Shown: positions 1 to 64,000 of the stretch, piece by piece
Position numbering within the stretch: position 1 is the stretch's first letter
Layout: every line of letters begins with the position of its first letter
Source: Cellulophaga sp. HaHaR_3_176
GTDB taxonomy: Bacteria; Bacteroidota; Bacteroidia; Flavobacteriales; Flavobacteriaceae
Direction of reading: 5' to 3'
Assembly: GCF_019021925.1 (NCBI RefSeq)
Contig: NZ_CP058990.1
Location: 612,001-676,000, forward strand
Length of the DNA stretch: 64,000 nucleotides
Made by a program: the position numbers and the translations under genes
The notes under the pieces: model-generated
Databases searched by the model: none
What the model saw: only the letters and a program-made list of their open reading frames with translations
What the model was told of the DNA's origin: nothing

Positions 1-78
1 TTATATATTTTAATTTCTGTTGCGAGTAAATTAGGAGACAAGAAATCGTAATTTTTAAATAACATAATTTTTGCAAAT

Positions 79-2484
79 ATGAATGAGTTTAATACAGTTA
101 AGCCTTCTAAGTTAATTTTGTTAATTGTAATTTTTGGGAGTTTTTTTAATTCCTATTCACAAGAAATAATAGACAAAACTAAAACTCAGGAAACTTTGCA
201 AAAGTATTTTGAATTACCAAGGGAGTCAATTTTTCTGCATGTAAACAAGAGTACTTTTATTGTAGGAGAATCAGTTTGGTTCAAAGGTTATATATATAAT
301 AGAAAACAGAATAAGCCCTTTATTGAAACATCGAATGTGTATGTAGGTATATATGATGAAAAAGGTGTACAAGTTAAAAAAAGTCTATACTTAGCTAAAA
401 ATGGATATTTGAAAGGGGCGATACCTATTGATTCAACTTATACATCTGGTAAATACTATGTAAAGGCACAGACAAATTGGATGAAAAACTTTAAAGAAGA
501 GGATTCATTTGTTCAAAAAATAGAAATTATAAATAAGCCTCTAGCTTCAGTTTCAGAAAAAGTAGAAAAAGAATATGATATTCAATTTTTACCAGAGGGA
601 GGTAATTTTGTGTCTGATATTGAAAATAATGTAGGAATTAAAGCAATAGATAGTAATGGCTATGGCGTTCAAATAGAGAATGTAGTTGTTTATGATGAAT
701 ATGAAAATGAAGTGACAAAATTTTCAACATCTCACCTTGGGCATGCCACAATATCATTAATTCCGAGGTTTGGTGCTAAATATCATGCTAAAATACAGTC
801 AAGTAATGGTGATGAAAGTATTTTTAACTTACCAATAGCAAAAGAAAAGGGAATAAATATTATTTTAAAAAATAATAGTAGACAAAAACAAATACTGGTA
901 TCATTAACAGCTAATGAAAAGATAATTGATGATATTTTTCAAGAAAAATTTTATGTATTGATTCATAAAAATGGGTACTCTAAAAAAATTGATATTACAT
1001 TTAGTAAAGAGAAAACTAATCGTTCTTTCGTGTTAGATGGTGCCGATTTACCAATAGGAGTGAATACAGTTACTTTTTTTAATTCTAATGATCAACCTGT
1101 TTTAGAGCGTCTTTTTTTTAATGCGAGTGGGCTTTTGTTGGAAGATGTAAAAGTTGAGAAAGTGAATATTATAAGTGATTCTATTGAAGTGATATTAAAG
1201 AATAATTTAATTAAAAAAAATACGAACATAAGTGTTTCTGTTTTGCCAACAGGGACTATTTCGCATAACTTTAATGATAATATTTTTAGCACATTTTATT
1301 TAAAACCTTATTTGAGTGGTTTTATCGAAAAACCATCATATTATTTCGAGAAAATGGATTCTAAGAAAGAATATGAATTAGATATGTTGTTACTTATTCA
1401 GGGTTGGAGTAGATATAGTTGGAAAAATATTTTTAGTGAACAATTAAAGCCGAAATACTTATTTGAGAGGGGGGTTACTTTAAATGGAGTATTAAATAGA
1501 GAAGATCAAACTAGCCCTAAAATTTTTATTTTTCCTACATTAAATCATACTTCAATGACAATTGATGTTGTTGATAATAAATTTTCAGTAGCTAATTATT
1601 TTTTAAACAATAATGAAAAAATGTATGTGGTTCAATCCGATGATAAAGGAAAACAGTTGAAACCTAATATTTATCTTTCTTTAGAAAATAATAATGTAGA
1701 AGATAGGTTATTTAATTTTTATCCTGATAATACTGTTAAAAGCAAATTAATAGTTAATAACAATCAATTATCAAATCTAAAAATAGAAAAAAATACTATT
1801 GAATTAAATGAGGTTGTAATAACAGAAAATATTACAGAAAAAAAGATTAGGAAGAATTCAAATGTATTACCATACATTAAAAGGTTCATAAAATTAGTAG
1901 ATGAAGATTTAATTTTTAGTTTTCCTGATGTTGTAGATTTAATTAGGTCAAAAGGGTATGATGTACGAGGAGGGTTAAATTTTGGTAGTACCGAAACTTT
2001 AATCATAAAATCATATAGAGATGCATCCTTATTATTAATTTTAGATGGTGTTAGGCAACCAAGTTTGAATATACTTGATGGTTTAAAAACATCCGATTTA
2101 GAAAGTTATTATTTCGATAAATTAAATCGTTATAATGGGGTTACTGATGGCTTTCAAGAAGTTTTATATTTATTTACTCGATCTGGTGGAGATTTTTTGT
2201 CTTCTATTGAAAATAACAAAAGAAAAGCAGGAATTGAGTTTATTGTGGATAAAGGATTTGAACAAAATAAAGTTTTTTATTTACCTAAATACAAAACGTT
2301 TAATGATGAAGCTTTTAATAATTTAGGGGTAATACATTGGGAACCTGAAATTTTCTTTGATCAAAATGGAATTGCTAAATTTTATATGTTGAACACTTTA
2401 TTGAAAGACGTTACCTTTTATATTGAAGGAATGTCTGATGATGGTACATTGTTATCTAATTATGAAAGTATAATTGTGGAGTAA
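79..2484 (+). CDS. Exported protein with macroglobulin-like and TonB plug-like domains
   Basis: Residues about 11-27 form a hydrophobic signal peptide ending near SYSQ. Residues about 45-150 resemble an MG2-type macroglobulin sandwich (HVNKSTFIVGESVWFKGY and a later extracellular-type beta pattern). Near residues 620-710 there is a segment like a TonB receptor plug (LILDGVRQPS, then LYLFTRSGG), but no outer-membrane barrel follows. The protein is therefore not a complete TonB-dependent receptor. Proteins of this size and layout are common in Flavobacteriia and usually named only by domain. The gene stands alone; 131 bp separate it from the next operon. The ATG at 79 is chosen because it directly precedes the signal peptide. 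Function is unknown; a surface or periplasmic role is inferred. Confidence 0.7.
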   Translation: MNEFNTVKPSKLILLIVIFGSFFNSYSQEIIDKTKTQETLQKYFELPRESIFLHVNKSTFIVGESVWFKGYIYNRKQNKPFIETSNVYVGIYDEKGVQVKKSLYLAKNGYLKGAIPIDSTYTSGKYYVKAQTNWMKNFKEEDSFVQKIEIINKPLASVSEKVEKEYDIQFLPEGGNFVSDIENNVGIKAIDSNGYGVQIENVVVYDEYENEVTKFSTSHLGHATISLIPRFGAKYHAKIQSSNGDESIFNLPIAKEKGINIILKNNSRQKQILVSLTANEKIIDDIFQEKFYVLIHKNGYSKKIDITFSKEKTNRSFVLDGADLPIGVNTVTFFNSNDQPVLERLFFNASGLLLEDVKVEKVNIISDSIEVILKNNLIKKNTNISVSVLPTGTISHNFNDNIFSTFYLKPYLSGFIEKPSYYFEKMDSKKEYELDMLLLIQGWSRYSWKNIFSEQLKPKYLFERGVTLNGVLNREDQTSPKIFIFPTLNHTSMTIDVVDNKFSVANYFLNNNEKMYVVQSDDKGKQLKPNIYLSLENNNVEDRLFNFYPDNTVKSKLIVNNNQLSNLKIEKNTIELNEVVITENITEKKIRKNSNVLPYIKRFIKLVDEDLIFSFPDVVDLIRSKGYDVRGGLNFGSTETLIIKSYRDASLLLILDGVRQPSLNILDGLKTSDLESYYFDKLNRYNGVTDGFQEVLYLFTRSGGDFLSSIENNKRKAGIEFIVDKGFEQNKVFYLPKYKTFNDEAFNNLGVIHWEPEIFFDQNGIAKFYMLNTLLKDVTFYIEGMSDDGTLLSNYESIIVE

Positions 2485-2558
2485 ATCGGTTTTATTTTAA
2501 ATTTAAAGCCTGTGGTGTACAGGTTAGGAAAGAATAGGTTGTAATAAAAAATATTACG

Positions 2559-2585
2559 TGTCCAATTAAGTAGTTTTCATTCGTC
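2559..2585 (+). promoter_or_regulatory. Candidate ECF42-type promoter
   Basis: TGTCCAA (2559-2565) and CGTC (2582-2585) are separated by 16 bp and lie about 31 bp upstream of the first ATG of the YCII/DUF1569/sigma operon. ECF41/ECF42 sigma factors are known, from memory of the literature, to use TGTC-type -35 and CGTC -10 elements. The operon encodes such a sigma factor, so autoregulation is the simplest reading. Confidence 0.55.
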
Positions 2586-2615
2586 ATAAGAGTATAATAT
2601 ATAAAACATAGTAGT

Positions 2616-2960
2616 ATGAAAGAATTTATGATGATTTTCAGAAATGAAAGAAAACAAGATGAAACACCTTCTCCTAAACAAATGCAAGCAATGGTTGCAG
2701 AGTGGCAAGATTGGATTGGGACAATTGCAGCTCAAGGAAGATTTGTAGCTACCAATGCTTTAGGTTTTGAAGGCCAAACAGTTTCCGCTAAAGGAATTGT
2801 AAGTGATGGTCCATATGTAGAATTGAAAGAAATTATAGGAGGTTATATAATTGTAAAAGCAAATAACCTTCAAGATGCTGTTAAATTAAGTGAAGGTTGC
2901 CCGACATTGCGTATGGGAGGTAAGGTAGAAGTTAGAGATGTAATGGTTTTTGATGTATAA
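2616..2960 (+). CDS. YCII-related (DGPF-type) domain protein
   Basis: A 114-residue single-domain protein of the YCII/DGPF superfamily, small ferredoxin-like-fold proteins of unknown reaction. The hallmark is the segment SDGPYVELKEIIGGY around residues 68-82. Proteins of this kind are the typical partners of ECF42 sigma factors, and one is encoded two genes downstream. The next gene starts 19 bp after the stop, so the three genes probably form one transcript from the ECF-like promoter at 2559-2585. There is no signal peptide, so it should be cytoplasmic. Family assignment is firm; biochemical function is unknown. Confidence 0.85.
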   Translation: MKEFMMIFRNERKQDETPSPKQMQAMVAEWQDWIGTIAAQGRFVATNALGFEGQTVSAKGIVSDGPYVELKEIIGGYIIVKANNLQDAVKLSEGCPTLRMGGKVEVRDVMVFDV

Positions 2961-2979
2961 TTTTTTAAATTGATAAGCT

Positions 2980-3438
2980 ATGGCGTTACCAAATATTTTT
3001 ACTTCTAAAATTTCAAACCAAGTAATTTCACGAATTAATACTTTGACTCCAACAACTCAGCCTGTTTGGGGTAAAATGAATGTTGCTCAAATGTTAGCTC
3101 ATTCAAGTGTTATGTATGAAATGGTTTATGATAATAAACATCCGAAACCTAATTTTGTAATGAGGTTTGTTTTAAAAACTTTTATTAAAAATGTTGTTGT
3201 TTCTGAAAAGCCATATAAACGCAACTCTCAAACAGCGCCTGCTTTTATTATAAATGATACACGTGTATTTGAAGATGAAAAGCAACGTTTAATAGATTTT
3301 GTTTCTAAAACTAAAGAATTAGGAGAATCTGATTTTAAAGGTAAAGAATCACATTCTTTTGGAATTTTAAGTATAACTGAGTGGAATAATATGTTCTATA
3401 AACATTTAGATCATCATTTAACACAATTTGGAGTTTAA
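2980..3438 (+). CDS. DUF1569 (DinB-like) protein
   Basis: A 152-residue protein resembling the DUF1569 branch of the DinB/YfiT helical-bundle superfamily. Recognisable are WGKMNVAQMLAHSS near residues 30-43, a conserved histidine in HSFGILS, and the C-terminal KHLDHHLTQFG. The conserved histidines could bind a metal as in other DinB-like proteins (inference). It lies between the YCII protein and the ECF sigma gene with very short gaps (19 and 8 bp), which implies an operon. Substrate and role are unknown. Confidence 0.8.
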   Translation: MALPNIFTSKISNQVISRINTLTPTTQPVWGKMNVAQMLAHSSVMYEMVYDNKHPKPNFVMRFVLKTFIKNVVVSEKPYKRNSQTAPAFIINDTRVFEDEKQRLIDFVSKTKELGESDFKGKESHSFGILSITEWNNMFYKHLDHHLTQFGV

Positions 3439-3446
3439 AGTATGTA

Positions 3447-4679
3447 ATGAAAGAACATGAACTTATTCCTAAATTATTTAAAACAGAGTACAGTAAAATT
3501 ATTGCTGTACTCTGTAAATCGTTTGGGATAATTCATATTGAAGTTGCTGAAGATATCGTAAATGATACTTTTCTTTTAGCTTCAGAAACTTGGGGTTTAA
3601 AAGGGATACCGGATAACCCTAGCGCTTGGCTTTACAGTGTTGCAAAAAATCGAACAATAGATTTTTTAAGAAGGAATAAAAATTTCATTCAAAATATTGC
3701 AACAGAAATAAGAGCAACAAATGAGGTTGTCGAAGAATTTGATATTGATTTATCAGATGAGAATATAAAAGATAGCGAACTTCAGATGATTTTTGCCGTA
3801 TGTAACCCTGTAATTTCCTCAGAAGCCCAAATTGGTTTGGCCTTGCGGGTACTTTGTGGTTTTGGAATTGACGAAATAGCAGAGGCTTTTTTGACAACTA
3901 AAGAAACTATTAATAAGCGATTATTTAGGGCAAAGAATACATTGAGATCTAAAAATATTTCAATTGCGATTCCTAAGGAAAGTGAGCTTGATGATAGGTT
4001 AGAAAGTGTTCTTTTGACTATCTATTTATTATTTAATGAAGGGTATTATTCTTCAACTAAAAATCAAATTCTACGAAAAGATTTATGTTTTGAAGCCATG
4101 AGGCTATGTTATGTTCTCTCCCAAAATAAACAAACAAATTTACCTATTGTAAATGCTTTGATGGCATTAATGTGCTTTCATTCTTCAAGGTTTGATTCTC
4201 GAATAAATGAGAGTGGAGGATATGTATTGTATGAAAATCAAAAAAGAGAGACTTGGGACGCCGACCTAATTGAAAAAGGGAATTATTACTTGAGGTTATC
4301 GGCAAAAGGAAAATACCTATCTAAGTTTCATATTGAAGCAGGTATCGCATCTTTACATGCTGTAAAAAGTGAATCGGAAAATAAGTGGTTACAAATATTA
4401 CAGCTTTATAATCGTTTATTGCAAATAGAGTATTCACCAATAGTAGCTTTAAATAGAACGTACGCTTTAGCAAAGGTTAAAGGCGAGAAAACAGCAATAA
4501 AAGAAGCTTTAAAAATTAATTTAAAGGACCATCCTTTATACTATTCTTTGTTAGCAGAGCTATACAAGGGTATTGATAAGGAGAAAGAAGTAGAAAGCTT
4601 GAACAAAGCTTTAGAGTTAGTTAAGACAGATGTTGAGGCAAAAAACCTTAAGGCTAGACTTAAAAAAGCTCTTTCTTAA
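3447..4679 (+). CDS. ECF42-type RNA polymerase sigma factor with long C-terminal extension
   Basis: A 410-residue sigma-70 family protein. Region 2 lies at about residues 10-75 (EDIVNDTFLLASETW, SVAKNRTIDFLRRNK). Region 4 lies at about 110-170 (GFGIDEIAEAFLTTKETINKRLFRAK). A helical extension of about 230 residues follows (DUF6596 plus TPR-like helices), including NEGYYSS and RTYALAKVKGEKTA. A typical ECF sigma has only about 200 residues; the extension defines the ECF42 group, where it is needed for activity and replaces a classical anti-sigma factor. The upstream YCII/DGPF gene is the usual regulated partner. It ends 1 bp from the convergent lptB. Confidence 0.9.
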   Translation: MKEHELIPKLFKTEYSKIIAVLCKSFGIIHIEVAEDIVNDTFLLASETWGLKGIPDNPSAWLYSVAKNRTIDFLRRNKNFIQNIATEIRATNEVVEEFDIDLSDENIKDSELQMIFAVCNPVISSEAQIGLALRVLCGFGIDEIAEAFLTTKETINKRLFRAKNTLRSKNISIAIPKESELDDRLESVLLTIYLLFNEGYYSSTKNQILRKDLCFEAMRLCYVLSQNKQTNLPIVNALMALMCFHSSRFDSRINESGGYVLYENQKRETWDADLIEKGNYYLRLSAKGKYLSKFHIEAGIASLHAVKSESENKWLQILQLYNRLLQIEYSPIVALNRTYALAKVKGEKTAIKEALKINLKDHPLYYSLLAELYKGIDKEKEVESLNKALELVKTDVEAKNLKARLKKALS

Positions 4680-4680
4680 A

Positions 4681-5421
4681 TTAAAAATCTAATTTTTTCT
4701 TACGTAGTTCAAAGTTTTGACCTAGATATACTTTACGTACCATTTCATCAGCTGCTAAATCTTCAGGTATACCAGATTTTAAAATTTTACCTTGAAACAT
4801 TAAGTATGATCGCTCTGTAATTGCTAAAGTTTCTTGTACGTTATGATCCGTAATTAAAATACCAATATTTTTATCTTTTAATTGTGCTACAATACGTTGT
4901 ATGTCTTCAACAGCAACAGGGTCAACACCTGCAAAAGGCTCATCCAGTAAAATAAATTTAGGGTCTGTAGCTAATGCACGAGCTATTTCTGTACGTCTAC
5001 GTTCTCCACCAGATAATAAATCACCACGACTTTTACGAATATGGCCTAAGCTAAATTCTTCAATTAAAGATTCCATTTTCATTTCCTGTTCTTTCTTACT
5101 TAATTTAGTAAGTTGTAAAACACTCATGATATTTTTTTCAATACTTAATTTACGAAACACAGAAGCTTCTTGAGCTAAATACCCAATACCGTTTTGGGCT
5201 CTTTTGTACATCGGGAAGTTTGTAATATTCATATCGTCTAAATAAATATTACCTCCATTAGGCTTTATAAGACCGACAATCATATAAAATGAAGTAGTTT
5301 TACCAGCACCATTTGGCCCTAAAAGTCCAACAATTTCTCCTTGGTTAACTTCTAAAGAGATTCCTTCAACTACTCGTCGCCCTCCGTAGGACTTCATTAT
5401 ATTATCTGCTCGTAACTTCAT
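4681..5421 (-). CDS. lptB: LPS export ABC transporter ATP-binding protein LptB
   Basis: A 246-residue ABC ATPase that powers extraction of lipopolysaccharide from the inner membrane by the LptBFGC complex. Visible are Walker A GPNGAGKTTS (about residues 35-44), signature LSGGERRR, Walker B FILLDEPFAGVDP and the switch histidine in ITDHN. The spacing and the YLAQEASVFRKLS segment are typical of LptB rather than amino-acid importers. It is the last gene of the minus-strand cluster containing the arabinose-5-phosphate isomerase, which feeds Kdo synthesis and so also serves LPS. A 147-bp gap separates it from the AhpD-like gene, so it may have its own promoter. Confidence 0.93.
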   Translation of the reverse strand: MKLRADNIMKSYGGRRVVEGISLEVNQGEIVGLLGPNGAGKTTSFYMIVGLIKPNGGNIYLDDMNITNFPMYKRAQNGIGYLAQEASVFRKLSIEKNIMSVLQLTKLSKKEQEMKMESLIEEFSLGHIRKSRGDLLSGGERRRTEIARALATDPKFILLDEPFAGVDPVAVEDIQRIVAQLKDKNIGILITDHNVQETLAITERSYLMFQGKILKSGIPEDLAADEMVRKVYLGQNFELRKKKLDF

Positions 5422-5568
5422 GTGCTGAAACTGTTTTTCTTAACTATTTATGTTTGTAAATAAACTAAAATAGCATGATGAATACACCTTAAGTTCATTT
5501 TAAGATATATTTATTTCTCTATCAAAACTAACTTAAAATGTTTTCTCACTCAAGTTATTAATCAATTT

Positions 5569-5919
5569 TTAACCTTCTTGCTGTTCTAGCTCTTCCCAAT
5601 ACTCATATGCTCTACGTAAATGAGGTACTACAATTGTACCACCAACTAACGTTGCAATACTTAATGTTTCCATCACCTCTTCTTTGGTAACTCCTTCTTT
5701 GTGAGAACTCTCTAAATGGTATTTTACGCAATCATCGCAACGTAAAACGGTAGAGGCTACTAAGCCTAATAACTCTTTAGTCTTAACATCTAAAGCTCCT
5801 GCAGTAAATGCGTTTGTATCTAGATTAAATATTCTTTTAATTATTTTATTGTTGTCTGATAATAACTTATCATTCATCTTAGAACGATATGCGTTGAATT
5901 CTTCTATTTGATTAGGCAT
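5569..5919 (-). CDS. Carboxymuconolactone decarboxylase (AhpD-like) family protein
   Basis: A 116-residue all-helical protein of the CMD/AhpD family. The redox motif CDDCVKYH (CxxC followed by a histidine, about residues 60-67) is present, which favours an AhpD-like peroxidase-associated role over the decarboxylase proper. Its start overlaps the end of tatC by 8 bp, so translation is probably coupled. The substrate cannot be told from sequence. Confidence 0.85.
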   Translation of the reverse strand: MPNQIEEFNAYRSKMNDKLLSDNNKIIKRIFNLDTNAFTAGALDVKTKELLGLVASTVLRCDDCVKYHLESSHKEGVTKEEVMETLSIATLVGGTIVVPHLRRAYEYWEELEQQEG

Positions 5920-6742
5920 TTTTTCTTCTTTTTTCTTTTTTAGCTTCTTTTCTTAAAACAGAGCCAGATATGTAAATACTTATTTGGTATAAAAACAATA
6001 CAGGTATAGCTACTACAACTTGGCTAGCAACATCTGGCGGAGTTATTACTGCTGATAAAATTAATACAACAACAAGTGATATTTTTCTATATTTTTTAAG
6101 AATTTCAGGCGTTACTAGTCCAATTTTAGTTAAAAAATAGATGATGATTGGTAACTCAAAAATAATTCCACATGCAATTACAGATGCTCTTAAAGTAGAT
6201 ATGTATGAGCTTAAATCGAACTCATTTTTTACAACATCACTTACCGAATAAGTACCTAAAAAGTTGATAGAAAACGGAGCTACTACATAGTATCCAAATA
6301 ACACTCCTAAAAAGAATAAAAAAGATGCTATTACAATAAAACCTTTAGAACTTTTACGTTCTTTTTCATATAAACCAGGACTAATAAATTTCCATGCTTC
6401 ATATAAAACATAAGGGAAAGATAAAATAAAACCAGCCCAAATAGAGGTCCAAATATCAGCAGAAAACTGCCCAGCCATAGTTCTACTTTGTATCGTAAAA
6501 GGTAGTTCTTCTGCACAAAAATCAGAAGTCATTCCAAAATAAGTAGCAATCCTACAGAAAAATTCATAGGTAGGGAAATTCATTCGGCTAGGAGCAAAAA
6601 TTATAGAATCAAATATAAAACCACTCATGGCAAATGCCACACAACCAATTATTAAAACCGCTAACGTAGCGCGTATTAGATGCCAACGTAACTCTTCTAG
6701 ATGATCTAAAAAAGACATCTCATTTTTTACTTCATTCTCCAT
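5912..6742 (-). CDS. tatC: Sec-independent protein translocase TatC
   Basis: A 276-residue inner-membrane protein with about six membrane helices, the receptor for twin-arginine signal peptides. The N-terminus MSFLDHLEELRWHLIRA is the classic TatC start, and the family segment SPGLYEKERK lies in the first third. The protein is slightly long because of an insert after the first helix (about residues 50-85). It lies 2 bp downstream of the isomerase gene. No tatA/B is seen in the window. A protein with a Tat-like signal is encoded at 15938-16993. Confidence 0.95.
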   Translation of the reverse strand: MENEVKNEMSFLDHLEELRWHLIRATLAVLIIGCVAFAMSGFIFDSIIFAPSRMNFPTYEFFCRIATYFGMTSDFCAEELPFTIQSRTMAGQFSADIWTSIWAGFILSFPYVLYEAWKFISPGLYEKERKSSKGFIVIASFLFFLGVLFGYYVVAPFSINFLGTYSVSDVVKNEFDLSSYISTLRASVIACGIIFELPIIIYFLTKIGLVTPEILKKYRKISLVVVLILSAVITPPDVASQVVVAIPVLFLYQISIYISGSVLRKEAKKEKRRKNA

Positions 6743-6744
6743 TA

Positions 6745-7710
6745 CTATATAATTCCTTCGTTGATTAGGTTGTGTAAATGTACAACACCCAAATAAGTGC
6801 CGTCTTTTATGGCTAATAGTTGTGATATACCTTTAGACTGCATTAGGTCGAGAGCTTTTACAGCTAGCATATCGTTATCTATAGTTTTTGGGTTACTCGT
6901 CATAATATCCTTTGCGGTAAGCCCTTTAATATTATCATGTTTATTCAGCATTCTTCGTATATCACCATCAGTAACAATACCCACCACTTTATTATTTTCA
7001 ATAACAGCAGTAACGCCTAACATTTTTTCTGAAATTTCTACAATTACAGTTTTAACATCGGCATCTATTGCTACTTGAGGTTTGAGATTGTTTTCTGCAA
7101 TATCTGAAACACGAAGATATAATCGTTTGCCTAATGAACCGCCTGGGTGGTATTTGGCAAAATCTTTACTACTAAAACCACGCAATTCTAATAAGCATAT
7201 TGCAAGAGCATCACCTAAAACCAATTGAGCTGTAGTACTTGTTGTTGGAGCAAGGTTATTAGGGCAAGCTTCCTTTTCAACAAAACTATTCAAAATAAAA
7301 TCAGATTGTTTTGCTAGAGTAGATTCTAAATTACCCGTCATACCAACAAGAATATTACCTCCTTTTTTGATTAAAGGAACTAACATTTTAATTTCTGGAG
7401 TATTACCACTTCTTGAAATACAAATTACAGTATCGTTTTCTTGAATTGTTCCCAGATCGCCGTGTATAGCATCTGCAGCATGCATAAATATAGAAGGAGT
7501 ACCTGTAGAATTTAAAGTAGCTACAATTTTAGAAGCTATTAGAGCACTTTTACCAATACCCGTAATAACTACTCTGCCTTTAGAATTAAGGATGTGATTC
7601 ACAGTATCAGAAAACTTATAATCTAGTAAAGTAGATAAGTTTTGAATAGCATTAGCTTCATTCTCAATGGTTCTTCTTGCTATATCGAGTATTGCTGTGT
7701 TTTCTTTCAA
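6745..7710 (-). CDS. kdsD: D-arabinose-5-phosphate isomerase (KpsF/GutQ/KdsD family)
   Basis: A 321-residue enzyme converting D-ribulose-5-phosphate to D-arabinose-5-phosphate, the first committed step to Kdo for LPS. The N-terminal SIS domain (about residues 25-180) shows GIGKSALIASKIVATLNSTG and ISRSGNTPEI. A CBS pair occupies about 200-320 (GIVTDGDIRRML; QLLAIKDGTYLGVVHLHNL). Length equals the usual family size. It is the first gene of the tatC/AhpD-like/lptB cluster and is divergent from recQ across about 200 bp. Confidence 0.92.
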   Translation of the reverse strand: MKENTAILDIARRTIENEANAIQNLSTLLDYKFSDTVNHILNSKGRVVITGIGKSALIASKIVATLNSTGTPSIFMHAADAIHGDLGTIQENDTVICISRSGNTPEIKMLVPLIKKGGNILVGMTGNLESTLAKQSDFILNSFVEKEACPNNLAPTTSTTAQLVLGDALAICLLELRGFSSKDFAKYHPGGSLGKRLYLRVSDIAENNLKPQVAIDADVKTVIVEISEKMLGVTAVIENNKVVGIVTDGDIRRMLNKHDNIKGLTAKDIMTSNPKTIDNDMLAVKALDLMQSKGISQLLAIKDGTYLGVVHLHNLINEGII

Positions 7711-7913
7711 TTTAAATAATTCAATTATCTGGTTGTATTCCTAAAAGAATGTCTTATATTTAAATACAAAATTACATAATCTATATGTTATAGTATATTT
7801 TAAACACTTTAAAGTGGAATTTTGTTTTTGTTCGAAAATTATAGGTTCTAAATAGTATTGTGCTTTAATATTGTCAATACTAAAAATGTAGAAAACTAAT
7901 AGTAAACTAAATT

Positions 7914-10115
7914 ATGAGTTTGAGTGATATTGATTTGCATTCCTCACTAAAAAAATATTTTGGATTTTCTAAGTTCAAAGGTCTTCAAGAGAAGGTAATA
8001 ACAAGTATTCTTAAAGGAAAAAATTGTTTTGTAATTATGCCCACTGGTGGTGGTAAGTCGCTATGCTATCAACTTCCTGCTTTAATGCAAGAAGGTACAG
8101 CTATAGTAGTTTCGCCATTAATAGCATTAATGAAAAATCAAGTAGATGCTATTAGAGGTGTATCTTCAGAAAATGGTATTGCTCATGTTTTAAATTCGTC
8201 TTTAACTAAGACGGAGATAAAGCAAGTGAAAAGCGATATTACAAATGGAATAACGAAACTGTTATATGTAGCTCCTGAATCGTTAACAAAAGATGAGTAT
8301 GTTGAATTTTTACAATCTGTAAAAATATCATTTGTTGCTGTTGATGAGGCGCATTGTATATCAGAATGGGGACACGATTTTAGACCAGAGTACCGAAATT
8401 TAAAAAATATTATTAGTCGATTAGATGATAATATTCCAATAATAGGTTTAACAGCAACAGCAACTCCAAAAGTACAGGAAGATATTATTAAAAATTTAGG
8501 TATTACTGATGCAGATCTTTTTAAGGCATCATTTAATAGACCTAATTTATTTTATGAAATACGCCCTAAAACCCAGAATATTGAAGCTGATATTATTCGT
8601 TTTGTAAAACAAAACTCAGGTAAGTCAGGTATTATATATTGTTTGAGTAGAAAAAAAGTAGAAGAATTTGCTCAAATATTACAAGTAAACGGAGTTAGTG
8701 CTGTACCGTATCATGCAGGTTTTGATACTAAAACACGATCTAAATATCAAGATATGTTTTTGATGGAAGAGGTTGATGTTGTAGTAGCAACAATTGCATT
8801 TGGTATGGGTATTGACAAACCTGATGTTCGCTTTGTTATTCATCATGATATTCCTAAAAGTATTGAAAGTTATTATCAAGAAACTGGTAGGGCAGGTAGA
8901 GATGGTGGAGAAGGACATTGTTTAGCATTTTATTCTTATAAAGACATAGAGAAGTTAGAAAAGTTTATGTCTGGTAAACCTGTTGCTGAGCAAGAAATTG
9001 GTAATGCATTGTTACAAGAAATGGTAGCCTATGCAGAAACTTCGATGTCTCGTAGAAAATTTATCCTTCATTATTTTGGAGAGTATTTTGATGAGGTGAA
9101 TGGAGATGGAGCCCTTATGGATGATAATACAAAAAATCCAAAAGACAAAGAAGAAGCAAAAGATGATTTGGTAAAAGTTATTAAGGTGGTGAAAGGCACT
9201 ATGGAGAAGTTTAAATCCAAAGAAATAGTCAAAGTACTTACCGGAAAAACGAATGCAATTATAGCATCACATAAAACAGACGAAAAACCTTTTTTTGGTA
9301 TAGGTAAAGATAAAGGTGTTGAACATTGGATGGCTTTAGTGCGCCAAGGCTTAGTAGCTGGTTACATGAAAAAAGAAATAGAACAATACGGCATTCTTCA
9401 TGTAACAGAAAAAGGAGCAGCTTATTTAGAGAATCCTGTTTCTTTTATGATGACTAAAGATCACGTATACAATCAAGCTACTGACGATGCTATTGTAAGC
9501 GCAGCTAAAACTAGTGGAGGAGTAGCAGATGAAAAATTGCTGAAAATCTTAAAGGATTTAAGGAAAAAAGAAGGTCAAAAACTGGGAGTACCACCATTTG
9601 TTATTTTTCAAGATCCATCTTTACAAGATATGGCTCTTAAATACCCGATTAGCATTGAAGAGTTAGTAAATATTCATGGTGTAGGAGAGGGGAAAGCTAA
9701 AAAATATGGAAAACCATTTATTAGTTTTATCAAACAATATGTTGAAGATAATGATATTATCAGACCAGATGATCTAGTTGTTAAAAGTACTGGTGCAAAT
9801 TCAGCTTTAAAGTTATATGTGATTCAAAATGTAGATCGTAAGCTTCCATTAGATGATATTGCTTCAGCAAAAGGGTTAGCCATTCCTGATTTAATAAAGG
9901 AAATGGAACAGATTGTGTATAGCGGAACGAAATTAAATATAAGCTATTGGATCGATGAAATTTTAGACGAAGATCAGCAAGAAGAATTGCATGATTACTT
10001 TTTAGAAGCAGATTCAGATGGAATAGAAGATGCTATTACAGAGTTTGATGGTGATTATGAAGATGAAGAATTACGCCTTTTTAGAATTAAATTTATTAGT
10101 GAAGTTGCCAATTAA
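7914..10115 (+). CDS. recQ: ATP-dependent DNA helicase RecQ
   Basis: A 733-residue superfamily 2 helicase for recombination and fork repair. Present are Walker A MPTGGGKSLCYQLP (about residues 42-55), DEAHCISEWGHDFRPEYR, motif III LTATATP, and motif VI QETGRAGRDGG. After the RecA domains come the RQC winged helix, an HRDC domain (about 545-610, EELVNIHGVGEGKAKKYG) and a C-terminal HTH-type extension. The cysteines of the usual RecQ zinc-binding element are absent: SRRKFILHYFGEYFDE is followed by an acidic cysteine-free stretch. A strong terminator follows at 10143-10178. Confidence 0.93.
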   Translation: MSLSDIDLHSSLKKYFGFSKFKGLQEKVITSILKGKNCFVIMPTGGGKSLCYQLPALMQEGTAIVVSPLIALMKNQVDAIRGVSSENGIAHVLNSSLTKTEIKQVKSDITNGITKLLYVAPESLTKDEYVEFLQSVKISFVAVDEAHCISEWGHDFRPEYRNLKNIISRLDDNIPIIGLTATATPKVQEDIIKNLGITDADLFKASFNRPNLFYEIRPKTQNIEADIIRFVKQNSGKSGIIYCLSRKKVEEFAQILQVNGVSAVPYHAGFDTKTRSKYQDMFLMEEVDVVVATIAFGMGIDKPDVRFVIHHDIPKSIESYYQETGRAGRDGGEGHCLAFYSYKDIEKLEKFMSGKPVAEQEIGNALLQEMVAYAETSMSRRKFILHYFGEYFDEVNGDGALMDDNTKNPKDKEEAKDDLVKVIKVVKGTMEKFKSKEIVKVLTGKTNAIIASHKTDEKPFFGIGKDKGVEHWMALVRQGLVAGYMKKEIEQYGILHVTEKGAAYLENPVSFMMTKDHVYNQATDDAIVSAAKTSGGVADEKLLKILKDLRKKEGQKLGVPPFVIFQDPSLQDMALKYPISIEELVNIHGVGEGKAKKYGKPFISFIKQYVEDNDIIRPDDLVVKSTGANSALKLYVIQNVDRKLPLDDIASAKGLAIPDLIKEMEQIVYSGTKLNISYWIDEILDEDQQEELHDYFLEADSDGIEDAITEFDGDYEDEELRLFRIKFISEVAN

Positions 10116-10142
10116 AAACTTCTTTTAGTAAAAAAATAGACT

Positions 10143-10178
10143 ATAACACTCCTAAATTTTAGGGGTGTTATTTTTTTA
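10143..10178 (+). terminator. Rho-independent terminator after recQ
   Basis: The stem AACACTCCTAAA pairs with TTTAGGGGTGTT (one G-U pair) and is followed by eight consecutive T residues. It lies 30 bp after the recQ stop and upstream of the TPP riboswitch, separating the two transcripts. Confidence 0.88.
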
Positions 10179-10272
10179 TAGGCATGTTACTAAATTGTTA
10201 ATTCTTAGAAATTATCATTTAAATATCCTCATTCCGGTTTTAGTATCATAGTTTTTTTATAGTTTTACAGAG

Positions 10273-10354
10273 TAAACTTTAGGGGTGTTCCTTTTACGGA
10301 ACTGAGAAATACCCTTTGAACCTGATGCGGTTAGTACCGCCGAAGGGAAAAGTT
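10273..10354 (+). promoter_or_regulatory. TPP riboswitch (THI element)
   Basis: Hallmark blocks are present in order: AGGGGTG (10281-10287), ACTGAGAAATACCC (10301-10314) and GAACCTGATGCGGTTAGTA (10318-10336), then ACCGCCGAAGGGAA. Helix P1 is AACTTT (10275-10280) with AAAGTT (10348-10353). It lies about 125 bp before thiS, the first gene of the thiamin operon, and should lower its expression when thiamin pyrophosphate is bound. Confidence 0.95.
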
Positions 10355-10427
10355 GAAAAATACCTTGAAATGGGTATTTGCAACCTTTTCATATGTGTGT
10401 GCTTTGTTCTTAAAGCACCTCATTTTT
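10351..10427 (+). promoter_or_regulatory. Putative expression platform with terminator-like hairpin
   Basis: A first hairpin pairs GTTGAAAAATACC with GGGTATTTGCAAC (about 10351-10384) and shares bases with the 3' strand of P1, so it cannot form together with a closed aptamer. A second hairpin, GTGCTTT/AAAGCAC (10399-10418), is followed by CTCATTTTT and looks like a weak terminator. The switch logic is inferred from these overlaps. Confidence 0.5.
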
Positions 10428-10480
10428 CAAAGAATATTCTCTGCTTTTAAAATTTACAGCATATTTAAAATATACTGTAC

Positions 10481-10684
10481 ATGATTTCTATTTTAGTTAA
10501 CGAAAAACCAATACGTATTCAAAAAAATACAAACGTATTGCAACTTCTCGAAAAATTGCGAACTCCTCAAAACGGAATTGCAGTCGCTTTAAACAATACT
10601 ATTATCACCAAAGATTTCTGGAAATATGAAATCTTGGATGATAATGATTCACTTCTGATTATTCAAGCCACTCAAGGCGGTTAA
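10481..10684 (+). CDS. thiS: Thiamin biosynthesis sulfur-carrier protein ThiS
   Basis: A 67-residue ubiquitin-like protein ending in the required Gly-Gly (ATQGG). The C-terminal glycine is adenylated and then carries the thiocarboxylate sulfur to ThiG for thiazole formation. Size and the opening MISILVNEKPI are typical. It is the first gene of the riboswitch-controlled operon, 59 bp before thiC. The adenylyltransferase ThiF needed to activate it is not in this window. Confidence 0.95.
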   Translation: MISILVNEKPIRIQKNTNVLQLLEKLRTPQNGIAVALNNTIITKDFWKYEILDDNDSLLIIQATQGG

Positions 10685-10695
10685 TTGCACTTTAG

Positions 10696-12603
<1,908 letters not shown>

Positions 12604-12619
12604 TATACACAGGAGGTTC

Positions 12620-12642
12620 CTACGCCTTGGAAAAAGGCGTAG
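12620..12642. repeat. Intergenic hairpin repeat between thiC and the thiE-like gene
   Basis: CTACGCC (12620-12626) and GGCGTAG (12636-12642) form a 7-bp stem with a 9-nt loop, followed by TCGGGCTTTCCGTTATATC. This tail resembles a short intergenic repeat I associate with flavobacterial genomes (from memory). A TTG-initiated reading frame passes through it, which argues against the longer start for the next gene. Confidence 0.5.
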
Positions 12643-12755
12643 TCGGGCTTTCCGTTATATCTTTTGCCTATTCGTATAAGTTTATGTCGTTTTACGCCAT
12701 AAATTTACACCAACAGCAAAAGGATGCCACTGCAATCCCTAACCCAAAAAAAAGT

Positions 12756-13346
12756 ATGATAGTTCTTATAGCGCCAGAGGAAGATATTGCCAATGAAATT
12801 GAAATTTTACACCAACTTTTTGAAGCCGGTTTAGTCTATTTTCATTTAAGAAAGCCTTCTAAAAATTATCAAGAGCATTGTGATTATTTAGATTTGATAG
12901 ATGAGAAGTATCATAACCGTATCGTTGTGCATTATTTTCATGAATTAGTGAATGTATATAATTTAAAAGGTATTCATTTTCAGGAGCAAAAAAGAATAGA
13001 TCATATAGATAATCCAGGGCAATATTTTAAACCGCTCAATATGTATGGTAAAACCATCAGTTCTTCATTTCATGATCCAGACGTTTTAAAGGCTTGTGGG
13101 TTTGAATTTGATTATCATTTATTAAGTCCCGTTTTTTCTTCAATTTCTAAAAAAGGATATGAAGGTAAAGGTTTTAAGGTAACCCATATTCAAAAACGGA
13201 TTATTGGTATGGGCGGAGTTACAGAGAACAATATTGAAGAAATTCATCAATTAGGGTATCAAGGTATAGGAGTTTTAGGCGGAGTCTGGAATAATAGTGC
13301 TCCTGTAACAGCGTTTAAAGCCATGCAAAACTATTACAACAAATAA
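12756..13346 (+). CDS. Divergent ThiE/TenI-family protein
   Basis: A TIM-barrel protein of about 196 residues related to thiamin phosphate synthase. It keeps the fold signature (YFHLRKPSKNY, GKTISSSFH, LLSPVFSSISKKGY, IGMGGV). It lacks the IINDHYR stretch that binds substrate in true ThiE; the corresponding segment reads VVHYFHELV. TenI (thiazole tautomerase) is the nearest well-known alternative in this fold, so a tautomerase or accessory role is likely. A longer frame opens with TTG at 12627 but would translate through an intergenic hairpin repeat; the ATG at 12756 is preferred. A canonical thiE follows 37 bp later. Confidence 0.78.
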   Translation: MIVLIAPEEDIANEIEILHQLFEAGLVYFHLRKPSKNYQEHCDYLDLIDEKYHNRIVVHYFHELVNVYNLKGIHFQEQKRIDHIDNPGQYFKPLNMYGKTISSSFHDPDVLKACGFEFDYHLLSPVFSSISKKGYEGKGFKVTHIQKRIIGMGGVTENNIEEIHQLGYQGIGVLGGVWNNSAPVTAFKAMQNYYNK

Positions 13347-13383
13347 CAAAACTACAGACTAATATATTTTAAATAGAATATCA

Positions 13384-14037
13384 ATGCAATTACCAAATTT
13401 ACACTACATATCACAAGGAGAAACACCTCAAGAGCATTTAAATAATATCAAAAGTGCCTGTACGGCAGGTGCAGCATTGGTGCAGCTACGATTAAAAAAT
13501 TTGAGTCCTAAAAAGGTTTTGAAATTTGCTACAGAAGCCCGAGAAATTACAGATCATTATCAAACTAGATTGATAATAAATGATCACTATAGAATAGCCA
13601 AGGAGGTAAAAGCAGATGGTGTTCATTTAGGAAGAACAGATACTTGCCCGACTATTGCTAAAAAGTATTTAGAAAGCTGGCAAATTATTGGCGGTACCGC
13701 AAATACAGTCAGTGATTGTAATATACTTATTACTAAAAAAGTAGATTATATAGGTTTAGGGCCTTATCATTTTACGAAAACGAAAGAGAGTTTAAGTCCT
13801 ATTTTGGGTATTGATGGTTATGCGGATATAATGAAGTATATACAAACAGATATTCCTGTTATTGCAGTAGGTGGTATTGTAATAAATGATGTTTCTGAAA
13901 TTCTAGAAACAGGAATTTACGGGGTAGCAGTAGCCTCAGAAATTACTAAAAATTTTAATAGCATTAATCTTTTTAAGAAAGCGTTAGAAAAAACAAGCAT
14001 TGAAGAACAGGTGTGGAGACCCAACCTAAATCAATAA
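13384..14037 (+). CDS. thiE: Thiamin-phosphate synthase ThiE
   Basis: A 217-residue TIM-barrel enzyme joining HMP-PP and thiazole phosphate to thiamin phosphate. Substrate-binding residues are in place: QLRLKN (about residues 36-41), [20 protein letters not shown], and the phosphate-binding FTKTKES. The segment IPVIAVGGI closes the barrel. Size is normal. It is the fourth gene of the thi operon and ends 2 bp before the thiG start, so translation is probably coupled. Confidence 0.94.
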
Positions 14038-14039
14038 AT

Positions 14040-14816
14040 ATGGTAGATATATTGAACATAGCAGATAAAACATTTAAATCACGTTTATTTACGGGGACGG
14101 GTAAGTTTTCTAGTGCTCAAGTAATGGAAGAGGCCATTCTTGCTTCAGAGAGCGAGTTGGTTACCGTAGCTTTGAAACGGGTAGATTTAGAAGATGAAGC
14201 AGACGATATCTTAAGCCATTTAAAGAGTAGTAGGATTGATTTATTACCTAATACTTCAGGGGTTCGTACTGCAAAAGAGGCTGTTTTTGCAGCACAATTA
14301 TCAAGAGAGGCTCTTGATACCAATTGGATAAAATTAGAAATTCATCCAGACCCTCGGTATTTATTACCAGACCCAATAGAAACCTTAAAAGCAGCTGAAG
14401 AATTAGTGAAACTAGGATTTGTAGTTATGCCATATATACATGCAGACCCCGTTTTATGCAAGCGTTTAGAAGATGTAGGAGTGCAATGTGTGATGCCATT
14501 AGGCGCTCCTATTGGTAGTAATAAAGGCATAAAAACAGAAGATTTTTTAAAAATCATTATAGAACAAAGTAATGTGCCTGTAATTGTAGATGCAGGTATT
14601 GGTGCCCCATCTCATGCCGCTTATGCTATGGAGCTCGGGGCAGATGCTGTTTTGGTAAATACAGCAATAGCCGTTTCTCAGAACCCAATAGCCATGGGGC
14701 AAGCCTTTAAAATGGCCGTAGAAGCAGGGAGAATGGCTTATCTGGCTAAACTAGCACCTGTTAAAGAACAAGCGGAAGCCAGTAGCCCTTTAACTTCTTT
14801 TTTAAACGAAATTTAA
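14040..14816 (+). CDS. thiG: Thiazole synthase ThiG
   Basis: A 258-residue enzyme forming thiazole phosphate from deoxyxylulose phosphate, dehydroglycine and ThiS thiocarboxylate. Family segments are [22 protein letters not shown] (with the Schiff-base lysine), [17 protein letters not shown] and [25 protein letters not shown] at 14013 gives nine extra residues but overlaps thiE; the ATG at 14040, right behind the thiE stop, gives the usual length. thiH follows after 9 bp. Confidence 0.95.
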
Positions 14817-14825
14817 AAGTACACT

Positions 14826-15935
14826 ATGTCATTTAAAACCACATTTGAGCAGTATGATTGGAATACCTTAGAAAAAGAAATCTATGCCGTAACCACTGCT
14901 GAGGTTGCTCAAATACTTCAAAAAGAAAAAATAGAATTAGAAGATTTTAAAGCCTTAATTTCTCCAGCCGCAAAACCTTTTTTGGAGCAAATGGCACAGC
15001 GCAGCAATCAGCTTACTAAAAAAAGATTTGGGAATACTATGCAAATGTATATTCCCATGTACCTGTCTAATGAATGTCAGAATATTTGCACCTATTGTGG
15101 CTTTAGTATGACTAACAAAATTCCTAGGAAAACCTTAACCGATGCTGAGATTTTAAAAGAAGTAACTAAGATAAAAAGTTTAGGGTACGATCATATTTTA
15201 TTAGTTACTGGTGAGGCTAATAAAACGGTAGGAGTGTCGTATATAAAGCATGCTATCGAACTAATAAAAAACAATTTCTCCAATATAAGCATGGAGGTAC
15301 AACCACTAGACCAAGAGGAATACGAAACCTTAGTTGCCGCAGGCTTATATGCTGTTTTGGTGTATCAAGAGACGTATCACGAAGCTACCTATAAAGTGCA
15401 TCACCCTAAAGGGAAAAAATCAAATTTTCATTACCGTTTAGATACTCCAGATAGATTGGGAAAAGCGGGAATCCACAAAATAGGTATTGGTGCTTTATTT
15501 GGCTTAGAAGATTGGCGCGTAGATAGTTTTTATACGGCTTTGCATTTACGGTATTTGCAAAAGACCTATTGGAAAACAAAGTATTCTATTTCTTTTCCAA
15601 GATTACGCCCTTTTGAAGGTGATGTTGCTCCTAAAGTAGAAATGACAGATTCAGATTTGGTACAATTAATTTGTGCGTATCGCTTGCTAGATGAAGATGT
15701 GGAGTTATCTATGTCTACCCGAGAAAGTGAAAAATTCAGGGATCACATTATTCATTTAGGTATTACCTCTATCAGTGCCGAATCAAAAACCAATCCTGGA
15801 GGGTATAGCGTAGAACCGCAATCCTTAGAGCAGTTTGAAATTTCTGACGAGCGTTCTACAGCCGAAATAAAAGCGATGATTCAATCTCAAGGATATGAGG
15901 TTGTATTCAAAGATTGGGATAAAGCCTATTCTTAA
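14826..15935 (+). CDS. thiH: 2-iminoacetate synthase ThiH
   Basis: A 369-residue radical SAM enzyme cleaving tyrosine to dehydroglycine and p-cresol for thiazole synthesis. The cluster motif CQNICTYCGF (Cx3Cx2C, about residues 83-90) is intact, and GIHKIGIGALFGLEDWR is a typical ThiH stretch. The choice of ThiH rather than glycine oxidase ThiO points to an oxygen-sensitive route. It ends the operon; the next gene is convergent and starts 2 bp away. No thiD or thiF is seen nearby. Confidence 0.95.
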   Translation: MSFKTTFEQYDWNTLEKEIYAVTTAEVAQILQKEKIELEDFKALISPAAKPFLEQMAQRSNQLTKKRFGNTMQMYIPMYLSNECQNICTYCGFSMTNKIPRKTLTDAEILKEVTKIKSLGYDHILLVTGEANKTVGVSYIKHAIELIKNNFSNISMEVQPLDQEEYETLVAAGLYAVLVYQETYHEATYKVHHPKGKKSNFHYRLDTPDRLGKAGIHKIGIGALFGLEDWRVDSFYTALHLRYLQKTYWKTKYSISFPRLRPFEGDVAPKVEMTDSDLVQLICAYRLLDEDVELSMSTRESEKFRDHIIHLGITSISAESKTNPGGYSVEPQSLEQFEISDERSTAEIKAMIQSQGYEVVFKDWDKAYS

Positions 15936-15937
15936 AC

Positions 15938-16993
15938 TTATATAACGGCTTTTTCCTGTAGTTTTAGCGTCATTTTATCCGCATCAAAAGTGGCATTGAT
16001 TCCAATAGGAAGTGTCATGTTGTTTTTTACATGACCAAAACTCATACCGTAGGCTGTAGGAATGTTTAAAGGTTTGAGTCGGTCTAAAATCACATCTCTA
16101 AGGGTAAAGCTTCCTGAAGCCGCCGGTTTATCACAGCCATTACAAACACCCACCATAATACCTGCAGCATGTTTGAAAGTACCACCTTCTATTAATTGGG
16201 TAAGCATCCGATCTATGCGGTAAGGAGCTTCTTCTACATCTTCTATAAAAACAATGGCATCGGTAAAATCTATTTCATGTGGAGTACCAATTAAAGCATT
16301 GATGAGGGTTAAACTTCCGCCCAACAATTTACCCGTAGCTTTCCCAGGAGTAACCGTGTACCTATCAAATTCTGGATTGTTTAATAGCGTTTCATCTTCA
16401 AGAATAACATTTTTTATTAGCAGCTGATGTTCAGGATGAATGATAACATTTTCCAGTTGTTGTATAGAATATTTATCATCTAGAGTGCTCCCAACCGGAC
16501 CATGAAAAGTTATAAGTCCTGTCTCGGAATATATGCCATTGGCTAAGGCCGTAATATCACTAAATCCAACAAGTACTTTTGGGTTATTTTTAATTAGCTC
16601 ATAATCTAGAAGATGCATGATTCTTGTACAACCATATCCGCCTCGAGCGCATAAGATACCGTCTACATTAGGGTTGGCAAACATTTCATTAACATCAGCA
16701 GCGCGTTCTGTATCGGTATTGCTAAAATAACCGTAGTTCCAGAGTAGGCGCTCCGTATGATATGGAATGAACCCCATTTTAACCAAAGTGTCTTTTGCCT
16801 TCTCTAATACTTCAGGTTTTACCGCATAACCTGGGGCAATTAAACCTATAGTATCACCTTTTTTAAGACGCTTAGGTTTGATAGTTTCTATAGTTTTTTC
16901 ATTCTGTTTTACGTTGGCGAAAATAGAAAAGGGTAGGAGTGATGCTGCTGAAACACCTATAATATTGGTAAAAAAGTTTCTGCGAGATCTCAT
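15938..16993 (-). CDS. LD-carboxypeptidase (peptidase S66) with Tat-like signal
   Basis: A 351-residue S66-family peptidase that removes the terminal D-alanine from tetrapeptides in peptidoglycan turnover. The nucleophile serine is in VGFSDITAL (about residue 145); the acidic and histidine partners are in FIEDVEEAPYRIDRML and GMSFGHVKNN. The N-terminus reads RSRRNFFTNIIGVSAASLLP, a twin-arginine-like signal, whereas E. coli LdcA is cytoplasmic. Export by Tat is therefore predicted. It lies 48 bp downstream of the aldo/keto reductase and probably shares its transcript. Confidence 0.88.
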   Translation of the reverse strand: MRSRRNFFTNIIGVSAASLLPFSIFANVKQNEKTIETIKPKRLKKGDTIGLIAPGYAVKPEVLEKAKDTLVKMGFIPYHTERLLWNYGYFSNTDTERAADVNEMFANPNVDGILCARGGYGCTRIMHLLDYELIKNNPKVLVGFSDITALANGIYSETGLITFHGPVGSTLDDKYSIQQLENVIIHPEHQLLIKNVILEDETLLNNPEFDRYTVTPGKATGKLLGGSLTLINALIGTPHEIDFTDAIVFIEDVEEAPYRIDRMLTQLIEGGTFKHAAGIMVGVCNGCDKPAASGSFTLRDVILDRLKPLNIPTAYGMSFGHVKNNMTLPIGINATFDADKMTLKLQEKAVI

Positions 16994-17041
16994 TTTAGTT
17001 AATTAAGGTTGGTAAGGTTATGTTTTAAAAATAGTAATTAA

Positions 17042-17884
17042 TTACTCTCTATCGGGCCATAAATTAGGATGCTCTCCGCTATAGCCTAATTTAGGAATAT
17101 TATTAATCTGCTGAATTTCTTCATGCGTTAAATCAAAATCAAAAATATCAATATTTTCTTTGATTCGTTCTTTTGTGGTAGATTTTGGAATTACAATAAC
17201 ATCATGTTGTGTTACCCAACGTAAACAAATCTTAGCAACAGTAGTATTATGGTTCAAAGCAATAGATTTTAGTGTGCTATTGTTTAGAATTTCACCTCTG
17301 CCAAGGGGTGACCAAGATTGCACTGTGATATTTTTAGCTTTACAAAACGCAGTAACCTCAGGTTGCCAATATCCAGGATGAAATTCTATCTGATTAATGG
17401 CAGGTAAAACTCGTGCTGTTTTAAAAAGCGCTTTTAAATGTTCTGGCCAAAAATTACTAACTCCAATAGATTTTATCTTCCCTTCAGTCTGTAAATCTTC
17501 CATGGCGCGCCATGCTTCCGCATTTGCATGCTGCCAATTATCATAATTCTTAGCATTTGCAGGCCAATGAATCAAGTATAGGTCTATATATTCTAATTGT
17601 AGTTTTTTTAGAGAGGTTTCAAATTCAGATTTAGCCTCTTCATAGGAAAGATTTTCTCTCCATAATTTTGTAGTAACTTTTATTTCTTCTCTAGGAACAC
17701 CACTTAGTTTGATGCCTTTACCCACAGCTTCTTCATTATTATATTTAGAGGCAGTATCTAATAAACGATACCCGTTTTTCAGTGCAAATTTTACAGCGTC
17801 AATACCTTCTTGTTCTGTTGCCTTATACGTTCCAAAACCTACAATAGGTATTTTATTTCCGTCATTTAAAACAATCTCTTTCAT
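17042..17884 (-). CDS. Aldo/keto reductase
   Basis: A 280-residue NADPH-dependent TIM-barrel oxidoreductase. The catalytic tetrad is readable: Asp in LLDTASKYNNEEAVG, Tyr in the same segment, Lys in VTTKLW, and His in YLIHWPA. NADP-binding residues lie in VIPKSTTKERIKENI near residues 230-244. The family covers many aldehyde and 2-keto substrates (2,5-diketogluconate reductase-like members are closest), and the physiological substrate cannot be inferred. It is the first gene of a likely two-gene unit with the LD-carboxypeptidase. Confidence 0.88.
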   Translation of the reverse strand: MKEIVLNDGNKIPIVGFGTYKATEQEGIDAVKFALKNGYRLLDTASKYNNEEAVGKGIKLSGVPREEIKVTTKLWRENLSYEEAKSEFETSLKKLQLEYIDLYLIHWPANAKNYDNWQHANAEAWRAMEDLQTEGKIKSIGVSNFWPEHLKALFKTARVLPAINQIEFHPGYWQPEVTAFCKAKNITVQSWSPLGRGEILNNSTLKSIALNHNTTVAKICLRWVTQHDVIVIPKSTTKERIKENIDIFDFDLTHEEIQQINNIPKLGYSGEHPNLWPDRE

Positions 17885-18034
17885 GTAGTCTATCTATTTT
17901 ATAATATACTATGCTACCAATTTTTGATACACTAAATATATTGATAAACTAAATAATGAAAGTAATACTTAGGGGTATTTAACTTTTTATTGACAGCTAT
18001 AGTTTCGAAATAGAATAGTTTATTATTTTACCTA

Positions 18035-19504
18035 TTATGCTTTACGAATTTTTAGAGTTTCATAAACTTCATCAAAAATATTAGGTCTATCAGCAAGAAC
18101 AATAAGGGTGTCTTGTGGTTCAATTTTGGTTAATCCGTTAGGTATTATATAGCTTGCATCTCTTTTAATCATTGCAATTATTGCATTTTTAGGAAAACCA
18201 AGTTCTACAATTTTTTTATCTACAGCAAAACAACCTGAAGTAATCAATATCTCTTTCATTTCAGCTTTTGGGTTTTCTGCCATAAGCATATCAGTTGCAC
18301 TTAGTTTTTTTGCTTTTTCTGGTAATCCTACTTTAAGCCATTTGGCAACTATAGAAAGAGTAGTACCTTGAATTAATATAGATGTTACAGAAATGAAAAA
18401 TACAATATTGAAAATCATATTTGCTTTTTCGATTCCAGCTAAAAGAGGGTAAGTAGAAAATACAATTGGTACTGCACCTCGCAAACCAACCCAAGAAATA
18501 TAAAATCGCCTTCTCATTTTCATCTTAAAAAATATCAGACTAAGAAATACGCCAACAGGTCTTGCTACAATTATTAAAAATATAGATATCAATAAACCAA
18601 TACCCATGTATGGAATAATTTCAGAAGGAAAAACAAGTAAACCAAGGGTGAGGAAAAGAACGATTTGCATTAACCATGCTAAACCATCAAACATTTTTAA
18701 AATGGTTTTTTTATGAATTAAATCTTGATTTCCTAAATAAACGGCACAAATATAAATAGCAAGAAACCCATTACCGCCTACAAAATCAGTTGCAGAGAAA
18801 GTAATAAACATTAAAGCGATAACTAAAACAGGGTATAAGCCTTCAAAATCAAGTTTAATTTTATTGATGATATATTTACTAAGAAACCCAAATGAGATAC
18901 CTAATAAACCACCTAATATCATTTGCTGTAAAAATAGGGGTATTATTGATAAGAAGCTTTTATCTTGATTGATAACTAATGTTAAAAAGGCAAGTGTAAG
19001 TACATAGGCCATAGGGTCGTTACTACCACTTTCTAGCTCTAGAGTTGGTCTTAAATTGTTTTTTAAAGCCAAGCTCTTTGAACGTAGAATAGAGAATACT
19101 GCAGCAGCATCTGTTGATGATACTATCGAGCCTAATAAAAGACTTTCATAAATCGTGAAATCAGTTATAAACCAAACAAATACACCTAATGAAACGGCAG
19201 TAAATAAAACACCTAAAGTAGATAGTGCTATACCTTGCCAAAGAATAGGTTTTACAGCTTTCCAATTGGTATCAAGTCCACCAGAAAACAAAATAAAATT
19301 AAGAGACACAATACCTATGAATTGAGCAAGTTTTGGATCATCAAATCTAATGCCTCCTATGCCATCAGAACCTGCAAGCATACCAATAGCTAAGAATAGT
19401 AATAGAGTAGGTACTCCAAACTTATAAGATGTTTTACCTGCAAAAATACTTACAAGAAGTAATAAAGAGCCTACTAATAATATATTTTCAATCGTTAAAT
19501 TCAT
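18035..19504 (-). CDS. K+/H+ antiporter (CPA1, NhaP2/CvrA-like)
   Basis: A 489-residue inner-membrane antiporter with about 12 helices. LGSIVSSTDAAAVFSILRSK near residues 125-144 holds the family ST-DAAAV motif, and LESGSNDPMAYVLT the ion-binding Asn-Asp pair. The C-terminal 90 residues form a TrkA-C-like regulatory domain (GFPKNAIIAMIKRD, IEPQDTLIVLADR). This layout matches K+/H+ antiporter NhaP2/CvrA. It is monocistronic, 150 bp from the aldo/keto reductase. Confidence 0.9.
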   Translation of the reverse strand: MNLTIENILLVGSLLLLVSIFAGKTSYKFGVPTLLLFLAIGMLAGSDGIGGIRFDDPKLAQFIGIVSLNFILFSGGLDTNWKAVKPILWQGIALSTLGVLFTAVSLGVFVWFITDFTIYESLLLGSIVSSTDAAAVFSILRSKSLALKNNLRPTLELESGSNDPMAYVLTLAFLTLVINQDKSFLSIIPLFLQQMILGGLLGISFGFLSKYIINKIKLDFEGLYPVLVIALMFITFSATDFVGGNGFLAIYICAVYLGNQDLIHKKTILKMFDGLAWLMQIVLFLTLGLLVFPSEIIPYMGIGLLISIFLIIVARPVGVFLSLIFFKMKMRRRFYISWVGLRGAVPIVFSTYPLLAGIEKANMIFNIVFFISVTSILIQGTTLSIVAKWLKVGLPEKAKKLSATDMLMAENPKAEMKEILITSGCFAVDKKIVELGFPKNAIIAMIKRDASYIIPNGLTKIEPQDTLIVLADRPNIFDEVYETLKIRKA

Positions 19505-19648
19505 TCTTTTCCTCTCTTACTTTATATGGTAAAGGTACTAATTTTCGTAAAGGAAATTTACAAAGCTTTATAGCTCATTTGCTAATTAATTTAAGAGTAT
19601 TTTATTTGTAATTATCAAACGAAATCATTTATTTATTTTATTTAAAAG

Positions 19649-19693
19649 AAAAAAAATACGTTGTGCTTTCCATTAAAGAAAAACACAACGTAT
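19649..19693 (-). terminator. Terminator of the alginate operon
   Basis: A perfect 10-bp stem ATACGTTGTG (19656-19665) with CACAACGTAT (19684-19693); on the minus strand it is followed by eight T residues. It lies 25 bp beyond the stop of the cupin gene. Confidence 0.9.
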
Positions 19694-19717
19694 ATAATAA
19701 TTAATAAGTGAAAAAGG

Positions 19718-20542
19718 TTAGTTATCGTCGCTTACATTATGAGTTTTTAACCACTCTTCACCTTTTTTATCTAAAAAGAAATCCATCCAAACGTAGTAAA
19801 GAACTTCATCTTTATCTACAGTAACAGAATGACTTGAACCTAAAGGAATATGAAGCATAGAATGTTGAGGGAAATTTACTTTAGCATCATCAGCAAAAAC
19901 AACACAGTTGTTTTCAGATAAGCCTAAAAATAATTGCTCTAACATTGGGTGTTTATGTGCACCAACTTCATCAGGGCCTTTTGTTTGAACTGTACCCATT
20001 GCTATTCTAGGGATGATTTTATTAGGAAGTATTGTACGACTAACTGTATTTGGACTTTTTATAGGTTCTGTATATGGTACACAATCTGTAAATTTCGCAT
20101 AATATACATTTTGAGTACTCTCAGCAGGAAACTCCTTAAGATCTAATAAATCTTGAGCAGTTAATTTACTCGTTATTTTTACGTAATGTAGTGTGTCTTT
20201 TTCTGCCGTTTTAATTGTAATATCTTTAATATTCGGTAAAAATATAGTTTCAGGAACAATATCATAAATGCTATCTTGAACAATAACGCTACCATTACCT
20301 TTTACAAATAGGTATATTGTTTTGTAGCCATCTTTATTGTAATCTAATATTGGATTTTTACTTGTCAGTGCTATATGTTCAACATCTATATCTTTAATTT
20401 CATTTACCAGAATAGATTTAGAATATTGTTGAGTATTATCTGATAATTGTGTTTCTAAATTTTCAATCGGAATTTCTTGACTATATAATGTCGTGAATAA
20501 TGATAATACTAGTAACGTAATAGTTGTGATTCTTTTCTTCAT
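19718..20542 (-). CDS. Exported cupin-domain protein of the alginate operon
   Basis: A 274-residue protein with a signal peptide (residues 1-21, ending LYSQ) and a C-terminal cupin core: GAHKHPMLEQLFLGL at about residues 196-210, followed by LHIPLGSSHSV. The histidines and glutamate could bind a metal. The N-terminal half looks like a second, degenerate cupin. It is the third gene of the PL6-PL7-cupin unit (37 bp after the PL7 gene). KdgF-type cupins convert uronate products of alginate and pectin lyases to open-chain forms; this one is larger and exported, so a periplasmic KdgF-like role is only an inference. Confidence 0.72.
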   Translation of the reverse strand: MKKRITTITLLVLSLFTTLYSQEIPIENLETQLSDNTQQYSKSILVNEIKDIDVEHIALTSKNPILDYNKDGYKTIYLFVKGNGSVIVQDSIYDIVPETIFLPNIKDITIKTAEKDTLHYVKITSKLTAQDLLDLKEFPAESTQNVYYAKFTDCVPYTEPIKSPNTVSRTILPNKIIPRIAMGTVQTKGPDEVGAHKHPMLEQLFLGLSENNCVVFADDAKVNFPQHSMLHIPLGSSHSVTVDKDEVLYYVWMDFFLDKKGEEWLKTHNVSDDN

Positions 20543-20579
20543 TTTATATAATATTTATTTTGAGTTTATTTTAAATTTA

Positions 20580-21650
20580 TTATTCATTTGGTTGCGTGCC
20601 AGAACCTACAGTAGCTTCTTTAAACCAAACTTCAGTATAACATCCGTTTGCATATTGTTTTGCTATATCTCCGTCGTAAGTTTCAGAACCAGTACTCCAT
20701 ACAATATTGTCTTCAGGTTTTTTGCCATTTGTTTGGTTGTATGCACCTTGCTTAAAATATTGTATTTCACCTGCATAAGCATTTTCACGCTCTACACCAT
20801 CACGCCCTATTGATGCGTATAATGACCAAATTTGTTCAGGAACATCTGATTTTTTGGAGAAATCTGATTTCAATAAGTTTTTTGTGAACTTCACAGTTTC
20901 ATGTCCTTCACTTTCAAAAGTAAGATACATAATGCCTTTATAAACATTTATTTCATAACTAAACTCTTCATCAAGTTCTATACCATTTTCTGGCTCTTCA
21001 GGGTAGGTTGTAGGACTAGAACCAACAACAGACATATCATTACCCCAAATTGCGGTTGAATAATCCCATCTTTTTGAGTTATCACCTTCTGTATTAATCT
21101 CATAATTCCAAAAAACAGATCCTTTAGTGTGACCTGGGAATTTTTTATAAAATATTTTTATAGGTTCATTTTCATGACCTTCATCACTATGTATTTGGCC
21201 TACGACTACAGAGTACGAAGCGGCAACTCTAGCATCACCTGAGGTAGAAACATGCATTACTTTTAGTTTGCCAGTCAATTTACCTCCTGTTTCAGGTATC
21301 CAGTGTTTTTTTTGGCCTAATTCCGTTCTTGTATTACTAGATGTTCGAGATGTAACACCAGAATTTGGTGTTTTATAGACTACCCAATCCGTTTTACCAT
21401 CATTTTCAACATAAAAGAAATCTTTCTTTTTATAATTTACTAATTCATCAGAATATGTACCATCCCCTAAAAGAATTTTCCATTCATCCATAAACGGAAT
21501 AATATCACTTGGGTATTTTTCTTTTTTTATGTCTGTCTTTGTTTCTTCGGCAGCAGTTTTTTTAGGAGTATCAAAACAACTACTAAAAGATAATACTACG
21601 GCTAGCATTAAAAAATATTGTAATACTAATTTGGTGTTTATTTTTGTCAT
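20580..21650 (-). CDS. Alginate lyase, polysaccharide lyase family 7 (lipoprotein)
   Basis: A 356-residue secreted lyase cleaving alginate by beta-elimination. A lipoprotein signal ends at SFSSCF (Cys25). The three PL7 motifs are present: RTELGQ (residues 108-113), QIH (152-154) and YFKQGAYNQ (298-306), which carry the catalytic Arg, Gln, His and Tyr. QIH rather than QVH is usually linked to activity on guluronate-containing blocks. The first motif normally reads RTELR, so the glycine is a small deviation. It lies 74 bp after the PL6 gene and 37 bp before the cupin gene. Confidence 0.93.
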   Translation of the reverse strand: MTKINTKLVLQYFLMLAVVLSFSSCFDTPKKTAAEETKTDIKKEKYPSDIIPFMDEWKILLGDGTYSDELVNYKKKDFFYVENDGKTDWVVYKTPNSGVTSRTSSNTRTELGQKKHWIPETGGKLTGKLKVMHVSTSGDARVAASYSVVVGQIHSDEGHENEPIKIFYKKFPGHTKGSVFWNYEINTEGDNSKRWDYSTAIWGNDMSVVGSSPTTYPEEPENGIELDEEFSYEINVYKGIMYLTFESEGHETVKFTKNLLKSDFSKKSDVPEQIWSLYASIGRDGVERENAYAGEIQYFKQGAYNQTNGKKPEDNIVWSTGSETYDGDIAKQYANGCYTEVWFKEATVGSGTQPNE

Positions 21651-21724
21651 TATAATAGTTTTGTTTAGGTCTGTATTAGTTTAATATGATTAATTTTTGA
21701 TTGTAATAAAACCAAAGTTAAATT

Positions 21725-24055
21725 TTATTTATTAGCTATTATTCCTAAATCAGAACGATCTATGCCTTTACCTTTTAAAGCTGATTTATCTGATAATTGG
21801 TAAGTGCCTTTTATAAATTCAGGATTAATTTCCCACGCATTTTCTAGATTATATTTTTGATCACCTGTGATAATAATTTTATCTGATTTATAAAAATTAT
21901 TATTTAAAATATTAACGATAGGTTCACCAACAACTAAATGCATTTCCATTGCTTTAGAGTTATTAAAAATATTATTTTCAATATCATTTACTTGCACACC
22001 ATATAATGATACAGCTCTTTCATACTTATTCTTTTTCCCGTAACCAACATTATCAAAAACATTATGATCTAATTCTAAAAATGGACCGAAAGTACTTTCA
22101 TCTTTACCACCTCTATACAAACGTAATGCTGCGCCTTGTATATCTGAGATTGTGTTATTTTTCATTAATAAATACTCTACATTATAAGCACCAATATCAT
22201 CCGTTTCTTTATCTAAAGCAGCTATATGACCTGTAATATTTTTAAATTTTGAATTCTGAATGCTAATTGTATCAGCAAAAGTTCCTTTTGAGACTCTAAG
22301 TACATCAAAAGAATGATTTACAATTAAATCTTTAAACTCACAGTTATCTATAAATAATTTATAGTTTTCTGTCATTGAGTTTTTAGCGGTACTTATTACT
22401 GAATTACCAGCATAATCTGGAGATTTTGCTCCATCAAATATTATGTTTTCTAAAGACAAACTTCCTCCGTTTTGTATTTCAAAAGCCATCATTCTTTCAA
22501 ACAATATTGTAGCTTTATTTTTACCTGAGGTTTTAAAGGTTAATGGGTGTTTTATTTCAACTGCTTTGGTTAATAAATAAGAGCCACCTTCTTCTAAAAC
22601 AATAACATCTCCAGCTTCTGATTTTTTTACGATTTCAAATAGAGTGTTAATTCCAGCTTTTACATTAATTGTTTTACCAGAGTTTAATGCTATATTTTGT
22701 TCCTTTTTAGAATACCAAGTAGTACCTGTAGTCTCTTTAGTTGCAATATTATCGCTAATTACAATCTCATTTTTTATTTTATCAGATTTAGGAATCAAGA
22801 AACCTTTTTTATTTTCTACTAATGTAATTTCAGCATTTTCAAAACCACTTGAAATTGTAGTTTCTAAATTGTTTCCTAGAATATTATCTTTAAATGTTAC
22901 GCCACTGATATCATCATAAATAGTAAACAAATCTTTTTTATGTTGATGATAAAATAAGTTTCCTGAAATTTCAGAACTTGCAGGGGCTTGGCTTCTTTCA
23001 TTATCTGCTCCTGCACATAGCTGAATGTTATCACAATCTATAAATGTATTATTATTTACTTTAGATTCTATAACGGGTACATATCTATTTGGTGGTGAGT
23101 TTGGTACGCCATTCATCATTACAAATGCACCTCTAAAACGGTAACCAGTTAAACCAATATGGTAATTATTGATAACAGTTTGCTTTTCATTAATAACTCT
23201 TACACCACCAGTGCTTGGTTTTCCGTTTCCTATAAAAACATTACCATCAACTAAGGTTTCATTACCGTGACGCATAGTTAGAGTACCGGTACACTCAAAA
23301 AAAGTATTATACTTAAAAATGTTTTGACAAGATTTGTTAGAGATAATTTCATGTTCTCCGTTACATCTATCAAAATAATTAGATTCTACTAATGTATTAG
23401 AATTTTCTAATGCATTATGGCTTGTTCCAATTCGTAATGTTTCTCCACCATTATTTCCGAATGTAGGGCGAGGGCCAAAATAATTATGGTCTATTTTATG
23501 GTTGTTTTCTATACTTTCTTTAGTATCTAAACCAACGATCATAGTAACACCTAAATTCTTTTTTCCTGTTATATGGTTATGGTCAATTCTGTTGTTTTTA
23601 CCATAAATAGTAACCCAGTAATCTTGAACATGACGTTCAGGATTATTGAAATTATCAATAACACATTCTGTTAAGCGAGAGTTGGTTGCCATTTCATCTC
23701 TATTCTTGCGAAATGAAATAACCGAATTCGTTGGCGTATATCCGTTTTTGAAAACAAGACCTTCTACAATTAAAAAATCACCTGCAAGTTGTAAATTAGA
23801 CTGACCTTCTAGAGTAACTTTGCCTTTTTCTTCTACAGTAAGTTTTATAGGTTTTTCTTTAGTTCCTTTTCCTTCGAAAACTAGTTCTGAATCTTTCCAA
23901 ATACCATTAGCTAAAGTAATTGTTGAGCCAGGTTTTGCGTTTGCAACAGCATCATTAAATTCATCAATATTAGTAACAACATTTGATTTGACTTCTTTTC
24001 TACAAGAAACTATTAAAGTACAAAAGCTTATAAAAAAGATAGATAGATTTTTCAT
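21725..24055 (-). CDS. Alginate lyase, polysaccharide lyase family 6 (lipoprotein)
   Basis: A 776-residue beta-helix lyase of the chondroitinase B/alginate lyase family. The lipoprotein signal ends at LIVSCRK. The catalytic pair is visible as Lys241 (HEIISNKSC) and Arg262 (LTMRHG), 21 residues apart as in the exolytic enzyme AlyGC; NNGGETLRIG (about 201-210) supplies the calcium site. A second beta-helix domain (about residues 430-776) matches the two-domain architecture of exo-acting members. It is the first gene of the operon, with palindromic operator-like sites at 24072-24096. Confidence 0.93.
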   Translation of the reverse strand: MKNLSIFFISFCTLIVSCRKEVKSNVVTNIDEFNDAVANAKPGSTITLANGIWKDSELVFEGKGTKEKPIKLTVEEKGKVTLEGQSNLQLAGDFLIVEGLVFKNGYTPTNSVISFRKNRDEMATNSRLTECVIDNFNNPERHVQDYWVTIYGKNNRIDHNHITGKKNLGVTMIVGLDTKESIENNHKIDHNYFGPRPTFGNNGGETLRIGTSHNALENSNTLVESNYFDRCNGEHEIISNKSCQNIFKYNTFFECTGTLTMRHGNETLVDGNVFIGNGKPSTGGVRVINEKQTVINNYHIGLTGYRFRGAFVMMNGVPNSPPNRYVPVIESKVNNNTFIDCDNIQLCAGADNERSQAPASSEISGNLFYHQHKKDLFTIYDDISGVTFKDNILGNNLETTISSGFENAEITLVENKKGFLIPKSDKIKNEIVISDNIATKETTGTTWYSKKEQNIALNSGKTINVKAGINTLFEIVKKSEAGDVIVLEEGGSYLLTKAVEIKHPLTFKTSGKNKATILFERMMAFEIQNGGSLSLENIIFDGAKSPDYAGNSVISTAKNSMTENYKLFIDNCEFKDLIVNHSFDVLRVSKGTFADTISIQNSKFKNITGHIAALDKETDDIGAYNVEYLLMKNNTISDIQGAALRLYRGGKDESTFGPFLELDHNVFDNVGYGKKNKYERAVSLYGVQVNDIENNIFNNSKAMEMHLVVGEPIVNILNNNFYKSDKIIITGDQKYNLENAWEINPEFIKGTYQLSDKSALKGKGIDRSDLGIIANK

Positions 24056-24071
24056 TCAAATAAAGGCTTAA

Positions 24072-24096
24072 TTGGTTAACCAAGTTGGTTTACCAA
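24072..24096. promoter_or_regulatory. Twin palindromic operator-like sites upstream of the PL6 lyase
   Basis: TTGGTTAACCAA (24072-24083) is a perfect palindrome. TTGGTTTACCAA (24085-24096) shares the same TTGGT/ACCAA half-sites, with centres 13 bp apart. They lie 17-41 bp upstream of the first codon of the alginate operon. Spacing and symmetry suggest cooperative binding of a dimeric repressor or activator, perhaps of the GntR or LacI class; no such regulator gene is in the window. Confidence 0.6.
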
Positions 24097-24284
24097 AGTT
24101 ACGTTCATTTGTTGAGTATTGCAAATAGTTAAAATTATCTATTGAAAAATAACTTTAACACAATTTTTCTTATAATTTTTTATCAAATTAACTATAAAGT
24201 GATTTGTAGTTGTTCTTGTTATTAGTGATAAAACGTATTTTGAAGAATTACTTTTTTAAGTTTAGAGACGCATTTTCTGAAATA

Positions 24285-24301
24285 AATCAATAGTATTGAT
24301 T
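24285..24301. promoter_or_regulatory. Dyad-symmetric site in the alginate upstream region
   Basis: AATCAATA and TATTGATT flank a single G, giving a 17-bp dyad with no loop. It lies in the 346-bp gap between the PL6 gene and the next lipoprotein gene. Apart from this, the twin operators and the terminator at 24336-24386, I see no other structure in the gap. Confidence 0.3.
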
Positions 24302-24335
24302 CTTATAATGTTTCAGATATAAAATTATTTTATTT

Positions 24336-24386
24336 TTAAAAAAAACAGCATCAGATTTAATAGAATATTTCAGATAAATCTGATGC
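24336..24386 (-). terminator. Terminator of the PKD-like lipoprotein gene
   Basis: A perfect 12-bp stem GCATCAGATTTA (24348-24359) with TAAATCTGATGC (24375-24386). On the minus strand it leads into a run of T residues broken by little else. It lies just beyond the stop at 24402. Confidence 0.85.
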
Positions 24387-24401
24387 GTAAATGTATAGTT
24401 C

Positions 24402-24839
24402 TTAATTCGAATCTAATTCAATACTTTGAGTTGCAAATCCTCGTCCGCTATCATTGTCCGCATCAACCTTTACAACACCGTTTCCTGAGTAGTCAGAATT
24501 AAATTTAATAGTAGCTACAGATTTGGCAATTTGACCGTCTACAGAGTTTTCAATACTTAAAACTTCTAAACTTCCAGATTCTATCGTCCACACAAAAGTT
24601 GAATTAGAAGCAGTGTCGCCTCTCGAATAAAATGTAGATGCAAATGTTAAAATTTCATCAGGAAGTGCAAAATCAGCGCCATCTACACAAATAGCAACTG
24701 CAGTTTCTGGTTTAATTGTTAGGTCACAATTAGTTACACTATTTTCATTTGTAGCTTCAATTTCAGGTGAATCATCATTAGAGCAAGAGAAATTTAATAA
24801 AACGAGCAGTAGAGCTGAGTAGATAAATTTATTTTTCAT
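24402..24839 (-). CDS. Small lipoprotein, PKD/Ig-like
   Basis: A 145-residue protein with lipoprotein signal (LLNFSCSNDD, Cys at about residue 19). The remaining 125 residues form one beta-rich domain with STFVWTIESGSLEVLS and GNGVVKVDADND, which resembles a PKD or Ig-like fold. Four further cysteines could form disulfides. It has its own terminator and is separated by 346 bp from the alginate operon, so co-regulation is uncertain. No function can be assigned. Confidence 0.6.
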   Translation of the reverse strand: MKNKFIYSALLLVLLNFSCSNDDSPEIEATNENSVTNCDLTIKPETAVAICVDGADFALPDEILTFASTFYSRGDTASNSTFVWTIESGSLEVLSIENSVDGQIAKSVATIKFNSDYSGNGVVKVDADNDSGRGFATQSIELDSN

Positions 24840-25049
24840 AACGGTTTAAGTTTGGTGGTTTCTGCGTATTAATACATCATTAAAGTTAGGCTTAAATAGA
24901 AATATTTAGCTAATCATATAACGATTTTTAATATTTACCAGTATAACGTAAATTTTATGATTTTATTGCTGTTAATACAATGTGTTTTAGATTAATATTT
25001 TTTTTATTATTACACATGACTTTATTTAGGTTGAATCTGTAGAATTTTT

Positions 25050-25979
25050 TTATTTCATTTTTAATTCACTCGTTAATTTTTCAAACTCTTCAAGTGTTGA
25101 TTCAAAATCATTTTTCATAACAGCATTAATTTGAACTACATGTGAGCCTTTAACAATACTTATCATTTTAATTTGCGTTTCTTCATCGTTTAATGAACCG
25201 GTTATAAGTTCTTCATAACAGTCAGATCCGTTTAATTTTTTTCTATTAGAAACTTTTCTGTTATAAACAATTAGCCCGTTATTTTTTAAAGAATTTAAAT
25301 TATTTTCATGAATTAATTCAGGGTTCATATTAGGTCTGTCGGTTGGTATTTGAGAAACTAGATATGCCGATTCTCCAACATAATCATCTTTTTTAATACC
25401 ACCTTTAGTGTAAAGAAACATATTAGAAATTGTTTTAGAATATTTAAAAGAGCTTTTAGAATCATCTAATTCAAAAAATGCAATTTCAAAAGGGTCAACA
25501 ACTCGTTCCTTATCGTATTCTATTGTTAATAATGCATTTTCTATTTTTTTAATATTCTCTTCTTCAAAATTTGGAATAAATGCCATTACCATTGCGGAAA
25601 ACTCACCATCACCAAATACTAATTGTAAACTTTTTTGATTCGGGGTCCCTTGCAATAATGCTAGTTTAGCATCGTAATTATTTATTTTTAACTCTTTAAA
25701 TTTCAGTACGTTTATTCCTTTGCTTTCGAAGTTTTTTTTAGTGAAATTTTTAGCATTAGAACCGTAATCTCCTCCATAAAGATCAACGAACTGAATAACA
25801 GTTTGCTCGCTTTCTAAGCCAATAAAATCTTGTGAAGGTTTAAAATTATCGGGGTTTTCTAAATAAATTCGAGTACCTAGTATACGTGTTTTGTTATTGT
25901 TTTGTTTTTCACTTGGGGTAACTTGCGCACAAGCATTTAGCGATAGTATAAATGCAATAATCAAAAATTTAATTTTCAT
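25050..25979 (-). CDS. Lipoprotein of unknown function
   Basis: A 309-residue exported lipoprotein (FILSLNACAQ, Cys at about residue 17). The mature part is a mixed alpha/beta protein with no catalytic motif that I recognise; LQLVFGDGEFSAMVMAFIP and the final HVVQINAVMKNDFE are the most structured-looking stretches. It is followed at 61 bp upstream (minus strand) by another lipoprotein gene at 26041-26739, so the two may be co-transcribed. Confidence 0.6.
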   Translation of the reverse strand: MKIKFLIIAFILSLNACAQVTPSEKQNNNKTRILGTRIYLENPDNFKPSQDFIGLESEQTVIQFVDLYGGDYGSNAKNFTKKNFESKGINVLKFKELKINNYDAKLALLQGTPNQKSLQLVFGDGEFSAMVMAFIPNFEEENIKKIENALLTIEYDKERVVDPFEIAFFELDDSKSSFKYSKTISNMFLYTKGGIKKDDYVGESAYLVSQIPTDRPNMNPELIHENNLNSLKNNGLIVYNRKVSNRKKLNGSDCYEELITGSLNDEETQIKMISIVKGSHVVQINAVMKNDFESTLEEFEKLTSELKMK

Positions 25980-26040
25980 GATATAGCTTAAGGTAATAAC
26001 AAGTATAGAGTGTTCTGTTTAAAATAATCTTTAATAGTAA

Positions 26041-26739
26041 TTAATTAAACCAAATAGAAATGTTATCAAATTTAGCGGTTTTAGGAATTTTAGATTGATC
26101 AATTCCTTTTCCATCCCACCAATCATCTTTAAGTTCAGTCTTTTTTATGCTAAATGTGGCATTAAGGTGTTCAACATTTAAAAAGATATGTTCTTTTACT
26201 GGTGAAATGTCTTCGGTTGAATAAAAGTTACCAAAGTCATCAAAAGTTGAATTCAAACCAATTTTTTCAGTTGTCATGAACCGATTGTCTAAAATTGAAA
26301 TATAGTTTATTTTTGAGTTTGTATTTCCACTTTCTTCAGCTTGTAAAATCAATATCTTTTTTCCGTATGAATCATAAATTTCATAAGCATCAAATGAGTC
26401 ATCTGCAAATTCTCCGTAACTTACTATTTTCTTAATTTGTTCTTTTGGTAGTGTATTATAGAGATCAGAAATAGTCATTCCTTTAGAAAAAATTCCCACT
26501 CTGTTTTGTGAAATATGAAAATCATTAAAAATATAACCATTTATTTTTTTAATTGATTCTATTTTTACAAGCTCTTGAATTTTTTGTTCCTTTTTAGTTA
26601 GCTCTAATTCTCTATCTATAAATTCATTTTCTTTTTCGTATAATTCAGCTTCTTTTTTAAGTAATTTATTTTCTTTTTTTTGAGTAGAATTACAACTTAT
26701 TAAAAGTGAAATTAATATAGCTCCTAAAATTTTTTTCAT
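26041..26739 (-). CDS. Lipoprotein with N-terminal coiled coil
   Basis: A 232-residue protein with a lipoprotein signal ending LLISCNS. Residues about 20-62 are rich in Lys and Glu with heptad spacing and should form a coiled coil. The C-terminal part contains GMTISDLYNTLPKEQIKK and a repeat-like beta pattern. It lies between other uncharacterised lipoprotein genes on the same strand. No known family is recognised. Confidence 0.58.
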   Translation of the reverse strand: MKKILGAILISLLISCNSTQKKENKLLKKEAELYEKENEFIDRELELTKKEQKIQELVKIESIKKINGYIFNDFHISQNRVGIFSKGMTISDLYNTLPKEQIKKIVSYGEFADDSFDAYEIYDSYGKKILILQAEESGNTNSKINYISILDNRFMTTEKIGLNSTFDDFGNFYSTEDISPVKEHIFLNVEHLNATFSIKKTELKDDWWDGKGIDQSKIPKTAKFDNISIWFN

Positions 26740-26983
26740 ATAATTTTTATTACCGTTATTGGTTTCTGCTTATTTATTCTTAAATATTATAGATAGATAT
26801 TTTTTTTATTTAAATAACTCAATAACTTTCAAATCCATATTTTGGTCTTCAATTTTGTAGAAAGCATAACTCTTAAAAATCATACAAAAAGCTTAAATAT
26901 ACACAAACCTTTCAATTAAATAATACTGACCATGTTTTTAAATTAGAACTTAGCTATGGTAATTTTTTATAGATAATATCTTA

Positions 26984-27520
26984 TTATTTAAGGTTAATTA
27001 ATTGTATTTCTTCACGTTGCAATCTTTTAAAAGTTCCGATTATAAAATCTTGATTTTCTAGTTTTATATCGAGTTCATTACACAGAGTATTACAATCAAT
27101 TTTAATTTGATCTAGAATTTTATAGCTTGGTGTTGAGGTAATGAAGCTTTCACCGTTTATTTTTAAATCAATATCAAATGTAGTTTCACTGTTCACTTCT
27201 TTTGTCGACTTTATTTCTTGTAACGTACATTTTAATGAACTAACATCAACATGTGGGTTGTCAATTAGTTCAACTACTACTCTAATATCATAAATAAAGC
27301 CTGGCTGGTAATTAAATCCCTCAATTGAATCATAAAATTTATTCCAATTACCAGAACCAATATTGTTATTTTCTTGTACTAATAAAGTCAGAAATAACCC
27401 TTCTCCGATACCCGTACTTTGGTAATGATTAATTCGCATATCAATAGTTTGATTTGCATCATCGCTTGAACAAGAGAATAATATTCCAGCAATTATTAAA
27501 AGTAATACTTTAGTTTTCAT
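26984..27520 (-). CDS. DUF4377-type lipoprotein
   Basis: A 178-residue protein with a lipoprotein signal (GILFSCSSDD). The segment NWNKFYDSIEGFNYQPGFIY (about residues 58-77) followed by DIRVVVELIDNPH and SLKCTLQEIKS is the signature of DUF4377, a small extracytoplasmic domain often found in heat-shock-like HslJ contexts. Function is unknown. It is not closely linked to neighbours (about 245 bp on the downstream side). Confidence 0.7.
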   Translation of the reverse strand: MKTKVLLLIIAGILFSCSSDDANQTIDMRINHYQSTGIGEGLFLTLLVQENNNIGSGNWNKFYDSIEGFNYQPGFIYDIRVVVELIDNPHVDVSSLKCTLQEIKSTKEVNSETTFDIDLKINGESFITSTPSYKILDQIKIDCNTLCNELDIKLENQDFIIGTFKRLQREEIQLINLK

Positions 27521-27966
27521 ATTTTACTTAGTTTTTAATATCTAGATGTGTAGGTTGTGTAAATGGTTGCGTTAAAGTGTAATACAATTGTTTTTATATA
27601 ATTAGCTAATTACCTAGTTTAATAAATAAATTCAGAATAGAAAGCCTATCAAGTATTGAAAATAGAAAGCGCCTATTGTTTAATTAAATTTATATGAATA
27701 GATGTAAAGATATTCAACGATGGCAGAAATAAGAATTTGTTTTTAGTTCAATTACTTATAGCCGCTATTTTTTTTTATTATATAAAGTATTAGTAATGAA
27801 TATACCTTGTTTTAGGTTTTGTGTATACTAAATGATATGCAGCTTTAGAAACATAATTTAATCAGTTACTAAAAAAGTAAAATTTTTTGAATTAATATGT
27901 AGAAAATAAACATCAATATGAAAGAAAATTATTTCATATTTATTTACTTTTAACAAAAAAATAAAT
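27521..27966. other. Gene-free stretch
   Basis: This 446-bp AT-rich stretch between divergent genes holds no convincing gene or RNA. The only structure noticed is a direct repeat of AATAGAAAGC at about 27636 and 27662. Promoters for both flanking genes must lie here but no clear Bacteroidota consensus (TAnnTTTG) stood out. Confidence 0.4.
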
Positions 27967-28197
27967 ATGAGTAATGATTGGATTTTCGGGCTTGTTTTTA
28001 TAGCATCAGGACTTTTTTCATTGATAGCAAGTATCAAAGATTGGAATTTCTTTTTTGGAAGTATAAAAGCTAGATTGTTAGTAAGTATAGTTGGGAGAAA
28101 TGGGGCTAGAATTCTTTTCGGAGTTTTAGGATTTGTAATTATAATTGTTGGAATATTATCAATTTTAGGGAAAGTAGATTTAGCTTCTGATTTTTAA
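27967..28197 (+). CDS. Small two-helix membrane protein, Imm17-like
   Basis: A 76-residue protein with two membrane helices (about residues 5-22 and 47-68). The loop between them holds IKDWNFFFGSIKARLL and the conserved VGRNGARILFGVLG. This pattern matches the Imm17 family, predicted immunity proteins of bacterial polymorphic toxin systems (recalled, not searched). No toxin gene is adjacent. It is the only plus-strand gene between 27.9 and 36 kb and stands just left of the repeat-separated gene array. Confidence 0.65.
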   Translation: MSNDWIFGLVFIASGLFSLIASIKDWNFFFGSIKARLLVSIVGRNGARILFGVLGFVIIIVGILSILGKVDLASDF

Positions 28198-28392
28198 AAA
28201 TCTTCGATGTATATTTTTTGCTAAAACTTATAATTACATAACTATTTAATTATTGATTTTATACATCCATTTAATAATGAGTATAAAATTACAGATAGTA
28301 GTAAAGGTCTAGTTTTAATAAATAAGCGATAAAAACTTAGAGGCTTTAAAAGCATTCAGGAAAAGTACTTGATGGTTATATTTTGTAAGTAG

Positions 28393-28842
28393 TTAAAATT
28401 TATTCTTGGTTTTCATTTTTTTTAATTTATCGTTTTTAGTGTATTTCCAAAACCATTCTGAATAAATGATATTATCATTGGGAATCATCAATTTTCCATC
28501 TTTTCCAAAATGACCTTGATAAATTTTATTATTGTTTTTATCGTATTTAAACCTATAAATTGACACACCTATATTGTCAACTGCTGGGTTTCTTTGTGAA
28601 TCTAAATGTTTTTGTTCTATAATATTCCCATTCTTATCATATTTATACTTAAAAACGGCAAAACCTAAGTCATTATTAATAAGTTCTCCGTTATGGTTTA
28701 CTGTCCAGCTTTCCATTAACTTTTCATCTGAATTATAATATTGAACAGTAGATCCGAAAACTTTTTTCTTCCAGTTTGAATCTTGAGCATTTGTTATTTG
28801 TAAGAATACAAATGTTGTTATAATTATAAGTATTTGTTTCAT
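28393..28842 (-). CDS. Exported YD-repeat-like protein
   Basis: A protein of about 149 residues with signal peptide MKQILIIITTFVFLQITNAQ. Its mature part has repeats of the type FKYKYDKNGNIIEQKHLDS and YRFKYDKNNNKIYQGHFGKD, which resemble YD/RHS repeats or WG/MORN-like beta strands. A longer frame begins 14 residues upstream at 28884, but the signal peptide fixes the start at 28842. The neighbour at 28913-29926 encodes a related repeat protein. It is the leftmost member of the array. Function unknown. Confidence 0.65.
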   Translation of the reverse strand: MKQILIIITTFVFLQITNAQDSNWKKKVFGSTVQYYNSDEKLMESWTVNHNGELINNDLGFAVFKYKYDKNGNIIEQKHLDSQRNPAVDNIGVSIYRFKYDKNNNKIYQGHFGKDGKLMIPNDNIIYSEWFWKYTKNDKLKKMKTKNKF

Positions 28843-28857
28843 AGTATCTTTTAAAAT

Positions 28858-28912
28858 CAACTGTTGCTGTTTTTCAATTTTCACCTCTCAACTAAATTTT
28901 AGTGTAACAACA
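28858..28912. repeat. Short array repeat, degenerate
   Basis: TGTTGCTG near 28862 and GTAACAACA near 28903 form a short, imperfect inverted pair between two array genes. It is much shorter than the other array repeats, and its membership of the family is uncertain. Confidence 0.3.
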
Positions 28913-29926
28913 TTATTTATATTCTAAATACGATGTTTCTTCACTCCAGCCATTGAAAAAATAAATTAGTCTTCCGTTAGAATTATATTTATACGTACTT
29001 ATTATTTTTCCATTTTTTAAAACATTAACCAAATTTCCTTTTTCGTCATATTTATAGTTAAGGCTTTTGTTAGGGTGAATGTATGAGTATTCCATTTTAG
29101 AATCTTTAGTGTATTTATATTCTAATAAAATACGCTTATTATCTTCAGAACCTTTTCTCACCTCCTGAATGCTTAGGATTAAATTTTCGGAATTATAATC
29201 AAACAAAAAACTAGATTGAAGACGTTCCTTTTTATTATAGACACTAAAGTTTTTAATTACTTTCAACCTATCTTTATTGTCGTACTCATATCTTGATATA
29301 TTTTTTAAAATAGAATCTTCATATTCGGTATCAAAATCTTCTTTTTTAATAAGTTTATTTTCAGAATAATGATATTTGTAAATGTTATATGTTTTTCCTG
29401 AAGAATAATTTCTTCTAAAAAAAGATTTCATATTTCCATTTATATCATATTCTCTTATCGTATCTCCTTTTATAGTGGTTAATTGTCCGAAATTATTGTA
29501 TTGATATAAATTCTCTTCTCCAAATCGATAATCTTTACTACCAGTATCATCAGGGCATTTTTCTATATATCCTATATTCAATCCCCAATCATTATAATAC
29601 ATCTGCTTACTACATAGTACGACACCTGCATTTTCTTTTATGTGACTATATAAAAACACAGGAAAAGTATGAGTATCTCCTCTTTTTTGATCTGAAGTGC
29701 CAAAAAAGATAATATTTTGAGCTTCAATCGGAAAGCCATAAGAAATAGATTTTTTTACTTTCAAATCAATTAATCGAGTTAGATTTCCTAAATTATTATA
29801 AAAGAAAACAGAATCTTTATTTTTTTGAACAGCAATATTTCCGTTACCATAATAACTTATAATTTCTTTATTTTGTGCAGTTGCACTTATGCTATAGGTT
29901 AAAAAAAGTAATAGTATAATTTTCAT
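28913..29926 (-). CDS. Exported YD/RHS-repeat protein
   Basis: A 337-residue protein with an N-terminal signal peptide (LTYSISATAQ). It consists of YD-type repeats: YNNLGNLTRLIDL, YNNFGQLTTIKGD, YEYDNKDRLKVIKNF, YKYDEKGNLVNVLKNG and YKYNSNGRLIYFF. It has no polymorphic-toxin tip and no RHS core-cleavage motif, so it is not an RHS toxin. It might be a surface or periplasmic beta-structure. It is a single-gene unit of the array, with a long repeat at its upstream side (29936-30077). Confidence 0.72.
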   Translation of the reverse strand: MKIILLLFLTYSISATAQNKEIISYYGNGNIAVQKNKDSVFFYNNLGNLTRLIDLKVKKSISYGFPIEAQNIIFFGTSDQKRGDTHTFPVFLYSHIKENAGVVLCSKQMYYNDWGLNIGYIEKCPDDTGSKDYRFGEENLYQYNNFGQLTTIKGDTIREYDINGNMKSFFRRNYSSGKTYNIYKYHYSENKLIKKEDFDTEYEDSILKNISRYEYDNKDRLKVIKNFSVYNKKERLQSSFLFDYNSENLILSIQEVRKGSEDNKRILLEYKYTKDSKMEYSYIHPNKSLNYKYDEKGNLVNVLKNGKIISTYKYNSNGRLIYFFNGWSEETSYLEYK

Positions 29927-29935
29927 TTTTTATTT

Positions 29936-30077
29936 GTTGCTAACGATGTTGTATATAAAAGCTACAAGTTTAGGCATGCGAGTTTTTCCACAAGAAAACT
30001 AGATGTGGTAAATACATAATAACCTTTGGTTAAACCCTAAATTGAGGGTTCATTTTTATACATTGCTGTCGTTAGGT
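29936..30077. repeat. attC-like array repeat B
   Basis: The outer arms CTAACGA (29940-29946) and TCGTTAG (30069-30075) pair perfectly; inside them TGTATATAAAA faces TTTTTATACA. The right arm contains TTATACAT (30056-30063), shared with two other repeats. The right core overlaps the TAA stop codon of the next gene. Between the arms lie smaller hairpins (AACCTTTGGTT, AACCCTAAATTGAGGGTT). Confidence 0.75.
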
Positions 30078-30548
30078 TTTTCTATTATATACATCTGGGT
30101 TATGTTTTTCCATATAAAATTCAGGATAGGATAATTCCGTAAAACCAAATTTCTTATAAAGCCATTCGGCTGTGTTAGTTAATAAAATCCATCGTCTTAA
30201 TCCTTGAAGATCTGGATGGTTCATTATTTCATTTATCAACCATTTACTTAATCCTTTTCCTCTATATTCTTTCAAAACAAATACATCCCCTAAATATGCA
30301 ATAGTTGAATAGTCTGAAATTATTCTAGCATAACCTATTTGTTTGTTTTTGTAATAAAGCCCAAAATTTAAAGAATTATCTATAGATTTTTTCAGCGTGT
30401 TTATTGGAATTCTGTTACTCCAGTCAGTTTCATTTGCAAGAAATTTATGAATACATAAAATATCTAATTTATCTTTGTCAGTTGAAATCGTATATTCATT
30501 TTTATGGGTTTCTCTTATTTCCAATTTAGTTTTTTTAATTAATGACAA
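30072..30548 (-). CDS. GNAT-family N-acetyltransferase
   Basis: A 158-residue GNAT enzyme. The acetyl-CoA binding motif A is VFVLKEYRGKGLSKWLINEI at about residues 91-110, preceded by YARIISDYSTIAYLGD and followed by LTNTAEWLYKKFGFTEL. It resembles small flavobacterial acetyltransferases of unknown acceptor. It is a single-gene unit between two array repeats, and its stop codon lies within the core of repeat B. Confidence 0.9.
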   Translation of the reverse strand: MSLIKKTKLEIRETHKNEYTISTDKDKLDILCIHKFLANETDWSNRIPINTLKKSIDNSLNFGLYYKNKQIGYARIISDYSTIAYLGDVFVLKEYRGKGLSKWLINEIMNHPDLQGLRRWILLTNTAEWLYKKFGFTELSYPEFYMEKHNPDVYNRKT

Positions 30549-30714
30549 CGTCCAGTATTGATGAAATTAGGACAGGTGATAAGCATTGTCGTTTCAGTTT
30601 AATACTGAATATAAATATAAATAGTTTGGTTTTATCTTAATATACGTCGTATTTTATTTAACTAGCTTTGGTAATAAACACAAATGTCATATATTTTTTA
30701 TACCTCGTTGGTCA
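30543..30714. repeat. attC-like array repeat C
   Basis: The left arm ATGACAACG (30542-30550) matches the right arm CGTTGGTCAT (30706-30715) with one bulge. An internal hairpin pairs CAGTATT with AATACTG. The right arm reaches a few bases into the 3' end of the next gene, as in repeat B. The central part is shorter and less conserved than in repeats G-J. Confidence 0.55.
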
Positions 30715-31078
30715 TAAATTTTTTCAATCCAATCATTTGATTTATTGCCATACATAAAACAATTAAAGCTATAGTCCCAAGTATTAAATTTCCTATTAAC
30801 GTAATTTTAAATGGTGTAAATATTATTAAAATTAAGCTTCCTATTACCCAAGTATAGTCTTGAATAATAATCCAAATTACAGCTAATTTTCTTTGTTTCT
30901 TTATTTCATACCAGATAGTAAATGCAAAGTAAATTAGGATTAATCCAAGAATCCAAAAAACGGTATTATTGCTAGTACCAAATAGTTTTGCGATTTGTTG
31001 GTTTAATAAAATCATTATTGTGCCTGATGTACTAGAGAATAAAGCATTGATTTTTAAAGCTTTTTGTAGCTTATTCAT
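30698..31078 (-). CDS. Four-helix integral membrane protein
   Basis: A 126-residue protein with four predicted membrane helices (about residues 12-30, 40-58, 67-85 and 92-112) and short polar loops. No catalytic motif is visible; it resembles small SPW/DoxX-like membrane proteins only in topology. It lies 65 bp downstream of the Crp-type regulator with no array repeat between them, so the two form a likely regulator-target pair within one array unit. Confidence 0.65.
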   Translation of the reverse strand: MNKLQKALKINALFSSTSGTIMILLNQQIAKLFGTSNNTVFWILGLILIYFAFTIWYEIKKQRKLAVIWIIIQDYTWVIGSLILIIFTPFKITLIGNLILGTIALIVLCMAINQMIGLKKFMTNEV

Positions 31079-31143
31079 TTGTCTGAAATTTTATTTAAGC
31101 AAATTTCTGTAAACAAGCTTTAATTTCTCTTGACAAATGATAG

Positions 31144-31707
31144 TTAATTCATTTTTCGTAACCTACTTAATGATTCTGGTGTAATTCCTAACATAGAAGC
31201 TATAAATTGTAGCGGAACATTTTTAAAAAGTTCAGGTTCTTCGTCTAATAAACTAAGAAACCTTTGTTTAGCTGTAGTATGTAGTTGAGAGAACATACTT
31301 TTTTCTAATAAAGCAAAAGAATTTGCTAGTAATATGTTATCAAATTCTAACCATTTAGGTTCTGCTTTGCTAAGTTTAAAATGATTTTCTCGATTGATGA
31401 TGTAAAGTTTACAGTCAGTAATTGCCTGTATATTCCAACTGTTGTATGTTTCGAAAATAAAACTTGAAAGTGAAGTTATAAATTTACTATTGCTACCAAT
31501 CCATAAGGTTATTTCTTTTCCATCTACAATGTCATACATTCTCATATAACCAGATTCAATAAATGCCATTTGCCGACAGATTTTTCCTGATTTGAGAAAG
31601 AATTCACCTTTAGTTATTTCTAATGGTTCAAAAACTGAAAGAATATTATCCATTGATTTTTCTTCAATGACTATTTGATTAAGAATACAGTTTTTTAATT
31701 TTTCCAT
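31144..31707 (-). CDS. Crp/Fnr-family transcriptional regulator
   Basis: A protein of about 187 residues with a cyclic-nucleotide-binding-like domain (ITKGEFFLKSGKICRQMAFI, then IESGYMRMYDIVDGKEITLW) and a short C-terminal HTH ending GITPESLSRLRK. No Fnr cysteines are present. The ATG at 31707 is preferred; a GTG five codons upstream falls within the terminal inverted repeat of an IS3 remnant. Its promoter region has thus been altered by that insertion. It is transcribed towards the membrane protein at 30698-31078. Confidence 0.87.
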   Translation of the reverse strand: MEKLKNCILNQIVIEEKSMDNILSVFEPLEITKGEFFLKSGKICRQMAFIESGYMRMYDIVDGKEITLWIGSNSKFITSLSSFIFETYNSWNIQAITDCKLYIINRENHFKLSKAEPKWLEFDNILLANSFALLEKSMFSQLHTTAKQRFLSLLDEEPELFKNVPLQFIASMLGITPESLSRLRKMN

Positions 31708-31716
31708 TTTATTTAA

Positions 31717-31843
31717 TGTCACGTTCTAAAATATGGCTACAAATTAATACTTGTTTTAAACGGTATTTAAGCACACATAATTAGGTGTTTTATACTTTAA
31801 AGATAAATGTATTTTTTTACAGTTTTATAATTTAATAGCGTTT
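31717..31843. mobile_element. Remnant of an IS3-family element
   Basis: About 127 bp closely resemble the end of the complete IS3 element at 33025: it starts with the same TGTCACGT(T/C)CTAAAATA end, and both share TAATTAGGTGTTTTATA and AAAGATAAATG. On the minus strand it encodes a decayed version of the transposase C-terminus (KTPNYV is kept). The rest of the copy has been lost. Confidence 0.85.
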
Positions 31844-31996
31844 GGTTTTCGCCACGCATATAACAGAATATTTTTTGTTTACCTTTTTTAATATTAAAGT
31901 CAAATAAAAAGATTAGGGGGGAACCTTACTAGAAATGATTAGATTTTATTTTAAGCACAAAACCCTTATCAATTATAGCCATTGTTGCCCGTAGGT
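31844..31996. repeat. Partial attC-like array repeat E
   Basis: Only the right arm is clear: CAATTATAGCCATTGTTGCCC (31969-31990 region), preceded by AAGCACAAAACCC, which resembles AAGCACCAAAACCGCAATTA in repeat I. The left arm appears to have been lost or scrambled next to the IS3 remnant. Confidence 0.5.
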
Positions 31997-32005
31997 TTTA
32001 TTTTT

Positions 32006-32701
32006 TTAGTAAAAATCATAATATAAACTCCATTCATTTGTTTGGTCATTTTTAGCAAACATCAAACTTCCATTGTCAATTATATTTAGATTTATTTTTT
32101 CGTCAGACGTAATTTGAAATACAAATTCAAATCCGTCTCCAAAATCAATTCCAGATTGACAAAATGAAGGAAATCCACCAATTTTATGTTCATATTGATG
32201 AAAATCCGCAATATCATAGTAGCTTTCAATTTCCCCACTATTTTCAAGTTTAAGTATCTCGTCTTCCATTTCAGATGATAAACCACCACCATCCCAAATT
32301 GGGCAATCTTGTTTTTTTTCTGCTTTTAAAGGAAATTGTTTTATAAAGGATTTTGGATTTGATAAATCTTTAATCGTAATATCTTCCAAATTTTCATACT
32401 CTCTTATTATCCAATTTTCTCCCATTTTCTCAAAACATTCTGGATATTCATTTGAGATAAAAACTGTCAATAATTTTGTGTTCGATAACTTAGGATGAAT
32501 AAAAGGTAAATTCGGAATATAAATTTGAGCTAATGGAAGCATTAATTCTCCATTTTTATCTGTCGGAATAGTTTCATCAGCTTTATATGCAGAAACCTTT
32601 CCGATCCAACTTTCTTGAATTGTATTTTCAGGTCTAAACCCACCAACGGTAAAAAGGGTAATGTCTTTAGAGATTTTTTCTTTTACTTCTTTAATTGTCA
32701 A
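32006..32701 (-). CDS. DUF1963 (YwqG-like) protein
   Basis: A 231-residue cytoplasmic protein resembling DUF1963/YwqG. Supporting stretches are LPLAQIYIPNLPF (about residues 55-67), HKIGGFPSFCQSG (about 166-178) and the C-terminal DNGSLMFAKND. This fold is often encoded beside polymorphic toxins and is treated as an immunity-type domain, but biochemical function is unknown. It is a single-gene unit of the array, with a short GCTAAC hairpin on its upstream side. Confidence 0.75.
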   Translation of the reverse strand: MTIKEVKEKISKDITLFTVGGFRPENTIQESWIGKVSAYKADETIPTDKNGELMLPLAQIYIPNLPFIHPKLSNTKLLTVFISNEYPECFEKMGENWIIREYENLEDITIKDLSNPKSFIKQFPLKAEKKQDCPIWDGGGLSSEMEDEILKLENSGEIESYYDIADFHQYEHKIGGFPSFCQSGIDFGDGFEFVFQITSDEKINLNIIDNGSLMFAKNDQTNEWSLYYDFY

Positions 32702-32724
32702 TTTTTTTCTTTTTTTAAATTACA

Positions 32725-32739
32725 GCTAACATTGTTAGC
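32725..32739. repeat. Minimal array repeat F
   Basis: GCTAAC-ATT-GTTAGC is a perfect 6-bp inverted repeat with a 3-nt loop between two array genes. It has the same core as repeat B (CTAAC/GTTAG) but without the long central part, so it may be a collapsed copy. Confidence 0.5.
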
Positions 32740-32745
32740 ATTTCA

Positions 32746-32970
32746 TTATTTTATTTTTAATGTCAATTTCTTAGTTATATCCATATAAATTTCTCTATCA
32801 GCAATTGAGAAAAGTAGCATTTCGGTATAGTAAAGCATTTTTTTAGCGTTTTGATCATCCCAAAGTTTTGCGCTAATTTCTTTTATCAACTTATTTAATT
32901 CTAAGTAAGCTTCATTTTCAGGAATATATTGGGATTTGTCTTTTTGACTAACGTATTTTTTTTTGTCCAT
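32746..32970 (-). CDS. Small protein of unknown function
   Basis: A reading frame of about 74 codons starting MDKKKYVSQKDKSQYIPENE, predicted helical (LNKLIKEISAKLWDD, TEMLLFSIADREIY). A longer frame starts with GTG at 33030, but that codon lies within the terminal repeat of the adjacent IS3 element, so the ATG at 32970 is preferred. The IS3 element inserted about 55 bp upstream may have removed its promoter. Reality of the gene is moderately supported by position and codon use. Confidence 0.5.
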   Translation of the reverse strand: MDKKKYVSQKDKSQYIPENEAYLELNKLIKEISAKLWDDQNAKKMLYYTEMLLFSIADREIYMDITKKLTLKIK

Positions 32971-33063
32971 TTCACTAATATCATTAGGTGAGTAATGGTC
33001 TATGTTTTTTAAACGAATTAGTACTGTCACGTCCTAAAATACGGCTACAGATTAATATTAGTT

Positions 33064-33921
33064 TTAAGCGGCATATTGATGCACGTAATTAGGTGTTTTA
33101 TAATCTAAAGATAAATGCAATCTTTTAGAGTTGTATAATTTGATTGCATTTTTTGCTGCTTTTTTAGCATGTATCACGCTGGTAAAGGTTTGGTCAAGAT
33201 AGAATTCATCTTTTAGAATACCGTTTACCCTTTCTGCTAGGGCGTTTTCATAGCAATGGTTTTCTTCAGTCATACTGATTTTAATTTTCTTTCTTTTTAG
33301 TATTTGGGTATAGACGTTACTGCAATATTGAATACCTCTGTCCGAGTGATGAATAAGTTGGTCAATGTTTTTAGCATTGTAAATAGCCTTATTTAAAGCT
33401 CTGACACACCCTTTTAGTTCTAGGCTATCACTTAGGTCATATCCAACGATTTTACGTGAGTACATGTCCGTGATCAATGCTAGGTAACAGAATCCTTTAA
33501 TGGTTCTGATGTAGGTTATATCGGAAGCCCAGACTTGATTAGGTCTATTGATTTTCAAGTCTTTTATAATATTGCCATACTTGTAAAACCGGTGATATGA
33601 ATTTGTGGTTCTAGAAGAATATTTTTTTCTTCTAACGAGTAATCGATTTTCTCTTAGGATACGGAACAGCTGGTCTCTACCGACTTTAAGGTCGTACTTT
33701 TGAAACTCATTTTTTAATGATCTCATGAGTTTTCTGGTACCTTCTCGAGGTAGTGTTCTTCTACTTTCCCGAACAAGTTGGATTACATCTTGTTCTATCT
33801 GTTTTTTGATAACAAAACGTTTTTGGAATTTGTAATAGGCATCTCTTTTCAGATCAAAGGCATTACAGATAGTACAAATTGAATAGAGCCTTTCATTACG
33901 GTTTATCGGTGCTACTTTCAT
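33064..33921 (-). CDS. IS3-family transposase OrfB (DDE integrase-like)
   Basis: A 285-residue retroviral-integrase-type transposase. The N-terminal HTH_21 region (about residues 40-95, REGTRKLMRSLKNE) precedes the rve catalytic core. DDE residues are in VWASDITYIRT, HHSDRGIQYCS and ENALAERVNGILKDE, all intact. Its ATG overlaps the orfA stop by one base (TAATG), so it is likely expressed by coupling rather than by frameshift fusion. The element could still be active. Confidence 0.93.
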   Translation of the reverse strand: MKVAPINRNERLYSICTICNAFDLKRDAYYKFQKRFVIKKQIEQDVIQLVRESRRTLPREGTRKLMRSLKNEFQKYDLKVGRDQLFRILRENRLLVRRKKYSSRTTNSYHRFYKYGNIIKDLKINRPNQVWASDITYIRTIKGFCYLALITDMYSRKIVGYDLSDSLELKGCVRALNKAIYNAKNIDQLIHHSDRGIQYCSNVYTQILKRKKIKISMTEENHCYENALAERVNGILKDEFYLDQTFTSVIHAKKAAKNAIKLYNSKRLHLSLDYKTPNYVHQYAA

Positions 33922-34292
33922 TAGGGCTTTATGTTTAAGTTTTTTTTTAATTCTTCAACATCTCTATAGCCTAGGTTCTCGGCCGCTACCTCGAGATAGC
34001 TATCGGTCACCAGTTTGTCCAGGTCCTTTTTAATGAGAAGGTCCTTAAGTTGATTGAGCTCTTTTTGAAGGGCTTTGATACGGGAAAGTTCATCGTCTGT
34101 TTGCACGGTTACACGGGTATTCATTAAATCTTTACGATCATACTTTTTGATCCATACGTTTATAGTACTGGATTGAATACCGTAAGTTAATGCAATTTGT
34201 CTTTTGGAATGGTTTCCTTTGGTAAGTTCTGCCAAGACTTTGAGCTTAAAGCTTTCACTATAGCGTTTTACATATCCATCATTTTTATACAT
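33921..34292 (-). CDS. IS3-family transposase OrfA
   Basis: A DNA-binding subunit of about 123 residues. The helix-turn-helix is RQIALTYGIQSSTINVWIKK, and a leucine-rich coiled coil follows (LSRIKALQKELNQLKDLLIK). The ATG at 34292 is preferred, about 40 bp inside the element end; another ATG at 34316 is possible. The frame ends one base into the orfB start codon. Confidence 0.88.
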   Translation of the reverse strand: MYKNDGYVKRYSESFKLKVLAELTKGNHSKRQIALTYGIQSSTINVWIKKYDRKDLMNTRVTVQTDDELSRIKALQKELNQLKDLLIKKDLDKLVTDSYLEVAAENLGYRDVEELKKNLNIKP

Positions 34293-34340
34293 ATACTTGA
34301 AGTGTTTTGTATACATATTTCAGGACGGGTCAAATTTGTG

Positions 34341-34537
34341 GGCAACGTTTAGGCTATGGTTAGTACGGGATTTAAAAGTAATTAATTTCCGAATAAGCAC
34401 TTAGCCAAATCTTTTTATTTTGTTTTTTTCTTTTTTGTCTAAAATGCAAAGTCCATAAGATTTTGCGACCTACCAAAAACACACAGACTTTGGCAGATAA
34501 ACCTCAAGTCCGGATTAATTATAGGCTTTGTTGTAAG
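34341..34537. repeat. attC-like array repeat G
   Basis: The left arm GGCAACGTTTAGGCTATGG (34341-34359) and the right arm ATTATAGGCTTTGTTG (about 34518-34533) pair in register (CAAC/GTTG, GCTAT/ATAGGC, GGTTA/TTAAT, CGGGA/TCCGG). The centre contains TCCGAATAAGCACTTAGCC, the same block as in repeats H and I. The IS3 element inserted 8 bp outside its left core. Confidence 0.78.
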
Positions 34538-34543
34538 GAGTTT

Positions 34544-34954
34544 TTATTCAATCTTTATACCGCTTTTTTCGGATTTACCTTTCTCAATTGCCCGAAATAT
34601 TACGTCGAATAAAACTTTTCCATCTGAAGTAACATGATAATTTGATAGGTCGGTTATATCCGAACTAATATTATCTCCCCATGGGGGTTTTTTATTCAAA
34701 TCATTTTTGTCCCAAACAACTTTTGATGGTTTAAATTTTTTTAATCGTTTTTGGATATCCTTGAGTTCTCGTTCCGCTTTTTCTAGATTTTCGTATTTCA
34801 GATTTCCATTATAAAATTCATTTAATACTATTGGATATTTTTTTCCAAAAAAACCTTTTGTAAGACGATATTCAATTGTATCAAAAAATGAAATCAAAAA
34901 ATCGCTTGTCCCAATTTCATAGATGTAATGACTTGTACTTAAATGAAGACCCAT
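34544..34954 (-). CDS. Imm70-like immunity family protein
   Basis: A 136-residue cytoplasmic protein. The pattern MGLHLSTSHYIYEIGTSDFL at the start, KYPIVLNEFYNGNLKYENLE in the middle, PSKVVWDKNDLNKKPPWGDN and the final DLSNYHVTSDGKVLFDVIF match what I recall of the Imm70 family of polymorphic-toxin immunity proteins. No toxin gene is present, so it is an orphan. It is a single-gene unit between repeats G and H. Confidence 0.72.
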   Translation of the reverse strand: MGLHLSTSHYIYEIGTSDFLISFFDTIEYRLTKGFFGKKYPIVLNEFYNGNLKYENLEKAERELKDIQKRLKKFKPSKVVWDKNDLNKKPPWGDNISSDITDLSNYHVTSDGKVLFDVIFRAIEKGKSEKSGIKIE

Positions 34955-34967
34955 ATTTTCTCAAATT

Positions 34968-35164
34968 GCTTACAACGGTTAGTGTATGGAACGTAGCGTC
35001 TAAAAAGACACTAACTTTTCGGATAAACACAGAGCCGAATTTTTATATTTTGTTTTTTACTTTTCCATTTTAAAAGCCAAATCAACGATTTGGCGGACTT
35101 AAGTAAAAGTATGAATTTTCGGTTTAGTAGAATCTCCGCATTAACTATAGGTGGTGTTACCAAC
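34968..35164. repeat. attC-like array repeat H
   Basis: The left arm TTACAACGGTTAGTGTATGG and the right arm ACTATAGGTGGTGTTACCAAC form an imperfect inverted repeat. ACGTAGCGTCTAAAAAGACAC, CGGATAAACACAGAGCC and an inner hairpin GCCAAATC-AAC-GATTTGGC fill the centre. The first two blocks recur in repeat I. The right core GTTAC overlaps the stop codon of the DUF4304 gene. Confidence 0.78.
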
Positions 35165-35807
35165 TTTTTTCTATTTTTTCTTTTAACTCAGGAGTTAGTT
35201 TTTCATATTCAGCGATTAAAGAAATCATTTTATCAACTCTTTTCCGAGCAGTATTCGGATCGTTATATTTTCCTTTTATTGATTTAAGAAACTTAGTTAA
35301 GCGAATCATATAATCTTCCAAATTTGATATTTGATTATTTATACATAAGTATTTAATTAAGTCAAAACTACCTTGTAAGCTATCTTGTGAAGTCATAAAT
35401 TCGATACAACTTTTTTCAGTTTCGTGATTATAAAAAAAAGGAATTAAGTCAGATTCAATTACTTTTTTTAAATTTTCAGCAATTGGTTCTATTTCCGTAA
35501 TATTTGTAATATTAAATTCATCACTTTCGAATTCGTCAGTTATTCTATTAATACTAAATCTATAATCAGCATACATTTCTGATTTTAAATCTCGATTTTC
35601 TGGTTTCAAACCATTGATTAAGATTCCACATCTGAAATAGAAGCGGAGTTGCTCGTGAGAATTTCCTTGACTTAATTGAAGTGTAGCTACCTGTTGTGTT
35701 TCGTTAAGTTTTTTGATAAAGTGATTTCCAGATTTTTTAAATCCAGCTTCCTTCAGTGCTGGGTGAATTCCACTTTTCACAATTTCTTTAAACTTATCTT
35801 TTATCAT
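35157..35807 (-). CDS. DUF4304 protein
   Basis: A 216-residue cytoplasmic protein. The opening IHPALKEAGFKKSGNHFIKK (about residues 14-33), followed by TLQLSQGNSHEQLRFYFRCG, is the signature of DUF4304, a domain often found as a stand-alone gene near toxin-immunity islands. The C-terminal half is helical and ends in a tail rich in Lys and Glu. It is a single-gene unit between repeats H and I; its TAA stop is formed by the core of repeat H. Confidence 0.75.
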   Translation of the reverse strand: MIKDKFKEIVKSGIHPALKEAGFKKSGNHFIKKLNETQQVATLQLSQGNSHEQLRFYFRCGILINGLKPENRDLKSEMYADYRFSINRITDEFESDEFNITNITEIEPIAENLKKVIESDLIPFFYNHETEKSCIEFMTSQDSLQGSFDLIKYLCINNQISNLEDYMIRLTKFLKSIKGKYNDPNTARKRVDKMISLIAEYEKLTPELKEKIEKSW

Positions 35808-35817
35808 TTTTATCTAA

Positions 35818-36011
35818 TTGTTGGTAACGTTTATGTATATGAAACGTAGCGTATAAATAGACGCTAAACTTTCGGATTGTACACGAGCCAAATTTTTTAA
35901 TTTACTATTTATCTTATTTTCTAAAAATTTAAATTAAAAAATTTGGCGGACTTCGCAGATATGCCTGTACTTCCGATTAAGCACCAAAACCGCAATTATT
36001 TTTATACATCT
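35818..36011. repeat. attC-like array repeat I, interrupted by IS110
   Basis: The left arm TTGTTGGTAACGTTTATGTAT is followed by ACGTAGCGTATAAATAGACGC and CGGATTGTACACGAGCC, both shared with repeat H. A perfect 18-bp inner stem pairs 35887-35904 with 35930-35947 (GCCAAATTTTTTAATTTA and its complement). The right arm reaches TTATACATCT (36002-36011) and stops at the IS110 junction; its missing end, TTGTTGGCAAATC, is found at 37303. Confidence 0.8.
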
Positions 36012-36039
36012 TAAGTTTGTAATTCATTAAATTAGAAAG

Positions 36040-36190
36040 ATAAACAGAAAGAACAAAAGAGAGGAATAAGATTATTTTATACGTAGAGACTACAGATCTC
36101 GTCAACATTGAAAATCCCCTCTCTTTTCTACACAGATTTTGTACAGTTCTATGAGGCTTTGACCTCGATTTTAAGTTGTTGAAACTCGCG
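36040..36190 (+). ncRNA. Candidate IS110 bridge RNA
   Basis: AAAAGAGAGG (36055-36064) pairs with CCTCTCTTTT (36118-36127), enclosing a loop that holds TATACGT (36078-36084; left target is TATACAT at 36003-36009) and CAACA (36103-36107; complementary to TGTTG at 37304-37308). A second hairpin has GAGG/CCTC (36153-36166) flanked by CAGTTCT (36144-36150), identical to the element's right end and core at 37296-37302, and TTTAAG (36170-36175), able to pair with CTTAAG at 36010-36015. These are the four guides expected of a bridge RNA. The exact ends are not known. Confidence 0.68.
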
Positions 36191-36221
36191 TAGTTTGTCC
36201 TTTCAAAAAAAACATTTTCTT

Positions 36222-37189
36222 ATGAATAAAGATATTAAATATTTTGGGATAGACATTAGTCATTTAGTATTTGATGTTACAGATTCCGATGGTAAATACT
36301 ATCAGTTTAAAAATACTGTAACTGGTTTTAATAAGTTTGTAAAACTCTTAAGTAAAGAGAGCCATTGTGTAATGGAAGCTACAGGATACTATCATTATCA
36401 ATTGGCTTATCATTTACTTGAATCAGGAGTAAAAGTATCGGTAGAAAATCCTTTATCAGTAAAGCGTTTTATACAGATGAAGTTATCTAAGATAAAGACC
36501 GATAAAAGTGATTCAAAACTGATTTGTTCTTATGCAGAACAGGTAGATTTAAAGTTATGGCAAGGAAATTCTAAACATCAAATAGAATGCCTGCAAATGA
36601 CAAGGCTACTATCAAGGCTGACAAAACAGAGCACGATGCTTAAAAATAAATTACACGGAGAATCTGTATTGGGTAATCCAAGTAAAGCTGTTGTTAGTTC
36701 TATAAGACGTATTTTAAAACAAGTACAGCAAGAAATAAAGACAATAGAAGACAAATTATTAGATTTAGTAAAGCAAGTGCATCAGGATATTTTAACACGT
36801 TTAAAAAGTATACCCGGAATAGGAGATAAGACAGCGATTATGTTAATTGTTATAACCGATGTTTTTCAAAGTTTGAACACGTAGCACAGTTATGCAGTTA
36901 CGTTGGAATTACGCCTACTATAAGGGAGTCTGGCAGTAGTGTTAAAGGTAGATCACGGATAAGTAAAGTCGGTAATAGAAAACTGCGCAATCTATTATTT
37001 TTATGTTCGTTTAATGCCTGTAAGCATAATAAAGCCTGCCGAGAACTTTATGAGCGCATAGTAAATAAAGGTAAAAGCAAGAAAGTTGCATTAATTGCTG
37101 TAGCAAATAAGCTGCTTAAACAATGCTTTGCTATTGCAAAATCAGGAAGACCGTATGATGAAACTTACGTTTCTGTATTGCCAAGATAA
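36222..37189 (+). pseudogene. IS110-family transposase, frameshifted
   Basis: The N-terminal DEDD/RuvC-like half (YFGIDISH, CVMEATGYYHYQ, KTDKSDSKLI) stops at 36884. The C-terminal half continues in the -1 frame from about 36873 to the stop at 37189, with GITPTIRESGSSVKGR carrying the catalytic serine and SKVGNRKLRNLLF. The junction is around AAAGTTTGAACAC (36868-36880); one missing T explains the break. An alternative TTG start at 36195 exists, but the ATG at 36222 begins directly before the first catalytic strand. Confidence 0.88.
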
Positions 37190-37207
37190 ATAGAGAATAC
37201 ATAGCAT

Positions 37208-37244
37208 AAAAAAACTCAAAGAATCAAGTTATTGAATCTTTGAG
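37208..37244 (-). terminator. Terminator-like hairpin in the right end of IS110
   Basis: CTCAAAGAATCAA (37215-37227) pairs with TTGAATCTTTGAG (37232-37244) with one mismatch. On the minus strand it is followed by seven T residues, so it could end transcription coming from the YwqK-like gene into the element. Confidence 0.65.
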
Positions 37245-37302
37245 CCTAAACTATTAGTGTCTCAAATTATTGAAGAATTTGTTTGTTTTTTACCTCAGTT
37301 CT

Positions 37303-37313
37303 TTGTTGGCAAA
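37303..37313. repeat. Displaced right end of array repeat I
   Basis: TTGTTGGCAAA lies directly after the IS110 right junction and completes the right arm of repeat I that was cut at 36011. Confidence 0.7.
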
Positions 37314-37316
37314 TCG

Positions 37317-37868
37317 TTATTTTATATACTCTCCATTTTCATAACGAATTGTTTCCAATAGATTTCCATCAATATCGTATAATTTCATTGTTCCATTTCC
37401 ATTATTAAAAGTTCCTTTATCCAATTCTTTACCTTGACCATCATAACAAGAAATAATTCTTGTTAATTTTCCATCGTTCCATTCTCTTTCAGTATATAAT
37501 TCTCCATTTGTATGATACCAAGTCCATTTTCCAATTCTTTTTCCGTGAATCAGAGTTCCAACTCCAGCTTGGTTTCCGTTATCGTGATAAAATTTCCATT
37601 CTCCATTTTGTTCATTGTTCAGAAACTCTCCGATTTGTTCTAATTCTCCATTATTATGAAACCATTTCCATAGTCCAGTCCTTTTTCCGTTATTATATTT
37701 TCCTCCACCTTGAAAATTTCCATTTTTGAAGTAGTATTTCCATTTACCGTTTTTTTGTCCATTAGAAATTTTCCCAGTCTTTTCAATCATTCCATTTTCG
37801 TAATATTCTTTACTTGTACTACAAGAACTAAAAATCACTATCAGAATTAGGAAAAAAATTTGTTTCAT
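37317..37868 (-). CDS. YwqK-like MORN-variant lipoprotein
   Basis: A protein of about 183 residues with a lipoprotein signal (MKQIFFLILIVIFSSCS). Six MORN-variant repeats follow, such as YYENGMIEKTGKISNGQKNG, YFKNGNFQGGGKYNNGKRTG and FHNNGELEQIGEFLNNEQNG. Such proteins are named YwqK-family antitoxin components, but the role is unproven and this copy is exported. An upstream in-frame ATG at 37931 lies inside array repeat J; the lipoprotein signal fixes the start at 37868. It is a single-gene unit between repeats I and J. Confidence 0.82.
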   Translation of the reverse strand: MKQIFFLILIVIFSSCSTSKEYYENGMIEKTGKISNGQKNGKWKYYFKNGNFQGGGKYNNGKRTGLWKWFHNNGELEQIGEFLNNEQNGEWKFYHDNGNQAGVGTLIHGKRIGKWTWYHTNGELYTEREWNDGKLTRIISCYDGQGKELDKGTFNNGNGTMKLYDIDGNLLETIRYENGEYIK

Positions 37869-37887
37869 AAAATGCACTTTCTTTAAT

Positions 37888-38030
37888 GTTTGCCAACGTG
37901 ATTGTGTATGGTTAGTTGCGTGTTTCAGCAACTAATTTAGTAAACAAAAACGAACGCGAGAAAATTCCGAAGGAATTTTCCAAATAGGCAACGACCAAAG
38001 CAATTAATTATACATGGTGTTGTACGCTGG
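37888..38030. repeat. attC-like array repeat J
   Basis: The left arm TTGCCAACGTGATTGTGTATGG and the right arm TTAATTATACATGGTGTTGTACG pair over most of their length. Inside lie two hairpins: TTAGTTGC/GCAACTAA (37912-37935) and GAAAATTCC-GAA-GGAATTTTC (37960-37980). The right arm carries TTATACAT (38008-38015) as in repeats B and I. It is the cleanest copy in the window. Confidence 0.82.
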
Positions 38031-38041
38031 CTTTAATTCCG

Positions 38042-38521
38042 CTATAAATGGTTAAATTCAAATTTTAATATTTGTTCTTTCAAGTGAATTTCACCTTCGA
38101 TAGGCTCATTCCCATCTTCCATATCCAAGAATTCAAATCCATAATCAGTCCGAAACCAACTTCCTCGATATTTAGTTTTTAATAATGAATCGCCTACCAC
38201 TTTGAAAAATTCCATATTCTCATTTCCTGCAATTCGATATCTACCTCTTTCGCTTCTGAACCTTTTTAATTGGTCAAAGTATGGTTCCGATTCGATTTGA
38301 TTTATAATTCGGTCAAGTTTTGCTTTATTCAGTTTGATATTAATATTCAGAGTATAGTCGCTTTCAAATCCATTGTGCGATATGTCTTCATCTTTAATAA
38401 CTTCATAGTTTTCGCCAAGGTCAATATTCAATTCATTTTCTAGTAAGATTATCCGCTTTTCTTGATTTGAGCAGGAAGCTAATAAAAATGTGAGAAGTAA
38501 GAATTTAAAAATGTATTTCAT
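38042..38521 (-). CDS. Small lipoprotein of unknown function
   Basis: A 159-residue protein with a lipoprotein signal (LLTFLLASCSNQE). The mature region is alpha/beta with no recognised family; KLNKAKLDRIINQIESEPYF and FRTDYGFEFLDMED are the most distinctive stretches. It is the first array unit after acs, between repeats J and K. Confidence 0.62.
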   Translation of the reverse strand: MKYIFKFLLLTFLLASCSNQEKRIILLENELNIDLGENYEVIKDEDISHNGFESDYTLNINIKLNKAKLDRIINQIESEPYFDQLKRFRSERGRYRIAGNENMEFFKVVGDSLLKTKYRGSWFRTDYGFEFLDMEDGNEPIEGEIHLKEQILKFEFNHL

Positions 38522-38532
38522 TGGTTTTTCAG

Positions 38533-38572
38533 CTTGCGTACAACGTACGGATAACCGTATAATTACGGTTAT
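38533..38572. repeat. Terminal array repeat K
   Basis: TTGCGTACAACGTACGG is a left-arm core like the other array repeats, followed by a perfect hairpin ATAACCGTA-TAAT-TACGGTTAT (38551-38572). It lies 30 bp beyond the acs stop codon and marks the boundary between the array and conserved chromosomal genes. Confidence 0.65.
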
Positions 38573-38602
38573 TTCTGTTTTATATGTATGTGAAATATTA
38601 TT

Positions 38603-40510
38603 TTAAACAACATTTTCTATAATTTCTTGTACAACTTCTGGGTTTAATAAAGTGCTGGTATCACCAAGGTTAGAAATATCATTACTCGCAATTTTACGTA
38701 AAATACGACGCATAATTTTTCCACTTCGTGTTTTTGGTAAGCCAGAAACAAACTGAATCTTATCTAGTTTAGCAATTGGCCCAATATGCTCTGTAATCTG
38801 CTGATTTATTTCTTTTCTTAAATTATCTCGATCTCTAGTTTCGCCAGTTTCTTTTAAAATAACATAACCATACAATGCATTTCCTTTTACATCATGTGGG
38901 AAGCCTACAATTGCAGATTCTGCTACTGCTGGGTGCTCGTTAATAGAATCTTCTATTGGTGCAGTTCCTAAATTATGACCAGATACAATTATAACATCAT
39001 CTACACGCCCTGTAATACGGTAATATCCTACAGCGTCGCGCAAAGCACCATCACCTGTAAAATAATTATTTTTGTATGCCGTAAAATAGGTATCTCTGTA
39101 GCGTTCGTGATTTCCCCATATAGTACGTGCCATTGATGGCCAAGGAAATTTTATACACAAACGCCCATCTACTTGGTTTCCTTTTATTTCATTACCCTCT
39201 TCATCCATTAAGGCTGGTTGTATGCCTATAAATGGTAATGTAGCATAGGTTGGGGTAGTGGGGGTTACATATGGTATTGGCGTTATCATAATTCCACCAG
39301 TTTCTGTTTGCCACCATGTATCTACAATCGGACTTTTCTTTTTACCTACATTGTTATTATACCAATGCCAAGCTTCTTCATTTATTGGTTCACCTACCGA
39401 GCCTAGTACTTTTAAGCTTGATAAGTCATGCTTTTCTATATATTCTAAATTTTCTTTGGCTAAAGCTCTTATAGCCGTTGGTGCGGTATAAAATTGATTT
39501 ACCTTATGTTTTTCAATCACTTCCCAAAAACGACCAAAATCAGGGTACGATGGTACCCCTTCAAACATTACTGTTGTAGCTCCGTTTGCTAATGGGCCAT
39601 AAACGATATAAGAGTGACCAGTAATCCACCCAATATCTGCAGTACACCAATACACATCGTTTTCTCGATATTGAAAGACATTTTTAAAAGTATATGCTGT
39701 ATATACCATATAACCACCTGTAGTATGTACCATACCTTTGGGTTTACCTGTTGACCCTGAGGTGTATAAAATAAAAAGAGGATCTTCTGCATCCATTATT
39801 TCTGCCACACAATCTCCATAAGCATCGTCTAAAAGTGGTTGCAACCATTTATCACGGTCAGCTTTCATGGGTATGTCTGTATTAATACGTTTAGCGACCA
39901 AAACATTAGTTACACCAGGACATTCTTCTAAAGCTTTATCTACAATACCTTTTAAATCAATTGTTTTAGCGCCCCTGTACGAACCATCAGAAGTGATTAC
40001 CATTTTACAATCAGAATCGTTGATTCTTGCAGATAATGCATTTGATGAAAAACCAGCAAAAACTACGGAATGTATAGCACCTATTCTAGCACAAGCTAAA
40101 ACAGATACAGCCAATTCAGGTATCATAGGTAAATAAATACACACGCGATCACCTTTTTTTACACCATGATCTTTTAAAACATTTGCCATACGGCAAACTC
40201 TCTCATGTAGTTGATAATATGTAATATGCTCAGCCTCTTCATTAGGGTCGTTAGGTTCAAATAAAATTGCTGTTTTATCGCCTCGTGTAGGTAGGTGCCT
40301 GTCAATACAGTTTTCTGTAATATTCAATTTAGCGCCTTCAAACCATTTTACTTCTGGTTTACTAAAATCCCAACTTAAAACGGTATCCCATTTTTTACGC
40401 CAAACAAAATGCTCTTCGGCTATTTCTTCCCAAAAAGCTTCTGGGTTTCTTACTGATTTTCTATAAACTTGAAAATATTCTTCTAAATGTTTGATATGGT
40501 AATTACTCAT
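38603..40510 (-). CDS. acs: Acetyl-CoA synthetase
   Basis: A 635-residue AMP-forming acetate-CoA ligase. The adenylation motifs YTSGSTGKPKGMVHT (about residues 249-263) and DTWWQTETGG are present. The C-terminal PKTRSGKIMRRILRK carries the lysine that is typically acetylated for control. The length is normal. It is last in the order DUF4212 protein, symporter, acs, a conserved acetate uptake and activation set. Repeat K begins 30 bp after its stop. Confidence 0.96.
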   Translation of the reverse strand: MSNYHIKHLEEYFQVYRKSVRNPEAFWEEIAEEHFVWRKKWDTVLSWDFSKPEVKWFEGAKLNITENCIDRHLPTRGDKTAILFEPNDPNEEAEHITYYQLHERVCRMANVLKDHGVKKGDRVCIYLPMIPELAVSVLACARIGAIHSVVFAGFSSNALSARINDSDCKMVITSDGSYRGAKTIDLKGIVDKALEECPGVTNVLVAKRINTDIPMKADRDKWLQPLLDDAYGDCVAEIMDAEDPLFILYTSGSTGKPKGMVHTTGGYMVYTAYTFKNVFQYRENDVYWCTADIGWITGHSYIVYGPLANGATTVMFEGVPSYPDFGRFWEVIEKHKVNQFYTAPTAIRALAKENLEYIEKHDLSSLKVLGSVGEPINEEAWHWYNNNVGKKKSPIVDTWWQTETGGIMITPIPYVTPTTPTYATLPFIGIQPALMDEEGNEIKGNQVDGRLCIKFPWPSMARTIWGNHERYRDTYFTAYKNNYFTGDGALRDAVGYYRITGRVDDVIIVSGHNLGTAPIEDSINEHPAVAESAIVGFPHDVKGNALYGYVILKETGETRDRDNLRKEINQQITEHIGPIAKLDKIQFVSGLPKTRSGKIMRRILRKIASNDISNLGDTSTLLNPEVVQEIIENVV

Positions 40511-40530
40511 CTAAAACTTTTTTAAATTTT

Positions 40531-42240
40531 TTAATGTCCCGTTGCTTCTCCCGCGCCACTAGGTATTCTTATATCTTCTACAATGTCTTGAACCTCTTGC
40601 GGTGGTTTTGGTGTAAATTTCATTACAACTATAGCTACTATAAAGTTAGCAATCATAGCAATACTACCAAATCCTTCTGGTGAGATTCCTCCGTTTCCGA
40701 AATTAAACCAGTATTCTGCAGGCGTACCTCCGCCAAACCACCCGAATTTGAATTTTGTCATATAGAAAAGCATAAATAAAGTGCCTACAATCATACCTGA
40801 AATAGCACCTTCTTTATTCATTTTTTTATAAAAAATACCCAGTACAATGGCTGGGAAAAATGAAGCTGCTGCTAAACCAAATGCTAAAGCAACTACTGCG
40901 GCAACAAACCCTGGTGGGTTTATACCAAAATAGCCAGCAATAACAACAGCCACAGTTGCCGATATACGAGCAGCCCATAATTCGCCTTTGTCCGAAATGT
41001 CTGGTTTTATAATTTTTTTAATCAAATCATGAGATACAGAGGCAGAGATAACTAAAAGTAACCCAGCAGCTGTAGAAAGCGCAGCCGCTAATCCACCAGC
41101 AGCAACTAATGCTATTACCCAAGCAGGTAAATCTGCAATTTCTGGGTTTGCCAATACCATAATGTCATTATCAATAGTCAATTCATTCTTAGCTTTATCG
41201 GCTACGTATTGAATTTTTCCATCATTATTTTTATCATCAAAAGCCAATAAACCAGTGTCTTCCCAATTTTTAAACCATTGTGGCATGCTTGAATAGGCCT
41301 TGTTGCTTACAGTATTAATCAAGTTTGTTTTTGCAAATACAGATACAGCAGGGGCTGTAGTATATAAAATAGCGATTAATAATAATGCTATTCCTGCCGA
41401 TTTACGAGCATCTTTTACTTTTTTAACAGTGAAAAAACGAACAATTACATGCGGTAAGCCTGCTGTACCGACCATTAATGCTAGTGTAATTGCAAATATA
41501 TCGATGGTAGATTTTGAACCGTCGGTATATTTATTGAAGCCAAGTTCGGTAGATAGACCGTCTAGTTTATCTAAAAGAAACATTCCTGAACCGTCATTTA
41601 CTGTAGATCCCATGCCTAATTGCGGAATAGGGTTTCCTGTCATTTGTATCGATATGAAAATCGCAGGTACCATAAAGGCGAAAATTAGTACGCAATATTG
41701 TGCTACTTGAGTATAAGTGATACCTTTCATTCCGCCTAAAACAGCGTAAAATAAAACAATCACCATTCCGATGATGACTCCTGTATTAATATCTACTTGT
41801 AAAAACCTTGAAAATACAACACCCACGCCACGCATTTGCCCTGCTACGTATGTAAAAGAAACAATTAATGCACAAATTACAGCAACGATACGAGCAGTTT
41901 TTGAGTAATACCGATCCCCAATAAAATCAGGAACAGTGAATTTTCCGAATTTACGTAGATAAGGAGCTAGTAGTAATGCTAATAATACATAACCACCAGT
42001 CCATCCCATAAGGTAAACAGAACCATCATAGCCAGCAAAAGAGATTATACCTGCCATAGATATAAATGAAGCAGCAGACATCCAATCGGCAGCAGTAGCC
42101 ATTCCGTTTGCTAATGGAGAAACACCGCCACCAGCTACATAAAATTCTTTTGTAGAACCAGCTCTAGACCAAATTGCGATTCCGATATAAATAGCAAAAG
42201 TGATGCCCACTAATACATAGGTCCAAGTTTGAACACTCAT
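40531..42240 (-). CDS. Sodium:solute symporter (acetate/short-chain acid type, ActP-like)
   Basis: A 569-residue SSS-family transporter with about 13 helices. Typical stretches are FYVAGGGVSPLANGMATAADWMSAASF (near residues 33-59, start of the family core) and GMKGITYTQVAQY. Its position between a DUF4212 gene and acs indicates acetate or another short-chain acid as substrate (VC_2705-like subfamily). It lies 24 bp after the DUF4212 gene and 20 bp before acs, so one transcript is likely. Confidence 0.92.
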   Translation of the reverse strand: MSVQTWTYVLVGITFAIYIGIAIWSRAGSTKEFYVAGGGVSPLANGMATAADWMSAASFISMAGIISFAGYDGSVYLMGWTGGYVLLALLLAPYLRKFGKFTVPDFIGDRYYSKTARIVAVICALIVSFTYVAGQMRGVGVVFSRFLQVDINTGVIIGMVIVLFYAVLGGMKGITYTQVAQYCVLIFAFMVPAIFISIQMTGNPIPQLGMGSTVNDGSGMFLLDKLDGLSTELGFNKYTDGSKSTIDIFAITLALMVGTAGLPHVIVRFFTVKKVKDARKSAGIALLLIAILYTTAPAVSVFAKTNLINTVSNKAYSSMPQWFKNWEDTGLLAFDDKNNDGKIQYVADKAKNELTIDNDIMVLANPEIADLPAWVIALVAAGGLAAALSTAAGLLLVISASVSHDLIKKIIKPDISDKGELWAARISATVAVVIAGYFGINPPGFVAAVVALAFGLAAASFFPAIVLGIFYKKMNKEGAISGMIVGTLFMLFYMTKFKFGWFGGGTPAEYWFNFGNGGISPEGFGSIAMIANFIVAIVVMKFTPKPPQEVQDIVEDIRIPSGAGEATGH

Positions 42241-42264
42241 AAGTATATGTTTTTAGTTGGTAGT

Positions 42265-42525
42265 TTATTCGTTGTATCCATATTTTTTATCAAGCTTATT
42301 CATTAATCTAATATAGATGTAAATAAGAATAACAAAAACGTAAATAGAACCTTGTTGGGCAAACCAAAAACCAAGTTTAAAACCACCAATTTGTATTTGG
42401 TCGAGTGCATCTTTAAATAAAATTCCAGCTCCGAATGAAACAGCGAACCAGATGGCTAGAAGAATAAATAAATATCGGACATTTTCCTTCCAATAAGCAG
42501 TTGCTTTTTTTTGTTTTTCGGACAT
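42265..42525 (-). CDS. DUF4212 small subunit of the solute symporter
   Basis: An 86-residue protein with two membrane helices. The segments YWKENVRYLFILLAIWFAVS and IYIYIRLMNKLDKKYG are the DUF4212 signature. Members are found directly before ActP-like symporters and are thought to be accessory subunits. It begins the symporter-acs unit, 73 bp downstream of anmK. Confidence 0.9.
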   Translation of the reverse strand: MSEKQKKATAYWKENVRYLFILLAIWFAVSFGAGILFKDALDQIQIGGFKLGFWFAQQGSIYVFVILIYIYIRLMNKLDKKYGYNE

Positions 42526-42598
42526 TATAAAGGTTCTTTTAAGTTGAGTTATAATGTTCTAATATAATAATTTGTAGCGAGATAGGCTATCTTAAATT

Positions 42599-43675
42599 TC
42601 AATTAGGAATATAAATTACACCACTAATTGAATCTTTTTGTGCTCCTGTAACAGAAGATAATACGTTTGTTTGTTTATTAATTCGTAAAACACCCATTAG
42701 AGCAAATATTAAAGCTTCTTTAAATTCGATTATAGTTTTATTAGGAACAATAACTTTAACATAGTTGCCAAGCTTAAGTTGTAGTGTTTCAATTAAAAAA
42801 TCATTTAAAGCACCACCACCTGTTATTAATAATGAGCTTTCTGGTTTTGTTGTGTTCTGCAAAATATCTTCCGCAATTTTTTCACAAACGTGCAGTACTG
42901 ATGTATGTAGTAGATTTTCAATAGAGTCGTCAGTAGCATCAATTATAGGAACAACTTCTTTTAAAAACCATTCGTAACCAATCGATTTAGGAAAAGGAAG
43001 ATTATAATACTCTAACGAATTTAGAGCCTTTAACATAGTCGTGTTAATAGTCCCTTTTCTAGCCATTTTACCACCATTATCATAAGCAAAGCCTGCTTTT
43101 CGGGTACTATAATTAAGGCCCATATTTGCTAAACCAATATCATAAGCAATTCTTTTGTTTTGATATTCGAATGATATATTGCTGATACCCCCGAGGTTTA
43201 AACAAAAATCGTAATCACTAAAAAATAATCGATCTCCAATAGGTACTAAAGGGGCGCCTTGGCCGCCTAAAGCAACATCGTTAGTTCTAAAATCGCAGAT
43301 AACCTCTACACCAGTTTCATTTGTAATATGCTGCCCAGAACCTATTTGATAGGTAAAGCCTTTTTTAGGTTGATGATGTGTAGTGTGCCCATGACTAGCA
43401 ATATAATCGACCTCTAATTTTTCCTCATCAATAAAAAATTTAACTTGTTTACCTAACCAAGTACCATAACTATTGTGGAATTGTAATAAATCGGCAGCAG
43501 AAAGAAAAATAGCATCTTTAAGTTTAATTTCCATTTTAGGAGAATAACTAACACTTTTAGTTTTCTTAATTTCAAATTCCCATTTATTATTAGCTTCCCA
43601 AATGTGGCAATAAGCAAGGTCTAAACCATCTAAAGATGTGCCAGACATTAAGCCTATAATTTTAAATACTTTCAT
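42599..43675 (-). CDS. anmK: Anhydro-N-acetylmuramic acid kinase
   Basis: A 358-residue kinase that hydrolyses and phosphorylates 1,6-anhydro-MurNAc to MurNAc-6-phosphate in cell-wall recycling. The phosphate-binding start GLMSGTSLDGLD (residues 8-19) and the segment LNLGGISN, along with LLITGGGALNDFL, are clear. MurQ, which uses its product, is encoded nearby at 46684. It lies 21 bp downstream of the GH3 gene. Confidence 0.94.
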   Translation of the reverse strand: MKVFKIIGLMSGTSLDGLDLAYCHIWEANNKWEFEIKKTKSVSYSPKMEIKLKDAIFLSAADLLQFHNSYGTWLGKQVKFFIDEEKLEVDYIASHGHTTHHQPKKGFTYQIGSGQHITNETGVEVICDFRTNDVALGGQGAPLVPIGDRLFFSDYDFCLNLGGISNISFEYQNKRIAYDIGLANMGLNYSTRKAGFAYDNGGKMARKGTINTTMLKALNSLEYYNLPFPKSIGYEWFLKEVVPIIDATDDSIENLLHTSVLHVCEKIAEDILQNTTKPESSLLITGGGALNDFLIETLQLKLGNYVKVIVPNKTIIEFKEALIFALMGVLRINKQTNVLSSVTGAQKDSISGVIYIPN

Positions 43676-43696
43676 GCTATCAAGCTATATGTTTGT

Positions 43697-45289
43697 TTAA
43701 ATAAATTTAATAGTTATCGGAACTTTACCAATCGCTTTATTTTTTCCTAAAAAGTGTTTTGCTGCATTTTCTTGAAATTCTTCGAAATTTTGATATGCAA
43801 TAATAACAGCCTTGACTTTATCTGTTTTTATGTGATTTAATACATACGGGTTACCGAAGAGGTATAGAGTTACATTTTTGGTTTGTAAAATCTCATTTAT
43901 AAAATCTATTTCTTCTTTACGTATATCAAATAAATTACCGGGCTTCACTTTCGGAGGAAATATAGCCAGGAGTATATTGTTTTTTTCTTTTATCTGATGC
44001 TGGATTTCTGCTATAGAATTTTCGTTAGAGGATATTTTTTTGAATGATACCTGCTCAGTTATATTTTTAAAAAAAGTAGAATTTATTTTTTTTCGGGTGA
44101 TTTCAATTCCAATAAAATTTTGTTTATCAAAATTAGTAATATCGCCTTTTAAAAGTGTTAAGCTTGCTGTTGCAATTGCTTGGTTTAATTCTTTTGCTTC
44201 ACTAAGCTTAGCCGCTTTAAAGTCTAATTTAAAAGCCTTTTCTTTTAAGTGCCAAATACGTTTAAAACTTTCTTCTATTTGAACTAAAGTTGCATTTTTT
44301 TTAATAGTTTCAATACCTTCTGGTATATGTTCTGCAAAGCATAAAATGTCATTACCAGCATCAAAAGCCAGCCACTCTAAGACACCTTTTATAGGGTAGT
44401 TTTTTGATACTGCGTGCATGTTTAAAGCATCAGAAATAACAACACCTTTAAAATTCATTTCATCACGTAATAAATTTTTTAACATTTTTTTAGAAAGACT
44501 TGAAGGTATAGCATCACCATCTGCTAAAGCAGGAATGGATAAATGCCCAGCCATAATACTATCTACTCCTTCATTAATTAATTGTTGAAAAGGGAATAAT
44601 TCATTTTTTAAAAGCTCCTCTTTAGATTTAGTAATTAAAGGAAGCCCTAAATGAGAATCAACTTCGGTATCGCCATGGCCAGGAAAATGCTTTAGGCAAG
44701 TTAAAACACCTTTACTTTCCGATCCTTTAATAAAAGCCAATGCATTTTCAGTAACCTTATTTTTATCTTCTCCGTAAGATCGGTACCCGATTACTGGGTT
44801 ATTTGGATTATTATTGATATCGACAACAGGAGCTAGGTTCCAGTGTATACCAGCCGCACTGCAATCATTTGCTATTTTTTGGCCTACTTTATAGGATAAT
44901 TCAGTATTATTTTGAATAGCACCTAAAGTAATTGCATATGGGTATTGCGGCGTGTTTTCTATGCGCATTGCCAAACCCCATTCCGCATCAATACTAATTA
45001 ATAGCGGGTATTTTGCAGCAGATTGATACCGTTTAATTAATTTTTTTAATGTCGTAAAACTATTATCATTATAAACAATTTTTTTCTGGCCTTCAAAATT
45101 AGTAGCAGCACTTGCTCGACTATGAAAAAAACATAAGCCACCAATGTGTTGCTCTTTAATTAGTTTTTCTATGTGAAGAATTTCTTCTTCAGAATCATTT
45201 ATAAAAGCAGCAGGCATAAATAATTGCCCTATTTTTTCGTGTAATGAAAGGGTATTTTCTGCTTGTGAATATGAAATAATACTATTCAT
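43697..45289 (-). CDS. Glycoside hydrolase family 3 (NagZ-like)
   Basis: A protein of about 530 residues. The N-terminal GH3 barrel (about residues 15-335) has KHFPGHGDTEVDSHLGLP with the His/Asp acid-base dyad and GVVISDALNMHAV with the nucleophile aspartate; both match beta-N-acetylglucosaminidase NagZ. A C-terminal extension of about 170 residues resembles the GH3 C-domain. No clear signal peptide. The ATG at 45289 overlaps the AmpG-like stop by 8 bp; a longer start at 45313 would overlap more. Cleavage of GlcNAc-anhydroMurNAc would supply AnmK. Confidence 0.88.
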   Translation of the reverse strand: MNSIISYSQAENTLSLHEKIGQLFMPAAFINDSEEEILHIEKLIKEQHIGGLCFFHSRASAATNFEGQKKIVYNDNSFTTLKKLIKRYQSAAKYPLLISIDAEWGLAMRIENTPQYPYAITLGAIQNNTELSYKVGQKIANDCSAAGIHWNLAPVVDINNNPNNPVIGYRSYGEDKNKVTENALAFIKGSESKGVLTCLKHFPGHGDTEVDSHLGLPLITKSKEELLKNELFPFQQLINEGVDSIMAGHLSIPALADGDAIPSSLSKKMLKNLLRDEMNFKGVVISDALNMHAVSKNYPIKGVLEWLAFDAGNDILCFAEHIPEGIETIKKNATLVQIEESFKRIWHLKEKAFKLDFKAAKLSEAKELNQAIATASLTLLKGDITNFDKQNFIGIEITRKKINSTFFKNITEQVSFKKISSNENSIAEIQHQIKEKNNILLAIFPPKVKPGNLFDIRKEEIDFINEILQTKNVTLYLFGNPYVLNHIKTDKVKAVIIAYQNFEEFQENAAKHFLGKNKAIGKVPITIKFI

Positions 45290-46556
45290 TAGTAACGGAG
45301 TCTTTTTTCCCAAAATCAGCAGGATATTGAATATATTTTAAAAGAAATAGAGCAGGTAAAGCTGCAATAACTACCCAAACAAAAAAGCCGCCATAACCTA
45401 GCCAGTTTTGAATATAACCACTAATCATGCCTGGTAGCATCATACCTAAAGCCATAAAACCTGTTGCTATTGCATAATGAGAGGTTTTTGATTTTCCGCT
45501 CGCTATATAAATTAGATACATTAAAAAAGCAGCAAACCCAAACCCATAACCAAATTTTTCTAATACAACAGTTGCTGTTACTGCAATAATGCTAGTGGTT
45601 TTTGTTAGTGCTAAAATAGCATAAAGTATGTTCGGAACGTTTAAAGATAATACCATTGGTAACATCCATTTTTTTAGCCCATCTCGCGAAATTAAAATGC
45701 CTCCTAAAATACCGCCAATGGTTAAAGCCACTACACCAATTGTACCAAATAAAAGGCCAAGTTCTTTTGTTGTATAAGCTAAGCCACCTTTATCATGTGT
45801 ATCTAATAAAAAAGGAGATACCATTTTTACTAATTGTGATTCGCCCAATCTATAAGTTAATATAAATGCTAGTGCGATTCCGATTTGTGGTTTTTTAAAG
45901 AAAGAAGAGAAAACTTCAGAAAAGCTACTCGGTTTTTCAAGGTTTTTTTTGTCTGATGATTCGTATTTAGGAGCAACAAAATAATTAGAGATTGTTAATG
46001 CCAACATTAAAAAAGCCGTTGCAGTCATTGTTATGCTCCAAGCCTTAGTATTATCGCCATATTTCTCTTCTAAAAAACCAGCACTAAAAACGATTAATCC
46101 TTCACCTGTAACCATTGCTAACCTGTAAAACGTACTACGCATACCCACAAAAAAAGATTGTTTTTTTTCTGTAAGACCAAGCATGTAATACCCATCAGAA
46201 GCAATATCATTTGTTGCAGAAGCAAAAGCTGCCATCCAAAAACAGGCTAGGGTAGTGGTGAAAAACATATTTGTAGGTATGGTAAGTCCTACGCCAAATA
46301 GTGCAATAGCAATGGCCAATTGCATAGCTAAAAACCAATTGCGTTTAGTACTTTTTAAATCAACTAAAGGGCTCCAAATAGGCTTTAAAACCCATGGTAA
46401 GTAAAGTAGGCTGGTATACAAACCAATATCTTCATTACTGACACCCAGATTTTTATACATTATTACCGAAACGGTAACGACAAGTACATAAGGTAAGCCT
46501 TGTGTGAAATATAAAACAGGTACCCAAGCCCAGGCACCTTTATCTTTTTTAATCAT
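45282..46556 (-). CDS. AmpG-like muropeptide permease (MFS)
   Basis: A 424-residue MFS transporter with 12 predicted helices. AmpG features are YFTQGLPYVLVVTVSVIMYK at the start, LYLPWVLKPIWSPLVDL, and FASATNDIASDGYYMLGL. E. coli AmpG imports GlcNAc-anhydroMurNAc peptides; the downstream NagZ-like, AnmK and divergent MurQ genes agree with this substrate. It is divergent from murQ over about 130 bp. Confidence 0.88.
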   Translation of the reverse strand: MIKKDKGAWAWVPVLYFTQGLPYVLVVTVSVIMYKNLGVSNEDIGLYTSLLYLPWVLKPIWSPLVDLKSTKRNWFLAMQLAIAIALFGVGLTIPTNMFFTTTLACFWMAAFASATNDIASDGYYMLGLTEKKQSFFVGMRSTFYRLAMVTGEGLIVFSAGFLEEKYGDNTKAWSITMTATAFLMLALTISNYFVAPKYESSDKKNLEKPSSFSEVFSSFFKKPQIGIALAFILTYRLGESQLVKMVSPFLLDTHDKGGLAYTTKELGLLFGTIGVVALTIGGILGGILISRDGLKKWMLPMVLSLNVPNILYAILALTKTTSIIAVTATVVLEKFGYGFGFAAFLMYLIYIASGKSKTSHYAIATGFMALGMMLPGMISGYIQNWLGYGGFFVWVVIAALPALFLLKYIQYPADFGKKDSVTNE

Positions 46557-46683
46557 TAACTTTTTGTTTGAATTTTAAATATAAAACTATTAAATCTTAA
46601 TAATTAATTAAACCTTTAAAGATAGGATAGTTTTGAGTTCTATTTATATTTTTAAAAAACGATATTTGTGTTTTATACACATT

Positions 46684-47508
46684 ATGAGTTACAAGAAAAT
46701 TACAGAAACACCTTCAAATTATGACAATTTGGAGCAGATGGATACCGCTTTATTACTTCAAAATATAAATAACGAAGACCAGAAAATAGCTGATGCTGTA
46801 GCATTAGTAATTCCTGAAATTACAAAGTTAGTAGATGCTTTAGCAGAGCGTTTTGATAAAGGAGGTCGCTTATTTTATATAGGAGCAGGAACAAGTGGTA
46901 GATTAGGAATTTTAGATGCTTCAGAAATCCCTCCAACTTTTGGTATGCCACACGAACGCGTTGTAGGTATTATTGCAGGTGGTGATACTGCGATTAGAAA
47001 AGCAGTAGAAAATGCAGAAGACCATAAAGAACAAGCTTGGTTAGATTTAAAAAAGCATGATATTAACGAAAATGATGTTTTGGTAGGTATAGCAGCTTCA
47101 GGTACAACGCCTTATGTTATAGGTGGTATTCATAAAGCAAAAGAACACGGAATTTTAACGGCAGGAATCACAAATAACCCAGGTTCTCCCGTAGCTGAAA
47201 TTTCGGACATAGCAATTGCTGTTAATGTTGGACCTGAATTTTTAACAGGTAGTACTAGAATGAAAAGCGGTACATCGCAAAAATTAGTGTTAAATATGAT
47301 TACTACTGCGCTGATGATTAAAATTGGTAGAGTTAAAGGTAATAAGATGGTAAATATGCAATTAAGTAACGATAAATTAGTAGATCGTGGTACGCGTTAT
47401 ATTGTAGAGGCTCTTGCTATTTCTTATGATGACGCAGCTGTTTTATTAAAAAAATATGGTTCAGTGCAAGAAGCAGTAAATGCTTATGAAATAAAAAAAG
47501 CTAAATAG
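46684..47508 (+). CDS. murQ: N-acetylmuramic acid 6-phosphate etherase
   Basis: A protein of about 274 residues with a SIS fold, converting MurNAc-6-phosphate to GlcNAc-6-phosphate and lactate. Visible are YIGAGTSGRLGILDASEIPP (about residues 62-81) and the catalytic region LTGSTRMKSGTSQKLVLNM. The frame extends to 46633, but the ATG at 46684 fits the family start (YKKITETPSNYDNLEQM). It stands divergent to the AmpG/GH3/anmK operon and completes the recycling path; its 3' end overlaps a bidirectional terminator. Confidence 0.95.
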   Translation: MSYKKITETPSNYDNLEQMDTALLLQNINNEDQKIADAVALVIPEITKLVDALAERFDKGGRLFYIGAGTSGRLGILDASEIPPTFGMPHERVVGIIAGGDTAIRKAVENAEDHKEQAWLDLKKHDINENDVLVGIAASGTTPYVIGGIHKAKEHGILTAGITNNPGSPVAEISDIAIAVNVGPEFLTGSTRMKSGTSQKLVLNMITTALMIKIGRVKGNKMVNMQLSNDKLVDRGTRYIVEALAISYDDAAVLLKKYGSVQEAVNAYEIKKAK

Positions 47509-47532
47509 ACATTTATTTAGCTTTTTTATTTG
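47494..47532. terminator. Bidirectional terminator between convergent genes
   Basis: AAAAAAGCTAAATA (47494-47507) pairs with TATTTAGCTTTTTT (47514-47527). There is a T run on either strand, serving murQ and the opposing dehydrogenase gene. The stem includes the murQ stop codon. Confidence 0.85.
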
Positions 47533-47543
47533 ATTTTAGGTTT

Positions 47544-48662
47544 TTAGTTGACTACAAGTTTGTAAATGCCTTTGCCTTCTACAGCAACATAAATATACCC
47601 ATCAGGGCCTTCTTTAACATCTCTAATTCGCCCAATTTCAGGTAGTAATTTAATGCGGTCAATAACTTTAGTGCCGTCTATAATTAAATGTTCTAAGTAT
47701 TGAAACTTTAAAGAGCCAACAAGTAAATCGCCTTTCATATCGCCATATTTATCTGAAGTTATAAAAGCCATGCCACTTGGTGCAATTGAAGGAACCCAAT
47801 AATGAATAGGTTGTTCCATTCCTTCCATTTCTGTTTTATCAGTAATAGACGTGCCGCTATAGTTGATACCGAAAGTAACTAATGGCCATCCGTAATTGGC
47901 TCCTTTTTTAACAATGTTAATTTCATCACCACCTTGAGGGCCATGCTCGTGATCCCAAATTTCACCTGTTTTAGGGTGTTTTATTAAACCTTGTGGATTT
48001 CTATGTCCGTAACTATAAATAGCAGTTTTAGCACCTTTTTTATTTACAAAAGGGTTATCACTAGGTATTGATCCGTCATCATTTAAACGGTAAATTTTTC
48101 CGCCATCACGAGTAATATCTTGAGGGTTTTCATCTCTATTGCCACGCTCACCAATTGAGAAATATAAATAACCGTCATTATCAAAGGCAATTCTAGATCC
48201 AAAATGCTGTCCTTGAGTTGTATTTGGGGTAGCCTTATAGAGTAATTCTTTATTTGTAAGAGCATTATTTTTAAATTTAGCCCTCATAATAGCGGTATGT
48301 CCACCTTTTTCTTCACCTTCTTCAGAGGCATAAGTAAAATAAAGCCAACCATTATTTTTATAATCAGGATGTAGGGCAATATCTAATAAGCCTCCTTGAC
48401 CTCTAAGATATACACTAGGAGGGTTAGAAATTTCGACTTTTTTGCCATTTTTAAAATGGATGATTTTACCAGCTTTTTCAGTAATAAGCATGCTACCGTC
48501 AGGTAAGAACGCTATACCCCATGGAATCTGTAGTTCATCGACGAATAACTCAGCTGAAATTTTAGATTTAGTATCTGTTTTTACTTTGTTTTCTGCTTTT
48601 TGAGCACAAGAGTAGTTAAGTGATACAACGATTAAATATAAACTTAAAATACTTTTTTTCAT
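47544..48662 (-). CDS. PQQ-dependent sugar dehydrogenase-like lipoprotein
   Basis: A 372-residue protein with a lipoprotein signal (LNYSCAQ). It has the six-bladed beta-propeller features of soluble aldose sugar dehydrogenases (YliI/GSDH): IPWGIAFLPDGSMLITEKAG (about residues 45-64), GQGGLLDIALHPDYKNNGW with the catalytic histidine, SYGHRNPQGL and WDHEHGPQGGDE. The product would oxidise sugars in the periplasm with PQQ; no PQQ synthesis genes are in the window. It is monocistronic. Confidence 0.9.
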   Translation of the reverse strand: MKKSILSLYLIVVSLNYSCAQKAENKVKTDTKSKISAELFVDELQIPWGIAFLPDGSMLITEKAGKIIHFKNGKKVEISNPPSVYLRGQGGLLDIALHPDYKNNGWLYFTYASEEGEEKGGHTAIMRAKFKNNALTNKELLYKATPNTTQGQHFGSRIAFDNDGYLYFSIGERGNRDENPQDITRDGGKIYRLNDDGSIPSDNPFVNKKGAKTAIYSYGHRNPQGLIKHPKTGEIWDHEHGPQGGDEINIVKKGANYGWPLVTFGINYSGTSITDKTEMEGMEQPIHYWVPSIAPSGMAFITSDKYGDMKGDLLVGSLKFQYLEHLIIDGTKVIDRIKLLPEIGRIRDVKEGPDGYIYVAVEGKGIYKLVVN

Positions 48663-48797
48663 AACTGGGCGTTAAAATGTTATATACACAACCAACATAA
48701 TTTGTTTAAATATAAAGAGATTTTATAAGTTAAAATAATTACGCAAAGGAATATTGTTGACCCCAAGTCTTAAGTATTCTTTTTAACCTACGACCCT

Positions 48798-51700
48798 ATG
48801 CAACCCAAAAAATCAAGACATTCTTGGTACTTAATAGTACCAGTTGTTTTCTTTTTGATTATTACGTCAGTAATAGCAAAAAACAAAATTTACGATTTTA
48901 TTGGTGAAACCTCTTTTGAATTCACATCTTCTAAAGAGACCACTACTAACCAATTACGTAAAGAAAACACCTCTTCATCAAAAAACATTTCATCCTCTTT
49001 AGCAAGCACTGCCGCAGCGCCATTGTTTTTTACAACAATAATAACGAATGCAGATCAGGTAATCCCTTGTAGTATTGATGGAGCTGAATTATCAAGGTTT
49101 AACCTTTGTGGTGATTTTGATGATACCGTAATTACATTAGACCAATCGTATAGCTCATATTCTTGGGAACGTTTAACAGCTGGATCGTGTCCGAGTTTTG
49201 ATGTAGATGCAGAGTGTCCAACATATACTTGTGGTAGCCAGTGGGTAGAAGTTGGTACAGGATCAACATTTACACTTGATGCTAGTGGTATACCAAGTGG
49301 TGTAGGTGCAGAGTATAGAGTAAGTGTTAATGGAGGGAGTCCTCATCATATAAAAGTAAAGAAAAGTACAATAAGCCAAACGTCTGTAAAGCGTGATTAT
49401 ATATGTGGTGTACCAGGTCGTATACAAATTACGAACTTATCAAGTGCTTATGAGTATGCTATAAATGACGGAACAGGTTTTGGAGCATGGCAAGGTGCTA
49501 TTTTTGATGGTTTGTTACCAGGAACTTATATTGTAAAAGCAAGACTTAAAAATACATCGAATACATGTGAATATCCTTATGCACCGATTGAAATTGAGTC
49601 TAAAGAAATAGATATTGACGTTACAGTTGTAGATGCACAATGTTTTGGTGAAAATGGTAGTATATCTGTTCAAGTAAACGATGTACCTGGGCCTTATAAA
49701 TATACACTTTTAGATAGTAGCGGAATTCCTCAAGAGTTTACTTCTTTTATAGCTAGTGATACGTATAGTTTTGCAGCTGTTGGTTTTGGTACTTACAGTG
49801 TACAAGTAGAAACACAACAATGTAAAGCAGATTCTGCAAATGGAATTCAAGCACCAAGACAAGATGTTGATGTTGCCGGCGATGCTATTGTAATAGGAGA
49901 AGGCTTATTCTCATTATCAGCTTCAACAGAGGTAAACAGTAGTTTTGGATGTGCTGATATTACTAGTGTTGATATTATAGTTAAAACATCGGGCGGAGCT
50001 GCACCTTATTCTTATATGGTAAATGGTAGCCCTACAGCTAGTGCTTCTTATACCAATCAAATTATACATACCGTTACATCTCCAGGAGATTACAACTATG
50101 TAATTACAGATGCTAATGGATGTACGATAACTGCAAGTGCAAATGTTCAAGAGTTGAGTCCACCATCAGTAACAGCTTCTGGAGTAGATGGAACCTGTAC
50201 TAATGGAGGAGCAAAAATTAATTTTAATGTCACAAATGCGAGAGGTTATAATTTATCATATAGAACAACCTCTACTGATGCTTTTGTAAGTACAACACAA
50301 ATTTCTGTTGTAGACGGAACTTATAACGATCTAGAAGTTAGATATGAACAAGGAGGTTTTTCTTGTACAATGATTTTACCACCAGTTACAGTTATTAGCG
50401 ATGCTACAATTACAGGTACGGTAACTAAATTAGGCGATCAAACTTGCGATGGCGTAGGCGGATCAGATGGAGGAAGTATAGAATTTGGAACTGCGAGTGG
50501 TGGTTCGGGTAGTGGATTTGAATATAGTGTTGATGGTACCACATTTGGTAGTGCACAATTATTTACAGATTTACCACCGGGTACTTATTCACCAATAATT
50601 AGAGATAATAGTGGTTGTAGATTAGAGCTTACTGCTATTGTAATAGAACCAGTAAACCCACCAACAGATTTAAACTTTACACAGTCAAATATAAATTGTG
50701 CATTAGGAACAACAGATGTGCAACTAAGTGCAGTTAGTGCATCTAGTATTGCTAATTACCAAATAATAAGTCCCGTTGCGGCAAATAATGGAGCAAACGA
50801 TACTTTTACAGGTTTAAGCACATCAACTTCATATACGTTTCAAATTACAGATGCTAATGGATGTATATATACAGAAAGCTTTACACCAATTGTAATAAGT
50901 TCTATAAGAGCTAGAACAAAAGCAGGAGGAGATACTAGAGTTTGTAATGGAGTATCAGACGGTAGTGGTACATTTATTATTGATGGGTATAATACTGATT
51001 TTACTTATCAAATAAATTCAGAGCCAATTAGCGCTCCGCAAAGTACAAGCGAGGTAGATTTAACCTCAAGAGGTGTTGGTATTTATACAATTACAGTTAC
51101 AGATGTAGAAACTGGTTGTACAGATACAGCATCAATAGAAATAGAAGAGTCAGCACCTTTAGATTTAGCACCAATAGTAACAGACATGTCTTGTGCTAAT
51201 AATAATAGAGGTAGAGTAGTAGCAAATACAACAGGTGGTTGGGGTAGTTATCGTTATACTTTAGAAGATCCTAATGGCGTTGTTGTTGGACCGCAAACAA
51301 ACAGAACTTTTAGTAACCTTGCAGTACCATCAACACCAGCAACACCATATGTGTTAACAGTAACAGATGCTGAGGGTTGTACAACTAGTTTTAATTTTGA
51401 ATTAACACCATTAACATCACCTACAATAGCTATAGCATCTTCTAATTTATGTTATGAGCCAGTAGCGGGAGCATCAGTTACGGTATCAGCAACAGGAGGA
51501 ACTCCAGGTTCAGGTTACAGTTACAGAATTAATAATGGAACATATCAAACAAGTCCAACTTTCGATAATTTATCGCCAGGTACACATACTGTTCAGGTTA
51601 TAGATGAAAATAACTGTTCAGATGATATATCAGTTACTGTAAACAGACAATTACGTGTAAGTACAACAGTAGAAACAGAAATACCATGTGGTCCGACACC

Positions 51701-54700
51701 AGGGGAAATACGTGTTAATATTTCTAATGGATATTTATCGAATGCAACACCTAAAAATTATCAAGTAAGTATAGATGGTGGAATAACTTTTGGAGCTATA
51801 CAGACATTTACGTCAAACTCATTTTTATATCCAGTTACGGCTGGTGGCGATTATGTTTTTAGAGTAACAGATAACTTAAGTTGTGAAGCTTTCTCAGAAA
51901 ATTTAGAAGTTAAAGAAGCTGATAATATAGCAGCAACAGCAGATCCTATTCCTGCAAGTTGTGGTGAAACCTCAAACGGAGGAGTACGTATTTTACCAGA
52001 CGCAACTAGCGGAGTGCCGCCTTTTGAAATAGATTTTGGTAACACAGGTACGTACACACCTCAAACAGTATATACGGGCTTAAATGCCGGGCAAACATAT
52101 GCATATACAGTACGTGATGCTAGAGGTTGTTTAACATTAGGATTAGATGTAACAATACCAACTAGCCCTAATGCACCACCAAACGCAAGTATAAGTGCAA
52201 CGAATGCAACTTGTAGTTTAACAGGTACAAATACAGGAACAATTGTAGTAAATAGCGTGGCAGATGGTACACCAGATTTTACATATATAGTTATTGATGC
52301 ATTTGGGGTAGAGGTAGTTAGGGTAGGCCCAACGCCTAATACGTCTGAAGTTATTTCACATCCAGATTTAATACCAGGTAGTTATACCGTTAGAACAGTA
52401 GATGCTTTAGGTTGTAGTGATATAGATAATGTATCTATTTCTCAAGGTGATGTATCTGTAGTGCCTGATCCGGTTACTCCAATATGTAATGTTGCAGGTT
52501 TTTCTAATACCATAACAATTTTGGGAGGAGAACCAGCACCACCAGGATCAGATCCTGAATTTTTAATACGATTAATTGATGATCCTTCAGCTCCTGTTAG
52601 TCCGAATTCACCACCAAGAAGACATACTTTTAATGGTTTAGAGTTAGGAGTAACATATACTGTTGAGATAACGGACGTTACAACAGGTTGTATTTATTTT
52701 GAAGAAATACCTCCACAAGATGGCCCAACAGATTTAGATATAACGGCTACATCGCCAACGGTTTTTTGTGATGATTTTGGTAATGGTAGAACAGAGTATG
52801 AAGTAGTAGATTTTACAGGTCCTAATTTAGTTATCGATTTAATAGACCCAGCAACAGGTAATGTATTACAAACACATTCACCAACAGGTTTAACAGGTGG
52901 TTCAGGTTCATTATATGCCAATATTTTTGATGTTGTACCTGGTAATTATACAATAAGAGTTACTGATGCAGATACATGTACTGATGCAACGTCAATAGAT
53001 GTAGTGTTGAATGTTCCTAACTTAGATATTATATCAAACATACCAGCAAATTGTAATGCTTTAGGACAGTTAACTGTAAGAGGTAGTGGCGGAGCAGGAG
53101 GACCATATACATATGCGTTTATTCCTTCAGGAAGCACACCAGATAAAGACGGGACCTTAACACCGGAAACTACAGATGATTTTACGTCTGATAATACAGC
53201 AGTGTTACCAGGTAGTTTATCAGGTATGGTTTACGATATTTGGGTAATGGATTCTAGAGGTTGTACATTTAATGTATCTGATGATGTTATTTTATTACAG
53301 CCAAGCTTACCAGCACCAACAGTTGTTGTTGATAACCAATGTGCTGCTTCAGCAGCATCATTCGATATTACAGTTTCAATGCCATCATGGGTAGATACGC
53401 CTAGTTATACATTAAACGGAGAACAGAATTTTACAGGAATATTTACCGTAAGTACACCAGGTATTTATACTATTAATGTAGTAGATGCAAACGGTTGTAC
53501 AGGCACAGGTACCGCTGATGTTTACGAATTTTTATCAGGTACAGGTGAATTTACATCTTTACCTATTTGTAATAACCCTGATGGAACAATTACAATAACA
53601 ACAAATGGCGGTAGTGGCGATTTTACTTTTGAGTTACAAGATGATTTAGGAAATACAATTGTAGCAACGCCAACAAATACAACAGGTATTTTTACAGGTC
53701 AAGCACCAGGAGATTACCAAGTACTTGTTACAGATAATATTGTAAACGATGGTACAGGTTTCTGTACGTTTACTGTTCCTGTTAATTTAGATTTTGCAAC
53801 ACAACCAATTATTGAATCGGAATTTAAAGAAGATATTAGCTGTAATGGAGCAGATGATGGAAGTATTACAATTACATTACAAGCAGGGACAGATATAGAT
53901 AGCCCTGTTAGTTTTGAATTGACCAATACAGGCACGTCAGCAACAGTTACAAATGCAACAGGTGTATTTAATGGTTTAGAACAAGGCTCTTATGTTGTTG
54001 AAGCTACTTCAGCACGAGGTTGTTCTGTATCATCTAACGTTTTAACAATAGATGAGCCTGCAGTTTTTGAAATTTCAGCTAGTAATACAGATTTTACTTG
54101 TGAAATAGGGTCTAATAGATTCAGTTCATCAACTATAACAGTAAATATAGACCAAGTAGGTACTGTAGGTACTGGTTACCGATACAGTATAACAGGCTAT
54201 GAGAACTACCAATCGTCAAATACGTTTGAAATTATTGATGATGGATCTACTCAAGTAATTACGGTATATGCAATAGATGGTAATGGTTGTAGAGATGAGG
54301 TTACATTAGCTCCAATTGCGCCACCATCAGAAGTTGAAAGTACATTGACATTACTTTCTGCGTTAAACTGTGAAGATCCAGAAAGGGTAAGAATAAATAT
54401 TATTGGCACAAATAATTTTACAATACAAACAACTTCGGCAACACCTATTGCAGACGTAACAAACTCAGGATCAGATCAATTTGTAACGATAGATTTGCCA
54501 AATTCTGGAGAGTATTTATTTGTAGTACGTGATAATATAACAGGCTGCTTATATCCTATGCCAAGACACGACGTTGTTAACCCTATTCCTCCTATAGCGG
54601 CAATTAGAGAAGCACAACCTGTACAGTGTTTTGGAGATTCAAATGGAGCTCTTTTTATAACTGTTGCAGATTATGTGGGTGAATATGAGTATGAAGTTTA

Positions 54701-57389
54701 TAGAAGTGACGATTTAACACAATCAAATTTAATAGAGTCAGGAACGTTCAATACAGTCGATTATCCTGATAGTGTTACTGGAGATGATGCCCGTATTACA
54801 GGTCTACCAGGTGGTAATTTTTATGTGAGAGTAAAAGCTCTAGATAACCCTAAATGTATTGCAGATAGTGATGTTGCTAATATTAGAACTCCTAACGGTC
54901 AATTATTAGTACCATCGGAATCAATAGATAATGTTACATGCGATAATAATGCAGGTAGAATTATAGCTAGAGGTCAAGGTGGATGGGATTCATCTGCTTA
55001 TGATTATAGATTATTATTAGAAGATGCAGCAGGAACAATAACAATTGGTTCTACTACGTATACAGAGCTAGTTTCTTACGGAGTTAATAATGAGTTCGAC
55101 AGTTTATCGAGTGGTAACTACCGAGTAGAAATAAGAGATGTGCAATTATGCGAAAACTTTTTTGAAATTACTTTAGATCCTGTAGATCCTATTATAGTAG
55201 GTATTAGAGAGCCACAAGGTTTAGTTTGCCCAGATGGTAACGATGCCGTTTTAGAAGCTTATGACACCACTAGTGGAGACAGTACAACAGCTACAGCAGG
55301 TGCAAGTGGAGGTGTTGCAGGGGCAGGATATAAATATCAATTATTATACTTAAATAGTGATGATAATACAGATGTAAGTTCGAGAAGTGGTTTACAAGAT
55401 ACACCAACTTTTGACGGTTTAGCGTCAGGTTTTATTAGTGCAGGGTGGTATGCAATCGAAGTTTCTTCGGCATATGAATGTGTAGGGATAAGTATACCTT
55501 ATTACGTGAATCCACCAGCACCTATCGATCCTAAATTAGTACAAGTAAGAGCACCAGGTTGTGGTGGAGAAGGTCAGATGAGGTTAAGTATTGAAAATCC
55601 TGAAGCAGGTTTTACATACGAATACAGATCAAGTGCAACTCCTAATCCAGCTACAGACCCATTCATACCAATGGGAGGAATATCAATTTTAATAGATGGT
55701 GTTCAAGGTTTTTATCAGTATGATGTTAGAAAAACAGGAAGTGCAGGAGCTTGTAAGAGTTTAGCATCAGAAGGAATTACTTTGGTAGATGCTCAGGATA
55801 TTGATTTAATAGCCAGCCTGCCAGATGATATTTCATGTGCAACTGAAAATGATGGTAGAATAGAATCTTTTTCTTCAGGTGGAGTAGGTGGAGAAATGTT
55901 CACGCTTTATTTAGGAGATCCAGCACCAGCATCATCAACTTTCACAGCATTTAACCCAGATCCTTCAGCTACAATGGTTAGAGGACCACAAACAGATGGT
56001 ACTTTTGAAGGCTTAGATGAAGGGACATATTATATTACAGTAACAAGTGGTACTACATGTTATGCTATCGAAGGGCCTTTGGTAATAGAAAGACCAGCAC
56101 CTATTGTTTACGATATAAGCACTACAAATATATTATGTAATGGTGATGATAATGGATCAATAAGAGTTGAAATTTTGAGTGGAGGAGAAGGTCTTGTACA
56201 ATTTGCAATCAATCCAAATTTTAATGATTTCTTTAGTGATGCAGAAAACCCAAATGTTTATGTTTTTGAAAACTTATCTCCAGGTAACGATTATGAAATT
56301 TTAATTCAAGATGAGCAAGGTTGTGGTCAATTTATTTCAGTAGGGTCAATTACAGAGCCAGAAACGTTATCAATTTCTAATGTGTCAATACAACCAGAAA
56401 TTTGTTTAAATGCTTTAGATGGAGAGGTTGCCTTAACAATTATTGGTGGCACACCTTTTGTAGATAATTTTACTTTAGCAACATATTACGAAGTAAAGGT
56501 AGAAGGTGTTGGTTTTGTTACAGCAGACCCTAGTGACCCGACTCAAGGTTATACTAGAAATGATGATTTAGTATTCTCGAACCTTCAGGGTGGCGAATCA
56601 TATACTTTTTATATAAGAGATGTAAATGGTTGTACCGTTGAGAGAAATATAAATATAGGAGTTGGTGTAAACTTAGAAGCTGAAGCGATACCAGAATATG
56701 GTTGTGAAGGTATATTCCCAAACAGTACAGTAACGGTAGAATTTACAGATACTTCAGTGATACCTGAATTGTTATTTAGTTTAGATGTTGACGATATGTC
56801 AATGGCTACAACGCAAAGAACGTATGGAGATTTAATAGCGGGCGATCATACAATATATATATACCATAGTAATGGATGTATGAACCAAGTTAGCTTTACA
56901 ATTGATGAATATTTACCGTTGACATTATCGGTTTCAAAAACAGGGCCAGATGAAATAACAGCAGTTGCAACAGGTGGTTTTGGTAATTACATGTACTCTT
57001 TCCAAGGCTTATCTGCAGTGAGTGAGAATACATTTAACTTAAATGTAGATGCTAATGTTGAGGTTCAGGTAATTGATGAAAAAGGATGTGTAGCAAGAGT
57101 AACTACTCCTTTTAATTTTGATTCAATGGTAGAAATTCCAAACTTTTTCACTCCGAACGGAGATAATAATGGAGATGAGTGGTCTCCTAAAAACAGCGAG
57201 CTATTTCCTTTTATTGATGTGAAAATTTATGATCGATATGGTAGAATTGTAGCACAATTAGATCAAGTCCAAAAATGGGATGGCACCTATGAAGGTCATG
57301 ATTTGCCTACTGGTGATTATTGGTATGTGGTCAATGCAAATGATAGTGATAAACAACAATATGTAGGGCATTTTACACTCTACAGATAA
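48798..57389 (+). CDS. Giant SprB-repeat adhesin-like protein with T9SS type B C-terminus
   Basis: A 2863-residue cell-surface protein. An N-terminal membrane or signal segment (about residues 9-28, WYLIVPVVFFLIITSVIA) leads into many SprB/PKD-like repeats of about 75-90 residues, recognisable by phrases such as VTDANGC, VIDENNC, ITDVTTGC and paired cysteines. The last 90 residues are the gliding-motility C-terminal domain (IPNFFTPNGDNNGDEWSP, KIYDRYGRIV, LPTGDYWYVV) used by type B cargo of the type IX secretion system. SprB in Flavobacterium is a motility adhesin; this paralogue has no SprF-like partner adjacent. It has its own terminator. Confidence 0.9.
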   Translation: MQPKKSRHSWYLIVPVVFFLIITSVIAKNKIYDFIGETSFEFTSSKETTTNQLRKENTSSSKNISSSLASTAAAPLFFTTIITNADQVIPCSIDGAELSRFNLCGDFDDTVITLDQSYSSYSWERLTAGSCPSFDVDAECPTYTCGSQWVEVGTGSTFTLDASGIPSGVGAEYRVSVNGGSPHHIKVKKSTISQTSVKRDYICGVPGRIQITNLSSAYEYAINDGTGFGAWQGAIFDGLLPGTYIVKARLKNTSNTCEYPYAPIEIESKEIDIDVTVVDAQCFGENGSISVQVNDVPGPYKYTLLDSSGIPQEFTSFIASDTYSFAAVGFGTYSVQVETQQCKADSANGIQAPRQDVDVAGDAIVIGEGLFSLSASTEVNSSFGCADITSVDIIVKTSGGAAPYSYMVNGSPTASASYTNQIIHTVTSPGDYNYVITDANGCTITASANVQELSPPSVTASGVDGTCTNGGAKINFNVTNARGYNLSYRTTSTDAFVSTTQISVVDGTYNDLEVRYEQGGFSCTMILPPVTVISDATITGTVTKLGDQTCDGVGGSDGGSIEFGTASGGSGSGFEYSVDGTTFGSAQLFTDLPPGTYSPIIRDNSGCRLELTAIVIEPVNPPTDLNFTQSNINCALGTTDVQLSAVSASSIANYQIISPVAANNGANDTFTGLSTSTSYTFQITDANGCIYTESFTPIVISSIRARTKAGGDTRVCNGVSDGSGTFIIDGYNTDFTYQINSEPISAPQSTSEVDLTSRGVGIYTITVTDVETGCTDTASIEIEESAPLDLAPIVTDMSCANNNRGRVVANTTGGWGSYRYTLEDPNGVVVGPQTNRTFSNLAVPSTPATPYVLTVTDAEGCTTSFNFELTPLTSPTIAIASSNLCYEPVAGASVTVSATGGTPGSGYSYRINNGTYQTSPTFDNLSPGTHTVQVIDENNCSDDISVTVNRQLRVSTTVETEIPCGPTPGEIRVNISNGYLSNATPKNYQVSIDGGITFGAIQTFTSNSFLYPVTAGGDYVFRVTDNLSCEAFSENLEVKEADNIAATADPIPASCGETSNGGVRILPDATSGVPPFEIDFGNTGTYTPQTVYTGLNAGQTYAYTVRDARGCLTLGLDVTIPTSPNAPPNASISATNATCSLTGTNTGTIVVNSVADGTPDFTYIVIDAFGVEVVRVGPTPNTSEVISHPDLIPGSYTVRTVDALGCSDIDNVSISQGDVSVVPDPVTPICNVAGFSNTITILGGEPAPPGSDPEFLIRLIDDPSAPVSPNSPPRRHTFNGLELGVTYTVEITDVTTGCIYFEEIPPQDGPTDLDITATSPTVFCDDFGNGRTEYEVVDFTGPNLVIDLIDPATGNVLQTHSPTGLTGGSGSLYANIFDVVPGNYTIRVTDADTCTDATSIDVVLNVPNLDIISNIPANCNALGQLTVRGSGGAGGPYTYAFIPSGSTPDKDGTLTPETTDDFTSDNTAVLPGSLSGMVYDIWVMDSRGCTFNVSDDVILLQPSLPAPTVVVDNQCAASAASFDITVSMPSWVDTPSYTLNGEQNFTGIFTVSTPGIYTINVVDANGCTGTGTADVYEFLSGTGEFTSLPICNNPDGTITITTNGGSGDFTFELQDDLGNTIVATPTNTTGIFTGQAPGDYQVLVTDNIVNDGTGFCTFTVPVNLDFATQPIIESEFKEDISCNGADDGSITITLQAGTDIDSPVSFELTNTGTSATVTNATGVFNGLEQGSYVVEATSARGCSVSSNVLTIDEPAVFEISASNTDFTCEIGSNRFSSSTITVNIDQVGTVGTGYRYSITGYENYQSSNTFEIIDDGSTQVITVYAIDGNGCRDEVTLAPIAPPSEVESTLTLLSALNCEDPERVRINIIGTNNFTIQTTSATPIADVTNSGSDQFVTIDLPNSGEYLFVVRDNITGCLYPMPRHDVVNPIPPIAAIREAQPVQCFGDSNGALFITVADYVGEYEYEVYRSDDLTQSNLIESGTFNTVDYPDSVTGDDARITGLPGGNFYVRVKALDNPKCIADSDVANIRTPNGQLLVPSESIDNVTCDNNAGRIIARGQGGWDSSAYDYRLLLEDAAGTITIGSTTYTELVSYGVNNEFDSLSSGNYRVEIRDVQLCENFFEITLDPVDPIIVGIREPQGLVCPDGNDAVLEAYDTTSGDSTTATAGASGGVAGAGYKYQLLYLNSDDNTDVSSRSGLQDTPTFDGLASGFISAGWYAIEVSSAYECVGISIPYYVNPPAPIDPKLVQVRAPGCGGEGQMRLSIENPEAGFTYEYRSSATPNPATDPFIPMGGISILIDGVQGFYQYDVRKTGSAGACKSLASEGITLVDAQDIDLIASLPDDISCATENDGRIESFSSGGVGGEMFTLYLGDPAPASSTFTAFNPDPSATMVRGPQTDGTFEGLDEGTYYITVTSGTTCYAIEGPLVIERPAPIVYDISTTNILCNGDDNGSIRVEILSGGEGLVQFAINPNFNDFFSDAENPNVYVFENLSPGNDYEILIQDEQGCGQFISVGSITEPETLSISNVSIQPEICLNALDGEVALTIIGGTPFVDNFTLATYYEVKVEGVGFVTADPSDPTQGYTRNDDLVFSNLQGGESYTFYIRDVNGCTVERNINIGVGVNLEAEAIPEYGCEGIFPNSTVTVEFTDTSVIPELLFSLDVDDMSMATTQRTYGDLIAGDHTIYIYHSNGCMNQVSFTIDEYLPLTLSVSKTGPDEITAVATGGFGNYMYSFQGLSAVSENTFNLNVDANVEVQVIDEKGCVARVTTPFNFDSMVEIPNFFTPNGDNNGDEWSPKNSELFPFIDVKIYDRYGRIVAQLDQVQKWDGTYEGHDLPTGDYWYVVNANDSDKQQYVGHFTLYR

Positions 57390-57416
57390 CAATTAAATTT
57401 TGATTGGTTTGGTTTC

Positions 57417-57448
57417 AAAAGGCGGCAAAAAAAAATTGTCGTCTTTTT
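57417..57448 (+). terminator. Terminator after the adhesin gene
   Basis: AAAAGGCGGCAA pairs with TTGTCGTCTTTT (two G-U pairs) around a loop of seven A residues, and a T run follows. It lies about 28 bp after the stop. Confidence 0.8.
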
Positions 57449-57482
57449 GATTTTATTTAGTTCAAAATAAAAAGTAATGTTG

Positions 57483-57490
57483 TATATTTG
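57483..57490 (+). promoter_or_regulatory. Candidate -7 element for tRNA-Pro
   Basis: TATATTTG fits the Bacteroidota -7 consensus TAnnTTTG and lies 46 bp upstream of the mature tRNA end. The matching -33 TTG element is weak (TTC at 57461). Confidence 0.45.
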
Positions 57491-57536
57491 CAGTCCGAAA
57501 AATATTGGTGTTTATTTTTTTAGTAAATATCGTTTT

Positions 57537-57614
57537 CGGGGTGTAGCGTAGCCCGGTTATCGCGCCGCGTTTGGGACGCGGAGGTCGCAGGTTCGAATCC
57601 TGCCACCCCGACCA
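57537..57614 (+). tRNA. tRNA-Pro (anticodon TGG)
   Basis: The acceptor stem CGGGGTG (57537-57543) pairs with CACCCCG (57604-57610), then discriminator A and an encoded CCA (57612-57614). The anticodon stem CCGCG/CGCGG surrounds loop TTTGGGA, giving anticodon TGG. The T loop region GGTTCGAATCC is canonical. A strong terminator follows at 57624. Confidence 0.98.
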
Positions 57615-57623
57615 AAATAAACT

Positions 57624-57660
57624 AAACCTGTTAATCATTTGATTAACAGGTTTTTTTATT
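57624..57660 (+). terminator. Terminator after tRNA-Pro
   Basis: A perfect 14-bp stem AAACCTGTTAATCA/TGATTAACAGGTTT with a 2-base loop is followed by a T-rich tail. Confidence 0.9.
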
Positions 57661-57776
57661 TTATATCAATCTTAAATATTTCTCTGTACTAAATAAGTAA
57701 TCATTGGGTATCTTAATCAATAAATGATTATTTACAAATAAGCTATTTCTGTAGCTGATAATTTAGAATTTAAAGT

Positions 57777-58379
57777 TTAGCGTAATTCAACATCATTTTC
57801 ATCAGAATGCATACCAAATACTAAAAATAAAATAGTATTATATTTATGTTTTAGACTAATACGTAGTACGTTAAAAGCTTTTGTAATTTGTGCTTCTACC
57901 GTTTTTGGAGATATGTTTAAATATTCTGCAATTTCAATATTAGACAGGCCTTCTTTTTTACTCAATGAAAATATTTCACGACACTTTGGGGGTAGTTTTT
58001 CTATTTCTTTAGTAACTACATGTATCATTTTTTCAATCATCTTATCATCTGAATTTTCAACTACTTCTGCTAACGACTGGTAATATTTCATTTGAAGCAT
58101 CATAACCGATTTATCTTTCTTATAGCTATTAATAAATTCGTTATAAATTGACTTGTATAGAAAACTTTGTATAGAGAATTCAGCATTTAATTTTTTTCGA
58201 TGCTGCCAAGTTTTTAAAAATACATTCTGAACAATATCTTCAGCTAAGGTATGATCATTAATTAGGCTCATTGCATACCCATACAATCTTCTGTGATATT
58301 TATCTAATAGAAACATATAGGCCTTTTCATCTCCTTTTCCTAGGCTCTTAATCAAGTCTGAATTGTTTGTGAAGTCCAT
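57777..58379 (-). CDS. ECF sigma factor (FecI-type, Bacteroidetes family 1)
   Basis: A 200-residue sigma factor. Region 2 includes AYMFLLDKYHRRLYGYAMSL and EDIVQNVFLKTWQHR. Region 4 is LPPKCREIFSLSKKEGLSNI and EIAEYLNISPKTVEAQITKA. The size and the start (LIKSLGKGDEKAY) are typical of sigma factors that pair with FecR in SusC/SusD regulation. The fecR gene lies divergently 148 bp away rather than downstream, so the intergenic region must drive both. Confidence 0.92.
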   Translation of the reverse strand: MDFTNNSDLIKSLGKGDEKAYMFLLDKYHRRLYGYAMSLINDHTLAEDIVQNVFLKTWQHRKKLNAEFSIQSFLYKSIYNEFINSYKKDKSVMMLQMKYYQSLAEVVENSDDKMIEKMIHVVTKEIEKLPPKCREIFSLSKKEGLSNIEIAEYLNISPKTVEAQITKAFNVLRISLKHKYNTILFLVFGMHSDENDVELR

Positions 58380-58527
58380 TTTTTATTTTATAAAACCTTA
58401 CAATACTATGAATATCACAATTAATATGCAAGTATTATGTGAATTTGAAAAAAAATAACACATAAAAGTAAGGGTATTGTTATTTGGTCTTGTATTAATA
58501 ATATGAAACGTCAAAGAAACATGATAG

Positions 58528-59691
58528 ATGATTAAAGATGAAATTAATATTTGTCTACTAAAATATCTAAACAACTCAGCTACAGGGGCTGATTTAGATA
58601 TTTTGAATAACTGGATTCAAAAACCATCTAACGAGATACTTTTTAAAGAATATATTGAAACCCATTTTGCAATAACTATGAGTATGAATAAAGCAGATTC
58701 TTCAGAAATAAGGAGAAAACTTCTGAAAGAAATTCGAAAAGAAAAAAATCTTTTTTATCGTATTAAACCAAAATCAATATTAAAGTATGCGGCTGTAGGT
58801 TTTTTCTTTTTAGGTATGGGTTACATTTTTCAAATAATTATAGGTGAATCTGAGCTTGAAAATATCCCCCTTCCAACGGAAGAGGCTATTACATTAGAGT
58901 TAGAAAACGGAAATATTAAAATTATATCTGAAGATGGTTCAACTAAAATAGTTGATGTTGATGGACAAGTTGTAGGCAAGCAAAAAGGGCAACAATTAGT
59001 TTATTCTAATGATGTAGGTGTATCTAAAGAATCTTATAATACCCTTACAGTACCTTATGGAAAAAGATTTGATTTGAATCTTTCCGACGGTACAAAAGTT
59101 CATCTCAATGCAGGAAGCTCTCTTCGTTACCCCGTAAAATTTTTACCTGGAAAAATTAGGCAAGTTTTTTTAAAAGGAGAGGCCTATTTTGACGTTGCCG
59201 AAAATAAAAAAAATCCATTTATTGTAAATGCATACGAACTTAATGTACAAGTTGTAGGTACAGAATTTAATGTTGTTGCATACCCAGAAAATGTGAATAC
59301 CGATGTAATTCTTATTGAAGGGTCGGTAGGTTTATATGAAAGTAATGAACAGTTTGATATAGAAAAAAACACCATGTTAAAGCCTGGTTTTAAAGCTAGT
59401 TTTGATAAAGAGCATAAAACGATTAATACAGGTAAAGTAAATACTACGCTTTATACCTCTTGGATAGATGGCACTATATTTTTTAGAAATGAACCTTTTG
59501 ATAATATTATAAAAAGTTTAGAACGCCAGTATAATACTACCATAATTAATAATAATAAGACACTAGGTAATGAAACATTTAACGCTAGTATTGAAGTTGA
59601 GAGAGAAAGCTTAGAAGAGGTATTGAACTACTTTAATAAGGTTTATGCCATAGAATACCAAGTTGTGAATAACAAAGTGATTATAAACTAA
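58528..59691 (+). CDS. FecR-family anti-sigma factor
   Basis: A 387-residue inner-membrane anti-sigma protein. An N-terminal cytoplasmic sigma-binding region (about 1-85) precedes one membrane helix (about 88-108, YAAVGFFFLGMGYIFQIIIG). The FecR domain (about 170-290) has GKRFDLNLSDGTKVHLNAGS and KGEAYFDVAENKKNPFIV. A DUF4974 domain (about 315-385) ends the protein (FRNEPFDNIIKSLERQYN). It should hold the divergent sigma factor inactive until the STN-type SusC signals substrate. SusC follows at 59862. Confidence 0.93.
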   Translation: MIKDEINICLLKYLNNSATGADLDILNNWIQKPSNEILFKEYIETHFAITMSMNKADSSEIRRKLLKEIRKEKNLFYRIKPKSILKYAAVGFFFLGMGYIFQIIIGESELENIPLPTEEAITLELENGNIKIISEDGSTKIVDVDGQVVGKQKGQQLVYSNDVGVSKESYNTLTVPYGKRFDLNLSDGTKVHLNAGSSLRYPVKFLPGKIRQVFLKGEAYFDVAENKKNPFIVNAYELNVQVVGTEFNVVAYPENVNTDVILIEGSVGLYESNEQFDIEKNTMLKPGFKASFDKEHKTINTGKVNTTLYTSWIDGTIFFRNEPFDNIIKSLERQYNTTIINNNKTLGNETFNASIEVERESLEEVLNYFNKVYAIEYQVVNNKVIIN

Positions 59692-59779
59692 CTCAAAACC
59701 AAAAATATATGATATAAAACTATTAATGATGAGCATTGAAAAGTAGGAGTATTTAATCCATTTTAATTAGGATAAAAAA

Positions 59780-59809
59780 AATCGGAAAATGCGCTAACAT
59801 TCCCCGATT
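59780..59809 (+). other. Hairpin between fecR and susC
   Basis: AATCGGAAAATG (59780-59791) pairs with CATTCCCCGATT (59798-59809) as 4 + 6 bp around a 2x2 internal loop. No T run follows, so it is not a standard terminator. It may stabilise or separate the susC mRNA from fecR (inference). Confidence 0.45.
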
Positions 59810-59861
59810 ATAAAACGTGATTAAACTCTAAATAATTTAACCAACAAAACACGCTAAATAT

Positions 59862-62800
59862 ATGAAAAAAGCACTAAACCCTTTTGCTCAAAGTATTGGG
59901 GTACCAAAAATTGATCTTAAAATGAAATTATCCTTGTTTTTTTTAGTGATAACAATGTTTTCTTTGCAAGCTAATACAGCTTATTCTCAAAAAACAAAGA
60001 TTTCATTAAGTATGAATAATGTTACCATGTCACAGGTAATTGATGAAATAGAAGTAAAGACAGAGTTTAAATTTATCTTTAATACTAAAGCTTTAGATTT
60101 AAAAAGGTTGGTTTCTATAAATGTCGAACATCTTACTGTAGATAAAATATTAGAAAAGTTATTCAACCAAACCAAAACGACTTTTGAAATAGATAATAAG
60201 AAAATTCTTCTTCGACAAATAAAGGCGAATAAAGTAGTTTCTGTAGATGCATCTGAAGTAGTTACTTCTCAAGATTTTCAAGTTAATGGGGTAGTTACAG
60301 ATGAAACAGGGGCTCCATTACCAGGAGCTAGTATTGTAGAGAAAGGTACTACTAATGGTACACAAACTGATTTTGATGGTAAATTTTCTTTAAATGTAGT
60401 AGATCAAAATGCTATACTTTTAGTTTCTTATATAGGTTTCATAAGAAAAGAAGTTCCGTCAAATAGCGGAGGGCTCTTATCTATAATCTTAAAAGAAGAT
60501 TCTGCTAAGCTAGAAGAAGTAATTGTAGTTGGTTATGGAACACAGAAAAAATCAGACATTACGGGTTCAATTGCTTCGGTAAAAAGTGAAGACTTTAATC
60601 AAGGGGTAGTGACAAACCCAGGCCAACTTTTACAAGGTAAATTAGCTGGGGTAAATGTAGCTGCTGTAAGTGGTGAACCTGGCGCGGCTCAAAACATTAT
60701 TGTACGTGGTGTAGGTAGCCTTCGATCGGGTACAACGCCTCTTTTTGTTATTGATGGTTTTCCTATTGACAATAGTACAACAGGCTTAGATTCAAACCCT
60801 TTGAATTTTATAAACCCTCAAGATATAGCATCTATGGATGTTCTAAAAGATGCTTCTGCTACGGCAATTTATGGAGCTCGTGCGGCTAACGGTGTTATTG
60901 TGATTACTACCAAAAAAGGTGAAACTGGCAAAACTAAGATGAATTTGTCGGTTTCGACAGCTATAGCTAATCTTTCAAATAAAATAGACGTGTTTAGCGC
61001 TTCTGAATTTAGACAACAAGTGTCTGCAGTTGGTGGTACTTTAGATGATCAAGGAGGAAATACTGATTGGCAAGATGCATTGACAAGAACGGCAGTATCA
61101 AAAAATATAAACTTTTCTATGAGTGGTGGTGCTAGTGATAAGTTTTCTTATTTCGTATCTACTGGTTTTGATAATCAAGAAGGTATTTTAGAAAACAGTT
61201 CATTAAAGCGATATTCAGGTAGAGTAAACTTAAACCAGAAAGCTTTAGACGGACGTTTTAATGTAGATTTTAATTTAACGGCTTCAAGAGTATTGAATGA
61301 AAGGTCTGATGATGGGTCTGCAGAGAACACTGTTAATGAGCAGAGTACGATTATAGATATGTTGCAGCTGAACCCAACGATTCCTGTATTTACTGATGGG
61401 GAGCCAACTTTTTTAGACGAACGCTTAAATCCAGTTCTTCGTAATGAAATTTACTCAGATTTAGCGAACCAAAACCGAATTTTGGCTAATATTTCGCCAT
61501 CTTTTGAAATCATAAAAGGGTTAAGATATAAAGCTAGTTTAGGTGTTGATTATTCATTAACAACACGCGATCAACAACAGTTACCTTATGCTTTGTTAGA
61601 AGGTAGTGAAGATGGTTTTTTAAATACTTTTACCACTTCTAATAGTACTTTTTTAATTGAGAATACAATAACTTATTCATTTGATAAAGGAAAGCATAAT
61701 GTAGTGGGCTTGGCAGGTCATTCATATCAAGAAACTAATGTAGAGCGAAAGGAATTACAATTAGAAGGCTTTGCTTTAAATGGTATTGAACCTCGTTTTC
61801 AAGATCAAATTAGCACCGAATTATTACCCACTTCATTAAATTCTGAAGCTTTTACAAATGAACTACAATCTTTTTTTGGTAGGGTACAATATGCATATGA
61901 TAGCAAATATTTGTTAACTGCAACTATGCGTGCCGATGGTTCTTCTAAATTCGGAAAAAATAATAAATATGGATACTTTCCGTCAATAGGATTAGGTTGG
62001 AATATACATAAAGAGAATTTTATGGCTGACAATACATTGTTTACTAATCTTAAATTGAGAGCTAGTTGGGGGCAAACAGGTAATCAAGATGGCATTGACA
62101 GTAAAGTTAGCTTAGCTAGTTTTGTAGATTCCAAAAGTGATAATGACACCTACCCGTTAGATTCAAATGCTTCGACATTGGATGGTTATCCTTTCGGGAC
62201 AGTAGCTGTTAGAACAGACAATCCAGACCTAAAATGGGAAGTAGCTACGCAAGCTACTGTTGGTCTTGACTTTGGATTAATAAATAACCGATTGACAGGT
62301 TCATTCGATTACTTTAATAAAGTAACAAGCGATGTGGTTTTGTTCGCTTTTAAAATCGACCCTATTCAACCAACAGATAAATTTTGGACGAATATTGAAG
62401 ATATGGAAATTCATAACTCAGGTATTGAATTTGCATTGGACTACAATAGTGATTTTACTAAAGATTTTTCATACAATATTGGAGGTAATATTGCATATAC
62501 GAATAATAAGGTGGTTAATTCGCCATATTCTATCTTAACTACAGGATCTGCATTAGGAGCAGGTCAAACAGGAGCAACTATTAATGGATATCTGAATAAT
62601 GAGCCAGTAGGTACTTTCTATATTAAAGAATTTATTGGTATAGGTGATGACGGAAAAAATCAATTTAGAGATGTTGTTGCTGATGGTCAGGATTTAGATA
62701 ATGACCGAATCGCGGCTGGTAGTGCTTTGCCAGACATAATTTATGCTTTCTTTTTAAATTTTAAATACAAGCAACTTTCTTTAGGCTTAAATTTTAACGG

Positions 62801-63206
62801 AGTTTCTGGAAATAAAATTTACAACCACACTGCAATGACATTATTCGGTAGAGGTCAACTAAGTAGAAGTTTAAATACAACTGATTTCGCAACAGAATTT
62901 TCTAATGAAGATCTTAGTAATTCAAATGAAGTATCTACTCGTTATTTAGAAGATGGTAGTTATTTACGATTGAATAATGCCACTTTGGCGTATACCTTAA
63001 ATCCTAAAGGTGTCTTTGGTGATGTTGTTAATGGCATTAGATTTTCACTTACAGGACAAAATTTATTTGTAATTAGTGACTATTCAGGTTTTGATCCTGA
63101 AGTAAATACAGGAAGTACAGTAGATGGTATTCAAACATTCGGAATAGACCGTTTTACTTACCCTACGCCTAGAACATTTCTATTAGGATTAAATGTATCA
63201 TTTTAA
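59862..63206 (+). CDS. SusC/RagA-family TonB-dependent receptor with STN domain
   Basis: A 1114-residue outer-membrane receptor. After the signal peptide (ends about residue 43, NTAYSQ) come the STN signalling domain (about 48-118, NVTMSQVIDEIEVKTEFKFI), a carboxypeptidase-like domain (about 135-215, GAPLPGASIVEKGTTNGT), the SusC plug (VVGYGTQKKSDITGSIASV, LRSGTTPLFVIDGFPI, ATAIYGARAANGVIVITTKKG) and the barrel ending FLLGLNVSF. The STN domain means it can relay substrate binding to FecR. SusD starts 17 bp after the stop. Substrate is not evident; no glycosidase is yet seen. Confidence 0.95.
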   Translation: MKKALNPFAQSIGVPKIDLKMKLSLFFLVITMFSLQANTAYSQKTKISLSMNNVTMSQVIDEIEVKTEFKFIFNTKALDLKRLVSINVEHLTVDKILEKLFNQTKTTFEIDNKKILLRQIKANKVVSVDASEVVTSQDFQVNGVVTDETGAPLPGASIVEKGTTNGTQTDFDGKFSLNVVDQNAILLVSYIGFIRKEVPSNSGGLLSIILKEDSAKLEEVIVVGYGTQKKSDITGSIASVKSEDFNQGVVTNPGQLLQGKLAGVNVAAVSGEPGAAQNIIVRGVGSLRSGTTPLFVIDGFPIDNSTTGLDSNPLNFINPQDIASMDVLKDASATAIYGARAANGVIVITTKKGETGKTKMNLSVSTAIANLSNKIDVFSASEFRQQVSAVGGTLDDQGGNTDWQDALTRTAVSKNINFSMSGGASDKFSYFVSTGFDNQEGILENSSLKRYSGRVNLNQKALDGRFNVDFNLTASRVLNERSDDGSAENTVNEQSTIIDMLQLNPTIPVFTDGEPTFLDERLNPVLRNEIYSDLANQNRILANISPSFEIIKGLRYKASLGVDYSLTTRDQQQLPYALLEGSEDGFLNTFTTSNSTFLIENTITYSFDKGKHNVVGLAGHSYQETNVERKELQLEGFALNGIEPRFQDQISTELLPTSLNSEAFTNELQSFFGRVQYAYDSKYLLTATMRADGSSKFGKNNKYGYFPSIGLGWNIHKENFMADNTLFTNLKLRASWGQTGNQDGIDSKVSLASFVDSKSDNDTYPLDSNASTLDGYPFGTVAVRTDNPDLKWEVATQATVGLDFGLINNRLTGSFDYFNKVTSDVVLFAFKIDPIQPTDKFWTNIEDMEIHNSGIEFALDYNSDFTKDFSYNIGGNIAYTNNKVVNSPYSILTTGSALGAGQTGATINGYLNNEPVGTFYIKEFIGIGDDGKNQFRDVVADGQDLDNDRIAAGSALPDIIYAFFLNFKYKQLSLGLNFNGVSGNKIYNHTAMTLFGRGQLSRSLNTTDFATEFSNEDLSNSNEVSTRYLEDGSYLRLNNATLAYTLNPKGVFGDVVNGIRFSLTGQNLFVISDYSGFDPEVNTGSTVDGIQTFGIDRFTYPTPRTFLLGLNVSF

Positions 63207-63223
63207 TAAAAAATAATTTACAG

Positions 63224-64000
63224 ATGAAAAATAAAATTTATATAACGGTACTAACAATCGTTTCTCTGCTGAATTGGAGTTGTACCGATTTAGAGGAAGA
63301 AAGACTTGATGAATCGGAATTTGGTGGACAAGCTGAAAAAATAAGTGGAGCGATAGCACCAGCTTACGGACAAATATCATCGACATTTTTTATAACGAAC
63401 TATTATGGTTTACAGTTAATTTCTGCAGACGAAGCCATTTTACCATTCCGTGGTGGAGTAGATTGGTTTGATGGAGGTAAATATATGTCAGCACATACTC
63501 ATAACATGACGCCAACGAATGATATGGTGACCACTTCTTGGAATGCACTTACAAAGAATATTTCTAGAACATTAGCTGCAATTGAAGTATTAGCTCCTTT
63601 GTCAGAAGAAGGAAGTATTGAAGCAACAGGAGCATTGCATGAAATGATAGCTTTACGAGCATATTTGAATATGCTGCTTTTAGATAGCTGGGGTATTGTA
63701 CTTAAAAAAGACTCTTCAACTGAGCTTTCAGTAGTACTTAGAGGACAAGAGGCTATTGATTATATTGAAAGTGAATTTTTAGCGGTTGTAGACGTTATAA
63801 ATACCGATAGAGGTTCTGGTAGAATGACCCAGAGTGCTGTTTGGGGTTTTTTAGCAAGATTACATTTAAATGCTCCAGTTTATCGTGATCCTTACGGAAC
63901 GCCAAACTTTACTGCAGAAGATATGAATAAGGCTATAGAGTATTCTGACAACGTAATTAATTCAGGCTTGTATAGCTTATCTCCTGAGTATTTTGAATTA
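63224..64000 (+). CDS. SusD/RagB-family lipoprotein (partial, cut by window end)
   Basis: 259 codons are visible, starting ATGAAAAATAAAATT at 63224 and open to the last base. The lipoprotein signal ends at LLNWSCTDLEEE. The SusD helical repeats include SAPAYGQISS-like AIAPAYGQISS, TTSWNALTKNISRTLAAIEV, ALHEMIALRAYLNMLLLDSWG and SAVWGFLARLHLNA. It is the substrate-binding lid of the SusC transporter encoded immediately upstream. The C-terminal half lies outside the window. Confidence 0.93.
   Translation, partial: MKNKIYITVLTIVSLLNWSCTDLEEERLDESEFGGQAEKISGAIAPAYGQISSTFFITNYYGLQLISADEAILPFRGGVDWFDGGKYMSAHTHNMTPTNDMVTTSWNALTKNISRTLAAIEVLAPLSEEGSIEATGALHEMIALRAYLNMLLLDSWGIVLKKDSSTELSVVLRGQEAIDYIESEFLAVVDVINTDRGSGRMTQSAVWGFLARLHLNAPVYRDPYGTPNFTAEDMNKAIEYSDNVINSGLYSLSPEYFEL

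Follow-up and report, generated by a model that had tools for sequence, protein, structure and literature searches.

Comparative analysis of an insertion sequence from Cellulophaga sp. HaHaR_3_176 supports a model in which a lineage of the IS110 group has become specialised on the cassette-array repeats of Flavobacteriaceae, the left end of the element encoding a putative bridge RNA. The copy in the window (the whole stretch of DNA that was analysed, 64,000 nucleotides in length) is a defective chimera, and we place the probability of this overall reading at about 0.92. The original prediction, an IS110-group bridge RNA programmed for an arm of the array repeat, was borne out far beyond the window copy.

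The element and its bridge RNA

The element (CTTAAG...CAGTTCTT) lies on the forward strand at positions 36010-37303 of the window, in a genome of 3.80 Mb. Its ends, CTTAAGTTT on the left and CAGTTCTT on the right, were placed by comparison with relatives and with empty arms and give a length of 1294 bp. Matches to both PF01548 (the N-terminal DEDD domain) and PF02371 (the C-terminal Transposase_20 domain) assign the transposase to the IS110 group, and residues D11, E52, D94, D97, S237 and G238 are invariant among six intact relatives. The gene of the window copy is frameshifted, a point overlooked in the original prediction, and the two Pfam matches therefore fall in two frames: the 5′ part with PF01548 (36222-36884, +) ends at the frameshift stop, and the 3′ part with PF02371 (36860-37189, +) is read in the other frame. 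The longer non-coding end lies upstream of the transposase (212 nt, 36010-36221, before the start codon at 36222; 114 nt downstream, 37190-37303), the arrangement given for the IS110 group in PMC11208160.

Within the host genome, positions 36010-36845 are identical to a second copy (L061) except for one base, while positions 36843-37303 match a third (L062) with two differences, one of which is the frame-breaking deletion near 36860. The breakpoint between the two parts falls at 36843-36845 (+), with the frameshift about 15 nt away. The two other copies, located at 1945.9-1947.1 kb and 1872.3-1873.6 kb of the genome, have uninterrupted transposases. The presence of both ends, with array sequence on either side, would suit an ordinary single insertion that later decayed through mutation. 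However, the pattern of near-identity to two different copies refutes such an origin, which we consider extremely improbable, and together with the frameshift it removes the intact single insertion that the original prediction had implied. By this comparison the window copy arose by recombination between two other copies resident in the genome, and it has probably lost autonomous movement; because it is a chimera, its left and right flanks may derive from two separate insertions. Recombination between two copies inside one array would remove the intervening cassettes. Being chimeric, and with a 210-nt RNA whose fold is on a par with those of shuffled sequence (z -0.05; 93 of 200 shuffles equally good), the window copy was rejected as the main evidence. 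When tandem copies were considered as a source of rearrangement, an exact junction of right end to left end was found at one of 248 loci scanned (L085). There, at positions 420-440 of the locus, two elements stand head to tail with the right end CAGTTCTT abutting the left end CTTAAG, a joint that on its sequence is the donor junction of the putative circular form set in the chromosome.

The bridge RNA region (36045-36204, +) was delimited by alignment and covariation rather than by transcript ends, and is closed by an outer helix of 36047-36054 with 36197-36204. Within it, the target-binding loop and its closing stem (36055-36128, +) contain the left target guide ATTTTATACGT (36074-36084, +), which has nine identities and one G-U among 11 positions relative to its own flank, and the right target guide CAACA (36103-36107, +), the complement of TGTTG. 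These guides are separated by the hairpin GAGAC-TACA-GATCTC (36086-36100, +), which displays compensatory changes (helix 3). The donor loop carries the guide CAGTTCT (36144-36150, +), the same as the right end of the element, followed by a hairpin GAGG...CCTC with compensatory changes (36153-36166, +; helix 6) and the guide TTTAAG (36170-36175, +), which was assigned from sequence and is complementary to the left end CTTAAG apart from a single G-U. The target guides are complementary to the target and the left guide is located 5′ of the right guide, as in the IS110 group. The four guide matches originally proposed (TATACGT at 36078-36084, together with CAACA, CAGTTCT and TTTAAG at the positions above) are all present in the non-coding left end; matches of 5-7 bases are common in 210 bases, so that these are unremarkable alone and gain their significance from comparison with relatives.

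The RNA alignment comprised 30 related sequences (34 after near-identical ones were dropped, minus four with long inserts). RNAalifold, blind to the structure, returned 36 pairs, eight of which had pair-keeping changes on both sides. The named structure also contains 36 pairs, with 97.2% of cells paired compared to 44-51% for slid versions and ten pairs changed on both sides compared to a shuffled mean of 6.4 (0 of 500 as high), scores that are biased towards this structure since it was taken from the same alignment. For the target loop, a covariance model (R1) was built from 26 relatives with the window left out; it matched 36055-36128 at 89.2 bits (E=3e-18), so that the covariance check suggested with the original prediction came out in its favour. 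R1 had exactly three matches in the host genome, one at each left end (that of the window copy, of L061 and of L062). Covariation and R1 together describe a structured left-end RNA with a target loop and a donor loop, characteristic of the IS110 group. On the element RNA all Rfam families stayed below their gathering scores, and no bridge-RNA family was matched; elsewhere in the window the Rfam scan returned a TPP riboswitch (10271-10365, +), a Flavo-1 RNA (12637-12749, -) and a tRNA (57537-57611, +).

On the donor side, the guide CAGTTCT accompanies a CAGTTCTT end in 69 of 71 readable relatives. In L183 the guide CAGATCT occurs with the end CAGATCTT, the donor guide and the end being altered alike, and in L195 the donor guide is interrupted after CAGTTC. 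Short palindromes (of the CCTGCCTG...CAGGCAGG or CCCGA...TCGGG type) have been inserted in the donor or target loop of some bridge RNAs (palindrome-bearing loci L074, L075, L081, L082, L086, L195; L137, L125, L136), and they are also found inside the transposase gene of L082 and L086.

Target arms and the cassette arrays

The window copy is flanked by TTATACAT on the left, and its right flank contains TGTTGG. The left target TTTTTATACAT (35999-36009, +) is the left part of an array-repeat arm, with its last two bases as the putative core, and the right target TGTTGG (37304-37309, +) is the right part. Empty arms in arrays, among those listed, read TATACAT|TGTTG, TATACGG|TGTTR, TATACGT|TGTTR, TATACCT|TGTTA and other variants, mostly of the form TATACXY|TGTTR without a CT core. 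Because such intact arms exist in arrays, the bases CTT were assigned to the element and the right target was set to begin at 37304. The target as originally proposed, TTATACAT-CT-TTGTTGG, was not confirmed, since a search of the window that tolerated up to three mismatches found no TATACATCTTTGTTGG and the empty arms lack the CT; a CT core with the target TTATACATCTTTGTTGG was rejected likewise, the empty arms reading otherwise and the window holding no match. An arm at 34520 in the window, TATAGGCTTTGTTG, contains CTTTGTTG and has a shorter left part.

Relatives were taken as the best 80 of 320 loci encoding a relative in a protein-pattern scan of named genomes, and since the query was the transposase alone, flanking sequence had no influence on selection. 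These 80 come from many genera of Flavobacteriaceae (including Cellulophaga, Maribacter, Polaribacter, Winogradskyella, Aequorivita and Psychroflexus), with a few records under other labels; a DNA search gave matches in 39 genomes among 100 relatives. After eight of the 80 without a readable left flank and eight without a readable right flank had been dropped from the respective counts, TATA[CG] was found in 68/72 left flanks, cytosine at position -3 in 71/72, TGTTR in 68/72 right flanks, and both flanks fitted in 58 of the 64 relatives with both ends readable. The original prediction would have suffered from related copies at unrelated sites under unchanged guides; the deviants were four left flanks (L127, L138, L167, L196) and four right flanks (L134, L160, L166, L167), and retargeted relatives carry changed guides. 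Since L138 and L196 carry TGTTG on the right, they may represent later rearrangements. Solitary right ends of approximately 40-200 bp followed by TGTTR were observed in the host genome (L005-L008) and in many relatives, some of them beginning near query position 1101-1129, the start of the transposase 3′ end. In the host genome TGTTR follows three of the four such fragments read, and TATTA follows L005.

The array repeat interrupted by the element spans 35808-36009 (no strand assigned), with its remainder at 37304-37316, and has 20 matches in its own genome. On the right it is followed by a cassette gene with MORN_2 repeats (37317-37931, -), whose 3′ end is 13 nt past the right junction, and on the left lies the next cassette gene of the array, encoding DUF4304 (35157-35807, -); array neighbours in the window comprise Imm70, DUF4304, DUF1963 and MORN_2 genes, the repeat serving to separate small genes of defence type. 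The same array also harbours an IS3-type transposase pair (131 and 285 aa; 33064-34316, -), around which a 130-nt repeat occurs twice (31714-31843 and 33022-33151, 81% identity).

The array setting extends to the relatives. Two profiles of the repeat interior were built from intact arms of the host and related genomes and applied at least 11 nt from the junction. Profiles from several genomes matched 57/70 left flanks and the profile from the host genome alone matched 30/70, compared to 0/210 controls in both cases (70 block-shuffled flanks, 70 window segments and 70 transposase segments). Neither profile matched the remaining 13 left flanks, some of which are array-like by eye, while L138, L147 and L196 are not. 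In 55/68 cases an opposite-strand gene had its stop codon no more than 60 nt from the right junction (four of 72 right flanks were left out as too short), compared to 5/64 random positions in the same flanks and 19/500 in the window, indicating that the element lands right behind cassette genes.

The host genome contains 41 occurrences of the minimal motif TATACNNTGTTR, near the control value of 34 for the reversed pattern, and only 14 of them fall in array loci (an array-repeat match no more than about 2 kb away). The guide alone thus does not explain the location in arrays, and either longer pairing (TTATA..., GACAACA) or loss of gene-breaking insertions must add to this confinement. The folds of two array repeats outscore those of most shuffled versions (z -2.36 and -2.17), owing to internal hairpins rather than pairing of the outer arms; a classification of the repeat as attC was not adopted, as these folds lack the attC shape.

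No tyrosine recombinase was found in the window array; the four PF00589 matches in the genome are all outside the window. One of them (1864008-1865096) heads a cassette-like gene elsewhere in the genome and passes the cut-off of NF040815, the model for site-specific tyrosine recombinase/integron integrase (227.5 vs 220 bits), while missing that of TIGR02249 (202.5 vs 265). At this locus (L110, positions 9-1200; genome positions 1864008-1865200) the integron-integrase/XerA-like recombinase is followed directly by a short palindrome, the arm-like sequence TATCCGTACGTTGTAGCC and a co-oriented short gene, and several relatives have a palindrome and GTT[AG] at the same place behind the recombinase, resembling attI. 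Array-profile matches were found downstream of the recombinase at 12/30 loci, an uncontrolled count, with 14 strong matches all in one orientation.

Correspondence of guide and target

Across 75 copies, the left guide shared an average of 7.89 of 11 identities with its own flank, compared to 7.14 after permutation (0/20,000 as high), a comparison that ignores the shared descent of the relatives (flanks are not inherited when an element moves) and that retains L179, in which a deletion caused the guide to be misread at fixed positions. When each of the 26 distinct guides was represented by a single copy, the values were 7.77 and 6.69 (0/20,000). The guide TATAGCCGT is accompanied by the flank TATAGCCGT in L180 and by TATAGCCAT in L186. 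L062 is an exception, having a guide for TATACACGG yet the flank TATAGCCAG.

A retargeted lineage combines the guide GAUAACCGC with the flank AACC[GA]C at 8/8 readable left ends from two genomes. One of the genomes read, G108, belongs to the same family and contains six copies with the guide GATAACCGC, all six inserted at AAACC[GA]C|TGTTA, and its arrays hold the intact arms AAACCGC|TGTTR (three seen) and AAACTGC|TGTTR (three seen). Two further left ends in G199 fit the retargeted pattern. Within the genus of G108, 4/150 genomes gave matches at E <= 1e-60; among the four loci outside G108, L219 and L221 were readable and L218 was not, and L217 has a like guide (UAUAACCGC) with no recognisable left end. 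The arrays of G108 (L212-L215), with their six retargeted copies, are built on a different repeat family, TAACGTTTTGCAGCTTGGCGAAGTGGCGGATTT ... AAACYGC|TGTTR.

IS110 relatives with the same RNA plan were also identified in other Bacteroidota (G268, G370), where they occupy REP-like repeats. G268, which belongs to a different family, carries a more distant relative in seven copies at (C)GTCAT|TGCGA, with the guides CGTCATTG and CGCAATG. R1 still finds the G268 loop (E=1.2e-5), and has no match in L226, L227 or L229 at E up to 1. Given a recognisable loop at REP-like repeats, the lineage seems, from these sequences, to have shifted from REP-like repeats to cassette arrays. The guides thereby form a series, from the main TATAYACGG through the variants TTTATACGG and TATAGCC and the retargeted ATAACCGC to the REP-targeting outgroups.

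In G268 both target and donor carry AT as the two bases preceding the junction. By homology, this would place the core of the present element at the final two bases of the target (36008-36009) and the TT of the element (37302-37303). The target dinucleotide XY is GT in 24, AT in 20 and GG in 16 of 72 copies and the donor is TT, such that target and donor differ in most copies at a core position transferred from G268. The strict rule of an identical target and donor core comes from IS621 and may not hold family-wide.

The near constancy of both flanks among relatives could mean that TATACXY and TGTTR belong to the ends of the element itself and resemble array arms by chance. Such a reading is hardly credible: intact arms TATACXY|TGTTR occur in arrays free of the element, copies of one element in a single Polaribacter genome (L173-L178) differ in the left flank, the flank varies together with the guide, and the array profiles match interior sequence well away from the junction. 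The empty arms and the changed arms of the retargeted lineage refute it. It is very improbable, too, that the arms are reached through protein recognition or the structure of arm DNA, with the likeness of the guide a by-product of common descent. The minimal motif of the guide is not confined to arrays, and IS1111 elements of attC sites have long been discussed as recognising folded sites. Nevertheless, guides fit the flank of their own copy better than flanks taken from elsewhere, even when each guide is counted once, and a lineage with a different left guide uses a different arm. The loop is, in addition, homologous to the IS621 guides, which have been proven by experiment (PMC11208160).

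Another possibility is that the element is a passenger, the tyrosine recombinase of the array moving element-bearing cassettes so that location reflects cassette traffic. The relatives' arrays often stand behind an integron-integrase-like recombinase (the uncontrolled 12 of 30 loci), yet copies of one element in one genome differ in both flanks, which requires fresh insertions, and the correspondence of guide and target is not expected under cassette traffic. We regard the passenger model as quite unlikely. A role beyond that of a parasite, in which copies and recombinase reshape arrays by deleting or joining cassettes and retarget as arms diverge, is unlikely as well; the element would then be a second agent of turnover beside the tyrosine recombinase, since its target is the cassette boundary, and the window chimera suggests recombination between copies as a route.

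The preferred model is that of a recombinase using the bridge RNA expressed from the left end. In the first loop, the left guide (here UUUAUACGU; UAUAYACGG in most relatives) resembles the left part of the arm and would pair with its bottom strand, while the right guide CAACA would pair with TGTTG of the top strand; in the second loop, CAGUUCU and UUUAAG would each pair with one end of the element. Strand exchange would then join the circular element into the arm between TATACXY and TGTTR, and intact copies may be active in this way. Landing usually occurs downstream of a cassette gene, between a few and a few tens of bases from its stop codon, and the gene stays intact. Guides differ along with the arms.

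Relation to known systems

IS621 and the IS110 group share with the present element a DEDD transposase with PF01548 and PF02371 and a bridge RNA in the long left end, with a target loop containing left and right guides and a donor loop (PMC11208160). The target of IS621 is likewise in repeated intergenic DNA, namely REP elements (PMC11208160), whereas here it is the arm of a cassette-array repeat. The core of IS621 is CT in both target and donor (PMC11208160), while here the donor is TT and the target GT, AT or GG. The working principle would be that of IS621 and ISEc21 (PMC11208160, PMC11187229). Related pairs with a changed guide and a changed target are known in ISEc21/ISMch6 and ISEc11/ISXne4 (PMC11187229); unlike in those pairs, redirection here tracks a change of the arm in the same kind of array.

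In their description the arrays are reminiscent of the rAID arrays of Bacteroidales (PMC12247911): short, co-oriented genes of immunity type are separated by conserved intergenic sequence, and a tyrosine recombinase heads such genes, as it does elsewhere in this genome. The window array differs in having no recombinase.

We found no description of such an array-repeat-targeting IS110 lineage in the open-licence PubMed Central literature. The lineage provides RNA-guided recombinases in a naturally occurring series, guide and target being matched, and permits direct tests of guide rules, core tolerance and natural retargeting.

Counterparts in the choice of target are ISKpn4, ISPst6 and ISPa25, IS1111-group elements of attC sites that are also RNA-guided and located at one end of a cassette recombination site (PMC11187229). 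In the IS1111 group the RNA gene is downstream of the transposase with the guides in reverse order (PMC11187229), whereas here the RNA is upstream; moreover, these IS1111 elements are found at integron attC sites, while the two array repeats folded here show no attC shape. Sub-terminal inverted repeats of 7-17 bp are a further mark of the IS1111 group. The parallel to IS1111 elements at attC, put forward in the original prediction for the IS110 group and another repeat, is upheld as an analogy. Elements with an upstream RNA (IS110) and with a downstream RNA (IS1111) have both come to the gene-cassette boundary, a place where insertion spares genes. Taken together, these comparisons identify the present lineage as an IS110 counterpart of the IS1111 elements at attC sites, apparently specialised on cassette-array repeats and retargeted in nature within that kind of repeat.
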